From contig OZ020523.1 in the NCBI GenBank assembly GCA_963971425.1, positions 10,288,867 through 10,352,866 on the forward strand: a stretch of DNA of 64,000 nucleotides, in the 5' to 3' direction. The notes under the pieces are model-generated. The model did not search any database, had not been told where the DNA came from, and saw nothing but the letters and a program-made list of their open reading frames with translations. Positions within the stretch are counted from its first letter, which is position 1. Each line of letters opens with the position of its first letter. The position numbers and the translations under genes are program-made. Below, in pieces: positions 1 through 64,000 of the stretch. Source of the stretch: Bryoerythrophyllum caledonicum (taxonomy: Eukaryota > Streptophyta > Bryopsida > Pottiales > Pottiaceae).

Positions 1-125
1 NNNNNNNNNNNNNNNNNNNNNNNNNNNNNNNNNNNNNNNNNNNNNNNNNNNNNNNNNNNNNNNNNNNNNNNNNNNNNNNNNNNNNNNNNNNNNNNNNNNN
101 NNNNNNNNNNNNNNNNNNNNNNNNN
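1..125. other. Assembly gap (run of N)
   Basis: The first 125 positions are unresolved bases, so anything entering the window from the left is cut here. Confidence 0.99.
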
Positions 126-220
126 ACTCTAGTGGGCGAGCTGGTCGCTTTGGCATATTCTGCCGAATCGCTTACGCCCCCTCGAGTGGTAGGATATTTT
201 TTATTTTTTAATTCGTTTAA

Positions 221-434
221 CCCCTAAACGACCAGAATCTCTTTCGGGTGGATTCCTTGATTTTGGGGGAGGTTCCTAAAATTCGATAACCAATCAATTT
301 TCTCTTAAATTTTTATTCTACATTGCCTTTGATAAGAGCTTCGTAGACATATTTTTATTTTATTTTTTGGATTTCTGGTTTGAAAGTTAGTATCACTTAT
401 AGTTTTTGAGGAAAATTGTCAAGGACTTTAGGGG
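221..434. mobile_element. Short TTAA-flanked MITE (piggyBac-like ends)
   Basis: A 214-bp AT-rich segment starts CCCCTAAA and ends TTTAGGGG, with TTAA directly outside both ends (217-220 and 435-438). A TTAA target site plus C-rich terminal repeats is the signature of the piggyBac superfamily. No transposase is encoded. It ends about 45 bp before the start codon at 480, so it may contribute promoter or leader sequence to that gene. The terminal repeat is only about 8 bp, which limits the assignment. Confidence 0.5.
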
Positions 435-479
435 TTAATTCCCATTCATTCATTTTATTGTTTGTTCTAGTTAGGGAAG

Positions 480-1712
480 ATGCCAAGGTCCAACCGGCCC
501 GTTGCTCCAAAGGGCAAAGCGCCCGAGATGGATTGGGACGCAACGGACGATCCAGATGTTGTTGCGGAGTACGGATGGCAGGACGAGGAAGAGAGGTTGT
601 GGACTTGCACCATGTGCAAGAGGTACGTGAAGATGAAGCACCTCATGAAGTTGTGGCCGAGGGCACAAGCGAGGATATTAGGGCCGCGGCGCGAAGGTCT
701 AGCGAGCAATTGTCTGAGCGACCATTTCCGCCATCGATATCATGAGGTCACTACTGCGGTGGGTGTGCGTAACTCGAGGCCGGAGATCATGTTGTATTCG
801 AACATGGCGATGGTTTGGGCGGAAATCGTCCTACACAAGGATGTGGACTAGCGCACCGTGGCGGGCCGCAATGTCAGCCTGATGGATCGAACTGCCCATT
901 TTATACCAACCACCTGGAATCAACCGAGTGATTGTTGGCCACGTTGGTCAAACCGAAGATCCGGGGACGATCCTGATGCCCACCAACAACAGCAGACACC
1001 TCCAGAAGAGTACAGGGGACATAACTACAACGACTACAACCGTGGCAATGATATGGGTTCCACGCCTGTAACATTTGGTGGGGGGAGTGGTAGCCATTAC
1101 TACGAAGGCGGCCAATGTGGTACAGGGACCAACACCCCTCAGAGCTATACGCCAACGCATCCAAGGGATACGTACGAGTCTCGTCGTAATTCCCTCGGAG
1201 AAGAGGAAGAACATACCACCCCACACTCTACACCCGTCTATCACGACGGATATGGCGGTTCTTACCATGCATATGGACGTTCTTTGGATGGCGGCCAATG
1301 TGGTACAGGGACCAACACCCCTCAGAGCTATATGCGAATGCATCCAAGGGATACGTACGAGTCTGGTCGTAATTCCCCTAGAAAAGAGGAAGAACACGAC
1401 ACTCCAAACCCTGGACACGTCTATTACGACGTTTATGGCCATCCTTACGATGGATATGGCCGGAGATTAGATGGGAGAGACAACACACCTCCATCAACGT
1501 TTCCACCTCGTCAGAACGAAGATGCCGAGTTTGAAAGACAAATGCATGAAGCCACAATACAAAGCCAGAACGAGTACATCCGCAGGCTCGAAGATGAATC
1601 TCGCTACATGAACAGGCAATACAATAACTTGTATGATGTTTATTCAAGCGGGCCGTACTCAAGTGGCGCTGGGCCAAGTCAAAGACGTGATACTGACTCA
1701 GATTCCGATTAA
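480..1712 (+). pseudogene. Unrecognised gene with CxxC near N-terminus and Tyr/Gly-rich repeats; possibly hAT-derived
   Basis: One frame of about 410 codons runs from ATG 480 to TAA 1712 and is broken only by TAG at 849-851, where CAG (Gln) would keep it open. The N-terminus is charged, and WTCTMCKRYV at about residues 40-50 resembles the first half of a BED-type zinc finger as found in hAT transposases. The matching His/Cys half is not clear. An overlapping frame over about 650-745 contains SEDIRAAARRSSEQ, which looks like the segment after a BED finger, so a frameshift inside the finger is possible. The middle is low-complexity with two copies of a roughly 59-residue repeat rich in G, T, Y and D. 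The last 70 residues are a charged, probably helical stretch ending in DTDSDSD. No RNase-H-type catalytic region is visible, so a full transposase is excluded. A host gene with a premature stop is an alternative. Confidence 0.45.
1090..1460 (+). repeat. Intragenic tandem repeat, about 177-bp unit, two full copies plus a partial third
   Basis: The units begin at the GGCCAATGTGGTACAGGGAC segments near 1108 and 1291. Each encodes GGQCGTGTNTPQSY followed by HPRDTYES, an acidic EEEEH stretch and a Tyr/Gly-rich tail ending YGRSLD. A degenerate third unit (VYYDVYGHPYDGYGRRLD) follows to about 1470. Unit length is a multiple of three, so the frame is preserved. Confidence 0.8.
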
Positions 1713-4092
1713 TCATACATGGTCTTTGTGTAATGTAATCCATGTGGATAATGTCTTCATGTGAGAACAATGTTGACTATTTTGTACATTTAGAAGGTCA
1801 TTTTTTAAGATCTTCTAATCGATGTTTATTAAATATTTCTACGTTGCGGCCATGTCAATGTGGATGATGAATGTACAATGCATGCTACATGTTTCCAAAT
1901 GAATTTTATTGATAATTTTTTAGTATAAGTGGATGTGTGGAATGAGAAATTTTTATACATTCCAACTTTTCATTCACCTCATAAAAGTTAAAGAGTATTT
2001 CATATCATTACATGTTAAATAATTTTTTTTTTCAACCTGTACCTCTAAAGTTCCTTGACTATTTCTGACCTAGAAGTTAAAGCAAGAAGAGAAAGGCCGC
2101 TCTGCAAAGGGGCTGGCGTGAACAAAGAATCTGTTCGTTCCATCACTAAGACCATGCCCACCAGACACCCTGTCAAGGAGGGCTTGGTTTCTTTTCCATT
2201 TTGCGTTGGTGTAGTAGAATGGACATGGCATGTTGAATGGCAACAGTGTTAATAATATTGAAAGTGTGTGAAATTGTTTCGATGGAGATTTTAAAGGTAT
2301 CTCAAAAGGATATTTATAGATGGAATAAAGGTGGTGGCACGAGCATCGGCAGTGATTACAATAAGCGGGTCCATTTTCCATCCGAGGGCAATGATGTCAT
2401 TAATAAAGGGTTGTTGGGTTGGTATTCATTTATTTTGTTTTCAATTGTTTCTGGGGAGAATCTATCATTACAATATGTGAATTCGATAAATTGAATGGTA
2501 TACTCTTGGTTAATGTGGTCGATGGTGGGTCGTTGTATGGTAGGCCCCGAATGCAAAGTATGTCGGCTTTGAGTCTAGTGTTACAAAGACAGCGCTATGT
2601 TGCGCATGTACATGGGACTCGGGAGTAGCCAAGGGGGGACCGTATTTCCTTGTGGGTTGTAACTTGTTATTAAAGGTGCCGGCATTCATGAGGATAAATC
2701 ATGGTGATTTGTTATGGGAGGTAAATAGTTTTCAAATTTCTCGTACTGCTTTGTTATGTCTTGTGACAATTAAGGAGTGTATGTGATGGTTTTGGCATAT
2801 TTGGTAGAACATGGAGTGATTTGTCGGCGTCTGAGAAAGTGCATATGGGGCATGTTACATATGGGAATTTTTCTATTCCAAATAAGAGTTGTTTTCGGGC
2901 GTTTCCCAAATATCGACTATTACGGAATTTGATGACGCATGTTATTTGTGAGTTTGGGATGATGGAATTTTTCGAAGAATTCGTAGAGAGTTCATAGTCT
3001 ATTTTGTTGTTGCGAACCCATTATTCTATATTAGGGAAGTTTTATTTGATTGTGTCAAGGTTGTTATAGAGGTCTTGTGTCTTGAGATATTTGTTCAAGA
3101 ATAAAACCGGAACCTTAATGGGGGTATCCTCTTTAGGAGGCCAATATTCTTTTTGGAAGTGGTATGGGGTAGCATGTAGATGTTCGTACAAGTCTTTGGC
3201 ATTTTCATGCGTTTTTTTGAGGACCTCTTTCCCAAGTTTATTTGCTTGTTTGTTTCCATCGATATTTGCTTGAGCAGAACTTTGTGAAGGATTGTTATAT
3301 GTGTTCAGCTTTGTAACATGTGGATCAACGACATTAAAATGGTTTGGTCGAGATGGCTATTGTACAGGATAGGGTTTGTTATTTGGATGTTTAGTAGATA
3401 AAGTGCATTGATACAGTCAGTGAATATGGGTGCGGATTAGTTGTTGTACTCTGTTGTGATGATTTGTCATGTTTTGTGTATGGGCATAAGTTATGCTCTA
3501 AGGATATTTTAGTGTGTGGAAATTACTCTATAGAGTACACGAAATGGTATACCAAATACATTATACAATATCAATGAATACAACAAAATCTTCCTATAAG
3601 CATTTTTGCTATTCATATTTGAATGCCTCTACAATTTAATGTATGCATGTTTGTATTAATGATTGCATATACTTCATTGCTTTAAATTGTTATGATTCTA
3701 GATGTCCGAGTAAATATGTCGTAGCAATCTATCTACGGAGTTAGGCATTGAACTTCCTTAAAATGCTTTATAAACACACAGAAGAATGTGGTTTTTGGAA
3801 AACCTCCTACACAATTTATTTTTTCTACTAAATATAACCCTACTTAGAGAGCCAATATCCACTATTAATATAATGTGGCCAAATTACAATTTCCACCACT
3901 GCGGATGAAAATAGTCAGAGGATGGAAAAGCAGTCCTTGGTTGAGAAAACAATCTCTGGACGAAAAACAGTCTTCAGAAGCTACGTGGGCCAGGCGCACA
4001 GGTATGTGCGCACAGGCGCACTTTAATGAAAATCGTCCGCGAATGACTATGGCAAAGTGTTAAGAATCATCACGAACACTATTAAGAAACAC
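1713..4092. other. Intergenic, AT-rich, no gene recognised
   Basis: Only short, stop-rich frames are present on both strands. I found no protein motif, terminal repeat or RNA gene. Some stretches (2050-2650 and 2780-2990) are less AT-rich and may be old decayed coding DNA, but no family could be named. Confidence 0.6.
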
Positions 4093-4096
4093 TTAA

Positions 4097-4449
4097 CCCT
4101 TAAATGTCAGAGCCAGCCCGAGGGGCTTGGTTTCTACAGAATCTTCTCTGTAGCTCCTCCTGTACTCAACTTTTCACATATTTTTTGATATCATTCTAAT
4201 CACCTTCTTTTGATGCATTCACAAAGTGAAATTTTACAATTCAAATCACAATTTGTATGAGTGATTTGTGCTTTGAAAGGATTGTGGTAGGTAGGTTGAT
4301 AACCTTTAGGAGGTTGCAAGCTCATCATTGATTGGTTTATTCATGATGCCCAAGTTCAAAAAGTGCACTATTCATTGATGTCCAAGTACAGAAGATGTCG
4401 TGATCCAATTCCGGGCTGCCCGCCCAGGCCATGAAATGTCGTTTAAGGG
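4097..4449. mobile_element. TTAA-flanked MITE (piggyBac-like ends), 353 bp
   Basis: The left end reads CCCTTAAATGTCA. The right end, reverse-complemented, reads CCCTTAAACGACA. TTAA lies immediately outside each end (4093-4096 and 4450-4453). Inside the ends are further G+C-rich inverted segments (GCCAGCCCGAGG against the complement of CGGGCTGCCCGCCC). There is no coding capacity. The exact TTAA flanks and matching ends support a piggyBac-type cut-and-paste origin. Confidence 0.65.
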
Positions 4450-4542
4450 TTAATGTTTGTTACCCGCTCCTTCTCTATTCTTCCTGTTTTTTAAAAGTAA
4501 TTTTGAAATGAATGTTTTTTTTAATATTAAATAATATAGAGA

Positions 4543-4671
4543 ATTCATTAAAGTGGTTGTTATAATGCGTTGCAAAACAAGCGCGAACCACTACCAAACT
4601 TCTATAGATGCAAATTAGCGGTTGGCGCTTGCTTCAAAACGCATTAGTCCAACCATTGTAATGTAGTTTAA
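4543..4671. mobile_element. Small fold-back MITE
   Basis: Two arms of about 50 bp are inverted copies around a short loop. The left arm includes TAATGCGTTGCAAAACAAGC and the right arm includes the complement GCTTGCTTCAAAACGCATTA. One arm recurs near 59515-59562 (GGTTGGACTAATGCGTTGC), so this is a dispersed family. The target duplication is not clear. Confidence 0.65.
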
Positions 4672-4689
4672 TATTATAATGAGGTTTTC

Positions 4690-4960
4690 AAAATTTCATC
4701 TGCAGTCTATTTTTCATCCGCTGCGAATATTTTCATCCGCTACGAATGTTTTCATCCGCTGCAAACATTTAAACCGGACTCTGATTTTCCTCCGCATGGT
4801 GATTTTTCATCCGCAGTTTTTTTTCCATCCGCAGCTTGTTTATAATTCGTTGCGTTGTTTTTCATCCGCTGCGGACATTTTCATCTGCTGCGGAAATTTT
4901 CATCCGCTGCGGGATTTTTCTTCCGCCACATAGAATTTCATCCGCAGTGGATGAAACTGT
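4690..4960. repeat. Irregular array of TTTTCATCCGCTGCGGA-type units
   Basis: About a dozen copies of TTTTCATCCGCNGCGGA or close variants sit in 270 bp, spaced roughly 16-30 bp. The core ATCCGC(T/A)GCGGAT is itself palindromic. A weaker array of the same motif lies at about 35200-35370. The array abuts the fold-back MITE. The 500 bp that follow (4961-5479) are AT-rich with nothing recognisable. Confidence 0.7.
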
Positions 4961-5479
4961 TTTTTTGGCAGAATTAACATAACAGCGACTTAATAACTTC
5001 CAAAAAAATAATTTTTTTTCAATTCCGACTTCGGATTTGGGCTTTTTAGGTGCGTTTTCATCTGGTATGTAAGCAAAAAAATTGTTACAAAAGTTTTGAA
5101 AATTTGACATTTTGGAGTGTACTTAAAAATAACATTTTAGGGACTAAACTTTGGATGTAGATTATGGCTAGAGAATATGTTCATCACATTCGATCTCATG
5201 CATGTTTTTTGTGTGTTAGTGTTGGTTGTGTTTTCAAATTTGTTATATATGGCGATATTCATTTACAAGACATGTAAGGTGTCTCGTTTGAAATCTCATT
5301 TGAAACAATAATATGATGATGGACACGGAAAGAATACAATTGGATGGAAGGGGACGTCGTCAAAGCGTGCATGAACCCTAAACATGCAAAGTTTGAATCA
5401 AACTTTTAACTTTTCTATGCATCTAATTCAGGTGTAAATATTTAGAAGAATGTACATGACAATGTCATGGAAAACCTTA

Positions 5480-7340
5480 TGAGAAACGATGTATTTCACC
5501 GTTCCCTTGAAAAAACAAGTCTTCTCTTTATTGAAAATTTAAAAAATAGCATACCAACCCAAGTCAAACATTTTCACACATTGTCACTCATTGTCGAGCG
5601 AGGTACCAAAAGATCTTATGAATTTTCACATAAAACCTACATATCTTTGTATTTCTTACATTTTATTTTCTCTACATTAATATGTGGTGTAAACCTTCTT
5701 ATTGACCATTCGGATTAGTAATTCAAAACACATGAAGTTCACAAGAAAAAGAAGTTTGAATTGGCAAAGTTTGAACCTCCACTACTTCCATGGTTGTTTT
5801 GAATACGCTACACCTGTCCTCTACCTCAAGAAATTGTTGTCTAAGGAACTACCATCATGTTTCAGGTACACCAATAATGTTCATTAGTGTTCACAACACT
5901 ATTTACGAACGTAAACGCTAAATGTCAATTACCCTACAAATGTAACTACATTATATGTCAATTTAAACACTAATTGCCAATTTCTGTAACTTTTGCCCTT
6001 GTTACATTTTAACATATTGACATTTAGTGTTGGTTATGTAACAATTCATTGCAAGTCACCCAAATCTCGCCACATGCCAAATGATGATTTTGAGAGCAGT
6101 TTTTGTCCAATTTGAGGTTTTTTGGTGCCTATCTAAACTGATTTGAAAAGACGCTTCTAATGGCACCTTACCCATCTTCAAATTCGTCTTAAATAAAAAG
6201 TTATAGCGACTATTTTTGGGCAGATTTCTTGAGTTTTGGTTGAAAGTTTGAGGAGGCATATCTTTTTCAGTTTCGCACCAATTCTATCGAGTGAGGTGAC
6301 TAGCTTATGTGTTTTTTCAAGGAGATTCCATCGGTATACGGTACATCTTCAAATTCGTTGTGATGCAAAAGTTATGAGAAATTTTGTTAGGCAGATTTTT
6401 TGACATTGAACACTAAATGTAAACAAATTGACATTTAGTGAAGGTCAGGTCATAGGGGTAGTTACACTATTGGTGCCATAACACTAATGAACATTATTGG
6501 TGTAGTGGATTTAGACCTTGCCTAGTTCAAAATTTTGACGCCAGGTAAAGTCAAAGTCTGCGGATCCACTAAACGCAGTGAAGACCCTAAACCATTTGCT
6601 TCACTTCACGCACTATAATCTTTCAATCTGTGCGGTCAAAGTTTCTGAAATTTTGTAAACATATTTTTTAATAAGTCTTAATTGAGTTCCAACGGTCACA
6701 ACTAGAAATCAAACTTTTGGTTTCCTTCTATGGTCATTGCACTAGAATCCAACAACTTTGAAGTGTTTCTGGATCAAAACTGCCACGATATTTTTGGGGA
6801 TATAGGAGACATGTTGTATGAGTAGGGAGTCGGGCATGAGGAGGCGTTTCAAATGGGGGTAATTCCTATAAATGCTAAATTGTATTCAAGAAACATAAAA
6901 TGGTTGAGGTCATGTATGATTTTGTGCCATGGGCACTATGATCTATCCGAAAATTTCGAACCCAAACTCGTAAAATTTGATATACGTCTTCTCTACATAA
7001 AACCTAGAGATCATCATATTTTACACATTTTGCTTTTTCAACATGTAGTGAACACATGAAAACCTTCCTAAACCTGGGTTTGGATTATCATTTGAAATCT
7101 TATTCAGTTTACTAAAAAATAAAACATGGAATGGCAATTTTTAAACTCTTGTATTTGCTCACTTGATTTGAATATGCTACAGTTCTTTTCTACCTCTAAA
7201 AATTGGTGTGTAGGGAAATCTCATCATAAGGTTGGATTAGGATGTTTTAAGGTAATTTTAACAAAAATTCTGAAATACAAGAATTTTGAAATAGAACACA
7301 TTGATAAGTTAAAAAATCGGAACTATGCCACAACCTAAAT
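5480..7340 (-). repeat. Decayed copies of a dispersed non-coding repeat (inverted relative to 60-62 kb)
   Basis: Two diverged copies lie at about 5560-6790 (interrupted by the MITE at 5869-6502) and about 6980-7240. Read on the minus strand they match the better-preserved direct repeats at 60240-60835 and 61500-62085. Shared landmarks include the complements of ACATAAAAC, GCATATTCAA and GGTCTAAA. No open reading frame of interest is present. The family is unclassified. Confidence 0.6.
5869..6502. mobile_element. 634-bp MITE with perfect terminal inverted repeats and TA target site
   Basis: The left end CACCAATAATGTTCATTAGT is the exact complement of the right end, about 23 bp in all. TA lies directly outside both ends (5867-5868 and 6503-6504). 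Removing the element rejoins the host repeat, whose uninterrupted counterpart is visible in the copy at 61.5-62.1 kb. Short TGACATTTAGTG motifs recur inside in both orientations. No coding capacity; the superfamily is unassigned. Confidence 0.8.
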
Positions 7341-8525
7341 CATATAAAATTCAAAAAATGTCGCTCTTTGCACGGCTATATGAAATAAGATTTTTTACTT
7401 CTTGTGCCCAAATTATAAAGGCATGTAATACATATTAATCTAAGACTATTGCTATGGTCACTTCAAAATGTGCATGCTATCTAGTATAGTCTAATAATGC
7501 CGAAAGGAATAAAGTAAAACCTATGTATTACTAATACGTTGACCGATAATGCTCATGAGGCGTGGGCCAGTTGTATGTATCGCTGAAGCGTGTAATGATA
7601 TGAAACAATCCTCCAGCGCTTTCTCGGTTTTCGTTGCAGACTCTCTCCATGTACATATGAAATGTATCCGCAAATTCTTGATTTGAGAATACTACGGAAC
7701 TCCGAGATTCCTGATGCAGATTCTCGTAGTCTATGGACATTGTCCGCTCGTTGATTCGTTGCGCTATTCGGGCCGTAGCGAACTCCTCCGAAGCCATTGA
7801 TAACTTCGGAATCATTTGCACATCCGCATCTGGTTTGTGCAAGTACGCAACCCGCGGATCGACCCACCATCGCTTTCGCAGAGTCTCGGCCATGTCTTCA
7901 CGCTTTGTGAACGTATAAAGAGACTGCATTGGTTCGTTAACCTTCGTGGTCATGCCCCAATCGCATACTCCAATATACACTCTTGATTCATCTGGAGGGA
8001 AGTGGAGGAGGATATTGTCCGGAGACAAGTCATTGTGGAGATTGTTGCTCTTGTGGACCTCGTTCATGATGCGCAACAACGCCCACGCAAGCTCGGTCCG
8101 TTTTTTGCGAAAACGAACCAACTATTGAACTCGAATAATCTCATCATCGGGGAATCTTCCATAGTTCAAATGTGTGATGGCATCGTCACCAAACTCGATA
8201 TCCCGGTTCAACATCTCTCGAACTGTCCCGCCATTCCACCAATACGCATAGCCTTCGTACTTGTCCGGATGAATGGCCACGAAACGGATGACACCCGGAT
8301 GTGGAATCCTCACCGCCATCGACTCATTCTGATGCTCAACTTTTGCCAAATCCGGCCGTGTCTCCGATTGGTTGGACAACTTGGCGGCAAATTCCCAGAA
8401 TGGTTCAATGCCCGGAGCACCCTCAATGCGGACTTTGCGAATGGTGGCGTATCCACCTCTCCTGTTTGCATTGTCCATTCGTATAACCGCGGCTGTTGGC
8501 GGAATGGCAATGAGATGGGCTTTAC

Positions 8526-9941
8526 CACTATAAGAAACCCATGATTTTTGTGACGTTAGCTGTGATCGAGTGTGTTTTTCAAAACATGTTTTTGCAAACG
8601 GGCCGAGCCTTGGGCTCTCGGATTCTGGTGGATGTTGCACCAAACATGGAAAAATTGGCGGAAAAACGCAGAGATGTTAGCATAAACGTATTTGTTTTGC
8701 GGGACGTCCTAGTGAACATAGTCATGTTTTAGACAACGTCCTCAGAAAGGTGACAATGCCACGTCGGCAGGGGGGTTTCAACTTTATTGTGAGTAACTTC
8801 GAGATTGTTACTGCAACCTCCCGTAAAACACTGCCCAACGGTTAAAACACAATGGAGATGGGCTGACCCCTACAAAAATAAAAACGTGGATGTCGTTACT
8901 GACGTCACAAAAAACGTGGATGTCCTTACTGACATCACAAAAAACATGTTTGAGCCACGTAGGCAAGGTAGAAATTGGATTCTTTTAAAAATGTTTGTGC
9001 CACGTAGGCAAGGTTGAAATCAACTGCCACGTAGGCAAAGAGGATGTTGGAACAGACGTCTGAATGGACGTCTACTGTGACATTTTAATGTTTATGCTAA
9101 CACGAGGCTAACACCATGACAAATCCAATAATCCCATATGGATTGTCACCACTTGTGCATCCCATTGTATATATATGTAAGGCCTTCTCTCCTATCTCAT
9201 CACACTTGAATCAAGAGTGATTCACTTTCATCCATCTATTTGGATGAATTTGAATTACCCTTGAAACTTAAAGTGATACGGTACTTTTTGATGACATGGC
9301 GCTTCTTTTTGGTGACATGGCGCTTCTTTTTGGTGACGTGGCACTTGCTTTTGCTGACCTGGTGCTTGCTTTTGGTGACCTCCATCTCAACGAACGCCAC
9401 AGAAAACGTCATAACGAACGTCACAGAAAACGTCATAACGAACGTCACAGAAAACATACCGTGTTAGAAATGACGTTCCAATTTACACAGTCCACAATTA
9501 ATTATGCATTAAACTATGCTGATTGGACATGCCACGTCATATTTTAAAAACTGACACGTCATATTTTAAAGGTGCCACGTCATAAAATGGCGGGTCCACG
9601 TATGCAAGCCTAGTCACAATCTAATGCTACGTCATGCGCCACATCATGGGCCACATTACCAAGGGCCCGGATGAAAATTTTGGGGATGTGGCACTGCCCG
9701 TCCATGTGGCGATGACGTGGACGCGACGTGGCAGCCACATGGCAGATTTTTAACACCTTCAACCCCGAAGTTTTTGTGACGTTTTAAAAAACGTGGGCCT
9801 GTTTTTTGAGATTTTGGCATGTTTTTCGCATGTCAATTATAACGGATTTTTTTGGACGTCAACGTTGACGTGCCGGATGCTGCACAAAACATAATTGCAC
9901 GTTAGTTGCCCTGTCACAAAAAACACGGGTTTCTTATAGTG
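8526..9941. mobile_element. Non-autonomous CACTA element (1416 bp)
   Basis: The left end is CACTATAAGAAACCC. The right end is its complement, with similarity extending about 28 bp with few mismatches to GTGAC. The 3-bp duplication TAC flanks it (8523-8525 and 9942-9944), as expected for CACTA/EnSpm elements. No transposase is encoded. The interior is packed with GCCACGT(A/C) motifs and short tandem arrays that could serve as subterminal protein-binding repeats. It splits the kinase-like frame after QEDLLR and before KAHLIA. Confidence 0.88.
8880..9455. repeat. Short tandem arrays inside the CACTA element
   Basis: Three arrays are visible: two copies of a 30-bp unit with AACGTGGATGTC near 8882-8942; about four copies of a 21-bp unit with GTGACATGGCGCTTCTTTTT at 9290-9379; and three copies of a 24-bp unit with AACGAACGTCACAGAAAACG at 9389-9455. 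Their distribution towards the element ends is typical of subterminal repeats. Confidence 0.8.
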
Positions 9942-10477
9942 TACGCAGCAGGTCTTCTTGGTGCCCCTCTATCGAGTTCCACCATCCCACGGAGCCACGC
10001 CGGTTTTGATTCTTGGCGAATGACTTCATCTGGGCCACGAACAAATCCGCCTTCAACAGCACGTCGTTGAAAACTTCATCTGCCGCGCGATTGAACCTCC
10101 CAAACTTGGTCAACAAGTTCTTGGCATTCTAGAGTGAATCGTGCACTCTGGCATCCAAGAACTTCAAAAACCCGCGCTTCTGGGTCTCCGTATTCCACAT
10201 CGGGGCTTGAAGCGCGTCCATCATGTGCTGCCGCATGTCCGTCCGGAACTTCTCGGGGCCTTCATCTCTATATCTGACGTACTTGCTCTCCAATGATCGA
10301 ATAGAATTTTCCTCATAGAATCTGACGGTCAGTTCTATGACGAAATTCTTGCAAGCCTCAGATGGAACGTCGTGGATTGGATGAAGTTTCACTCCGAAGT
10401 CCGCAACCTTCTGCTTCTTCTTGTCCTTCGGCATCTTCTTGACCCCGCCGCCGTTCGAAGTTTTAAAAAAAAACTTT

Positions 10478-10740
10478 TTAGAACAAGTTTTTAAAAAAAC
10501 TTCAAGAAAAAAACTAGATGGGAACAAGTTCTAAAAAAAACTAAGAGAAAAACCTTCTTACAACAAGTTTTAAAAAAAAAAATAAAAAAAAAACTAGTTT
10601 GGAACAAATTAAAAAAAAAACTATGAGAAAAAACTTCTAAGAGCAAGTTTTAAAAAAAACTTGAAGAGAAAAACTAGTTTGGAACAAGTTCTATAAAAAA
10701 ACTATGAAAAAAGCATTTTACAAACAAGTTTTTAAAAAAA
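10478..10740. repeat. Tandem repeat, about 83-bp unit, three copies, A-rich
   Basis: The units share AACTAGTTTGGAACAAGTT, a poly-A tract and ACTATGAGAAAAA. The array lies just upstream of the kinase-like start codon (10434, minus strand), in what would be its promoter or leader. Confidence 0.75.
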
Positions 10741-10899
10741 CTTTAAAAAAACCGCAAAAACTCCCCCCCAAATGTGAATCACTTTCTCCCTCCCAAAGAT
10801 GAAGAGCCGATGGATGGAAAAATGCCAGCCAAAGCCACTCCGCATCCACTCAAAAATATATTTCAATTTTCGAGAGGGGAAGGAAAAAGTGAGAGAGAG

Positions 10900-11260
10900 G
10901 TTGGCGGACGGCCTTTTATAGGGTGGCGGACGGCCATGAGGCCGACCACCACCGCGGCCGTCCACGGATCGGACGGCCGGGCGGACGGGCGGCCGTCCGC
11001 CGATCAGACGGCCCTAAAGCCGTCCGCCTAATCGGACAGCCGTCGTGCGCCCCCGCGATCAAATCGGGGCCGTACGATCTGTCCATCAGCCATCCGATCA
11101 CGCGGACGGCCGAGGTGCCGTCCGATCTCTCCGACGGCGGGGTCCGGTTGGACGACTCGACGCATTTCGACGGCTGAGATCTCGCCGCATCGCACTTCAT
11201 CGAATCTGACGGTCCAGAAAACTTACTACGGCCTTCCGTAAATGCATTTTACCCCCCCCC
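10900..11260. other. GC-rich block with many CGGACGGCC / CCGTCCG motifs
   Basis: In an AT-rich setting this block is strongly GC-rich and dense in CpG. The octamer-like CGGACGGC or its complement occurs more than ten times in both orientations, giving many short palindromes. It lies upstream of the kinase-like pseudogene and could be its original CpG-rich promoter, or part of an unrelated element. It ends in a C-run at about 11250-11260. I see no convincing coding frame. Confidence 0.6.
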
Positions 11261-13058
11261 CGGACGCTGCGTCCGACGTGACATACCAAATTTCAAGGCC
11301 AAGAGATTTATACAAAAAAGGATATTCAAGATTTACCAACAAGGGATAGCTGTAAGAAAAGTTTCACAGCTGCCAACTTTGACACCCTCCCAAGGATTGA
11401 AGAAATCTTTTTTCCCATGGAATTTTTGGAGTGGAAACATCATTAAGTAAATCACAAGTGTGAATAGATTCAAGTCCAAAAGACCCACAAAAAAATGATA
11501 TTCCAAATCTACCAACAGTTGTGAGAAACAACGGGGAAAATCGTATCACAACTTCCGACTTTGACAGCCTCCCTACGGCTGATAATTTTTTATTTCAACA
11601 TGGAATTTTTGTCACAAGATTTTTGTTATGTTGATAATATATGTAAAAAAAATTCAAGACCAAAAGATACACAGAAAAATAGTTATTCAAAATCTACCAA
11701 CATGTGTAACAACAATAGTAAATTCAAGGACAATGTGAGAATGTTGAAATATCTTTGATACCTCATGCTTTCTTATTGAACTTTTCCATGTGACACAATG
11801 CCTAATCATTAATGCATTCAAAAAAGAATCAATAACATCTAAATGCAAAATTGTAGAGTTGTCACATCAAAAAGAAACCAATTGCATAATACACGCATGA
11901 CAAAGTTTCTCCCTCTAAATATCAATTGAGTACAAGTACTATTTTGTAAACTTAAGGGAATATTGTTTGTGATTTGTGATCATTGAATGTTGGAGTAATG
12001 GTGAGAGTAGAGAGAAATAGTGTGTTATGTGTGAGACATGGAGTGATGTGTTGCATGAGTAATTTAGTCATGCTTGTTTATACCTATTGAGTGATGTGTA
12101 TGTGGTTTTGCGTGCTGCTAATGCCTGCTAACAAAGATAATTTAGTAACTAAGCATACTTATACATGTTGAGTGATGTGTATGTAGTATTCCTACTAGGC
12201 TGAGTGATGTGTATGTGGTTATGCCTAATGGACTCAGTGATGTGATTGAGTGACTGTTGTTGAGCGACTAGTTTTGTATGAAATTGTTAATGTTGTTATT
12301 GAGAGTTTAAGGTTTGTTTGCCTAGTAAAAGAAAGTCCAACATATTTAGAATGGCGATTTCAAGATGAAATTTGTTGACGTAGTATAGATATGAGTGAGA
12401 GAAGGAGTACTCAAGTTCAAATTGCAACCAATATCGGCCTTTCCATTAGGAAAGTTTAGAGGTTGGTGAAAAAATTTAGAGAAGATGGAACTTACAAGCG
12501 CAAACCTTGTGGTGAAAGTCACACTACAAAACTTAGTGATAGAGATGTGCGTAGTGTTTTGGATTACTCAAAAAATAATCGTCACGCATCAGTATCAGAG
12601 ATTGCCAATATATGCTCTACTCTAGTGTGTGGATGTACCATTCAAATGTTCTTGTGAGAAGTGGCATTTTCAGTCAAATTGCAGTCATTAAACCTTTTTT
12701 CGTACCTCGTCACATGTATCAAAGGCTGACTTTTGCTCAGAAGTACTGTGGATGGAGCGCAAAAGATTGGAAGCGTATTGTTTGAATAGATGAATCTACC
12801 TTTGAAATTGGGAAAAATTAGAGACAAATTCGTGTTTGGAGAACTACATAATATGAGCATTATTCATCAAATTGTATAGCTCCTACTTTTAAAAGTGGAC
12901 AAACTTCTTTGATGATTTGGGGCGCATTTGCTGGAGGCCAAAAGTTAGAACTTGTTTTTATGCTAAAAAGTTGACGTTCTCCAAAGGATTTTAATTTTTG
13001 TGGAAGTGGTTTACGAAGGGGAATTATCACATTTCATGGGTAAAGTTCCGGATGTAGT

Positions 13059-13613
13059 TGTTAAAGGGAGATTGACCTACAAACTCACTTTCACATAAAT
13101 CCTAGAAACCCTAATGAAACCCTGATTTGCTCAAAATTCCTCATAAAACCTCAAATCACGTCGGATTTTATTGGCTAGGTCATAGTTTTTACATGGCAAA
13201 GTCTTTCCAACTCGATGTGACCTCAAAACCTCTACAAACTCCTCTAAACCCTAATTGTGTCTAAGCTCCAACTCCTAGTTCCAAGTTGCAAGAGTGTGGG
13301 AGAGAGAGAGAGAGCTCCAAGCTCTCCCTCCATGTGCACCAAACCCTAACTGAAATCATCCAGTGGATGAACACTGGGCTGGATGAAAGTCATCAAGTTG
13401 CCCATGTTCATCCAACTGGCGGATGAAAATTGGTCAAGATGGAAATCATCCGCTTGGCCAGGTTTCATTCGGCCAGCCTAATGGATGAAACACTGTCCAT
13501 GACGAAAATCATCCGCCTAGCAAGGTCCATCCACTAGAGAGCCCCAAAAACTCAACCGGCTTCAAAAAAGAAAAATACTACCCGAGTCCGCTAATCCTGG
13601 TTCTCCGCTTAAC
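13059..13613 (-). repeat. 3' LTR of the gypsy element (555 bp)
   Basis: It matches the LTR at 27326-27950 along its length, with TG...CA ends. On the minus strand it is immediately preceded by the purine-rich tract GTAGGGGGATAA (13614-13625), the expected polypurine primer for plus-strand synthesis. Confidence 0.95.
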
Positions 13614-13625
13614 ATTATCCCCCTA
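13614..13625 (-). other. Polypurine tract of the gypsy element
   Basis: The minus-strand sequence GTAGGGGGATAA directly abuts the 3' LTR. A G-rich purine run at this place is the usual plus-strand primer of LTR retrotransposons. Confidence 0.8.
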
Positions 13626-14244
13626 CTGAAGTACATCGGTCCTCCGATGTTCAAGGGTCCTCCGATGTTCAAGGGTCCTGGTGCCCTATAAGAGTATGTA
13701 GCCGCAAAACTCTAGGTCTCAAAAAAACAAAATTTGGGAGGAAGGGACTCCCAGCTAACACCCTTCAGATAAAGTGCCACTCCTAGCCACTGGGAAAGAA
13801 AATCGTGCGGGAGCCATCGCCGGGTGCTCCAATGCCTGGCGTCGCTGCCGGACTCTGGATACGACCGTCCGCTGCTCCGGGGGTGCCGCGGGGTGTCACT
13901 CCTCCGGGGGGAGGGCATACTTCAATTGAGACTCGTGTCGGGCCCTTAGCTTGAGGAGACCGACCGGGCTGGAGAGCGTGGTCGTTAGTTAGAGCCGTGC
14001 CCAAGGTGATCCGGAGACGGTCTTCGAGATTGCCCAGCGGTACAACATCCAGAGCCTGAACGGCTGAACTTCCAAGGTCCGAAACGGAAGCAAGTCGAGG
14101 TGGCACAGTAGGCGTATAGTGGCTGTGGAATCCCTCCCAGCCCTATGGGGGATAGCCAGACACGCACCCGCCATCTGAAGTCACCGCCGATGGGGCTGCC
14201 TCACTCCCACTCGTTGGCATCTGGGTCAGAATGAGGCAGGACTC
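13626..14244 (-). other. gypsy 3' untranslated region
   Basis: Between the last recognisable coding piece and the polypurine tract there are only short frames. A direct repeat of CCTCCGATGTTCAAGGGTCC occurs at about 13645-13680. Confidence 0.5.
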
Positions 14245-16880
14245 CTACTGCGAATCCAAGTCTTCAACCAGGAAGTCGAACTTCAAGTAAACCGCTGAGA
14301 ACCGGTTCAGGTGTCGGCGATACCGGGCCACATCATCTGTATAATGCTTCCAAGAATCCCACAACAACCGGTGAGCCGGGCCCATGTGGCTGAGTAGCAT
14401 ACCTGGGTGAGTCAATGGAGTGAGGCCTCGCCACCGGTAGTCCTCCACCAAAAGGTAGTGATCAAGCACCAACAGGTCGTGAGCCTTCAGCCTGGCATTT
14501 ACGAGCATCTCGATCTCCAGGCGCCGTAGCTGGGAAACAGAGTGGACTCCTCTAACTCCTCCGCTTGTCGGGACTCCTCTAACTCCTGACGCATGTGGGT
14601 CAGCTCAGCCTCCAGGGTGCCCACCTGATCTTGAAGCCGGGTATACTTTGACCTGGGAACGGTACGGATCCGCTACTTCACATAAAGGCTACAAATTTGG
14701 ATCGCCGTCGTCACATTCTGCTCTGAGGCAGTCGCTAGGGCCTGCATGCCAACCGTCACCATATCTGAGGTTGGAGGTGACTCAGGTGAGGATCTGCCCG
14801 GGGGATGTAAAGGTCGGCAGCTGGTGATGTCCAGGATGTGATCACTGGGGGCTACGTCTATCATCTCCACCTAAGGTGAGAAGGCGTCCGGAGCCTCCCC
14901 GGGAAGTAGCTCAGTGTTGGTTGTAGCGTCGCTAACTGGCTGCTCCTCCCTAGTCGCTGCTGGTAGGTGTAGAGTCTCCTGTCTGGAGTTAGAAGATAAT
15001 GTAATCTGCTACGGGGCCTCATCATTGGGGACCGGGTGGTATATGCACCATTTCTTCGTGGGTGGGGGCTGGTCGGGTGGCAACTCCTGGAGTTTGGTCG
15101 GGCTGGAGTCAACTACGCCCTGCTCCAAGATAATCCGCTCGATGGAGTCGATCTCATTAGTCGAGTTCGGGCGTGGTGACTGATCGAAATCTCGGGATGG
15201 TCCAGCCCAAGCTTGTCAAGTGGCTGGGTGCTCTTGAATGACCTCTAGGTTCTGGTCGAGTCTAGGACGCTCTCGTGTAACTGAGAGGATCGGTGTGGAG
15301 CCCGTTGTTCCAAGTCGTGACTCTACTTCCGTCGCACTTCGATCCTTGAAGTCGTCGTGACTCCTGGAAGTGCCCGTGATCAGCCTCTCTGTGGGAGCTG
15401 GAGTTTCCATGTGGGTGTCCTGACTCCCATCCTCTGCCATCTCCTGATCACCGCTTGATTCCAAGGTTGCCCGGGAAGGGCCAACTTCCGTGACTGATGG
15501 CTCGCCATCGATGGAAAACCATCTCTGAAGAAGGGCCTCCATGAGCTACATGCCCGGGACCTCCATACCCTTGCGTGCCTGGCCCAAAACCTGTCTGAGG
15601 CTACTGAGCACCAAAGGTGTCCAATCTACCGCCTCGTACTTGGCTCGAACCGCTTCGTATATGTAATGAAGTAGGTTGAGGCTGGCGTGGGTGGTCCTCT
15701 TCTTCGGGCACAACACCTCTAGAAGCGCCTTGATCCTGGGCTGGTAGTGGTCCCTAAACCCGGACACTCGAACTCCATCCATCTGGAAATCCTCATCGAT
15801 CAAGGAAAACCTTCGAGCAATGCTCGACTTGTGCTCCTCGTCCTCCTTGTAGGCCTTGAGTTGCCGGGTTCCGGTCAACCCAAAGACCTCCTGAATCACC
15901 TCTGACATCAGAACCAACTCCAACTCTCTGACCTTGGCCCGAATAGGAACCAGAGCCCCTTTGGCCTCGGACTCTGGTGGGAGTATGCCTTCGATGAACT
16001 CCTGGACTAAGTCTTGGCGCAACTCCGGCCAAGCGTACTCGTAGAACACTCCCAACCCGACGTCTCCTACCCACTTGTCATCCCCTATCTCTCTCCAGGG
16101 CTCCAATTGAATCCAGGGTGAAAAAGTCCACTCATAGGTCGGCTCCTTCGCAGCCAGCCTCCGTGGTCCCCAAGTATACTTCTTGGCGAACCGCAACCGG
16201 GTTGGAGTGGAGTCCTCTGCCGTTCCCAGAGTCGCGACACCATCCAGGCGTCCTTGTGCTGTAGGTGTGGCTGGCTCTGGTGAAGACAGTTGCATGGCTT
16301 GAGCTGGAGTCTGCCTGGTTATCCTCTGGTGGTGTATCACCTAGAATCCTCTGGCCTCGCTCTCCGGGGGGCTGCCATCAGTCGGAATAAGGAGAATCTG
16401 GCCTCTTGGCTGAGAAGCTGTTGGTTCGCTGGGTGGTGAGACCACTTCTAGGGGTGCACCCCGTCCGGATGCCACGGTATTCAAAGACTCCGGCCTTGGA
16501 GTGACTGGCTCCCTTGGAGTGATTGGATCACTAGAACCCTGAGGCAGTTGTCCGGGAGTGGGAATGTCTCCCCAGTGGCTTCCACCGTTGCCATCAACTT
16601 GAATTGAAGCTGCATCCCGTGCTTCCTGGGCCTGAGCCTATTCAACGCCGCAATCTCAGTGTTAGAATTCTCCATCCAATTCTGGAGAGTTAGTGTCGGC
16701 TTACCTTGCCAATGTTTCTCCGTGTTCAGTCCATCCGAGGGATACCACGGATCCTCATCCCCAAGGCAAATAACTTGTTCACCTTCTACCTGGTCCCAAA
16801 TACCTTGGTAGAAAAAACTATCTTCCCGGAACTCAAACAGCCCCAGATCCGGGAGTTCCTTAACCGACGGTTTACCCACC
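14245..16880 (-). pseudogene. Extra ORF region downstream of gypsy integrase
   Basis: Sense-oriented frames lie between integrase and the 3' LTR. The longest (16340-15546, about 264 residues) contains KWVGDVGLGVFYEYAWPEL, a predicted-helical stretch with EVFGLTGTRQLKAYK, and HASLNLLHYIYEAVRAKYE. The pieces at 16879-16481, 15542-15216, 15112-14861, 14870-14673 and 14508-14245 look like continuations broken by stops. The layout of a moderately conserved globular segment after pol recalls the accessory ORFs of Tat- and Athila-lineage elements and the so-called putative plant transposon protein domain. No signal peptide or membrane segment typical of an envelope is visible. Function unknown. Confidence 0.6.
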
Positions 16881-18898
16881 CAATACTAGAAACCCTAATT
16901 AGATTTGGAATTGAAAATTCCTTCCCTTCATTTGTTAGGCACTTGTATCCTCTAAAACCCTCCTTAAGGCTTAACAAAATATGTAGGAATTCAAAGGGCT
17001 GACGTGTGGTTCCGGCCTCTTCTTCCAAACGTTCTTGTTTGGTATTGGCCGGGCTGGGACTTGGGCTTTTGTTCGTTAGCTAGGGGTATTCTCCTACGCC
17101 CTATTGACGAATATTTGCTTCTTGACGCTCCGGCCTGTCGCTCCTAGCCTTGCTCACCCCTTGGGTAAGCTCCTTCTAATTCTAGCGTTGCGTCTGTCCC
17201 TGTGCACTTGTACCTTGTTGAAGTCCTGCCTCACCGACTCGGTCGACGTCTCATCCTCCTCCTTGTTGCAACGGTTGTCTCCCTGCTGCGCCATCACGAG
17301 TACTCTCCCTGCGCCTCCTTCGTCACTCAAACACCTCCACCGCAACCCTTCCTTGGTGCGCGCCTTCGATGTCGCCCACTTGTTGTCATCTTCCCCCACA
17401 GTGCCTCCACCATGCCTCTCTCTCACCATGATTTCCTCCTGCGTGGGCCTCGTCCCTGGCTTCAGCAGCTCCCCACTGCTGCAGCAGCCACTGTGCCCTC
17501 TCCTCGGGTGATTCCTCCGTGCGAACCTTGGCGCACCTCCTCGCCCTGCTCCTCTTCAGCTGCAGCGCCAACACCTCCGGCGCCTCCTCCTTGCGCAGTC
17601 GCCGCTCCTCCTGTCGTAAACGCACAAACTTTCCCAACAACCGCCGCTGCACCTCAGCTGCAGCGCTTTCTACCGCAGCCTCCTCCAACCTTCGCTGTGG
17701 CTCGGGCTGCAACCCTCTTCTTGCGACCAAGCCGGCTCCTCGCTTACCCTGCGACTCTCTTCACCCTAGCCATGGCCATGGCCATGCGTGAAACCCTGGC
17801 CATAGCCATGGCTTTCCCTACTCCTTACTTTGCCTGCTTCCAACTCTCTCCTTAGACCCTCGACTCCAACAATCCTTTCCCCACAACCCAACCTACAAAA
17901 CCCTAGAACTCCTAAATTTAGCGTCTTTTTGCCATAGCCAGCGGTCTCCTTGCAACGCTCTCCTCCTTCCCCAAAAACACCATTCAAAGAGAGTGGACGC
18001 TCTCTCTGGAGTGAAACTTGGGGTTTCATCGAAGTTGGATGATATCCATCCTGGATGGATGGAAAACGGATTTTTTCATCCTTCGTTCTTCATTTCTGCT
18101 TCTTTTCTTTTTCTGCAGCTTTTTCTTTTTCAGCTGCTTTATCCTTTTCTTTTTCTTCTTCTTTTTCCGCAGCTTTTGTTTATTCAACTACCTTTTCTGC
18201 AACGTTTTCCCTTACTTCTTCTTTTCTTTTTTCTTTCTTTTCTTCCACTACTTTTTCCTTTTCTATTTTCTTTGGTTGGCTACCCTACTACTCCTTTCCC
18301 ACCAGCCTCCTTTCGACTCTAATTTCTATTTTTCCCACTTTTTCTTTTTGTTCCCGGTCATCTAAGATCTCTAGAACTAACCCTCGCTCTCCGTGATTAG
18401 GCCGGGTTGTGTCCGGGTTGCTCCGGGGCTCCTGTTCACGTTCGGGTTCACGTTTGAGGCTGGTCATTGGCCGCTGCTGCATTTGATCCTCTTGGCCAGG
18501 TTCCTAGTCTTGACCTGCTCCCGGACTGGACCCTGGACTGGGTTCTGCTCCCTGGTCGTGCTCCTCACTGGGGTTCGATTTTTCCCTAGGGTCTATAACT
18601 TGGGCCTCCAGCCAACTGCAGCTGGTTCCCGGTTGTGGCTCCCAAACTACTTCGACAACGTTGCAACCCAAAGAAAAACCCCAACTTGGTTCTTCAATCT
18701 CTCGTTCCTCTCCCAAATTGTTACTTACCTCGCCGGTTGTCATGTGGTTTTCGGGTTCCGAGGTATAGCCATCTTGGATGTCTTGTTCCCTGGCGCTCCC
18801 GGTCTCCACTGTATAGTCCGGGCTGGCCGCTCCACTATCCCCCTTCTGCTGCTCAACCAGTCCCGGGTTGACTCGTCCGGGCTAACGGTGACCAGCTA
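16881..18898 (-). other. gypsy 3' region, charged low-complexity decayed coding sequence
   Basis: On the minus strand this stretch is purine-rich. At 18060-18360 it encodes runs of E, K and A (EKEKDKAAEKEKAAEKEKK), and at 17386-17730 an Arg/Glu-rich probable coiled coil. Frames are short and broken. The plus-strand Phe- and Pro-rich frames here are complements of these runs and not genes. It may be the 5' part of the extra ORF below. Confidence 0.5.
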
Positions 18899-19999
18899 GT
18901 CCTTCTCATAGAATCGGTAAGGCTTCAATTTATTGATGTTGACCAGGATGGGATTTGGCTCGAAGTTGTCCACCGTGACCAAGAGGGCCGTATTGTTGGG
19001 TAACCGGTATTGTATCCGGTAAGGCCCAAACCACCGGCTCTTAAATTTTCCGGCGTGATCCTTGTGGCTCTTAGGATACCAGAGCACGTGATCGTCCAAC
19101 TAGAAATCCTTTTGCTTGTAGTGTTGTTGACTCCATAATGCCCGGTCCATTGCTTCACTCCAACCCGGGCTGAAGATTGGTAACTATCCATTTGCTCCAA
19201 ATCCGCTACCCGGGCTGTCAAGACCCTGGTCGGGTTGTAGTCCAGCTGGCCCGTCACCGTCTTGGTTGGCACTATGTACTCCGTTGGCATGAGGGGATGC
19301 AGCCCGTACACCAGCTGGAACGGAGTATGCCCAGTAGACACTATATACGTCGTTCGGTATGAAAATAGCACCGTCGGGAGGTGCTCATCCCAATCAGTCC
19401 GCTGGTCATTCATGAGTTTGGTCAAAAGCCAACCAATCACCTTGTTTGTGCTCTCCGCTTGGCCATTACCCTAGGGATAATAGGTGGTGGATGTCCGGTG
19501 TTGGAGCAAAAAGTGATCCACGAAGTATTGGATTGCCTCGTTGATGAAGTGGGTCCCCTGGTCACTAACTAGAGTCAACGGACACCCGTAGCGAGTAAGG
19601 ATCTGCTCATAGAGAAACTGGGCAGTAACCACTGCCGAGTTGGTCTTCAGTGCGCGGGCTTCCACCCACTTTGTGGCGTAGTCGGTGGCTACTAAGATAT
19701 ACCGGCAGCCTGACTGGGATGCTATTGGCTTGATGGGGCCAATTAAATCCAGCCCCCACTTCATAAATAGCTCCGCTGGCATACTCGCCACCAATTGAGC
19801 CAGTCCCGTGTTCGCCATCCCTCCGACCCGCTGGCACTTATTGCATGCCCGACAATATTTCAAAACGTCTTTGTGAAGGTTTGGCCACCAGTAACCGGCG
19901 TCCAAAATCTTCCGGGCGGTGATCTCCTAGGAAAAATGTCCGCCGCCACTACCGTTGTGTAACTCCTTCATGATCAGGTCCGATTGCCTCACGTCCAGT
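18899..19999 (-). pseudogene. gypsy integrase
   Basis: The region shows a zinc-binding segment (YWWPNLHKDVLKYCRACNKCQ), then the core with its first aspartate in GLDLIGPI, the second in VSDQGTHFIN, and a TAG just before GNGQAESTNK, which carries the catalytic glutamate. The C-terminal part retains the LFSYRTTYIVSTGHTPFQLVYG block and, at 18900-19100, WFGPYRIQYRLPNNTALL and VNINKLKPY, the GPY/F-type module of gypsy integrases. The stops at 19098 and 18899 fit CAG-to-TAG changes. Confidence 0.9.
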
Positions 20000-20001
20000 A
20001 C

Positions 20002-20961
20002 TCACCGGAGGACTAAGTCTTGGCCACGTTTGTGAAGAATGCCGCTAATGAGGGTGAATGGCAACGACTTCAGGGTCAGCTTCTGTTGCTCGTCTCTTGT
20101 CAACTCCGGGCATAAGACTCCAGTGCGGAGGTACGACACCACGTCCGTTAGCCACTCGGAGTGGACATTAAACAACCCGGCGTTGCCGATCCGATCTTCA
20201 ATGCCGGTAGCCGGCTCTCCATTGGGTAGTCGGGATAGAGCATCAGCAATTCCGTGTGACTTCCCGGGCTTGTATACCACTGTGAAGTCATATTCCTGGA
20301 ACAAAAGTAACCACCGGACAATCCTTCCAGGCACCTGAGATTTGTTAACCAAATAAATCAAAGCCATGTGATCAACAAAAAATACCACTTTATTACCCAA
20401 TAAATAATGCCGATACTTGTTTAAGGCATACACCATTGCCAGGGCTTCACGTTCCGTGGTCGTATAATTTTTCTCGGCTGAATTCAGCAGCCTAGATGCG
20501 TAGGAGATGGGCTAGTCGCCCTTGCCGGTCGGATTCTGGGCTAGCATTGCCCCTACGGCAAGGTTAGACGCATCCGTGTGGATGTGGAACTCCAAGTCCC
20601 AGTGTGGGACAATCAAGATCGGGGCGTCTTGGTAACGCCGTTTGATGTCGAGCCAGGCTGCCTCACATTGGTCCGTCCAAACAAACTCTTCAGTCTTGCG
20701 CATGAGTCTGGTGATTGGCTCCATGATGTAGGCGTAGGATTTTATGTAAATCCTATTGAATTGGGCAAACCCGTTGAACACTTGAATGTTCGCCGACTTG
20801 GTCGGCCTGGGCATTCGCTGGACCGCCTCTAACTTCTCTGGGTCAAGAAACTTCCCGGCCTTAGACACAATGTGCCCTAGGATGATTCCAGAGAAGACCA
20901 AAAAGACACACTTCTCTGGGTTCAGACTGATGCCGTACTCCCGGCACTTCTCAAAACACTT
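20002..20961 (-). pseudogene. gypsy RT connection and RNase H
   Basis: The frame contains LDPEKLEAVQRMPRPTKSAN, LMRKTEEFVWTDQCEAAW, then the RNase H start FHIHTDASNLAVGAMLAQ with its first aspartate, a TAG before PISYASR, and later FVDHMALIYL and YKPGKSHGIADALSR with the DALSR signature of the gypsy RNase H C-terminus. It degrades the RNA strand of the hybrid. Two stops, one TAG and one TGA, are present. Confidence 0.9.
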
Positions 20962-21660
20962 CTAAAGCTTCTCAAGGTGAGTGATCATGTCATTGTAGAC
21001 GGTAAAGTCATCTAAGAACAACTTCATAAACACGTCGATGTAGTCCCGGAAGGCCTTGTTCACCGCTCGCTGGTAGGTAGGGGGTGCATTCTTCAACCCG
21101 AACGGCATAACAATCCACACAAAAGCACCCCAGTTTGTCACGAAGGCGGTCTTATACCGGTCTTCCGGTGCTATCTTGATTTGATGGTACCCGGAGTACC
21201 CATCCAAGAATGAATACATTTCATGCCCAGCCACTATGTCCAGGACCTGCTCCATAAATGGCAATGGATACAGGTCTTTCTTCGTGGCCGCATTTAACTT
21301 CCGGAAGTCGATGCAAATCCGGAGCTTCCCATTCTTCTTCGCGACCACGTCTATGGGAGATAGCCAGGTTGCATCCTCGACTGGGCTGATAAACCCGGCT
21401 TGTAAAAGTTTGTCAAGGTCATTCTTGACAATACTTGCGTAATTTCGGTTCATCCAGTACCGGGCCTGATGAGCCGGCGGAATGTCTTTCTCCAACTCAA
21501 TTTGGTGTTCAACCAAAGAGGGTGGAATACCTTTGAAATCCTTATATGTCCATGCAAACACGTCCTTGTATGCATGGAATAGAGCTTCCGCTCGGGCCAT
21601 GAGTTTCGGGGTCAAGTCGGCATTGACTTGGAGATACTTGGGCTCTTCTGGTGTCCCCAC
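20962..21660 (-). pseudogene. gypsy reverse transcriptase
   Basis: About 230 residues are open and well preserved. Visible motifs in order: the H-I-E/L region before DIPPAHQARYWMNRNYA, LLQAGFISPVEDATWLSP, LRICIDFRKLNAATKKD, YSFLDGYSGYHQI with the first catalytic aspartate, the TAF..W.AFVW.VMPFGLKNAPPTYQR block, and the catalytic pair in LFLDDF (FLDD form of YxDD). It synthesises element cDNA from RNA. A TAG at the LEKL/KCFEK boundary separates it from the connection domain; relatives have Gln there. Confidence 0.92.
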
Positions 21661-21717
21661 ATTGATCTTTCGGAGCTGCTCAGCCTTGGGTAGACTTCAG
21701 CCGGCAACCTTCATTGA

Positions 21718-22240
21718 CTAGACCTTAACCCGGGCTGGTGTCTCATTGATCCGGATGTCACCCTCAGTGTGAGTATAAAAGTGAGTCGGGTACTCTCCCG
21801 GTTGGGCAGCGGCTGGGATCTCCTGGTGGTCTTCGGAGGCACCGCGGCTTTGCAAAAATGAACCAGGCACTACCGGCTCTTTGGGCTGTCCCGGAGGCAT
21901 GTTTATGTCCGGGGTCGGGCTGAAGTGTGGTATAGTCACCGTGCCGACGCCAGAACATCGGGTTCCGTCTCCAGCCACCGGGCCTCCTCCTCCTCCGTCA
22001 GCCTTGTGCGAAGTTGTAACATACCAAGACCGTTGGTAGCTTTGGCCGGGGTCCAGTCTTCGGGTTTACCCGGATGGTCTTGACCGTTCCGGCTCCCCGG
22101 ATGGTCACCAAGTTGTTACCCGAGTCATACGTAGCCTTTGCATCAATCAACCAAGGTCGTTCGAGGAGCATGCTATACGCCTCGTTCACCTCCTTGTTGT
22201 TGATGACCGTCAATGTGATCAGGTAGCTAGAGGATGTCAT
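21718..22240 (-). pseudogene. gypsy protease (part 2) and protease-RT spacer
   Basis: After the insert the frame continues as LITLTVINNKEVNEAYSML, then LERPWLIDAKATYDS, a segment typical of the retropepsin C-terminal side in plant gypsy elements (consensus LGRPWL). A Pro-rich linker follows to the reverse transcriptase. A 4-bp GCTA excess at the insertion border shifts the frame. Confidence 0.75.
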
Positions 22241-22242
22241 GA

Positions 22243-22655
22243 ATGTTAATTTTTACATTCTCCACGTACAAAGAAGTGGGCCCCACACATACATTGACAC
22301 ATAAGCTGCCACGTAGGATTCCATGTCAGCAAGAGAATACATCATTGTCCACATCAACCGCCACGTTTTATTCCACGTCACACATAAAATCCACATCATT
22401 ATCTACTTTAAATTCCATGTCACACTCAAATCCACGTCAGTAGCCACCTCATCAATCTTTAAGGATGATGGGCCACATCAGCAGATGGATGAGAAATCCA
22501 CATGGCAAAAAGAATGACTACAGAAATCTATTACTCAAAACTATTACTGTGCCCGAACAAAAAATTTCTTAGTCATTCCCTAGTAATACAGGTCATCTAT
22601 GACTCAAAAATGACTAAAATCGCTAGTCATTGATGCCTCGATTTCCCGTAGTGTA
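22243..22655. mobile_element. Insert in the protease gene with one CACTA-type end
   Basis: Its right border is TTTCCCGTAGTG, the complement of CACTACGGGAAA, a CACTA-type terminus, followed by TAG. The interior repeats CCACGTCA/CCACGTAG-type motifs like those in the CACTA element at 8526-9941. The left border lacks the matching terminus. Instead a copy of about 30 bp of the right flank (GATGTCATGAATGT...ATTTTTACATTCT) sits at 22233-22261. The protease reading frame resumes beyond 22230. It is a truncated or rearranged non-autonomous element. Confidence 0.65.
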
Positions 22656-23601
22656 GGGGATGTCATGAATGTAAATTTTTACATTCTTGATCAGTCTCAC
22701 TGGTTCCACCGTGGTCTGATCAGCCATCTTCAACCGGTATGGTGCCGGCTGAGTTGCGCCGAGACCCAGCCTCTTCCGTTCTTCTTCGGTGATCAGGTTG
22801 ACTCCGGACCTAGCGTCGATTAGAACACTGTCTAGTGTTCCATTGCCGACCCTGACTGTCAATACTGGTAGGTTCCGGTCAACATCCACGGAAGACGTCA
22901 ACACGGGGTCAGTCTCCGGGATTGGATCCGATAAGGCCGGGGTCAGGTCTGGAGTGACTGGTGCAGGGGCTTCCGGAGAATTCGTGGCCGGAAAAAGGTG
23001 GGCTCTCATGTACTCAGTGAGGTTGGGTGCTATATGCAAGAGCTCCAGTAACCGTCACGGTGACTGGACTCTCCAGTATCGTCCGGCTTACGGTATGGAA
23101 AGCGTCCTCCGAGCTGATGTTCAAGGCTGGCTGTGACGCCGGCCTAGGAAACTGAAGTACATCCGTGTCCGGGAATTCTGCCCAATCTGCCGCCATGTGT
23201 GCTTCACCATCCTCCTCCGGGATGGCCAGGAGTTCTCCCGATGGTCCGGTCCGGTCATTGGCCTCTTCTCGCTAGATGTCGTGTATGATCTTAATCATGT
23301 CGTTTCTAAGGCGCTCTTCGGCCTTCCACTGCTCCAGTGTCAAGGAACTCCGGGCCTCTGGGACCCTATCTTCCTGATCAGGAGGTGGCAAGCCGGCCTT
23401 CAACCGCTGTGCCTCTACCTCTACCTCCGCTTCTTCTTCCAACAGCCGGGTGGTGATGCTACTCACATGGTGTTTGGGTTTTCCTTGTGCCTTGGCGGAA
23501 GAGGCTAGAAATGCCTCCCAATCATGCCTATGCGAGCAGTTGTAGTGCCGATGACCAGGTTGCTTGCATAAAAAACATATCTCCGGCTCGTTACTTCTCA
23601 T
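22656..23601 (-). pseudogene. gypsy second zinc knuckle and aspartic protease (part 1)
   Basis: A second CX2CX4HX4C knuckle (CFLCKQPGHRHYNC) lies near 23540-23585. The protease follows, with the active-site region at about 22800-22830 reading VLIDARSGVNLI. In relatives the residues after the aspartate are S/T-G or G-G, so the catalytic triplet is altered here. The frame continues to IHDIPY at 22656, where a foreign insert begins. Confidence 0.8.
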
Positions 23602-23649
23602 GTTGGAGTTCCCTCCGGGTCGTACATATTGAAGCCTGGAGTAACTTCC

Positions 23650-25918
23650 CTAACTTGATTGGGGTTGGGGGTTCCCAGTGGCCGGCTTGATGATGACTTT
23701 ATTCACCCCGAATGTGGTACTATCATTGGTCCTATCAGCTGGACCTTGGGAATTTGCCGTATTAAACCAACATTCCGCGTTCGTGTGGCTCGACTGCTTG
23801 CATCCGTTGCAATACCTTTGGGGGGCCTCCTGGGCTGGTGCCTTGCTAGCTGGACCGGACCCCTTGCTGCCTCCATCACTTCTCCGGACTTCAACCCGGG
23901 TTGTCTTCCCGGTGGAGTCGGTAGAGTTTTCTTCACATCTTAGAGCTGCATCAACCAGCTCCGTTAAATTCCTGACCGCTAAAACACTGGTGGGCACCTT
24001 GATGTAGTCCAGTAGTCCAGCCCGGAAATTTGTAAGCCGGAAACCCTCGTCGGGGTCTCACTATAAACACTTAATTAGAGTCATAAACCGATCGTAGTAG
24101 TCCTAGATCTTCTCCCGGTCCTACTACTTGAATGATTTCAGCTCCCGGTAGACCGCCTCATCTGCGGTCTACTCCCGGTATCGGCGGCGGAATGCTGCTT
24201 TGGCCTCCTCCCAAATACAATCCAGGTGGTTCTCCTAAAATGTTTCATACCAGGCTCCCACCTTATTGATCAAGGTAGTGCCAAACAAATTAGTAATGAT
24301 TTGCTCCTCGCACTCGCCATTATGCGACAATGTGCGCTCAAATTGCCGGATATGCGCATCCGGGTTACCTCCTTCTTTGTACTGGACATAAGGTAAAGGT
24401 TTTCGATGACCCAATGCCCATGTGGTCGGGAAACCCCGGGCTGCTGGTTCCAGCGGCCTTCCTGGGTCTGCAGCCAAGGCTGGTGGTCTTGGAGGGTCAC
24501 CGGGTGGCCAATAACTCCGAACACCTCGACCGTCGTCCCGGGTAATTGGGTGCCCGGCTTTCGGTGGAGCGGCTCTCTACATGTCCACCGATGGATAAAT
24601 CCCCCCCCCGTGAGGTGATCCTTATAGTCCACCAGCATTGTCGATCTTTGGCTTGGTCCATATGGTGGAATAGTACTCCCCAGGTTGATAGTTGGACCTA
24701 GGTATGTACCTGGGTCCGCTGCCCCATGTACTAGGGCTGGAGTTAGAGCCGGTCGTCCACCCGGGCCTGTGATATGCCACTCACTAGGGCCGGGTATCCT
24801 TGGTGGAAGTCCGGGTGCTCCGTAAAACTCCTCTCCAGAGACATTCCGCCACCTAGCCAACGGGTCTGGTGGTGGTAGTTCGGTGTGAACGGGCTGTTTG
24901 GGTGGTTCCATCATTGTCTTGGATTCTTGCCAAAGTCGGTAAGACTCTTGTTGCATAGCCCGGGCTTGCTCCTTCTTCCTTTCTAGCTCCCGGTATTGGG
25001 CATATAGACGCTGGTCCTCCAACCGTTGTCTCTCCGCTTCCTGTCGGCGAATCGCTTGCTCCTGATCCTTTAAGGAGCCCATAACATCGGCTAGGTTAGG
25101 TAGTGGCGTGAACGCCAGCGGCTCCCCACCGCCACGTCCGACTGGGTCCAGAAGCTCTCTCATCTGAGTACGGGATAGGTCCTCTCTGGCCCTCCGATGT
25201 CGTGCCTCCTATTCGGCTTGTGACTGGGCTCTCCAAGCCTCATATCGCCGGTAGTCCTCCGGGGTGTCTTCGGCCGGTTCCGGAAAAAACTCTTTTGGAA
25301 ATGGAGGTGCTGTCGATGATAAGTGAATCCCGTCAACAGCCCGGTGTCCAAGAGCTGGGAGCCCTATGAGCGGTCCATACCTCATTGGCTGGTCTTGTTC
25401 TAGCCGCCTTCTCATCCGCTCCAGGCTATCCAGCAAGTTGGCTGGTGTGCGGTTCTCCTTCGGTGTTGGGGGTAGACTGGGCACTTCATCAAAATGTACC
25501 CTCATGCTGACCGCATTGGGGTCCTCGTGCCAATGGTACACGGCTGGGGGTTTCTCTATGCGGAAGTCCCTTCGTTGTATCTCCAATTGTCTTCTATCTT
25601 CGCCAATTGGCTCCGATTCCCCCCTCCTAGGAATTGTTGACCGTTGGGTTGAGCTCCGGGTTGTCCGCCAGGTTGCCCTCCTGGATAGTCCGATCTCCAG
25701 GGTTGGATCTGGGATAATTCCGGTCTCTCCAATTCTATGTCTCTCTCATGTGGTGAATGTGAGGCTTCCTGTACGCTGGCCTCCGAGCTCATATGTGGTC
25801 CGCCCATGACCGTGTTAACCTCTAATTTGTTCGGCCGTAGTACGAGCCGGGTTGTACGCGGTTGCTGGAATTGACTCCCTACATCTCCTAGACCTCCTCC
25901 TCCCTGGTCACCATCCAT
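23650..25918 (-). pseudogene. gypsy gag (matrix/capsid and first zinc knuckle)
   Basis: The likely start is ATG 25918 (MDGDQGGGGLGDVG). The N-terminal part is Pro/Gly/Gln-rich, followed by a charged coiled-coil-like stretch (QEAERQRLEDQRLY near 25000). The capsid-type retrotransposon gag domain is recognisable around 24100-24480 from YKEGGNPDAHIRQFERTL and NLFGTTLINKVGAWYETF. At 23750-23800 is a zinc knuckle with CX2CX4HX4C spacing (CNGCKQSSHTNAEC). At least five stops, nearly all TAG, and one or more frame changes near 24300-24500 inactivate it. Confidence 0.85.
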
Positions 25919-26660
25919 GTTGAGTGAATTGTCTTCCGCTTCCGGTGACTGACTTCCCGTGTTGGTTTGGTCGAGTTGTCTTGCCAGCTACTTCAATATC
26001 CGGTCTTCCCTAGGTGCCCGGGTAGTGATCGGGGATCTCCTTTGTCCTCCGTCCCTCTTGTGGTCCTCCCTTTCCGAGTGCCGATATACCGCCCTCGTCA
26101 TGCAATCCCGCCAACCATCCATTGTCTTTCCTCCTTTCTGGTTAGCAGTGCATTCCTCTAGTCTAGGTGCTACCTAGTGAGTAGTGTCCGCATACTGTAG
26201 CTGGAATTTTCCTTTGCAATTTTTACCTACGAACATAACATCAAAATTTTTCCAATTTCCTTTTCTTTAAATTTTTAGTTTTCAACTTGAAAGATATGTT
26301 TTTTGCAAACTTACCTGATCCGGGTGCACCATCCCCCTTCTAGAGTGGAACAATCCCCTGGTCCGGGTGGTACGTCGGTGTTGGCTGCCGTTGGAAGACC
26401 GCCGGGTCTCTAGTGTTCATTGAACGTGTTCGGGTTGCCGATCTGGAACCTCCGAGTTGAATTGGAGCTTGAAGGCCTCCGGGTCTCCAGGTGTCACCGG
26501 AAGTGATCGAACGGCCGATTTGGGACTCCAGGATGACTTCCGCGCAATAGGCCTCCGGGTTTCCGGGTGTCACTTGGAAGTGGTCGGATGGCCGGGTTGG
26601 GACTCCGTGTTGGAGCAGCCAAAACTACTTCGAAAATTACTTCTAACACTGTTTCAAAAA

Positions 26661-26856
26661 GTGCCTCTAAAATGGCATCTAAATTTGCCTCTAAAATTGC
26701 CTTAGAACTGCCTCTAAAACGGCCTCTAAACTGCCTCTAAAACTGTCTCTAAAACTGCCGCTAAACGTCTAGAAAAGTTCGCTAAACGTCAAGAAAGTTC
26801 CGCTAAATGTCTAGAAAAGTTTGCTAAACGTCAAGAAAAGTTCGCTAAACGTCAAT
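26661..26856 (-). repeat. Short tandem arrays in the gypsy 5' leader
   Basis: Positions 26661-26762 hold about nine variants of GCCTCTAAAACT. Positions 26759-26856 hold about five variants of a 21-bp unit with CGTCAAGAAAAGTTCGCTAAA. They lie between the 5' LTR and gag. The rest of the leader (25920-27325) has no convincing gene. Confidence 0.75.
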
Positions 26857-27325
26857 ACGAATTACAAAGGTGTGACCAGGAGTCAAAGATTTTAAAAATC
26901 AAAATTTTGAAATGGGAAGGGGAAAAACTTCCCTGGAGATGTGTTGCTTGCCGCCGACCTTGGCCGGCTCCTGATGAGACGCTGTCTGGCTTGCTCCAAC
27001 TCTTGGTGATGGCCGCCTCTTGCTCTTGGGCACTGTAGGTGGGCTAGACTGCTGCCGGGACTGGTCCGGGACTGTTGGCTGCCAGCTCCAAGATGTCGAG
27101 AAACCCTAATTTTGCATTTTCTCAAAAAAGACAAATGTTAGGGGTTTTTCCAAAAACCCACAAAACCCTAGTAGTGCTTTGTATAGAGAAGCACTCTAAA
27201 CCTAAGATGCAACTCAAAAAACTTTAACAACTTCAAAAATCCTAGATCTAGATCTCCAAGTTTTAAACCCTAGTTGCCTCTTTGTAGCAAGAGCCACATG
27301 ATTCGGACTTATGCATGGTCGCCAA

Positions 27326-27950
27326 TGTTAAAGGGAGATTGACCTACAAACTCACTTTCACATAAATCCTAGAAACCCTAATGAAACCCTAATGAAACCC
27401 TGATTTGCTCAAAACTCCTCATAAAACCTCAAATCACGTCGGATTTTATTGACTAGGTCATAGTTTTTACATGGCAAAGTCTTTCCAACTCGATGTGACC
27501 TCAAAACCTCTACAAACTCCTCTAAACCCTAATTGTGTCTAAGCTCCAACTCGATGTGACCTCAAAACCTCTACAAACTCCTCTAAACCCTAATTGTGTC
27601 TAAGCTCCAACTCCTAGTTCCAAGTTGCAAGAGTGTGAGAGAAAGAGAGAGCTCCAAGCTCTCCCTCCATGTGCACCAAACCCTAACTGAAATCATCCGG
27701 CGGATGAACACTGGGCTGGATCAAAGTCATCATGCTGCCCAGGTTCATCCAACTGGCGGATGAAAATTGGTCAAGATGGAAATCATCCGCCTGGCCAGGT
27801 TTCATCCAGCCAGCCCAGTGGATGAAACACTGTCCAGGACGGAAATCATCCGCTTGGCTAGGTTCATCCACTGGAGAGCCCCAAAACTCAACCGGCTTCA
27901 AAAAAGAAAAATACTACCCGGGTCCGCTAATCCTGGTTCTCCGCTTAACA
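27326..27950 (-). repeat. 5' LTR of the gypsy element (625 bp)
   Basis: This LTR is about 70 bp longer than its partner. It carries an extra tandem copy of the segment around CTCGATGTGACCTCAAAACC (about 27495-27612) and an extra AATGAAACCCT. It contains several GGATGAAA/TTTCATCC motifs. On the minus strand the next bases (27325 downward, TTGGCGACCATGCATAAG) are where the primer-binding site should lie; TGGCGACC is compatible with a tRNA 3' end but the tRNA was not identified. Confidence 0.95.
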
Positions 27951-28790
27951 GTAGTGCTCATGGAAGATTGCGCACCGGTCCATTGCTGCAAAATATGTGA
28001 AGAATGGAGACAAGCACGCCTTCTTGAGAAGCTCAATTGGCCAAAATACTCTCATGATTTCAATCCAATAGAGAACCTCCGGAAGATTCTAAAAGATGCA
28101 ATACAACGTGACAAGGCATGTCCTAGAAAATAGATGCGTTAAATGTAGTTCTTGAAAGAGAGTGGAAGTCAGTTAGTGACACAAAGTTCATCCAATTATA
28201 TCATTATATGCCCTCTAGGTTACAAGCAGTGATTGGCGCTAATGGAGGACATTCACGTTGGTAGATTTTGAATAACTATTTTTGTGTGTATGTTTTGGCC
28301 TTGAAAAAATTTACACATATTATCAGCATAACAAAAATCTTGTGACAAAAATTTCATATTTAAATAACATATTTTTCAGCCCTAGAGAGGTTGTCAAAGT
28401 TGAAAGTTGTAAAACAATTTTCCCCTTTGTATCTCACAACTACACATGTTGGTAGATTTGGTATATCATTTTTTTGGTGGGTCTTTTGGACTTGAATCTA
28501 TTCACACATGTGATTAACATAAAGATGTTTCCACTCCAAAAATTCCACGAGAATAAAAAATTTCCTCAATCCTTGGGAGGGTGTCAAAGTTGGCAGCTGT
28601 GAAACTTTTCTTACATCTACCCCTTGTTGGTAAATCTTGAATACCTTTTTCTGTATAAATCTCCTGGCCTTGAAAATTGGTACACATGTTGTCAACATAA
28701 AGATGATTCTACATCTAATATTTCATGGTAAAATAACAAATTTTCAGTCCTAAGGAGGGCGTCAAAGTTGACAGCAATGTGGACACTGTC

Positions 28791-29076
28791 CCTAGAATTG
28801 CACAAGGCGCCAATTTGGGTGTCAGTGTGTCACCCCACATATACCCCTCAATAAATCTGCAAGTGAGTGATGCTCATGATAATCACATTCCTTCTACATC
28901 AATGTACAGTACAGAAACTTTTATTCAAAAAAATGGTACAAATTAGAATCTAGATTCCAATGCCGCGGAGAGAAGATCATATGACGGCAAAATTGAAGAG
29001 AGACAAGCTCTCTAGTGTCGTTGTAGAGCTGGTCTACTGCAGGTCTGCGGTTGTGGAATTCGGGACTGTCTACGCA
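28791..29076. other. 3' flank of the MAPKK fusion gene
   Basis: This is sequence between the mariner arm and the stop codon of the MAPKK gene. It presumably contains the 3' untranslated region and poly(A) site of that gene; no unambiguous poly(A) signal was chosen. Confidence 0.5.
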
Positions 29077-32000
29077 TCATCTCGTGTGGCGCCGGCCCGT
29101 GGTAGACCTAGCTCCTGCCTGTACGGGTCGAGCCTCGAATGTTGTAACGTATGGATGGTCCAACAACATCGCCGCAGAAGGCCGGCAGTTTGGTTTCTTC
29201 TGCAAGCACTTGGTGATGAAGTCTGCGAACTCGGGAGAGGCATCCGCTGGTGGCGATGGTGGGTCTCCCACGCAGATGGCGAAAAACAGAGTTGGCCATT
29301 CCAGCTTCTCTCCAGGTTTGAGGAACGGGAAGCGGCCGATTGCGCACTCCACGAGAGTGAGCCCCAGGCTCCAGATATCAGCTGGGTATCCATAATCTCC
29401 TCCGTTGCCGTCCGGGTCGAAGCGCTCCGGGCTCATGTACGCGCACGTCCCTACATATGACTTGCACTGCTCCAGCGAGTTCGTCAACACAGCGCTCACC
29501 CCAAAATCCGCAATTTTCACCTCCTGCTTGCGATTCAGGAGTAAATTCGAGGGCTTGATATCCCTGTGCACGATATTGTGCTGGTGGAGGTAGACTAATC
29601 CGAGCAGCACCTGCTTCGTCACCTCGGCCAAGTAGTGCTCGCCAATCTTCTTCTGAGCCTGGAGCACATCCGCCAGCGTGCCCCCGTCCATGTACTCCAG
29701 CACGAACGAAATCTCGCCGCCCCTGTCGAACACGCCGTAGCATTCCACCACATGCTGCGACTTGGACGTGCGCAGAATGGAGATCTCGCGCATGATCTGC
29801 CGCCGCACCGCCACCTCGTACTTCTCCTGGATCACCTTGAGCGCGTACTCCTTGCCCGTCCCCTGGTGCCGCACCTTGTACACCTTGCCCCCGCTGCCGG
29901 CGCCCAGCATGCCAATCTTCTCCAGATCAGCAAGCGCCACGTCCCTGTTATGCGCCATTTGTGGCCCTCCGTGATGAGCCCCCCCACCACTCACGCCCCT
30001 TCTCGCCGTGTTGTTGCTCCCGTCCACCGGAGGCGGAGGCAGCGGCAATGGCTGCGGCACCGGCGACTGCTGCGACCGCTTTGCAGTCAATATCTGCAGA
30101 AACCAAAGAGAAAGTTAGCACGTTGCTAACTGACGGTGATTGTCAGCGTTGGAGGGATCTTAAATGTACGCTTCCACAGATAGAATCGACTGGACGAGCA
30201 AAAGGGAACACTCTCATGAAGGAAATTAACTTTCAGCACCAGGTAAAATAAAGCGAATGTGGAGTGTCATAGGGAACTGACCTGCTCTTTCAATTGGCTC
30301 TCTGACGACTGAAGCTTCTGCATCGCCTGGACAACCACTGCAGGATCTGTATCCATAGCAACTTTGATGTTGATCACCATTTCGTACTTACTACAAATAC
30401 ACAATGAGCGTGGATGAAATCATATCTGAACCACATAAAACGATAAGATTGATACCAGCGATGGTTCCAGGGGGAAGGAGCGGATCTTGCGTGAAGGCGT
30501 TCTTCCATTCCTCTAGCTCCTCATTTGCAGCACCAAGAGACGCCTACAGAGACATTTCATAACACGCCTAAATAATGCTTCAAACATAGTGCCTTGGGTA
30601 CAACTTAAATCATAGCAACTGACCTTCTTAGCAGGACACAACTCCTCTTCATCATCATCAAGATCTGCGAACTCTCGCTTCACCCCTGCAACACATGGAA
30701 CTCTACCCTAAGCAACTCAAAAAAGCATGGTTCACTATCATCACAGAAAGAAACGCCAAAAATAAAAACAACCCATGCTCGGATGCAAAAGTCACATCAA
30801 ACAGAAAGCTACAAGACAGAAACGATGTTCCCTCGGTTGAATGCTTTCTAGCAATCAGGTGTTCTTCGTGAATTATTGATACAGTGATCCACCGCAACAT
30901 TAAAGAAAAGACTCTTAAAAAACCATGGCAACACCAGGTGAAACCTTTCAACATAAAAATGGAGATTTATTTGTTACTTGCGCCAAGATGACACCATGTG
31001 AACATTCCATTCCCGAAGAATCTGAAACCATGTTCCCTCACACCTCCGAGCACTGCTTTCTATCATTTCAATTCCCTTTCTGAAACAGCAATAGCTGATC
31101 CACCGAAGAGGTGCCATTGAAAGTAATGCTAACCTGTCATGCCATTCTCTCCGCCTGCATCTCCATCAAAGTCGAACGAATCCTGCAATCAATAAATAAC
31201 TCGGTCAGCCAACATAGACAATATATCACATGCTTAATCAGAAACTGTGTGCCTTCAATGACGAATCTGAAACGAGCATATTGAATGAATGTGCTGAAAC
31301 TCTAAACCCTAAATCGCACCATCAGTCTCTGACTCACAAGATGCTAGACTATCAATTTCATAACTTATCGATGAGAAATGAACCCTCATGACGACAGGTG
31401 AAACTCCACGCCACTCAATTACACCAATCCAATACAGAGAAAACTATGCAACAAGTGTATGAAAACACAGGACGACACGAGCTTCGCAATCAGTTCAGGA
31501 GCACAAAACCTAGAATAAGCTCTCATGTACAAAAATCCTCAGATAGTAAGCACAGCACAAGATTCAAGAGACTTCGTGTAGAAAAAACAACAAGTGCCAT
31601 ATGAACGGGGAAAGAGACATTGAGCTCCGTACCGCCATTGCAATCAAGTTGAAACCTAGTATAAAAGCGCTCCCAGGTCACAGACACAACCGCAGTCCTC
31701 TCTCTCCCGTTAACCCTCACCTAGTGCGCACGCACAAAATTCACGGGCCTCCCACATTACGAGAAGAATTATGCAGCAACGAGGAAAGCGAGATTACGCT
31801 TCGTACTGCCATTCAAACACAAAACCTAGAAGGTAGAGTGACCTCCCATGCTTGCTAAATAATTATTAAAAAAAAAGACAAGAATTGTGCAGCAAACAGA
31901 GATTGAGCTCCGTTGCGTTCAAACCTAGAATAAAAGCTCTCCGAAGTCACAGACGCAACCTCAATCCTCCCTCTCCCAGTAATTCTCTCACAAAATTCAC

Positions 32001-32259
32001 AAAAGCAGAAAAGCCTCCCGCATATATTTATTTCTGCAGGAAAAAGGAGAAGAAAGAGACACCGCGCTCCGTACCGCCATTGCGATTGCGCTGGTGAGCG
32101 CAAAACCTCTCCAGAAAGCCGCACTTCTCTCTCTCTTTCTCTCCCGGTAACTCTCTCGCAAGAAATTTCACGAGTGCACGAGGAGTGACGAAATGCAGAG
32201 AGGCGAGGGTTTAGTCTTACGTCGTCGGCGAAGGCGGAAGCCACTTTAGCGGACGCCAT
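29077..32259 (-). CDS. Chimeric gene: FIP37/WTAP-like N-terminal exons spliced in frame to a complete group-D-type MAP kinase kinase
   Basis: Six exons can be read: 32221-32259, 31134-31182, 30624-30685, 30456-30543, 30282-30346 and 29077-30093. All introns are GT-AG with phases 0, 1, 0, 1, 0, giving about 439 residues. Residues 1-101 (REFADLDDDEEE, EELEEWKNAF, LLPPGT, QKLQSSESQLKEQ) resemble the N-terminus of plant FIP37/WTAP, the m6A-writer scaffold. About 20-25 residues of that family and its entire coiled-coil body are missing. The last exon is a full MAPKK: a Pro-rich LPLPPPP docking-like leader, GAGSGGKVYKV loop, ALKVIQ lysine, HRDIKPSN, DFG, activation loop SLEQCKSYVGT with the plant S-x5-S phosphosite spacing, and SPERFDP, as in MKK7/9-type intronless kinases. 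The MAPKK leader codon expected to be ATG is TTG (30088-30090). The next in-frame ATG is at 29958. If spliced as read, translation starts at 32259. A separate MAPKK transcript starting inside intron 5 is the alternative. Confidence 0.7.
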
Positions 32260-32667
32260 AGCCAATCGATTTGGTGTGCGAATACAATCTCTCTTCCGCT
32301 TCCCGATCATTGCCTGCTTCTTCTTCTCCTTCCCACGCTCTTGCAGCCTTCTTCATGGGTTTAAGCTACAGCGTTGTTGTCGTCCTCATCGACCCCCCCC
32401 CCCTTCCGGGTATTACCGTAGTATCACGGGAGTAATGCATTGCCTCCGGGTTTTGCAATGGTATGCCGGGGGTGTTACGTGAGTATCAATCGCCTTCACC
32501 TTTCTCAACATAGTATCAAAGGAGTATTGCGTGGATATTAATCGAGGAGAGTATCAACCGGATATTCTATGGATATTACGTGATGCTAGTGAATCCGAAC
32601 ACAATGTTGTTTTGAATTAATTTCCCACTTCCTACTAAAAACCTAATATTTCTTTTAAAAATAATTT

Positions 32668-32806
32668 AAAAAGTGTCAAAGTAAAAGCATAAAATAAAAG
32701 CCTCTAGTAAAAGCATGAAAATCTTTCTATATTGTAGATAAGCTTGACGGCACTGACACACGCACGCACGGAAACCAATTCTATTAATATTAATATAGAC
32801 TAGTAG
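32668..32806 (+). repeat. Repeat tail, copy 1 (ends AATATTAATATAGACT)
   Basis: AAAGTAAAAGCATAAAATAAAAGCCTC, then GATAAGCTTGAC, GCACGCAC and GGAAACCAATT, ending in TTAATATAGACT, match a second copy at 44150-44316 in the same order and orientation. Directly after it (32807 on) starts a segment related to the fold-back arms at 33205. It is probably the 3' tail of an unclassified dispersed element. Confidence 0.65.
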
Positions 32807-33204
32807 AATTTGTGTCTTCCGGACACAAAGTTGGTTTGTGTTAAATTCCCACTTCCCATGTCCCCAGCTCTGCCTTTTATCCGCGTCCCGTCCCCTACTC
32901 CATCGTCCCCCCGTCTCCGTCACCATCCCCCGTCCATGTCTTCGTCCCCCTAATCCATTGTCTTCGCGTGCCCCTAACCAATCGTCCCCCCATCTCCTTC
33001 TTCATCCGAGACCCCTGACCTACCGTACTCCGTCCCGGATATTCTCATTTTGAGACTTTGTTTCAATGTTATGCCTCATTCTTAATTCAAAGAAACCAAA
33101 TATTGATACTTTTGCCATCTTCTTTTGGGGGTTCACATATTCTAAGAAAAGAAGCTTTGTCATTGAAACATGGCATTTATCTATCTATATCTATATCTAC
33201 TAGA

Positions 33205-33895
<691 letters not shown>

Positions 33896-33899
33896 TAGA

Positions 33900-35520
33900 A
33901 TTCAATGAGGCTCTGGGTGAGGCTCTCGAGTGAGGCTCTCGGGTGAGGCAACACTTATACTTCAACTAAACTTTTAAAAGTTAAAGCTAGAACTAAAGTT
34001 TTGATTAGTCAGAATTGGAATAGAAAGTAAAACGAACTAGAGATAGAGTTGATAGATGGAATTCAACTTGAGTTCGGTGCACCCATGCATGCAACCCGAT
34101 TGACGTGATTCTACGTAAAATCTAGCATCATGGTGGAGCTTTTCAGCGTTCCGGCGTTCCTGATTAACAACTCACTTGATGCACTCTGTCACCGCAAAAT
34201 GAAATTTGAAAGCAAAGAAACAAAGTGTAGACCAACCGGAGTAGCTTGATTGCTAAATACCTAAGTTATCGGCTCTAGGAAGAAACTTGATCTTCAGGTA
34301 CTTATGCTTATTCTCTTCCTGTTAGTTATCCTGATGAACAATTCACTTAATTAATGTACTCTGATTAATTAAGTGGAAAATGAAAATGGAAAATTGTGGA
34401 TGTCACGGATCTCGATAATTTGTGTCCCGGCTTCTCCCACTTGGAACAAATCGAACACAAAAAAACCCACGTGTGAGATTCAAGTCGAACAATGATTTCT
34501 CTGCAATAATAGTCATGAACTATGAAGTATTCTCTTGAATCAATTCTTTGAAAGTGTACTTAGCCTTATTTAAACCACGGTTTCAATCATTCAAGAACTA
34601 CAGATACGAATTAGAATTAGAGACGAGAGCTGAGGTTTGAGATATGGACGGGAAATTTTGCATCCAACCTCTCAGCAATTCGTGATTTCCCAAGTTTGCG
34701 TTGTAAAACGCTTCAATCGTTCCAATGTCTTCCCAGTAACCGCCATACAAGTAGGCTTGAACCTGTTGACACCAATTACTTTAGAAAAATGCTAAAGACA
34801 TTGTCTGAAGCTCAGAATTCACTCTCGAGATGAGAAGCAGACATTGTTTCTAGAGAAGCAACAAAAACCTGAGGAATTTCAGTACATATATCTACAGGTC
34901 TAGAGAAGAGGCATTGCTTACATTCATGCCCAACTTCATATCTATATAATGTGTCCAGGCCCAACACGGTCGTGTCGACCTGAAATCAGAGTACTTTCCG
35001 AGAGAAAAGACACTACCATTCTTCTCACCTGCATGGCCTTAAGCTCATCAACTGTTGTGCCACCGTCACCTGCACGTTTAAAATACACTGCATGTTGTTC
35101 ATATTTAGAGAAGCTGGGACATTGGATAACTCCATATTCAAATCGTTGCATGCATGCATAAAAGGTTACATCCTTGGATTAGAAATTCTTCAAGTAACAT
35201 CTTTCATCCTCAATTTGTTTTTCATTCGCTATAAATTTTTCATCCGCTGCAAAACTTTCATTCATAGTCTTTTTTTTTATCAATGTGCAGTTTTTCATCC
35301 ACATCATGTTTTTCATCCATTGTGACGATTTCATCCATCACACACGATTTCATCCACAGTGGATGTATAGTGCATGGTTAACTATGCAATTGATTGCAAC
35401 GTTTCTATAGTTCACTTCACGGCCTTGACGTTAATGCAGAACATAGTAGAGTTATTTGCCTATCGAGGTCATATATGGTAATCAAGATATTAACAATAGG
35501 CTGTTATTATAGGTATTGAC
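33900..35520. other. Non-coding stretch left of the Helitron gene, with a TTTCATCC-rich segment at 35200-35370
   Basis: No gene is recognised. Segments 34130-34370 contain two related pieces (CTGATTAACAACTCACTTGA and CTGATGAACAATTCACTTAA) about 180 bp apart. Positions 35200-35370 repeat TTTTTCATCCGC/TTCATCCA motifs like those at 4690-4960. Confidence 0.55.
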
Positions 35521-38500
35521 ATGGCTGACCAAACCGAGGAGACTTGGCGCCAGAGAAAGACACGACTTCAACGCGATTGACGTCGACGTCAGACATTGGC
35601 TCGGAGAGAGGAACGTCAACAACAGCGTGCAACACGCCAAGAGGGCAATGCACGTAATGTCCGTGAAGCCGATCGCCAACGCCAAGCCACAAGTCGTGCT
35701 CAAATGATCGACAAAGCGCGAAATACCTAGCAACAGACAGTTCGCGAAGCCTACGCTGAGGCAAGAGCGGCACGCACAGTCGAAGAAAGTCTTGGAGATC
35801 TCCTACTACACCGTGGGGCACCTGTAGCTCCGCATGCGACAATACCCAAAGAGGTGAGAGGAGAGATTCGCAGGAATGATTGAGCTACGCGTGCTGAACA
35901 AAGGGCGGATGTCACCAATCGGCTCCCACAAACGCGGCGTGATTTTGATGGCAGCAACAAATGCCTACGCCACAAACTAAATCGGATGGAGGTGCGATGT
36001 GACCATTGTAACGCTTTACATTAGATCGAGGATCGGATGACGGGTTCGTCACAAGTACGTCCGGGCTACACCACATGCTATTGTTGCGGGAAGGTCCAAA
36101 TGCCCCCATTGGCGCCACCACCGCCAACGCTGCGTCGTCTACTGGAAGGCCAGACACATGAGGCCAAACCGTTCTGTGAGCGCATACGAATGTACAACAA
36201 TGCGTTTGCATTCACTTCGGTAGGCGCAAGGATTCAGGACGACATGGCACACAGTGGCGTATACAACTACAGATTGCACGGAAAGTTTTACCATCTCATT
36301 GAAAGCCTCCTTCCCAACGAGGGCGAGACACCAAAGTTTGCCCAAATCTACATCCATCATCCACAGATGCAGATTATCCGGCGCCTTGCCTTTGCAGACC
36401 AGCTTGACGCCAACATCATGGAAGAGCTACAACAGATGCTGCAAGAGCACAACTCGTACGCTCAGTTGTACAAGAATGCGCGTCAAGGACTGAACACCAA
36501 GCCTGCAACGCTATTGTCGCTTCAATTAGTCACACTACGAGAAAACGATGGGCAGCGGTACGATATGTCAACAGCGGATGAGATCGGAGTCCTCATGGTC
36601 GGAGATGGAACAGATGCGGAAGGAACATCACGCGATATTGTTGTCAAGAAGATTGCCGGTCGGTTACAACTCATTTCTATCCTGCACCCTTCATACATCC
36701 CAATGCACTATGTGCTGCTCTTTCCCAACGGTCATGATGGGTGAGACCCGATTATTGCGTTGGCCGGCTTTAGTTACAACCGCGATTCCAAAGAATTTGT
36801 GGAGAACTCGGAAAGCGAGGCAGAGGCTATTCGCGGGCGAGGCAGATCGAAGCGTGTTTCAACCACTCAGTTCTACGCGTACATCCTCCATGTGTGCAAC
36901 GACAAACATATCTTTCGTGTTGGACACCTGCTTCAGCAGGTAATTGTTGGCAAGTACGCCTGCGCTAAATAGAACCGTCTCAATTTCATCCGCCACAACC
37001 AAGCCAATCTTCATATTGATACTTACAACGGTGCGCAGAATGCACTAGACCAGGGTGACGTCGATGTGGCGCAGATCCGCCAGAAGCTCATTCTTCCATC
37101 GTCATTCACCGGTGGGCCACGCCAGATGGTGTAGTTTTATTAGTATGCAATGGCTATTGTCCGCAACTTCGGTGTCCCCGACCTCTTTTTGACATTCATA
37201 TACAATCGGAAGTGGGAGATCACACGCGAGCTACTTCTAGGCAAAACAACGAGCGACCCGCTAGATTTAGTGAGCCGTGTGTTCAACTTGAAGCTGAAAG
37301 AGCTGCTGAAAGATCTAGAGAAGGGAGTGTTGGGGACGCCGGAAGCAAACGTTTGGGTAGTTGAGTTTCAGAAACGCGGTCTCCCTCATGTCCACATGCT
37401 CCTCATTCTCAACGATCAATCAAAGCTACGGATTCCAGAGGAAATTGACAGCACGGTTTCCGCTTAAATTCCTGACCGTGATACCCATCCGTTGGCATAC
37501 GAGACCGTGACAAGATGCATGATACACGGGCCGTGCGGTGCAGCATACCGGTACCCTTTGGCACCGTGCATAAAGGACGAAAAATGCACAAAACAATACC
37601 CCCGCCACTTCAACCCAACAACGCAGATGGATGATGATGGATACCCCAAATATCGTCGACGCGACAATGGACGCATATTTGTTGACGCCACGGCAACGCC
37701 ATTGATAACAAGTGGGTGGTGCCACACAATTTGTGGCTATCAACCAAATACAATGCCCACATCAACATTGAGGTAAGATACTTGCCCCAGATGCCTCTCT
37801 AAGGTGTGTAATATTTGTAGCTTACTATTTGTAGTTTATACAGATTTGCTCGACCATCCAAGCTGTCAAGTACCTCTTCAAATACGTCTACAAAGGGCAT
37901 GGTTCCGCTATAGCGGTGCTTCAAGAACCGATTGACGAGGTGAAGCGATATATCAACGTTGGTTATGTGTCGCCTCCGGAGGCCGTTTGGCGACAATTCA
38001 AATTCAGGCTGCAGGCGGGATCGCCGCTAGTTACATGACTACAAATCCACCAGCCAAATGAGCATCGCATTACGTTCAACGCCGGCGAGCCACTTGCCGA
38101 GGTCATTTCCTGCGCGGCAGATTACAAGACAAGCTTGACAGAGTTTTTGGTCATCAACCAGACCGATCCGCTTGCTCGCCGGACGCTTTACCAGGACATG
38201 CCCAAGTACTTCGCGTGGAATGTTTTACAAAAGAAGTGGAAGCGGCGTCAGACGAGAACGGCAATCGGACGGATGTATTGTGTTGGGCCGTCGGACGGTG
38301 AGCGGTTCATTGCACGAACCCTTTTGGGGGTGGTGAAGGAAGCCACGTCCTTCGAGAATCTACGGACCGTTGACAGGCGTATCCACGATACCTTCAAGGT
38401 TGCTTGCGTTGCACGCGGTCTGTATGAGACAGACAAGAAGTGGGACCAGTGCATGACATAGGCGGCAAGAATGCAGACCGAAGCGCACCTACGCTCATTG

Positions 38501-41500
38501 TTCGTCACAATCCTCACACACCGCCTTCCAACAGCTCCGCTACAGCTTTGGGAACGACACAACGTCCACATGGCCGACGATTGCGCACACTGGCTTTGTC
38601 AGCGTGGGATTGCGCAGACAAATGAGAATCAGATAAGGAGGAGGTACCCATACCCGACAAGTTAAGGCGATTGGCACAGTATCAGTAAGATTACAAGTTG
38701 GGAGAAATTTTTTGAAGGAAGGGAAATAAGGTTCATGAAGACTGAGCATTTTTTGAAATTTTTTTTAGCAAAATTGAAATTACTACAAATTTTTAAGGTG
38801 AAAAGTTGGTCCGAATGGGTAACCAACATATAGCTTCACCAATAACCAATAACATGAAGAGCAATTCTGGAACACAAGTCCACTAATACCCGTGATAGGA
38901 GATCATTAATTTCAGCTAAACCTACTCCCTGGAAATTAAAAAGAAGGGAACTAAAAACCTCTAAGCAAGAACCTTCATGCGAGCAAGGAGTGGCTCACAG
39001 CCTGTGCAGAGATAAACAAAAGGCCATGACCGCATGGACCGCATGTCGTGCTGTATCACCCCAATTTTGGCTTGCATCACTCCGACTTCCAACCTGGCCG
39101 GCCTGTTGAAGGTGAGGCACCCAAGCCCGCGCTTTTCCTCCAACGGCCCTCTGACTCACTCTCGCTCTCCCGCTCGCTGCTCTCGCGCCTGGAGCTCTGA
39201 GACTGATGGTGATCCCCATTGTGGCACACGAAATGTAGGGTGGAAATTTTGCACAGGCGTTGGCTGTAGAATTGGTTGTGATGGGTGGGTTGGCATCGTC
39301 GATATCATTGGGCCACCAAATTGGTTGTGCAGGAGGCGTGCGTCCATGTAGAATTGTTGATGCATCTGGGGCGATGGTGGTGTAAAGGTCGCAAACTGAT
39401 TGGGGATTCCACCTGGAGCGAAGGTGAAGTCCCTGCGCCACGGCTCCGACGCATGGCCGCTCTCCTCCCCAGCGCTCCCGCTTGCGTGCGCTTCCTCCGA
39501 GCTCCCGACTTGCTGGCCCTGTGCTGTCGCCGTTGCCCTCCCGCCGCGACGACGCGGGCCGACTCGCTCTGCAGCCAGCCTGGCTTTCTCTGCAGCTTTC
39601 ATGGCACGCGTCGCTGCGACCTGAGCAGCGCGCTCAGTTCGCATGCGCAGCGCCAGTTCCTTCTCGGCGTTTCTCTGCTCGCGCGCTGCAGCTGTTTCCA
39701 GCGCCCTCGCCTCCTTCTCGAGCGCCTTCCTATGCTTCGCGGCCTCTTTCTCCTCACGTACCCTCTCTTTCTCTTGTGCTGCTAAATCTTTTGCCTCTTT
39801 TTGTCTTTCAACTGCCGCTGCATACTCATCCGAGGTCAATATCTTGGACTGTGTGAAATCCAGGATGGGATCGCGCCTTCGGGGATTTGCACGGGCAGCA
39901 ATGGTGGGCAACGTCAGGAATCGAGTGATCGACTCGGGCTCCCCCTCATCGAGCTCCAGCCTCGCCAATTCGTTGGCGACTTCTTCGTCAGTGTGATCCG
40001 GCGCCACAAAAAAATGTGCCGCAGTTGAGTCGGGGACTTCGTCGAACTCTGCCTCCATCGACTGGGAGCTCGCAGCCTCTAACGGTACGTCGAAGTCTCC
40101 CGTCCTTTGCGGCCCTGACTGTGGTTGCTCCGTAGGACCTCCGCCCTCTGCCGTTTCCTCTCCGACTTGTGCAGTACCTGTCTCGTAGAATATTTCTGAC
40201 GGTGTGAGATGTCTGTTCATGGCTGCAGGGTTGATGGGACATATACCTGTGCCGCGGAAGCCGCTCAGAATGTTGCTCGAGGTGAGAGCTTTTCGCAACC
40301 CCAGAGAAACCCACTGCGCTAGAGTAGTCTTGTTTGTTGGTTGAGACATGTTTCGAGATGTCCAATAATCTCGGTAGGCTCTGAAATGTAGCTTGAATGG
40401 CTTGAAGATACTAACGTCAAGTGGGTGCATGGCGTGCGATGTGTGCGCAGGTAGCGTGAGAATGTCCAGCCCTGGCGCACGAGCCTCTCTAACGACATCG
40501 AGGGTCACATGCGAATTATGCCCGTCAAGAATTAAGAGGTGCCTGCGTTCTTGCGAAATACCGCCCTGTCCTTGCACACTCTCAATGAAGTGGGACAACC
40601 ACGCACTAAACAGGTACGTAGTCATCCAAGCCCGGGGCTGCATTGCCATCGTAGCCCCGGGCTCGCACCTTTCAATGTAGTTCTGCCTGAACCTTGTGCC
40701 CCGGAAAACGTAGAAAGATGGAATAGCTGACCCCCCTGCGTTTATGCAAACTAGGACAGACAGCCACTCTCTCTGATCCGGTACGATTGAATGAACATGC
40801 CGTGCGCCTCTGCGAGCGATGACTACACCCCCACCATTGCGCCCCGCTTGCGCCCCCGACTCATCACAGTTCCAGATTTGATCTGGACTGTAATTGTGCA
40901 AGGTACATAGACTTTCCAAATTGTCATAGAAACTTTTGACGTTAGCAGCACACAATCCCTTTGCCCGTGCGGTTTCTAGAGCCTGTGCTACTCGTAACGT
41001 GAGCTCTGGGTGGCGGCGCTTCCACCAGCGCATCCAGCCCTGGCCCGGGATACCATTGCGGAAGGGTGTCGGCCTGGACTTGGTTATGTCGTAGACCTTC
41101 AACTTTAATGCCGTGGGTGTAAGGCCTAGTCCCAATTCACACATCCGTATGCAGTAATCGACTAACTGTTGCTCCTCAGCTGGACTTAAAACTGCAGCAG
41201 GTCCTCTCTTTCTAGTCCTCCTGATGCCATAACACCACTCTCGAAATGTGGAATAAGGTATGTGATACATATCAGATGCTTTTTTCATGCTCATACCTCC
41301 ATCTACGCATGCCATTGCTTCTCTAAGTTGGCTGCTCGTCCATGGTCTCTCACGTCTTGTGCTACTGCTGCTGCCACCTCTTTGCCGTCCCTCACGAGCT
41401 CCACGGGGTTGTGATGGCTGTGTACCGGGGCTTTGAAGGATAGCCCGAAATGCCGAGGGCTGTGTAGGAGAGTCGGAGTCCAGGGCGGTGATGTCCTCGA

Positions 41501-44077
41501 TGGAGTGCCCCTGTGACTGCCGAACCGCTCCCGTCCTTGCTGCTCTCGTCGACCTCCTCAGCGGAGCCCCACGTGAGACCACCCCGCTGGTGAAGAGGTG
41601 AACGCCTCCGACGTTCCTGTACAGCCCAGGGCCCGCTGCTGATCGGCCAGGCTGCTGAGACAGTCCCCTTGCTTGGACGCCATCGGAGCCACCCCGTGCT
41701 CTTTCACCTGCTGAGCCTCTCCGTGCTTGCAGACTTGCTGTGCCGCTGGAGTCTCCACGCTGCCTCTGCCGGCTTTGCATGACCATGTTCAGTTGGCCGT
41801 AGTCCATCATCTGGTTCCCTTCGGCCTCCCCTTCTTCACTACTACCTCCGTCACTGCCCTCCATGTTCTGATCCTCGTCCTCTAAACCATCCCCACTCTG
41901 GTTATCCTCATCTGACCAAGTTCCCTCATAGTGATCACTAAGTGCTACGGTACCATGCAGTTGAGGTGCCATGATATGCTAGTGAAGGCAGCACTTGTAA
42001 CTATTGAAATTGCACAATAAAACTATGAGAATGTGAGGAAGAAGTGTTTAGAATGATGTGTGGAAAGGTTGCCTCAAACCCGACTTCTTATTGCTTCTTG
42101 CTTGACGTCACAGATTTTTAATTCTGACAAAGATGGAACTAGTATCTGCTAATTCTGCACCAATTTTCAGTTAACATTCATTACCACAACCGAGCCTTCG
42201 ATTTTCTGGAAGTTGTCATTAGGTGAATGCAAACCACCACACCACCACTGCCATCATGGCCACAACAACTCTTCTATTTCCATTTTCTCAGAAACTGAAT
42301 GCTAATCCCGGGTGCAACCATTTCCGCACTGTTCAATTACCCAGCGCTGTCAGTCAGTTTTCCAATATTAAAAAAAAATGTCCACATTGGATCATGACAT
42401 GTGCAACATCCGGGAAGCCTACATGCTGAGCATGGGGAGCCTCTCGGGTATGGGTACCTCCACCTTACGTAGCCTTGCCTTGTACCTCATCAACGATGAC
42501 TTTGCCACCACGATTGGCAAGTCTCTCGCCAACTTTGGCCTACCCAATTCGTCCGTTGCGCTAGACGAGCTTGAGGTTGAAGGCAATCGACTGATCCGTG
42601 ATCAGCTTGAGAACAGCATTCTGGCGCTTCAGGAAAAACTGAGAAGTACGCTATCCACACTAAACGCTGATCAGCGCGCCGCGTTTGACGCAATTCACAG
42701 TGCCCATCAAGTTAGCAAGCCTGATATTTTTTTCATCGACGGCCCTAGAGGAATGGGAAAAATATACTTGAGGAACATGATCCTCTACTCCGTCCGTGCA
42801 AACGGTGACATTGCTCTGGCTATGGCATCCTCTGGAATTGTTGCGCTCTTTCTTGAGAAAGGTTGGACAACGCACTCGAGGTTCAAGATTCACCTCCAAC
42901 TTACACCAACCTCTCAGTGCGCCACCACGCGCCAAATGGACCTTGCAAAGCTCATCCGTCGTACCAAGCTCATTCTCTGGGACGAGGCGCCCATGACACA
43001 CAAGCACGCATTCGAGGAGGTGGACCGATTGCTACGGGATATTATTGGTATTGACCTCCCGTATGGCGGGATCATCTTCGTCATGTGTGGTGGTTTTTGC
43101 CAAGTGCTTCCAATTCTTCCAAAGACGTCACGTCCGCAGATTGCGATGGCCTCCATCAAAGAGTTCCATTTGTGGCCACATGTGCAAACTTTTCGTTTGA
43201 CCATTAACATGCAGACTGGCGCGGACGGTAATAGAGCAAGCGAGGAACTTGGCGGTCGCACTTTTTCCGAATGGCTCATTGCCTAAGGCGAGGATCGCTT
43301 GCCGAGCGCCGACAATGGATACGTGCATTGCCCCCCAAGCATGATTGTTGAACGTGCACCAGCGTTGAACAATGGACAAGACAATGGTTGCGCACGCCTC
43401 ATTGATTGTGTATTCCTAGGTGTCCGCGGCGGATACCAAATTGCCAGCAGTGACTTTCTCAGCAAGCGTGCAATCCTTGCCCTACACAACGGCGGCATTG
43501 CGGGGATCAATGAGGAGATTCTGAAGTTCATCCCTGGTAATGAGCGGACCTATCTAAGCGCAAATTCGATCACGGACGCGGCAGGTGCAGACCTAATCCC
43601 CACCGAGTACCTCAACCGTCTGGACCCCATTGGCTGTCACTTAATGTTGGCACACCGATTATGTTGTTGCAGAACCTCGATCATGCAAACGATTTGTGCA
43701 ATGGCACGCGACTTCTCATCAGGCGGTTTGCACACTGGGTCATTGGAACGAAAGTCATGATAGGCGACCACAAAGGACACATTGCCTTTGTTCCGTGCAT
43801 ATCATTGACAAACGAGGATGTAGGATTGCCATACAAAGTCAAGCGCAAGCAGTTCCCTGTCCGACTTGCATATGCGATGACTATCAACAAATCCCAAGGA
43901 TAGACCCTCAAACACATTGGCATCGATGTCAGTAGAGAGGTGTTTTTTCATGGCCAGTTATATGTTGCATTCTCTTGCGCAACCTTGCCTGCCCACGTAA
44001 ACATTCTTCTGACAGATGACACGTATGGGAATAGTGGGTGCACACACAACGTTGTCTACACAGAAACACTTTATTAA
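35521..44077 (+). pseudogene. Helitron Rep-helicase gene, decayed, interrupted by a pogo-type element
   Basis: The start is ATG 35521 (MADQTEETWRQRKTR), followed by the Arg/Gln-rich N-terminus usual in Helitrons. Rep landmarks include ILHPSYIPMHYVLLFPNG, the HUH motif in QKRGLPHVHMLLIL near 37370-37400, and the tyrosine motif KYLFKYVYKG near 37870. The helicase part (42378-44077) has a Walker A reading GPRGMGKIYL (mutated from GPGGTGKT), ILWDEAPM as Walker B, and the C-terminal VRLAYAMTINKSQG and HGQLYVAFS. These would nick, unwind and roll out the element for rolling-circle transposition. Many in-frame stops are present, typically TAG for Gln and TGA for Arg, plus a frame change near 43640. 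Between about 38670 and 42380 the gene is displaced by foreign DNA carrying another transposase. Confidence 0.88.
39156..41972 (-). CDS. Intact pogo/Tigger-type transposase (938 aa)
   Basis: One uninterrupted frame runs from ATG 41972 to the stop ending at 39156. Residues 1-215 are acidic, Ser/Gly/Arg-rich and probably disordered. At about 215-250 is a psq-type helix-turn-helix (MKKASDMYHIPYSTFREW), then a CENP-B-like second DNA-binding module (about 260-330). The DDE_1 catalytic core has aspartates in IWNCDESG (about 370), LLILDGHNSH (about 483) and MHPLDVSIFKPFK (about 519), giving DD35D spacing typical of pogo/Tigger. The tail (about 700-850) is a long Lys/Glu/Ala/Arg coiled coil. It would cut and reinsert an element with a TA target site. 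It sits inside, and antisense to, the decayed Helitron gene and has none of the TAG decay seen there, so it is a later arrival. Terminal inverted repeats were not found by eye. A domesticated or still mobile gene are both possible. Confidence 0.88.
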   Translation of the reverse strand: MAPQLHGTVALSDHYEGTWSDEDNQSGDGLEDEDQNMEGSDGGSSEEGEAEGNQMMDYGQLNMVMQSRQRQRGDSSGTASLQARRGSAGERARGGSDGVQARGLSQQPGRSAAGPGLYRNVGGVHLFTSGVVSRGAPLRRSTRAARTGAVRQSQGHSIEDITALDSDSPTQPSAFRAILQSPGTQPSQPRGAREGRQRGGSSSSTRRERPWTSSQLREAMACVDGGMSMKKASDMYHIPYSTFREWCYGIRRTRKRGPAAVLSPAEEQQLVDYCIRMCELGLGLTPTALKLKVYDITKSRPTPFRNGIPGQGWMRWWKRRHPELTLRVAQALETARAKGLCAANVKSFYDNLESLCTLHNYSPDQIWNCDESGAQAGRNGGGVVIARRGARHVHSIVPDQREWLSVLVCINAGGSAIPSFYVFRGTRFRQNYIERCEPGATMAMQPRAWMTTYLFSAWLSHFIESVQGQGGISQERRHLLILDGHNSHVTLDVVREARAPGLDILTLPAHTSHAMHPLDVSIFKPFKLHFRAYRDYWTSRNMSQPTNKTTLAQWVSLGLRKALTSSNILSGFRGTGICPINPAAMNRHLTPSEIFYETGTAQVGEETAEGGGPTEQPQSGPQRTGDFDVPLEAASSQSMEAEFDEVPDSTAAHFFVAPDHTDEEVANELARLELDEGEPESITRFLTLPTIAARANPRRRDPILDFTQSKILTSDEYAAAVERQKEAKDLAAQEKERVREEKEAAKHRKALEKEARALETAAAREQRNAEKELALRMRTERAAQVAATRAMKAAEKARLAAERVGPRRRGGRATATAQGQQVGSSEEAHASGSAGEESGHASEPWRRDFTFAPGGIPNQFATFTPPSPQMHQQFYMDARLLHNQFGGPMISTMPTHPSQPILQPTPVQNFHPTFRVPQWGSPSVSELQAREQRAGERE

Positions 44078-44088
44078 TAAGCGTGTCG

Positions 44089-44119
44089 CCCTCGTTGGTA
44101 CAACGGGTATATAACCTAG
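44089..44119 (+). mobile_element. Helitron 3' terminus (hairpin plus CTAG)
   Basis: A short hairpin CGTTG-GTA-CAACG (44093-44105), extendable by flanking CC/GG, is followed 8-10 bases later by CTAG (44116-44119) and a T. This is the standard Helitron 3' end (CTRR, insertion before T). It lies 40 bp after the helicase stop codon. A matching 5' end (A followed by TC) could be 33180, where TCTATCTATATC begins, making the element about 10.9 kb; that assignment is uncertain. Confidence 0.8.
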
Positions 44120-44149
44120 TAATACTATAAAATAAGCATTGAAAAGTAA

Positions 44150-44316
44150 AAGTACAAAAATAAAGTAAAATAAAAGTTGCAAAGTAAAAGTATCTAAAAA
44201 TAAAAGCCTCAAGGTAAAAGCACAAAATCTTCACATAACGTGGATAAGCTTGACTACAAGCACGCACAAACGGACAAACAAACGGACGGGCGGAAACCAA
44301 TTATTAATATAGATTA
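44150..44316 (+). repeat. Repeat tail, copy 2
   Basis: It matches 32668-32806 (AAAAGCCTC, GATAAGCTTGAC, GCACGCAC, GGAAACCAATT, ATTAATATAGATT). It lies just outside the Helitron 3' terminus, so it is either host sequence of that insertion or a second element. Confidence 0.65.
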
Positions 44317-44319
44317 AGG

Positions 44320-46490
44320 ACGAAGCTTATGACTGTGGCATTGATCCCAATTTTCATTCTACGAGGTGCTCTAATTTTTCATTCAATGAGTGGAATTTTT
44401 TATTAATTCTTTTAGAGATGAGATTCTATGTCTTATTTATGTCACAAAAATCATAGATTTTTTTGGTAAGAATTTGGAATTCTTGTAATTTTCTGAAGAA
44501 GAAGTGAAGAAAATACAAAGTATGCTTAAACGTCCACCAAAGGTATACATTACAGTGCCAAAATTTGTGGTATAAATGAAACTTTTGTATTTAGCTAAAA
44601 TTAGAATATTAGTCAACCATGGTTATAGACCAAAAGTTCATTTTGCTAAAACTTATTTAGTTTTACGTATTTTTCAAATTTTAAAATTGGAATAGAGACT
44701 GGACTTCATAAGCTTCAGTTCATTGGTTGAAATTTGATTCAAAACAAATTGTTTTAGTAGATGGAATTTTGGTTTAGAGCTAATGCTAGAAGTTTATAAA
44801 ATTCACTACATTGAAATTCATGTCACAAACATTTTGGTAATTAAATGTTTCTTTCCCAGTTCTAGTACCCACGCCGTGGTCACTTTTATAAATAAATAAC
44901 TCAAAATAGATGTCAAAATTTTTGGAAATTCAAAAGATTTATCCAAGTGATACCCATGTAATGCCAAGGTGATACATGAGTAATATTATCTAGGTGAACT
45001 GTTTTGTCCGAACCACTATGTACAAAAAAGAATCTTTTGGCAGAAAGGTGCCAAAAGTGACCACTAGATATGGTAGTCTACATAACCCTTTTAACACCTA
45101 CAAGGCCTTGGCAAGGTCATTTTTTGTGCTTTTGGTATTATTACTTTCACCACAGTTGTCTGTTGTCGTGGCATTACTCACAATGCATTTGGAGCTCTAA
45201 GAGAGCTTTCCAAAGCATCTCTCGGATCTCTAATCAATGCAGGCATTGACAAACTACAATAATTTCTGTGAAGTGCAGTTGCTTTGAAATGTACACGTTG
45301 TGTAAATGATATTCTGCATAATCAATTACCTTTGTAGATTCTCCCAATGCCTCCTAGTCCACTTCGGGAATAAAGGATTAACTCCTTTCGGACCAAGTAT
45401 TTGTTCCAAGGACAAATTTTTTGCTTTGATTGCAATCTTCATGGTCAAAATTCATACAAGTTGAGAAGATCCTACAATTACATTCTCCAAAACTTCATCT
45501 AGGTAGTTTCTAATTGATGGAGTAAAGATTCTTCTTGAATGCCTTCATCCTTTAGTGGTTAACTCTTTAAGGCCTAATATCCATTTTTTTGGGTCATGTA
45601 CAGTCATTGCAAATTATATCAAACACAATTGTAGTAAAAAAATCGTTTTTAAATGATTAATGTTTACATACAATAGAATCCTTAACTATATCACAAAAAA
45701 ATCAACATCGTATAAGACATATTTCTATGGCATAGATATGACGTTCCAAATATATGGCATCTTTAGCTTTGACCAAAGTCCTTCAAAGCCAAAGGTTAAA
45801 GTTGTAAAGCTTGTAAATCACATGTAATTGGTAAATAGGCTTCTTTGCAACAATGTTTCTAACTCTGTGTTTAGAATTCCTTGATTGTTTCTCACCAAAA
45901 ACGCACCAAATTTACTCAGTACAGTGAAAAGAGTGGAAAAGGAAAAGAAAGTCATTATTTCAATCTATAACCATAAGATCTTAACCCTTACACGTCAAAT
46001 GGTGCCACCGAGGCCACATTATTCTACATGTATAGTGCTCTATTTGAACTTGATAAGATTTAAATATTAAAATGACCTCCAAATGAAAGATGTTAGTTGA
46101 AGAACGTTCAATCCAAAGGTGTAAGTCTTGCTATACATTGTCCATATTCTAAGGGATATAACACTTGCTTGTATATACAAAAGTTCTAAATTTGATACCA
46201 TCATGATTTGTGTGATTCAAGTTTTTTCCACACCAAGTTTAGAGATATTAGAAGTAAATCATTTTCCAAAAGATTATGCAATGATGAGATATTAAAAAAT
46301 CACCTAACCACATTTTGATTATTGATAGATTTATTCTTTTGTAAATCCAAATGGTCATAGCTACTTCTTGAAGCCAAAAATAAATAAAATGATAAAAGCA
46401 ACAAGATCTCTAATTTTGATGAGGAAATGAAATTTGTTTATTGCACCTTCCCCCCAAAAACGGTGAATAAACTTTCATTTGTCTTGGAAT
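44320..46490. other. AT-rich intergenic DNA, no gene recognised
   Basis: Both strands have only short frames. The stretch contains the TTAA-flanked MITE at 45383-45558. Near 44945-44990 is a short run of GGTGATAC/GTAATGCC-type motifs also met near 32400-32590 and 58230-58320. Confidence 0.6.
45383..45558 (+). mobile_element. TTAA-flanked MITE, copy of a two-member family
   Basis: The element starts CTCCTTTCGGACCAAG, and TTAA lies outside both ends (45379-45382 and 45559-45562). Its interior (TTTGATTGCAATC, GATGGAGTAAAGATTC, GAATGCC) matches the reverse complement of 50898-51098. The terminal bases and TTAA site suggest a piggyBac-type origin. Confidence 0.6.
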
Positions 46491-46499
46491 AAAAGCTTT

Positions 46500-47180
46500 A
46501 CTCTTCTCTACAAGATGTAAGATACTTGTAGAGAAGAGTAAAGGGTGTACCAATCGATATACCAACCGTAAGGGTTGAGTCTAAAAATTTAACGGAGGAA
46601 TGGACCTTTTCAGCAGGAACTTGAAGGAAAGTAATGGCTAATTTGGTGAGAAGGGTCGAAGCTCTCACCAGGTCTCTGATGCTCGTGTGGCCATCCATGA
46701 CCAGCGCTTCCTTCGCGTCACTCCACTTCAACTACGAAGCAGTAGAGATCTGCACATACCTGAGTAGGTAACAAGTCCACTTGGAACCTGCTCCAGTGCA
46801 GCTCCTGCAGCTCATGATCGGTAACGTGCAGGTGGAATCAATGCAGTTGCTTTTCAGCGTCTTCTCTTCAATGTTCGTAGCAGCTCCCTCGCCTGCTCCT
46901 GAGTGAATTGCCTTCCAGCCCCTGACATCATAGCTGTTTCATGTGTCCCGAATCAGGCCACTGACACAAAGCTAACAATGATTTGTACAAACAGCATTTG
47001 TGCAGACGGCAAAGAAAAAGCGGCTTTCGAGTACTTCATGCCGATATTCACAAGTGGGCATGGCTACTCTGGCTCTCATGCTACCAGCGTTCATTGTACT
47101 TGGGTGAGAGGTTTTGGATCAATCCGTCCTTCCAGCCTGCACCGGTGGAGCTGGATCTCCTTCTGCACACATGAATAACT
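46500..47180 (-). other. Possible minus-strand gene fragments, not assigned
   Basis: A 77-residue frame (46498-46731: MKWSDAKEALVMDGHTSIRD) and a Cys-rich open stretch around 46745-46910 (SNCIDSTCTLPIMSCRSCTG) are on the minus strand. A related STGAGWKDG segment lies near 47130. The composition suggests exons of a small Cys-rich secreted-type protein, but no complete model or family could be supported. They could be remnants of an older gene duplicate. Confidence 0.25.
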
Positions 47181-47587
47181 CAAGTCATAAATCTGTAAGA
47201 ACTGGTGCAATAGTTCTCAGACGGGCACAGGACATGAATCCAGACGGATTTCAGTCGAGGAAGCAAGGTCAAGATCACTAGATAATATTGTATTTATTGA
47301 TCGTCGACGAGATAGGAGCAAACAAAAATGCTGCAAAATTTCAACAAGGGGCATGCTCGAACACTACAATGAGCAGATACCTCGTCAACATCAAGATCTA
47401 CGGAATAAATGAATTGCTGCTGAGCTATCACTGGACCATTCTCTACTAGGGTTAAATCCCTCTCCACAAAACGAAACTGATACACTGAGAGTTTGTTCGG
47501 TCAGGATATAGAAAAATGCTCTGATAAATCATGTGAGGCTCCATCGAATGCTTATCTGATGAGGCTTATTCGGCCACAACGACGACC

Positions 47588-49536
47588 CTAAATCTGGCAG
47601 GAGCTTCGCACGCTGCCTCGGTTGCCTGTCAAGGCGCGCGACGTGAGCTTCACGTATGCGGACGAGAAGGAGGCGTAGAAGGCGCCCTGGTTGGCGGCGA
47701 AGAGCTGGACGATGGGAGCGGTGCGCGGGTCCGTGCTAACGAGGTTGTCGACGGTGAACAGGCCACGGCCGTTCTGGATGTCCTGGAAGTACTGGTTGTC
47801 GAAGGCCACCGGCGTGACATCATTGTTGAGCACTGCGACGTTGAAGACGTTCACCGCACATGCCGACATGAGCTGCGTCCGGAACACGAGGCTGTTTGGG
47901 GCCGAGGGGCTGTTGAACCTCAACCGATCTTGGATGTTCGTGCAGTGGCCGCCGCCGAGTGTGTGCGCACCTGCGCATCAGTGACAGGATTAGGTCCAGC
48001 CCCATAAACCCAAGCCAAAAATAGAGGATGGCTCTACGAAGAAGAATCTCAACCTTAGTGTACGAATGGAAACTACCACATGTTCTCTTCTCTCCACTTA
48101 GGGGTTCCAAAGTCTATTAGGAGTTCGTCCAGAGAAGAGGAATGGCCTGTTCTATATATCTTACCGAGGATGGCGACGCTCTCTTCCGTGGTCATGCCAA
48201 AAGCGCCGAAGACTCTGAGCATTTGGTCGACGCTGGAGGTGGCAGAGGGGAGCTTGGCGTCGGCCTCGCTCGCGCTCGAGGAGTCGACGTCCTTCCTGCC
48301 AAGCGGAATTCGGATGTCCGGCCCGCCATTGAAGGCCACGGCCTCGCGGCCGGTCATGGCAATGATGTCTGCACAGGAAACCGTGGTCGGGCACATGTCT
48401 TCCATGTCAGACTTGATGGAGTCGATGATGTCGAGGCGCTTCACTCCGAAGTTGCTGTTGGAGGACATCTCACCGCCGTTTCCGTTCATCATAATGGAAC
48501 CATCACAACCTCCCTGGAACAGCCACAAAACTGGATTTAACACAGCTAAGACATAGAGAGCATAAAAATGCTGCACAACACCATCACTCTCTTTCTTCAC
48601 ATCTTGAGCCTATCTTCAGCATACTTCGTTTACAGGCAGATCTACAACAGTTAACACCAATATTAACCCCTGCACTCTTGCACGATACAGATCAGTCACT
48701 AAAGAACTCTTTTAAAAGCCACTGCAAATTCCGTAAATGCAGCTTCTTCGGAAAAGGCACCGTTCGTATGCCGTGAGGACGATATCAGAAAGCTCAAGCA
48801 CGAGCAGTCACTCTCAGATTGACGTCCTAGGAACAGGAAATAGAGTAGAAACACGGCAGAATCAAGAGAAGCAAGCAAGCCAGTGGAATTGTCACAGTAC
48901 TTGCGCAGCAACCCCGGACATTGTAGCTCGCTCGGCCAGAACCTCGGATGCAGCCGGCATGACTCAATGAAAACGACATCTCAAAGCTCCTCAGCACGAC
49001 TCACAACCTACTCTCACATATACCGACCTCCTACGATCAAAAATCAAGAGAAGAAACATGACAGATTCAAGAAAGAAAGCAAGCAATGTCAGAAAATGTA
49101 AGCAGCCTCCTCGGATCACCATATCTCTACACAGACAAACTCCGCTATGGAGCACGAGCGTCGTGTATCGAGAATCACGGATAGAAACATGACAGAATCA
49201 AGAAAAGTAAGCAACGTCGGGAAACTGTAAGTAGTTTCCTCGCGCGGAGAAGGAACAACTCAACTACTCGCAGGAACACCGAAACGAGGTGATTCCAGCG
49301 TCAAGATGAAAACTCACCGGTCCGACTTGGCAGTCGTGGAACGCCAGGCGCAGCATGGCCGCGCTCGCCGTGGCGTCCGCGACGAAGCTCCGCCGGGCCA
49401 AGGTGCGCACGCGGTCCTCCACGCCGGGGCACGCCGCGTCGTAGTACCCCGGGCGCAGCTGCGCGTCCACCTCCACCGTCACCATCACCATCACCAGCAA
49501 TGCAGCTCCGCAACCGATCCTCCAGCTCCCCGCCAT
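47588..49536 (-). CDS. Class III (secretory) peroxidase
   Basis: Three exons (49318-49536, 48165-48513, 47588-47970; GT-AG introns) encode 316 residues. An N-terminal signal peptide (GCGAALLVMVMVTVEVDA) precedes a mature start at about QLRPGYY. The enzyme would use H2O2 to oxidise phenolics in the wall or apoplast. The distal haem histidine is in RLAFHDC and the proximal one in GAHTLGGGHC. All eight conserved cysteines are present (AACPG, FHDC, GGCDG, DMCPT, VSCAD, GGHC, MSAC, RSSC). Length is normal. The junction of exons 1 and 2 reads FHDCQVGPGGCDG, two residues longer than the usual FHDCxVxGCD. The start at 49536 is preferred over an in-frame ATG at 49590 because it puts the signal peptide at the N-terminus. 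Substrate and isoform cannot be told from sequence. Confidence 0.92.
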
Positions 49537-49796
49537 GCTCTCCCGCCTCAAACTCGCGCAAATGCGACGTCCTTGAGCGCGCGCGCTCACGCGAACAGAT
49601 CGCCGCTCCTGCCGCTGACGCTGCTGCTGCTGCTGCTGCTGCTGCTGTCGTGGGAGGAATTACTGCGGAGGAGGAGGAGGAGGACGAGCTCATGAAGTGA
49701 TGGCGCTGCAGCTGACAAACTAGCAACAACCGACCGCGCTTGTGCCTCTTTATGGCTCTTCACTTCGCCGCGAAGTGGCCTTCAATTCGCTTCACT

Positions 49797-50720
49797 TGGT
49801 ACCAGGATAGCGTCAGAACCTTCTACAAGAGGAATTCTCTCTCCGCTATCTTTAGCATAGATTCGGCTATCTTTGGATATTTGGATTACTTCATCATTTT
49901 AGAATATTTCGTATATTTTTCTTTCGTTTTTTTTTTAAAAATATTTCTAACCTTGATAGTATCATCCTTGGTATGGTTTTTTATTTGGACTACGGTCTAA
50001 CCTTGATAATATCACCCTTGGTATGAGGATAGCATCAGAACCTTATAAAAAAGAAGTTCTCTTTCTGCTATATTTAGTATTGGTTTTGGCTATCTTTGGA
50101 TATATGGATTACTTCATCATTTTAGAATATTTGGTATATTTTTCCTATCATTTTTGTTGGTTTTTATATGGACTTCTGTCTAACCTTGATAGTATCATCC
50201 TTGGTATGATTTTTTATTTGGACTACGGTCTAACCTTGACAATATCACCCTGGGTATGATTTGTTATTTGGACTACGGTCTAACCTGGATAATATCACTC
50301 TTGGTACAAGGATAGCGTCATTACCTTTTTTTAAAGGAATTTTCTTTTTGTTATCTTTAGTATTGGTTTGGCTATTTTTTGATATATAGGTTACTTCGTA
50401 TTAGAATATTTAGTAAGTTTTCTTTAGTAACATATTTAGTAACATTTTTGTTGAGTTTTTATTTGGACTTTGATAATATCACCCTTGGTACGAGGATAGC
50501 GTCGGAACCTTCTGAAGAAAGAATTCTCTTTTTGCAATTATTTGTATTGATTTGGCTATCTTTGGATATATGAATTACTTCATATTAGGATATTTAGTAT
50601 GTTTTTTTACATTTCTGTTTGGTCTTTATTTGGACTACGGTCTCACGTTGGTAATATCACCCTTCGTACTGGCACACCTTGATATTATCACCTTGGAATC
50701 GGTTTTCCTAGTTCGAAGGT
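49797..50720. repeat. Tandem array of about four 190-280-bp units upstream of the peroxidase
   Basis: Units begin near 49800, 50025, 50305 and 50490 with GGATAGCGTCAGAACCTT or close variants. They continue through GGCTATCTTTGGATAT and CTAACCTTGATAATATCACCC. The array starts about 260 bp upstream of the peroxidase start codon, in its promoter region. Fragments of the AATATCACCCTTGGTA motif are repeated within units. Confidence 0.8.
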
Positions 50721-50897
50721 TACTTATTGATATACCTATTATTACTATGGGTTACGATACCTTTTTTTTCTTCTTCTCAAGAATTGTAGTGGAAGTATGA
50801 TAAGAGGTGGATGGATGAAAAAGCTATGCAAGGAAACAAAATTCAGTATTTTTTTTAAGAATCCTTGATTTCTTTATTGTGTTATAATGAAAATTAA

Positions 50898-51098
50898 CTC
50901 CTAACGGACCAAGGCATTTTAGAGGAATCTTTACTCCATCTTAATAATGAATTTTTTGGGAATGTAACTGTAGCATCTTTCTAACTAATTTGCCATGATG
51001 TGGTAAGAAAATTACGAGTTTTGACCATACGGATTGAAAGGAAATTACAATTAAAGCAAAAACATTTTTACCCCAAGGGACACTTGGTTCTTGAGGGA
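50898..51098 (-). mobile_element. TTAA-flanked MITE, second copy of the 45383 family
   Basis: It starts CTCCTAACGGACCAAG. The right end, reverse-complemented, is TCCCTCAAGAACCAAG. TTAA flanks both ends (50894-50897 and 51099-51102). The interior is homologous, in inverse orientation, to 45383-45558. Another CCCTTTACCGACCAAG terminus begins right after the right TTAA, hinting at a second, adjoining element. Confidence 0.65.
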
Positions 51099-51223
51099 TT
51101 AACCCTTTACCGACCAAGAAGCATAAAATGGAACTCTGGAGGTCCTAGAACTCAATTTGCATAAAATCCACGGGAATTAAGCTTTGAGATACGAGGTTCA
51201 GATTTGTGCACACATTACATGTA

Positions 51224-52323
51224 CAGTACCCACCAATAAGTTTACGTTCATGAACGTTTCCACACTACACTGCTGCCAAATTTGACACCCTCCTAAGGGC
51301 TGAAAAAATGTCATTTTACCATGAAATTTTTGGCACAAGATCATTTCTATGTTGACAACATGTGTGCCAAATTTCAAGGCCAGAAGATGAATATAGAAAA
51401 AGATATTCCAAATTTACCAACATGTGTAGTTGTAAGCCATTCACTACTACCAATTTTGACACCCTCTTGAGGGCTGAAAAATTGATATTTTACCATGAAA
51501 GTTTTATCACAAGATCCTCTCTATGCTCATAACATGTGTGTTGAATTTTAAAGCCATGTGATGAATACAATAATAGATACACAAGATTGTTTCTCATAGT
51601 TACACATGTTGGTAGATTTTGAATATGGGTTTTTTTATTCATCTTTTGGCCTTGAAATTTGGCACACATGTTATATTTATGGAGTTGATCACGTGTTAAA
51701 AATTTCATGGGAGGGTGTCAAATTTGGCAAGAGTGAAATGTTTCTCACAACTACACATGTTGGTAGATTTCAAAAATCTTTTGCTATGTAGGTATTCTAG
51801 CCTTAAAACTTGGCACACATGTACTCGATATAGAAATGGTTTCATGCCCAAAATTTCATGCCCAAAAACAAAAGATTTAATCCTTGGGAGTGTGTCAAAG
51901 TTGGCCAGGAGTGAAATGTTTCTTACAACTACACTCACAACTACACATGTTGCTAGAGTTTAAATATGTCTCTTCGTGTGGATGTTTTAGACTTTAAACA
52001 TGTAATAAACACAGAGGCGGTCCCATGCCAAAAATTAAATGGGCAAAAACAAAAAATTTAATCCTTGGGAGGGTGTCAAAGTTCGTAGCTACGAAACTTT
52101 TCTTAGTGCTACCCATGTTGGTAGATCTTGAATATCCTTTTTTTAATTCAACTTCCGACCTTGAAATTTTGCACACATGTTGTCAGCATAGAAATGATCT
52201 TGTGCCAAAAATTTCATGGTGAAATGGCAAATTTTCAGCCTTTAAAAGGGTGTCAAAGTTGGCAGCAGTGTAGAGTGGAAACGTACATATGCAAAATGAA
52301 CGTATACTTATTGGTGGGTACTG
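51224..52323. mobile_element. 1.1-kb mariner-type MITE made of long inverted arms
   Basis: The left end is CAGTACCCACCAATAAG and the right end its complement, flanked by TA on both sides (51222-51223 and 52324-52325). Terminal repeats match over about 28 bp and, after a 9-bp indel, continue into arms built of the same units found in the arms of the mariner element at 11290-28790 (TTTGACACCCTC, CCATGAAATTTTTGGCAC, AACATGTGTG). Multiple tandem units give a partly palindromic structure centred near 51600. No transposase; it could be mobilised by a relative of the 12.4-28.1 kb transposase. Confidence 0.88.
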
Positions 52324-52325
52324 TA

Positions 52326-55180
52326 CACTATCCAACAATCAGATCATGATTTGGATTTTTAGAACTCTTGGAAAGGTTAGGAATACAACACAAAATACAT
52401 CAAATACACTAAAATATAGTGCCACATAATATGTTGTATGTCACACACATGCACATTGATTTTGATCTAAATTTTTTTATTGGACTTTGTCTGTAAGACA
52501 TTCATCATTGTTTTGTGATTGTTGATCTCTCTCCTCACATACAAAGCTTCCGTTTTGACTCATACGAAGTTGGAACATTTCTATCTACAATCAAGTAGAA
52601 AAAAACAAAAAAACCATCAATAATCACCAATAAAAATATTTTCTTCACATATGATATGTCAATACGAAGCTATCAACCTAGTGCACATGTGAACCGTTCT
52701 AATTCAAAGTAAAAAAATTCTTGCAAGAATCTATTGATGGTTAAACTAGTACACCCTCCAAAATCCACAATTTTCACTACCAACGTACAGTAACTTTGAA
52801 CACAAAATTCTATTCCATCAACATGTTGTGCAAAATTTCCCCAAAGTTCAGGTCATGGATAAAGTTCAATTTTGGAAGGGTAGATATTAATATTAGGGTC
52901 AGTAAATACTGTAGCAAACACTAAGTATCAGTATTAGTGTAATGAAGGAAGAAGAAGTCATATTGAACCTCAATCTTACCCGCCTTTGTCTTCATTAATA
53001 AAGTTAAACATATTTAAAGATTTCGATTATTAAAAATAAATAAATAGACGAGAGCAGAGGTCAGAACTCATAGTATCTTTGCCTCACTTTACAAACCAAG
53101 GTAATATCTTCACTTGCAGGCATTGATGAGCACGGCCAAGGATTGAATGACCTTTTCAAGCTCTGGCTGCATTTAATCCTCTCACTGGCACAGCTGGTGA
53201 ATGCATCCAACGGCTGCCACAAATCCTCCACTGTTAGTATCCCAGCTTCTCACCCTTACATTTGAGATTGACGTCACCTCTGTAACGGTATGAATGTGAA
53301 CATGGTTGCGATAGAAAAAAATCATGTGAAATACCTGAAAAACCGAGCGGTTAGTCAGGTGAAATATTGAACTCTTGGACTCCAGAGTCAAACTAGCGAA
53401 GGAGAAATCAGAAAACTATCTGAAAGTTCTGGCAAACAATCATGAAGGGCAGTGGCTGAGACATCAAAGACCGGGATGATTGGAAAGTTGGCACTGTTCT
53501 TCAATGTAACTTACCAGACTCATCAAGGGGCCAGTACATTATTGCGGGGCGTACTTGGGGTTGAAATTGCGCTTGTTCTAGCCAGTCTCCCACTCCCTGT
53601 TCACATCAATCACATGCTGGAAAACAACCTGTGAGATTGTCGCTACTAATCAGTGAGGTGTTCCTACCCAAACTCAAATGTACGTTCATACGGAAGTGAT
53701 GTGGGATTCCTGGCAGCATTGTGGTCGGAGGGAGACTCCCTAGCTACCTGCTGTACCTGCATCACGAACGAGACAAGTAGAGTTTTACATCAGAGAGTTA
53801 CATCCACCAAGAATGCCAGGCAGTTGAATGAATCAAATGGTTCACACCTCACTGGACGACTCCTCCGGTTGGTAACTAGTGACTAGTTGTCTAATGTCTA
53901 CTTTCTAGAATACTATGTCTACTAGGCCAAGCAACCCAGTATTTCTTGCATGGCCTACAGGACAGAACAGAACGGAATTGATGAATGTCCTCCTACGTAA
54001 TGATACTGATATCTTCAATCATGGTAGAAATATATAGCCTTGGGTAAATAATTATGTGGCTGACTAATGAGGGCAATCTGTGTAGACAGGGAGAAGACGT
54101 ACAAGGTGTTGAGGCCTTCTAAAGCTCCCATTGCAGCCCTGCATCCCTCTGCTTTCGATTATCAAAAAGGGAGTCTACATCCTTACAACTGAGCCGCGGA
54201 GTGCAACGAGAGCTACTGAATATCGACATGTCCTGCGCACAGCACAAATAGTTGTTTAGGACACAGAACTGAAGATATGGTACTAGTTACAGAGACCTTC
54301 GGAGGCAGTCAGCAAGTGCAAAGACGGACTTCTGAAACAGGCGGTAATATTAGCAACGATAGGGAAGATACTCTTCTGCACTTCACAAAACTGTGCAAAA
54401 TAACGAAGCTGTTGGCTCGAAAACATTGCTGGGACTTTATGAAGAGAACATAACATTTCTGTCCATCTGAGATGTGCAGCTGCTTCCCGATTGCAATTCC
54501 AGTGCAATGAAGCTAACTTGTCTTGAACTCCTTGATCTAAAAAACGGTCTTGCATCTTGAGTCCTCTCCATTGAAACGAGCCCACACTTGAGACAATATG
54601 CCTCGAGCTTTTCGGGCCAGCGACAATATGCCCCAGATTCCTTACGATAATGCGACAAAAGAGAGTGATAAGGACGTACCTCGCATCAAAAGCCTGAAAT
54701 GCAGGGTGCACAGTAATAATCGAAAGATCACCAGGCGGAACACCTCCTGAGAAGCAGCGCTAGTCCCTTGGCATATAACCTGCATAAGATTAAGCAGACA
54801 CGAAAACAAACAAGGGCTCTTGACCCCACCCAAGAGCGTGTCCTGGGGAACAGAACCAAAATATTGCGGAGTAAAGAATGTCAATTATTCTTCTCAGAAT
54901 GTCTAATACAATTGATAGATTGAAGCCGGCAGCCCATGCGCGGCATTTATGCAGTAGTACAAGTTAGAGCCTAATCTCTGCCTTCTCCTCTGTGCTGCAC
55001 ATGACGAGAAGTAAATGAATCCTTGAAGAAGCTCTGCGATCAGGCATAAATGCCAACACCATGCCAACTGAGCGTTCACCATCTTTACAAGTTTATGTCC
55101 CGAGGCCCTATAATCTGGTCCGCTCTCTCTTCAGCAAGAGTGGCCAAATGAAGTTCAAGAGGAAAGATCAAAAATGTACT
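52326..55180. other. Long stretch without a confident gene
   Basis: On the minus strand a few open pieces look exon-like: around 53155-53390 (HMIFFYRNHVHIHTVTEV and MQPELEKVIQSLAVLINACK) and 54440-54750 (SGGVPPGDLSIITVHPAF, then YCRWPEKLEAYCLKCGL), with plausible splice acceptors. I could not join them into a gene or name a family. They might be a decayed gene or a non-coding transcript downstream of the BLISTER-like gene. Confidence 0.35.
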
Positions 55181-55188
55181 GTCCAAGG

Positions 55189-57427
55189 CTACAACCTTTT
55201 CACTCCAACACTTCGCCTTGAACTACTAGGAAACAGCTGCACGATCCAATTGAGCACACGGTCAACCACTTCGTCTCCTTCATCGACATAGTCCAAAGCT
55301 GCTGGTGCATTTCTTGAGATACCCCGCTCACTATATGAGTTCCCGTCGGCCATTCTTTGCGCAACGACAAGTTCCAGCTGCTGTGTTGTACCTTCCAGCT
55401 TCCTGGACAAATCAGCGTTTAAGGCCCGCAACTCTGCTGCGCCTTTGGACTCTGCCTTGAGTGCTTTCACTATGGCGATTTTCTCCTCACCTAGTGAGAT
55501 AATAATATCGTTGATGTTGTTGATGGTTCTCATCAGGTCTGCTGGCATGGCTGGGAGCGATGCTGGGAGCTGAATGCGTTGATACCCACCACTTTGAGAA
55601 CTCCTCAGCAGGGACGAAGGCCCAGGCTCCGGAAAAAGCACCTGAGAATGCAAGTCACTAGACAAAGGAGAAGGCGACTGTGAGGACTCATTAGCAGATC
55701 TAAGGTGCAAAGAAGACTCTGCGGTGCTTTGGGTAGAGAGAGGATCCTCAAATCGTGGACCATGGTGCCACGAGTTGAGAGAAGGAGAATCTAAAGGAGT
55801 CGAAGGTCCTTCACTTGAGATTTGCAGCAGAGGCGGCAAGTCGTCAGTAGAGGTTGCAGCATCTGCCATTACTCTCTGTTTCGACTGCACTGCTTCCGAG
55901 TTAAAAGAAAATTCCCGCTCTCCTGAAGCAACCTTGCGTAGACGAACCTGGAGAACCTTCTTCTCTTCCTGTAACGCATCGATCAACGTCTGTAAATGAG
56001 CGCGGTCCTTCTCCCAAGAAACAGCTTGCTTTTTATGAGACTCCACCTCAGAGCCCAAGATGCCCATGTCCTTCTCCAATTTCAACTCATGAGACCGCAA
56101 TGTACGAATGCGATTCTCCAAGACAATCACTTCACCGGCCATTGTTTGAGACTGTTCACGAGCTGCTGCAGAATCTTGCTCAGCCCTGTCACGTTCAGCC
56201 ACCAGAGCCACCGCATAGGCCTCTCGCTCTTTCATCCTCTGTTCAAGCTCTTCGATCTCCTCCTTGAGCTGGTTCACCACTTGCCCCTGAAAAATATTTG
56301 CCCCAGAAATTATAAAAGCACGCTTCACAAACGTTACCGAAGACATTAGAAAGTCTAATCACAGTCCTTGAATCTTCAATACACATAGAAATCACTCACC
56401 TAATATGATGTTCCACTGTATTCAATCCTAATTCACTGTATGATGTACAAAATGAGGCAACGATCAGAGGATAAATCATGCTCGTGAATACCTGATTATT
56501 GAAATTTTCGACAAGTGCAGAGTGCTCTTGGACGAAATTTTCTGTCATTTCCCGAGCTTTGGCAAGCTCACGTTGGAGTCCGAATTTCTCTTCAGTCAAG
56601 TCCTGGATATGCTGCTCAAGGCTAGCAAACTCCTCGCGCTGCTTCCTTCTGAAGTCATCTTCGTCGCGCTGCCGCCTCTGAGCGTCCTCGGCTTCGCGCT
56701 CCTTTTGTCTGATCTCCTCAGCTTCGCGCTGTTTTCTCTTGATCTCTTCTTCTTCAAGCTGCTTTTTCCTGGTAATATCGGCAATGATGCGCTGCCTCCT
56801 CTGATCGGCTTCACGCTCTTTCCGCTTGGCTTCTTCGGCCTCCTTACGACGAGCCTCTTCGGCCTCCTTACGACGAGCCTCTTCGGCCTCCTTACGACGA
56901 GCCTCTTCGGCCCCCTTACGACGAGCGTCTTCGGCCTCCTTACGACGAGCCTCTTCGGCCTCGCGCTCAGCCTGTTTCCTCGTCTCCTCCGCATCCTGCA
57001 TTCTTTTCGCCTCCTCCGCTTCCTGCCGCATCTGCCTCAGCCGCTCCAGCTGCCTCACTTCCTCAGCCTCCCGCTCCCTCCTGATCACTTCCTCCGCCTC
57101 CTTCCTCCTAAACTCCTCCGCTGATCTCCGCTTCTCCCCCTCATCCCTCTCCGCCGCTTCGAAATGCAACCTACTCTCCTCATCCGCAATTCTACTCCCC
57201 TGATCTACATCCGCCCCGTTACTGTCCACATTATTCTCCTTCCCTATCTCATCCCTTCCGTTCACCTGAATCTTCTCGTCTGAGACCGGCGGGGGGGCCG
57301 GCGCCACCTTCTTCCCCGGCTTCTTCCCCTTATTCCTCGACTGGAACTTCGCCAGCTTCGCCCTGCCCGCCTCCAAGAGCTCATTCTGCGACCGTGCCAT
57401 CGTCTCCACTGTCGCCATCGCTGGCAT
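55189..57427 (-). CDS. BLI: BLISTER-like coiled-coil protein
   Basis: Two exons (56492-57427 and 55189-56286, GT-AG intron, phase 0) encode about 677 residues. The N-terminus (ELLEAGRAKLAKFQSRNKGKK) matches the Arabidopsis BLISTER start (LEAG..+L..F+.KK). A long central (R/K)KEAEEAR repeat coiled coil follows, with about six near-identical EEARRKEA units. The conserved segment FASLEQHIQDLTEEKFGLQREL leads to the second exon: VNQLKEEIEELEQ, VLENRIRTLRSHELKLEKD, ALQEEKKVLQ, LPAMPADLMRTINNINDIIISL, and the C-terminal DEGDEVVDRVLNWI signature of the family. BLISTER is a nuclear protein that binds the Polycomb methyltransferase CLF and affects development and stress responses; a similar role here is inferred. 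Start ATG 57427, or 57418 three codons in, fits the family. The near-identical repeat units suggest recent unequal exchange. Confidence 0.9.
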
Positions 57428-59370
57428 GATTCCTCCACTCCTCACTACTGCATCTCACCAAAACCTAGAACCAATCTCCGCACCAATAAAGAGCGCGCGT
57501 TCAATGAGGACCGGACGGCGAACCGATCCTCAATGCTCCATCTCACCAAACCCTAGGACGATGGAGAAACCGCCATACCAGGCCAATCTCGGCACCAAAG
57601 AGAGCGGCGAGACGCCCGTTCGGCGGCGCATTCAGTGCGCTACAGGGAGGGCGATCCGGGCGCGACGTGCGCGCACTCCCGACGCGTGATGTGCTTCATT
57701 AGGGTGCTGTGAAAACAAAGAAGGCCAAGCTCTCGCCAAGCTTTCCTCCGGCCAAACGAAGGAGACGACTCATAGCCGGGCCGGGCCGGGCCGGGCGATG
57801 GACGTTCGCGTCGACCCACTGGCCCGGCCTGAAATCATTGACCCAGCGCTTATATTCCCCCCAACGGGTCCTATATCCACAATTTTTCCTAGATTGCAAA
57901 GGGGAAAGTGTACGCCATTGGTAGATCACTTTGGGTGGTGGTTTTACGGTATCCGCGCCCCTTTGAACTATGAATATAGATGTTCCTCTTCTACCATTCT
58001 AAGCTCTTTTATGTCACCTTCTACAATATTACCAAATCCTAATTCCATAACATCTCAAAATCATGATAATAAAGAGGGTCCCAGACATTTAAAGATTATT
58101 TTTCTATGATAACATCTTATGAATGGAATATATGATGGTAGAGTCATTGTCTTGGGTCGTTGATAATATACCGTGCGCATCGGTCTGATTCGGGACATCC
58201 CTCTTCAAACCTTTTTTCTTTTTTTTAACACAGTGGGTATCACCTAGATATTACATGAGTATTGCCTGAATATTAAAAGGGTATGACCTTGACATTGCAT
58301 GGGTATCACCTTCGACAAATATTTATATTTTCCAAAGAATTTGGACGGTCTCCATTTTGAATTAACTATGTACGAATCCGATCAATGCGTACGGTACACT
58401 ACAATCATGTTGTGATCATTAGTTTGAAATTGAAAGACTCCAATATCACAAGTCCGCATTGGAATTTTCCTGAAAGTGAAAGGAAGTGTAACCAAGACCA
58501 GGTAGTGATGGTGACATAGCTTGGAGAAGGTGGGAGAATTACTAGTCGATTCTTAGGGCTATCAATCAATTCTTAGGGCTATGAGTGAGCTTTAGCTTAC
58601 ATGGATTAACTCCAATGAAAAGTTAACTTCTTTCAAAATTGAGCATAAGTTGATTGTCTCTTTGTTCCACTTCTTTCAATATGTTTGTAGGACCTACAAA
58701 TATTGATTGCCATCACTACTCATACATCTCATTGCTACAGAAGAAAAAAAGAACAAAAAATCCTCATACTCTATTCCATTTTGTATATAAATCTCACCCC
58801 CTCTTTCTCTTCTCTATCCTCTGCTAGAAGAACTTTTAGAAAAAATCATTTTGAAAAAAAATTAATGATGAGGCACCCATTTTAAATGAAATAAAAATGT
58901 TTCTAATCCACCTTCCTATCACAATTTCGAAGATATATGAAAGGTTTGGAATTCAATGACATCATAAAAGAGGTTGGAGTGTAGGGGATTAATTAGACTT
59001 AAGGGTAGAGTGTGGATGAGGTTGGGGTCAAGTGAGCTGACAGTTAAGGGTATGGGGTAGAAGACACGCGAGCATGAATGTAAGCATTGGGTAGATGCAG
59101 TTGAGGTGACGGTTATGGGTGGCATCTGTATGATTGGCAACCGTTTACTCCAGGTGGCGGAAGGTGAGTGGACAATGCTCGTCAGCTGGCGGATGACGTG
59201 GTGTCACACGTGGCATCTGGATTGGTTGGTAGGACATGGCCATGAACAAAGTGTTTGTTCATTCCATTACAGGCTCTTGTTGTGAAACAAAAGTTTGTTT
59301 CTTGAAAGTAGAATTAGTCATAAGGTTGGCCTGAGTCAAGATTTGCTTTTCCGGTCAAACTATTATACTA
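57428..59370. other. Promoter side of the BLISTER-like gene and intergenic DNA
   Basis: Positions 57430-57830 are GC-rich and probably hold the promoter and 5' leader of the gene to the left. Beyond about 57960 the sequence is AT-rich without a recognisable gene. At 58230-58320 there is a periodic run of GGGTATCACC/ATTACATGAGTATT motifs, and at 58548-58592 a tandem duplication of ATTCTTAGGGCTAT. Confidence 0.5.
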
Positions 59371-59384
59371 GTAAAATCATAATC

Positions 59385-59565
59385 TATGCAGTGAACCATG
59401 CAGTGAACCGTGTAGTGAACTATAGAAACGTTGCAGTCAACCGCACTGTTAATTGTGCAGTCAACCGTGCAGTGAACCATGTTACCTTTTTTTTATATAG
59501 TTTGTAATATAAAAACTACATTAAAATGGTTGGACTAATGCGTTGCAAAGCAAGCGCCAATTGCT
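59385..59565. repeat. GCAGTGAACCGT array next to a MITE arm
   Basis: Positions 59388-59482 hold about eight imperfect copies of GCAGTGAACCGT / GCAGTCAACCGT. They are followed at 59512-59562 by one arm (TACATTAAAATGGTTGGACT, AATGCGTTGCAAAGCAAGCG) of the fold-back family found complete at 4543-4671. The second arm is missing, so this is a truncated copy. Confidence 0.65.
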
Positions 59566-60167
59566 AGTTCTATATTATAAAATAACAAAGCCAATACCCG
59601 GTGGTGGAAACCTCCAATATCTATGTGATACCCTCTTCTCTAGGAAGTCAACATGTGGCATTTATTTTAACACTTTTACTTTAAATACCTAGGTAGTCCG
59701 GGTTTCTGAAATAAAATAACGGATGTACGTTTATTTTATTGGCGATTGTCCTTGGCCCCTTGGGGACAACGGGAGGTCAACTAGTTTAGTTATATATTGC
59801 ACTATTTTTACTACCTTTGCATTGATTTAAATATGAGGCGTTAGATTTTTTTAGTCTATGTCTATTGAACATTAAATGTAAGCACTGAAAGAGACATGGT
59901 AGGGATATCATAGTATACTCAAATTCAATGTTGTAGTTTCTAGGCTATTTGGAGATTGTTTACAAAACTATTAAAGATTTGATATTTCTAGATCAAGAAT
60001 GACAAGTTTTAATATTTTTAAACCATTATTTTCAATGAATAGTTGATTGTTACCATATGATATTGCAACAAGTTGTAAAGTTTTTTTAAGCTTATATTAC
60101 TACAATTTACAAAAGATTGTAACAATGACCCCATTACCATATTTTCTCCATGTTGTGTACCTATTAA

Positions 60168-60239
60168 CCCTTTATCACCGCGAACTTTTTGGAGATAGTG
60201 CTACAGAGGCCCATTTTAGGCCTCTCCGACGTTAAAGGG
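60168..60239. mobile_element. 72-bp TTAA-flanked miniature element
   Basis: It is bounded by CCCTTTATCACCG and the complement of CCCTTTAACGTCGG, with TTAA outside both ends (60164-60167 and 60240-60243). It contains an inner palindrome (GAGGCCCATTTTAGGCCTC). It abuts the left edge of the direct repeat at 60240. Confidence 0.5.
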
Positions 60240-60835
60240 TTAACCACAAAATTTCTTTGTCAACTTCACACCAAAAACACTTCAAAATTGCTTGTTATAG
60301 TGCAATGAGTAAGGACGAAACAAAAAACTTTCACTTCTAATTTTAAACATAGGATCTCAATTAAGACTTATTCAGTAACCTACACAAAAAACTTCTTAAA
60401 GTTTGACCCCGCGGATTGTAAAATTATAGTGTTTGAAGCAAAGGAAAGGGTCCATTTTCTTCTGTGGGTTTAGTAGATCAGCACACTTTGACTTCACTTG
60501 GTGTCAAATTTTTGCACTAAACAAGGTCTAAAGCCATTTGCATCATGTTAAGGATGATATTAGTTCCTTACACTTCAATTTTTAGAGGTAGATAAAAGGT
60601 GTAGCATATTCAATAAAAATGTGCAAGGAGTGGAGATTCAAAAAATTTCAATTTGTGTTACAATTTTTTGGTGAACTTAATATGTTTCAAAATGAGAATC
60701 CAAATGGTCAATAAGAAGCTTTACACCACGTTATGCTACGGAAAAAATAAGAAGTAAAAAATATGATGATCTCAAAGTTTTATGTGAAAAAGAAGACGTT
60801 TTTTTGGTACCTTACCCGACAATGTGCAAAAATGT
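60240..60835 (+). repeat. Direct repeat, copy B (about 590 bp)
   Basis: From TTAACC..AAATTTCTTTG to TTTTTTGGTACCTT the segment matches 61500-62085 along its length with many substitutions. Both copies also match, inverted, the repeats at 5.5-7.3 kb. Non-coding and unclassified. The 660 bp between the two copies hold nothing recognisable. Confidence 0.8.
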
Positions 60836-61499
60836 TTGACTTGGATTTATATGCTTTTCTCCACTACAGACAAGAGATTTTTTTGACAATTTGAAAGGAA
60901 AAAATATTACTTGCTAGTATTGAAAATCTCACATTCAATAGAGTGTCATAGCAAAAGTTTTTGGAAATGCCCGACATACCCACGTACCCAGACTAAACAT
61001 GGCTGACCACTTTGAAAATTCATAATTAGTTCACAACTCATTGAAAAGTAGAGCCTATGACCGATGCCTCGGTCAAGTCATGGGGGTATACCTTATGTGC
61101 TTCATTTGGCGAACTTTGACCATTTTTTGTTTCAATTTTAATAGCACTGACAACACAATACTGTTAAGAAGCCATTGCTGTTAGAGACATCTGTTTAATT
61201 CATTGACAGAAGCTTGAATTAAACTTGTGGGACAAGTCTGAAGGGATTTTGAAGGCTGTTGGGGATTGAGCTCATGCCATGTCTTTCTTACTTCTAGGTT
61301 GACTTGAGACAAGTTTTGGATGGGATGTTCATTGGCAGTATGTTTTATAGATCAGCTAGTAATCCTTAAATGCCCTTACTAAAATGAAGATATCCAGTTT
61401 AGGACTCGATGCCTAATTATAGAAAATGTTAAAAAATCACTTCCACAACGGAGTTGCAATCGAATATATAATCTTAACTAATGTTTGTTGACTAGAAAT

Positions 61500-62085
61500 T
61501 AACCCTTCAACCCCTAAATTTCTTTGACAATTTCACACCAAAAACACTTTAAAAACTGCTCGGTTTAGTGCAGTGAGTAAGGATAGAACAAAAAACTTTC
61601 ACTTCTAATTTTGAACATAGGATCTCAATTAAGACTTATTGAGTAACCTACACAAAAAACTTCATAAGGTTTGACCGCACTGATTGTGATATTATAGTGT
61701 TTGAAGTAGTGAAAAGGGTCCATTTTCTTCCTTGTGTTTAGTAGATTAGTAGACTTGGACTTCACTTGGTGTCAAATTTTTGCACTACACAAGGTCTAAA
61801 TCCATTTCCATCATGTTAAGGATGATATTAGCTCCTTACACTCCAATTTTTAGAGGTAGTTGAAGGGTGTAGCATATTCAAAAAAATTGTGCAAGAAGTG
61901 GAGGTTCAAAAAATTTCAATTTGCGTTATATTTTTTTGGTGAACTTAGTATGTTTTAGAATGAGAATCCAAATGGTCAATAAGAAGGTTTACACCACATA
62001 ATGCTGCGGAAAAAATAAAAATTAAGAATTATAATGATCCCAAAGTTTTATGTGAAATAGAAGACGTTTTTTTGGTACCTTGCGG
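61500..62085 (+). repeat. Direct repeat, copy C (about 590 bp)
   Basis: This is the partner of 60240-60835, offset about 1.26 kb. It begins TTAACCCTTCAACCCCTAAATTTC, so TTAACC marks the left edge of both copies, suggesting a defined element end rather than random duplication. Confidence 0.8.
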
Positions 62086-62329
62086 ACGTGCCGACTCTCC
62101 CCATTTGAACTTCAAAACCTTATAACTTTTTCATAAAATGTTGGATGTAGGAAAAAAATTGAACTCACACAAAGCCTTTAGTAATGTCCATCTACTGTAA
62201 ATTTTTTTTAAAATAATGTTAGAAATTGCTGCAAGAGGTACCAGCCCGAACCTTCTAGAATCCCCCAAGGAGACTCTTGGAAATTTGGAGGTTAACCCTT
62301 TAAGGACAAGGGCCACATGTGGTCTTCAC

Positions 62330-64000
62330 CTATCATATGTGGAGGGCGGCAGATCACATCGCTCGCAGGAGGATCTGCTGGAGTACTCTCATAGATTCTA
62401 TAGGGAGTTGTATCAAGTCGACACAATCACCGAGAGTAACGCCAGGGCACGCGCCACATGTCTGCGTTGTGTCAAACAAGTGGTAACACCTAGGCAGAAC
62501 GCACTGCTCCCAGCGCCATTCTCATCAGAGGGATTGGAAGAGGCGGTCGAGGGGCTCCCTAACTTCAAGGCGGCAGGTGTAGATGATATCCCCTCAGAGG
62601 TTCTCAAGGAATGTTGGGAGGAGATGGGGAGTAAATTCGAGGAGCAGATGGAGCAGTCATTGGCTGATGGAGTACTACATGGTAGTTTCAACACAGGTCT
62701 GCAATCCTTGATCCCGAAAGGAGGATCCCAGTCCAAGATAACGAACTTTCGGCCCATTTCAATTCTCCCTGCGATGTACAAGGCGATGGCGAAAGCAATG
62801 GCGAACAGAATGCAACCATTTTTGCCTTCCTGGATAAAATCCTCCCAGACATGTTTTGTCAAGGAGCGTTGTATTATTGACAACCTATTCTTAGCCTATG
62901 AGTCAATGGAGTATGCGCAGGAATCCAAGCAGGATCTAGTGGTCCTCATGCTGGATTTCGAAAAGGCATATGATAAAGTTAACTGGACTTTTCTCTAGGA
63001 AGTTATGCTGAAGATGGGATTCGCGGCGGAATGGGTGGAACGAACGTCGGCCTTCTACAAAGGAGCGCGTACCTCAGTATTGGTGAACGGCCATTCCAGT
63101 GAAGAGTTTGAGATGGAAAGGGGAGTAAGACAGGGTTGTTTGATGGCCCCTTATCTGTACCTCTTCGTCCATGAGGTCCTCGATTTGATGCTTAGCGACC
63201 CAGAGTTTGGAGTCGACGGGTTCATACTGCCTGATAGCACCGTCGTCCGAGACTCATTCTTCGCAGACAATTCTACGTTGTACCTATAGGAGGTGTGTGC
63301 GAACCTAGAGCGAGCCTTCAGAGTGATTGATCTTTACTGTGAAGGAACTGGAGCGTCGCTAAGTGGGGAGAAATCGCTGGCGATCTCGACCTCAAACAAT
63401 CTGAGGGATTGGACGTTCGGCGAGGAAAGAAGCTTGTGGTGGTTAGAGCTAGGCTCTACAACGATTAACCTCGGTTTTCCGGTCGGTTTCAATATGTCGC
63501 AGCGGAAGAAAAACAATAAGATTCTTCAACAGGTGGGGGGGAAGCTGGCAATTTGGTCGAACAAACCATTGTCCATGGCTGCTAGGATTCTTGTCAGCAA
63601 TCAGGTGGTTCTCGCTTCAATTTGGTACCTGACAAGCGGGGCGGACGTCGACAGGAGTATTTTCAACAAGGCAAGAGCATTGGTTAGGAATTTTGTTTGG
63701 AGGGGTGATCCTTCCAAGAACGCGAGGGCAAGAGTGGCTTTGGACTCTACAGTCCTTCCGATGACCTTGGGCGGCGTGAAGATCTTCGATCCTTTTGCTC
63801 AGGCCTTAGCGCTTTTGGCAAAGGTGGTGGTTAGGGGACTTTCCCCAGGTCCGGAACCCTGGAAAGTCCTTCTTCGACATCGCGTACGTCAGCTACAGCT
63901 CAAGGCGGGTGGAGCGTGGGCGAGTTTGTCTGAGTGGCTCCTCACGGCGAAGGTCGCAGCTGACCAGGGCTCCCCTCTCTGGAGAGGCATTTGGTCGGCG
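62330..64000 (+). pseudogene. LINE (non-LTR) reverse transcriptase, decayed, runs off the window
   Basis: The reading frame shows NFKAAGVDDIPSEVLKECW, NFRPISILPAMYKAMAKAMA, SQTCFVKERCIIDN and VVLMLDFEKAYDKVNW (first catalytic aspartate region). After a TAG at about 62998 comes GVRQGCLMAPYLYLFVHEVL, then FADNSTLYL, where the usual FADD has lost its second aspartate. The downstream SLSGEKS and LGGVKIFDP segments match the region after the RT domain in plant L1-type LINEs. The catalytic change and stops make it inactive. The endonuclease half is absent from the left, so the copy is 5'-truncated near 62290-62330. Confidence 0.88.

Follow-up and report, generated by a model that had tools for sequence, protein, structure and literature searches.

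On the minus strand of the window analysed here, 64,000 nucleotides of the moss Bryoerythrophyllum caledonicum placed by genome search at C11:10288867-10352866, six exons between 32259 and 29077 join at GT-AG borders, with phases 0/1/0/1/0, into an open frame of 439 aa. The exons lie at 32259-32221, 31182-31134, 30685-30624, 30543-30456, 30346-30282 and 30093-29077, and the frame closes on a TGA at 29079-29077. Genome searches covered an assembly of 437,360,962 bases in 894 contigs. Re-deriving this frame reproduced the exon model, with its borders and phases, that an earlier note on this DNA had put forward, and confirmed its in-frame junction between exons of FIP37/WTAP, an m6A-writer subunit, and a kinase exon. 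Upstream, no stop interrupts the frame as far as a further ATG in frame at 32310 (MIGKRKRD...), which native FIP37 shares, and the protein may be 17 residues longer if this ATG is the true start. By eye, the peptide beginning there resembles a nuclear signal.

The FIP37-derived 5' part

A search with residues 1-112 returned four matching proteins among 267 candidates (E up to 1), headed by a Ceratodon protein (E 6.2e-40) and Physcomitrium FIP37 (E 7.5e-38), and all four carry the Wtap domain PF17098. Together with the counterparts of exons 1-5 in the native gene, this bears out the FIP37 origin that had been proposed for the N-terminus. A second search, aimed at shorter pieces with residues 30-150 of a 200-aa query, matched three of 59 candidates; each was one of the four FIP37s already found, and no fusion protein appeared. 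Across residues 29-107 the fusion is changed at 3 of the 51 columns invariant in these four proteins and has nothing new at the 28 variable columns. It departs from FIP37 within about three residues of the start of the Wtap domain (residue 139 in one of the four), and PF17098 is absent from both the 439-aa product and residues 1-107. Searching the window with the four FIP37s by tblastn (E up to 10) revealed no downstream body exons, the sole coiled-coil matches being weak ones at 56.6-57.3 kb, upstream of the gene (best E 0.007). The FIP37 coiled-coil body is thus missing, as had been claimed.

The earlier note had suggested searching the genome for a second, full-length FIP37 gene. One is indeed present at C11:10389811-10392739, on the opposite strand and 67 kb from the fusion. 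This locus accounts for 10 of 15 genome matches, which span residues 11-328 of the FIP37 query except about 12, and nine peptides from its other exons are all present without a stop. Of the remaining five matches, three are the fusion gene itself and two lie elsewhere. An isolated FIP37-like exon at C11:15623207-15623419 contains one stop and is 71% identical over the match and 86% identical over 56 residues; it is perhaps a FIP37 pseudogene fragment.

Positions 32492-30076 of the window align, introns included, to C11:10388151-10390981 and so duplicate the 5' part of FIP37 at 89-93% identity. Homology begins at 32492 in the copied upstream DNA (32492-32260). Upstream of 32310 there are 27 mismatches in 131 positions and a 51-nt gap, and from 32310 to 32260 there are none in 51; these 51 nt are 5'UTR, or in-frame coding sequence if the ATG at 32310 is used. 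The FIP37-like DNA upstream of the ATG amounts to no more than about 233 nt, so that the new promoter envisaged earlier is borne out in part. Exons 1-5 and the opening 18 nt of exon 6 each have an equivalent in the native gene, where GT and AG stand at matching positions. Mismatches number 0/39 in exon 1, 1/49 in exon 2, 1/62 in exon 3, 5/88 in exon 4 and 0/65 in exon 5. Intron 3 (30623-30544) is 80 nt long and carries a 546-nt deletion, unmentioned in the earlier note, of two native FIP37 exons (IYSSGG...LRS and LEERDNTVAVLK). By protein alignment these two exons together make 34 codons, and the frame is therefore kept.

FIP37-derived sequence continues through intron 5 (30281-30094; 15/187 mismatches), whose acceptor TTTCTGCAG is identical in native FIP37, and into the first 18 nt of exon 6 (30093-30076), which have one mismatch and encode the unchanged residues ILTAKR. 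The TTG at 30090, previously taken for the place where a stand-alone MAPKK would start, is the Leu codon of these six residues; as it is also present in native FIP37, we rejected it as a decayed MAPKK start. Homology to FIP37 ends at 30076, 18 nt into the exon and where the Wtap domain begins. Past this point native FIP37 reads on with AGAGAAGG, whereas the window reads MKK sequence (TCGC), and the two share little or no sequence at the junction. As tblastn gave no body exons in the window and the copy ends so sharply, we rejected the idea that a kinase was inserted into a FIP37 gene otherwise left intact; of the two origins offered earlier, recombination with a duplicated m6A-writer gene stands and insertion does not.

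The kinase and the HMA-derived tail

The MAPKK fragment, of MKK7/9 type, occupies 30075-29133 and comprises a proline-rich linker and the whole kinase domain (Pkinase, E 2.3e-69 and 4.8e-69 in two runs). From 30065 to 29133 it is 85% identical in DNA to the canonical MKK of this genome. It begins at about codon 20 of that 366-aa protein, its first ~19 residues being gone, and extends to about 29133; this piece of group-D MAPKK origin has no MKK 5'UTR, promoter or start. The kinase had been described as entire, which overstates it: the missing residues include the docking motif, and the C-terminal tail is foreign. All close MAPKK relatives found in the genome (96 scored of 1083 candidates) lie on C11, the canonical gene at 8784439 (80%) and three paralogues at 10637289, 10692183 and 10816200 (75-76%). 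In DNA the fusion kinase is 87.5-88.4% identical to the three paralogues, and tblastn over 8.5 to 10 kb around each (E up to 0.01) detected no FIP37 exons near them. Each of these paralogues belongs to a unit of about 5 kb, and the units are ~97% alike. Directly upstream, and on the same strand, is an open frame of coiled-coil-like character whose Pfam matches are weak and below the cut-off. The paralogue activation loop has a one-residue insertion, and its first S/T site is seemingly lost.

Among 8000 scored kinase candidates 1415 reached E 1e-60, the top rows including Physcomitrium MKK9, and the best 120 of these 1415 were used for comparison. The FIP37 motifs that we tried occur in none of these best 120, against which the FIP37 half gave a top blastp match of E 0.58. 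In a 32-row tree, which leaves out the genome's own MKK copies, the fusion kinase falls in a 12-row clade (100/100) with Physcomitrium MKK9, in agreement with its earlier assignment to group D. The nearer fork (88/95) is drawn open, and the end branch of 0.51 is flagged as long. We call this the moss clade, an inferred label given that its other 10 members are listed without species name.

The fusion kinase is changed at 21 of the 190 columns that are invariant in the 11 moss-clade kinases, compared with 0 to 8 of 169 to 177 columns when each of these 11 is left out in turn. However, only 2 of the 21 fall in the 81 columns conserved at 95% or more in the 109 other kinases (hypergeometric P 6.5e-4). 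Measured against the best 120 of the 1415, the fusion has a residue other than the most frequent one at 2 of the 89 columns conserved at 95% or more and at 82 of the 126 conserved below 80%. Since so few changes touch the widely conserved columns, the kinase appears to have evolved fast, yet as a protein. The GxGxxG, ALK, HRD and DFG motifs are kept, and the activation-loop S/T-x5-S/T site is present (SLEQCKS at residue 307).

An N-terminal docking site is described for plant MAPKKs in the part of PMC5975520 available to us. The strict published patterns match none of the 11 moss-clade kinases and 59 and 5 of the best 120 of 1415, so that our docking test rests on a relaxed form, found in 10 of the 11 and in 104 of the best 120. 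The genome's own MKK carries the relaxed motif (RRSRGMGLSL), which is absent from the fusion and from its three sister paralogues; its loss may therefore predate the fusion.

A third donor, unmentioned in the earlier note, supplies the 3' end. The sequence from 29125 to 28891 matches C11:11021833-11022062 at 79% (E 2.5e-50), with 20 of 217 aligned bases differing, gaps aside. The matched DNA closes an open frame that encodes an HMA domain (PF00403, E 5.6e-8), and no such piece was found at the MKK or FIP37 loci. The frame of the HMA-domain gene is abandoned: the foreign C-terminal codons (29132-29077) are read in another frame to the stop at 29077, and a 3'UTR from the same donor follows (29076-28891), in which an AATAAA begins at 28925.

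Age, constraint and competing explanations

Against native FIP37, the introns of the fusion show 130 mismatches in 1765 positions and the exons 8 in 321 (Fisher P 5.6e-4), with 13 gap events in introns and none in exons. The event thus appears young, at ~0.039 intron changes per site per lineage. Constraint on the native gene alone, at half the intron rate, predicts about 12 exon changes; 8 in 321 is hence not decisive by itself, and some of the exon similarity could stem from selection on native FIP37. We also dropped the 0/90 mismatches over 32310-32260 and exon 1 as proof of constraint, as intron 1 also has an identical run of 118 nt.

A three-way NG86 comparison over 255 codons gave the fusion kinase branch, which includes time before the fusion, a dN of 0.028, a dS of 0.073 and a dN/dS of 0.38 (bootstrap 0.17-0.95; below 1 in 390 of 400). 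Paralogue A served as the third sequence, and paralogues B and C gave 0.40 and 0.39. The other branches had ratios of 0.50 (canonical plus stem) and 0.47 (paralogue). A parsimony count was less clear, with 9 nonsynonymous and 6 synonymous changes among the fusion-only codon changes. We further simulated neutral decay of the 1317-nt frame at intron rates, taking the age of the fusion to be that of the FIP37 copy and 75% of gaps to be frame-shifting. A fraction of 0.18 of 4000 runs had no stop and 0.0045 had neither stop nor frameshift; as the former alone is so common, the low value of the latter is due mostly to the gap rate, which was derived from the introns. These runs superseded a weaker simulation of stop counts that used only kinase divergence (P 0.075 to 0.14).

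Taken together, the reading frame looks to be under constraint. The same figures can be read differently, namely that three pieces were joined into a pseudogene whose frame has survived through youth and luck, at a locus that is silent or uselessly translated. The low intron divergence, the chance of 0.18 for escaping a stop, the 9 to 6 parsimony count, the out-of-frame tail and the 21 altered moss-clade columns all fit such a relic. An intact frame with a simulated neutral probability of 0.0045, a dN/dS below 1 in nearly every bootstrap and the retention of GT and AG in all five introns do not, and we consider a pseudogene possible, at a clear minority of the probability. That the protein library lacks the fusion was not counted against its expression, because this species seems to be missing from the library: the best of the listed kinases is 88% identical to the genome's own MKK, and the four FIP37 matches differ from native FIP37 in most exons.

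Several mobile elements share the window. Frames for reverse transcriptase, integrase and gag-like proteins of a Ty3/gypsy-type element were seen by eye at 18928-25700 on the minus strand, and 27708-28130 is presumably a Tc1-like transposase remnant, named from its motif. Helitron-type genes span 36025-43900, with a PIF1 helicase at 42372-43283 (E 4.1e-60), and a 940-aa frame for a Tc5/pogo-like transposase (39159-41978) interrupts them on the other strand; the frame at 36025-36741 has no Pfam match. Small Helitron-like elements are stacked at 32586-33899 together with a palindromic element at 33190-33899. Their ends show a hairpin (GTGTCCGGAGGACAC), about 10 nt and then CTAG or TTAG before T, which we take to be the rule for Helitron ends. 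Tc1-like elements are known from a moss, according to the portion of PMC4054914 that we could consult.

The chimera could itself be cargo, assembled by gene-fragment capture in a Helitron or a Pack-type transposon, which would be compatible with its being a chimeric gene. Such capture would account for short pieces of three genes that retain introns and lack long flanks, and for what flanks the gene: Helitron-like ends 5' of it, at 32586-32803, and 3' of it a dispersed 35-nt repeat from 28824 (at least 38 further matches in the genome; the query ended there). The nearest Helitron-like element (32799-32586), however, has both of its own ends and stops before the gene. A gene inside the element ending at 32799 is thus out, and Helitron-like ends were seen upstream of the gene only. 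The best candidates scored in the genome search included no further copy of the chimera, and donors on one chromosome fit local repair too; we therefore regard capture as rather unlikely. Chimeric fragments captured by maize Helitrons similarly join multiple gene pieces, as far as the part of PMC3288121 at hand describes them, whereas the fusion is known here without a bounding element. As to retroposition, group-D MAPKKs are mostly intronless in the accessible part of PMC5975520, so that the lack of introns says nothing on a retrogene origin; by eye, no A-tract was seen after the 3'UTR.

It is very unlikely that a dead FIP37 fragment merely precedes a MAPKK with its own transcription start in intron 5 or exon 6. 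The first in-frame ATG within exon 6, at 29958, would allow for this; however, it lies directly before the kinase domain and would leave almost no N-terminal extension, and the MKK fragment opens within the MKK coding sequence and brings along no 5'UTR, promoter or start of an MKK. An assembly error joining unrelated loci is highly improbable, given that both halves have private substitutions relative to the related copies found, that neither was found elsewhere among the best candidates scored, and that the join, which lies within a contig of 25.2 Mb, links coding to coding sequence in frame and on one strand.

Proposed origin and significance of the chimeric gene

A chimeric gene of three sources is well supported by these alignments. 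FIP37, duplicated in part and in inverted orientation, gave the 5' end, with ~233 nt of upstream DNA, exons and introns; a group-D MAPKK paralogue, itself intronless, gave the fragment in the middle; and an HMA-domain gene gave the 3' end with its tail and poly(A) signal. The three donors lie on one chromosome, and their pieces were presumably joined at the DNA level. Signs of damage, the out-of-frame tail and the two-exon deletion, sit beside this assembly. With FIP37 the fusion shares ~107 N-terminal residues, the placing of exon borders, the introns, the 5'UTR and the DNA close upstream, and it differs in lacking the Wtap domain and the 34 residues of two exons and in having a kinase domain instead. 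With group-D MAPKKs such as Physcomitrium MKK9 and the genome's own MKK it shares the kinase domain, the S/T-x5-S/T site, the proline-rich linker PVPQPLPLPPP and an intronless coding part; unlike them, it has neither a native start nor the basic-x-LxL docking motif, and it has a foreign tail and evolves fast.

Transcription would start in the FIP37-derived region, with splicing as modelled, and yield a MAPKK with intact catalytic and activation-loop motifs in which ~107 FIP37 residues replace the MAPK-docking motif. Because the fragment starts after the docking site and keeps the catalytic motifs and S-x5-S, an activatable kinase with altered MAPK choice is expected, possibly with FIP37-like localisation. 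On balance, we favour with some confidence a young, probably lineage-specific chimeric gene of three donors, encoding a MAPKK driven from a FIP37-derived start region and devoid of the docking motif. The plant likely uses it, judging from the sequence.

We found no report of a FIP37-MAPKK fusion in the open-licence literature, in line with the earlier statement that none was described, nor was the chimera or its junction, which had been proposed for comparison across species, found in any other species among the protein-search candidates (267 and 59). The nearest parallel is the natural MKK3-NTF2 fusion, which likewise unites a plant MAPKK with a non-kinase module and is recorded, in the excerpt of PMC5975520 seen, for 44 genes of 38 species; it is a group B kinase with an NTF2 module, whereas ours is of group D with an N-terminal FIP37 module in one genome. 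An expressed, active MAPKK acting in the nucleus near the m6A writer complex through the FIP37 N-terminus and FIP37-derived regulation would make a direct physical link between MAPK signalling and mRNA methylation. We think this decidedly unlikely. METTL3, an m6A methyltransferase, is phosphorylated by ERK (PMC12349697, as seen in part), which makes a MAPKK with an m6A-writer N-terminus worth testing.

To conclude, the locus offers what appears to be a clear case of a new gene soon after its assembly, with identifiable donors for its start region, middle and 3' end. As these donors can be identified on one chromosome, one can measure in what order the events took place, how MAPK docking was lost and how constraint changed. 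If expressed, it would be a kinase in which both the control region and the N-terminus have been replaced.
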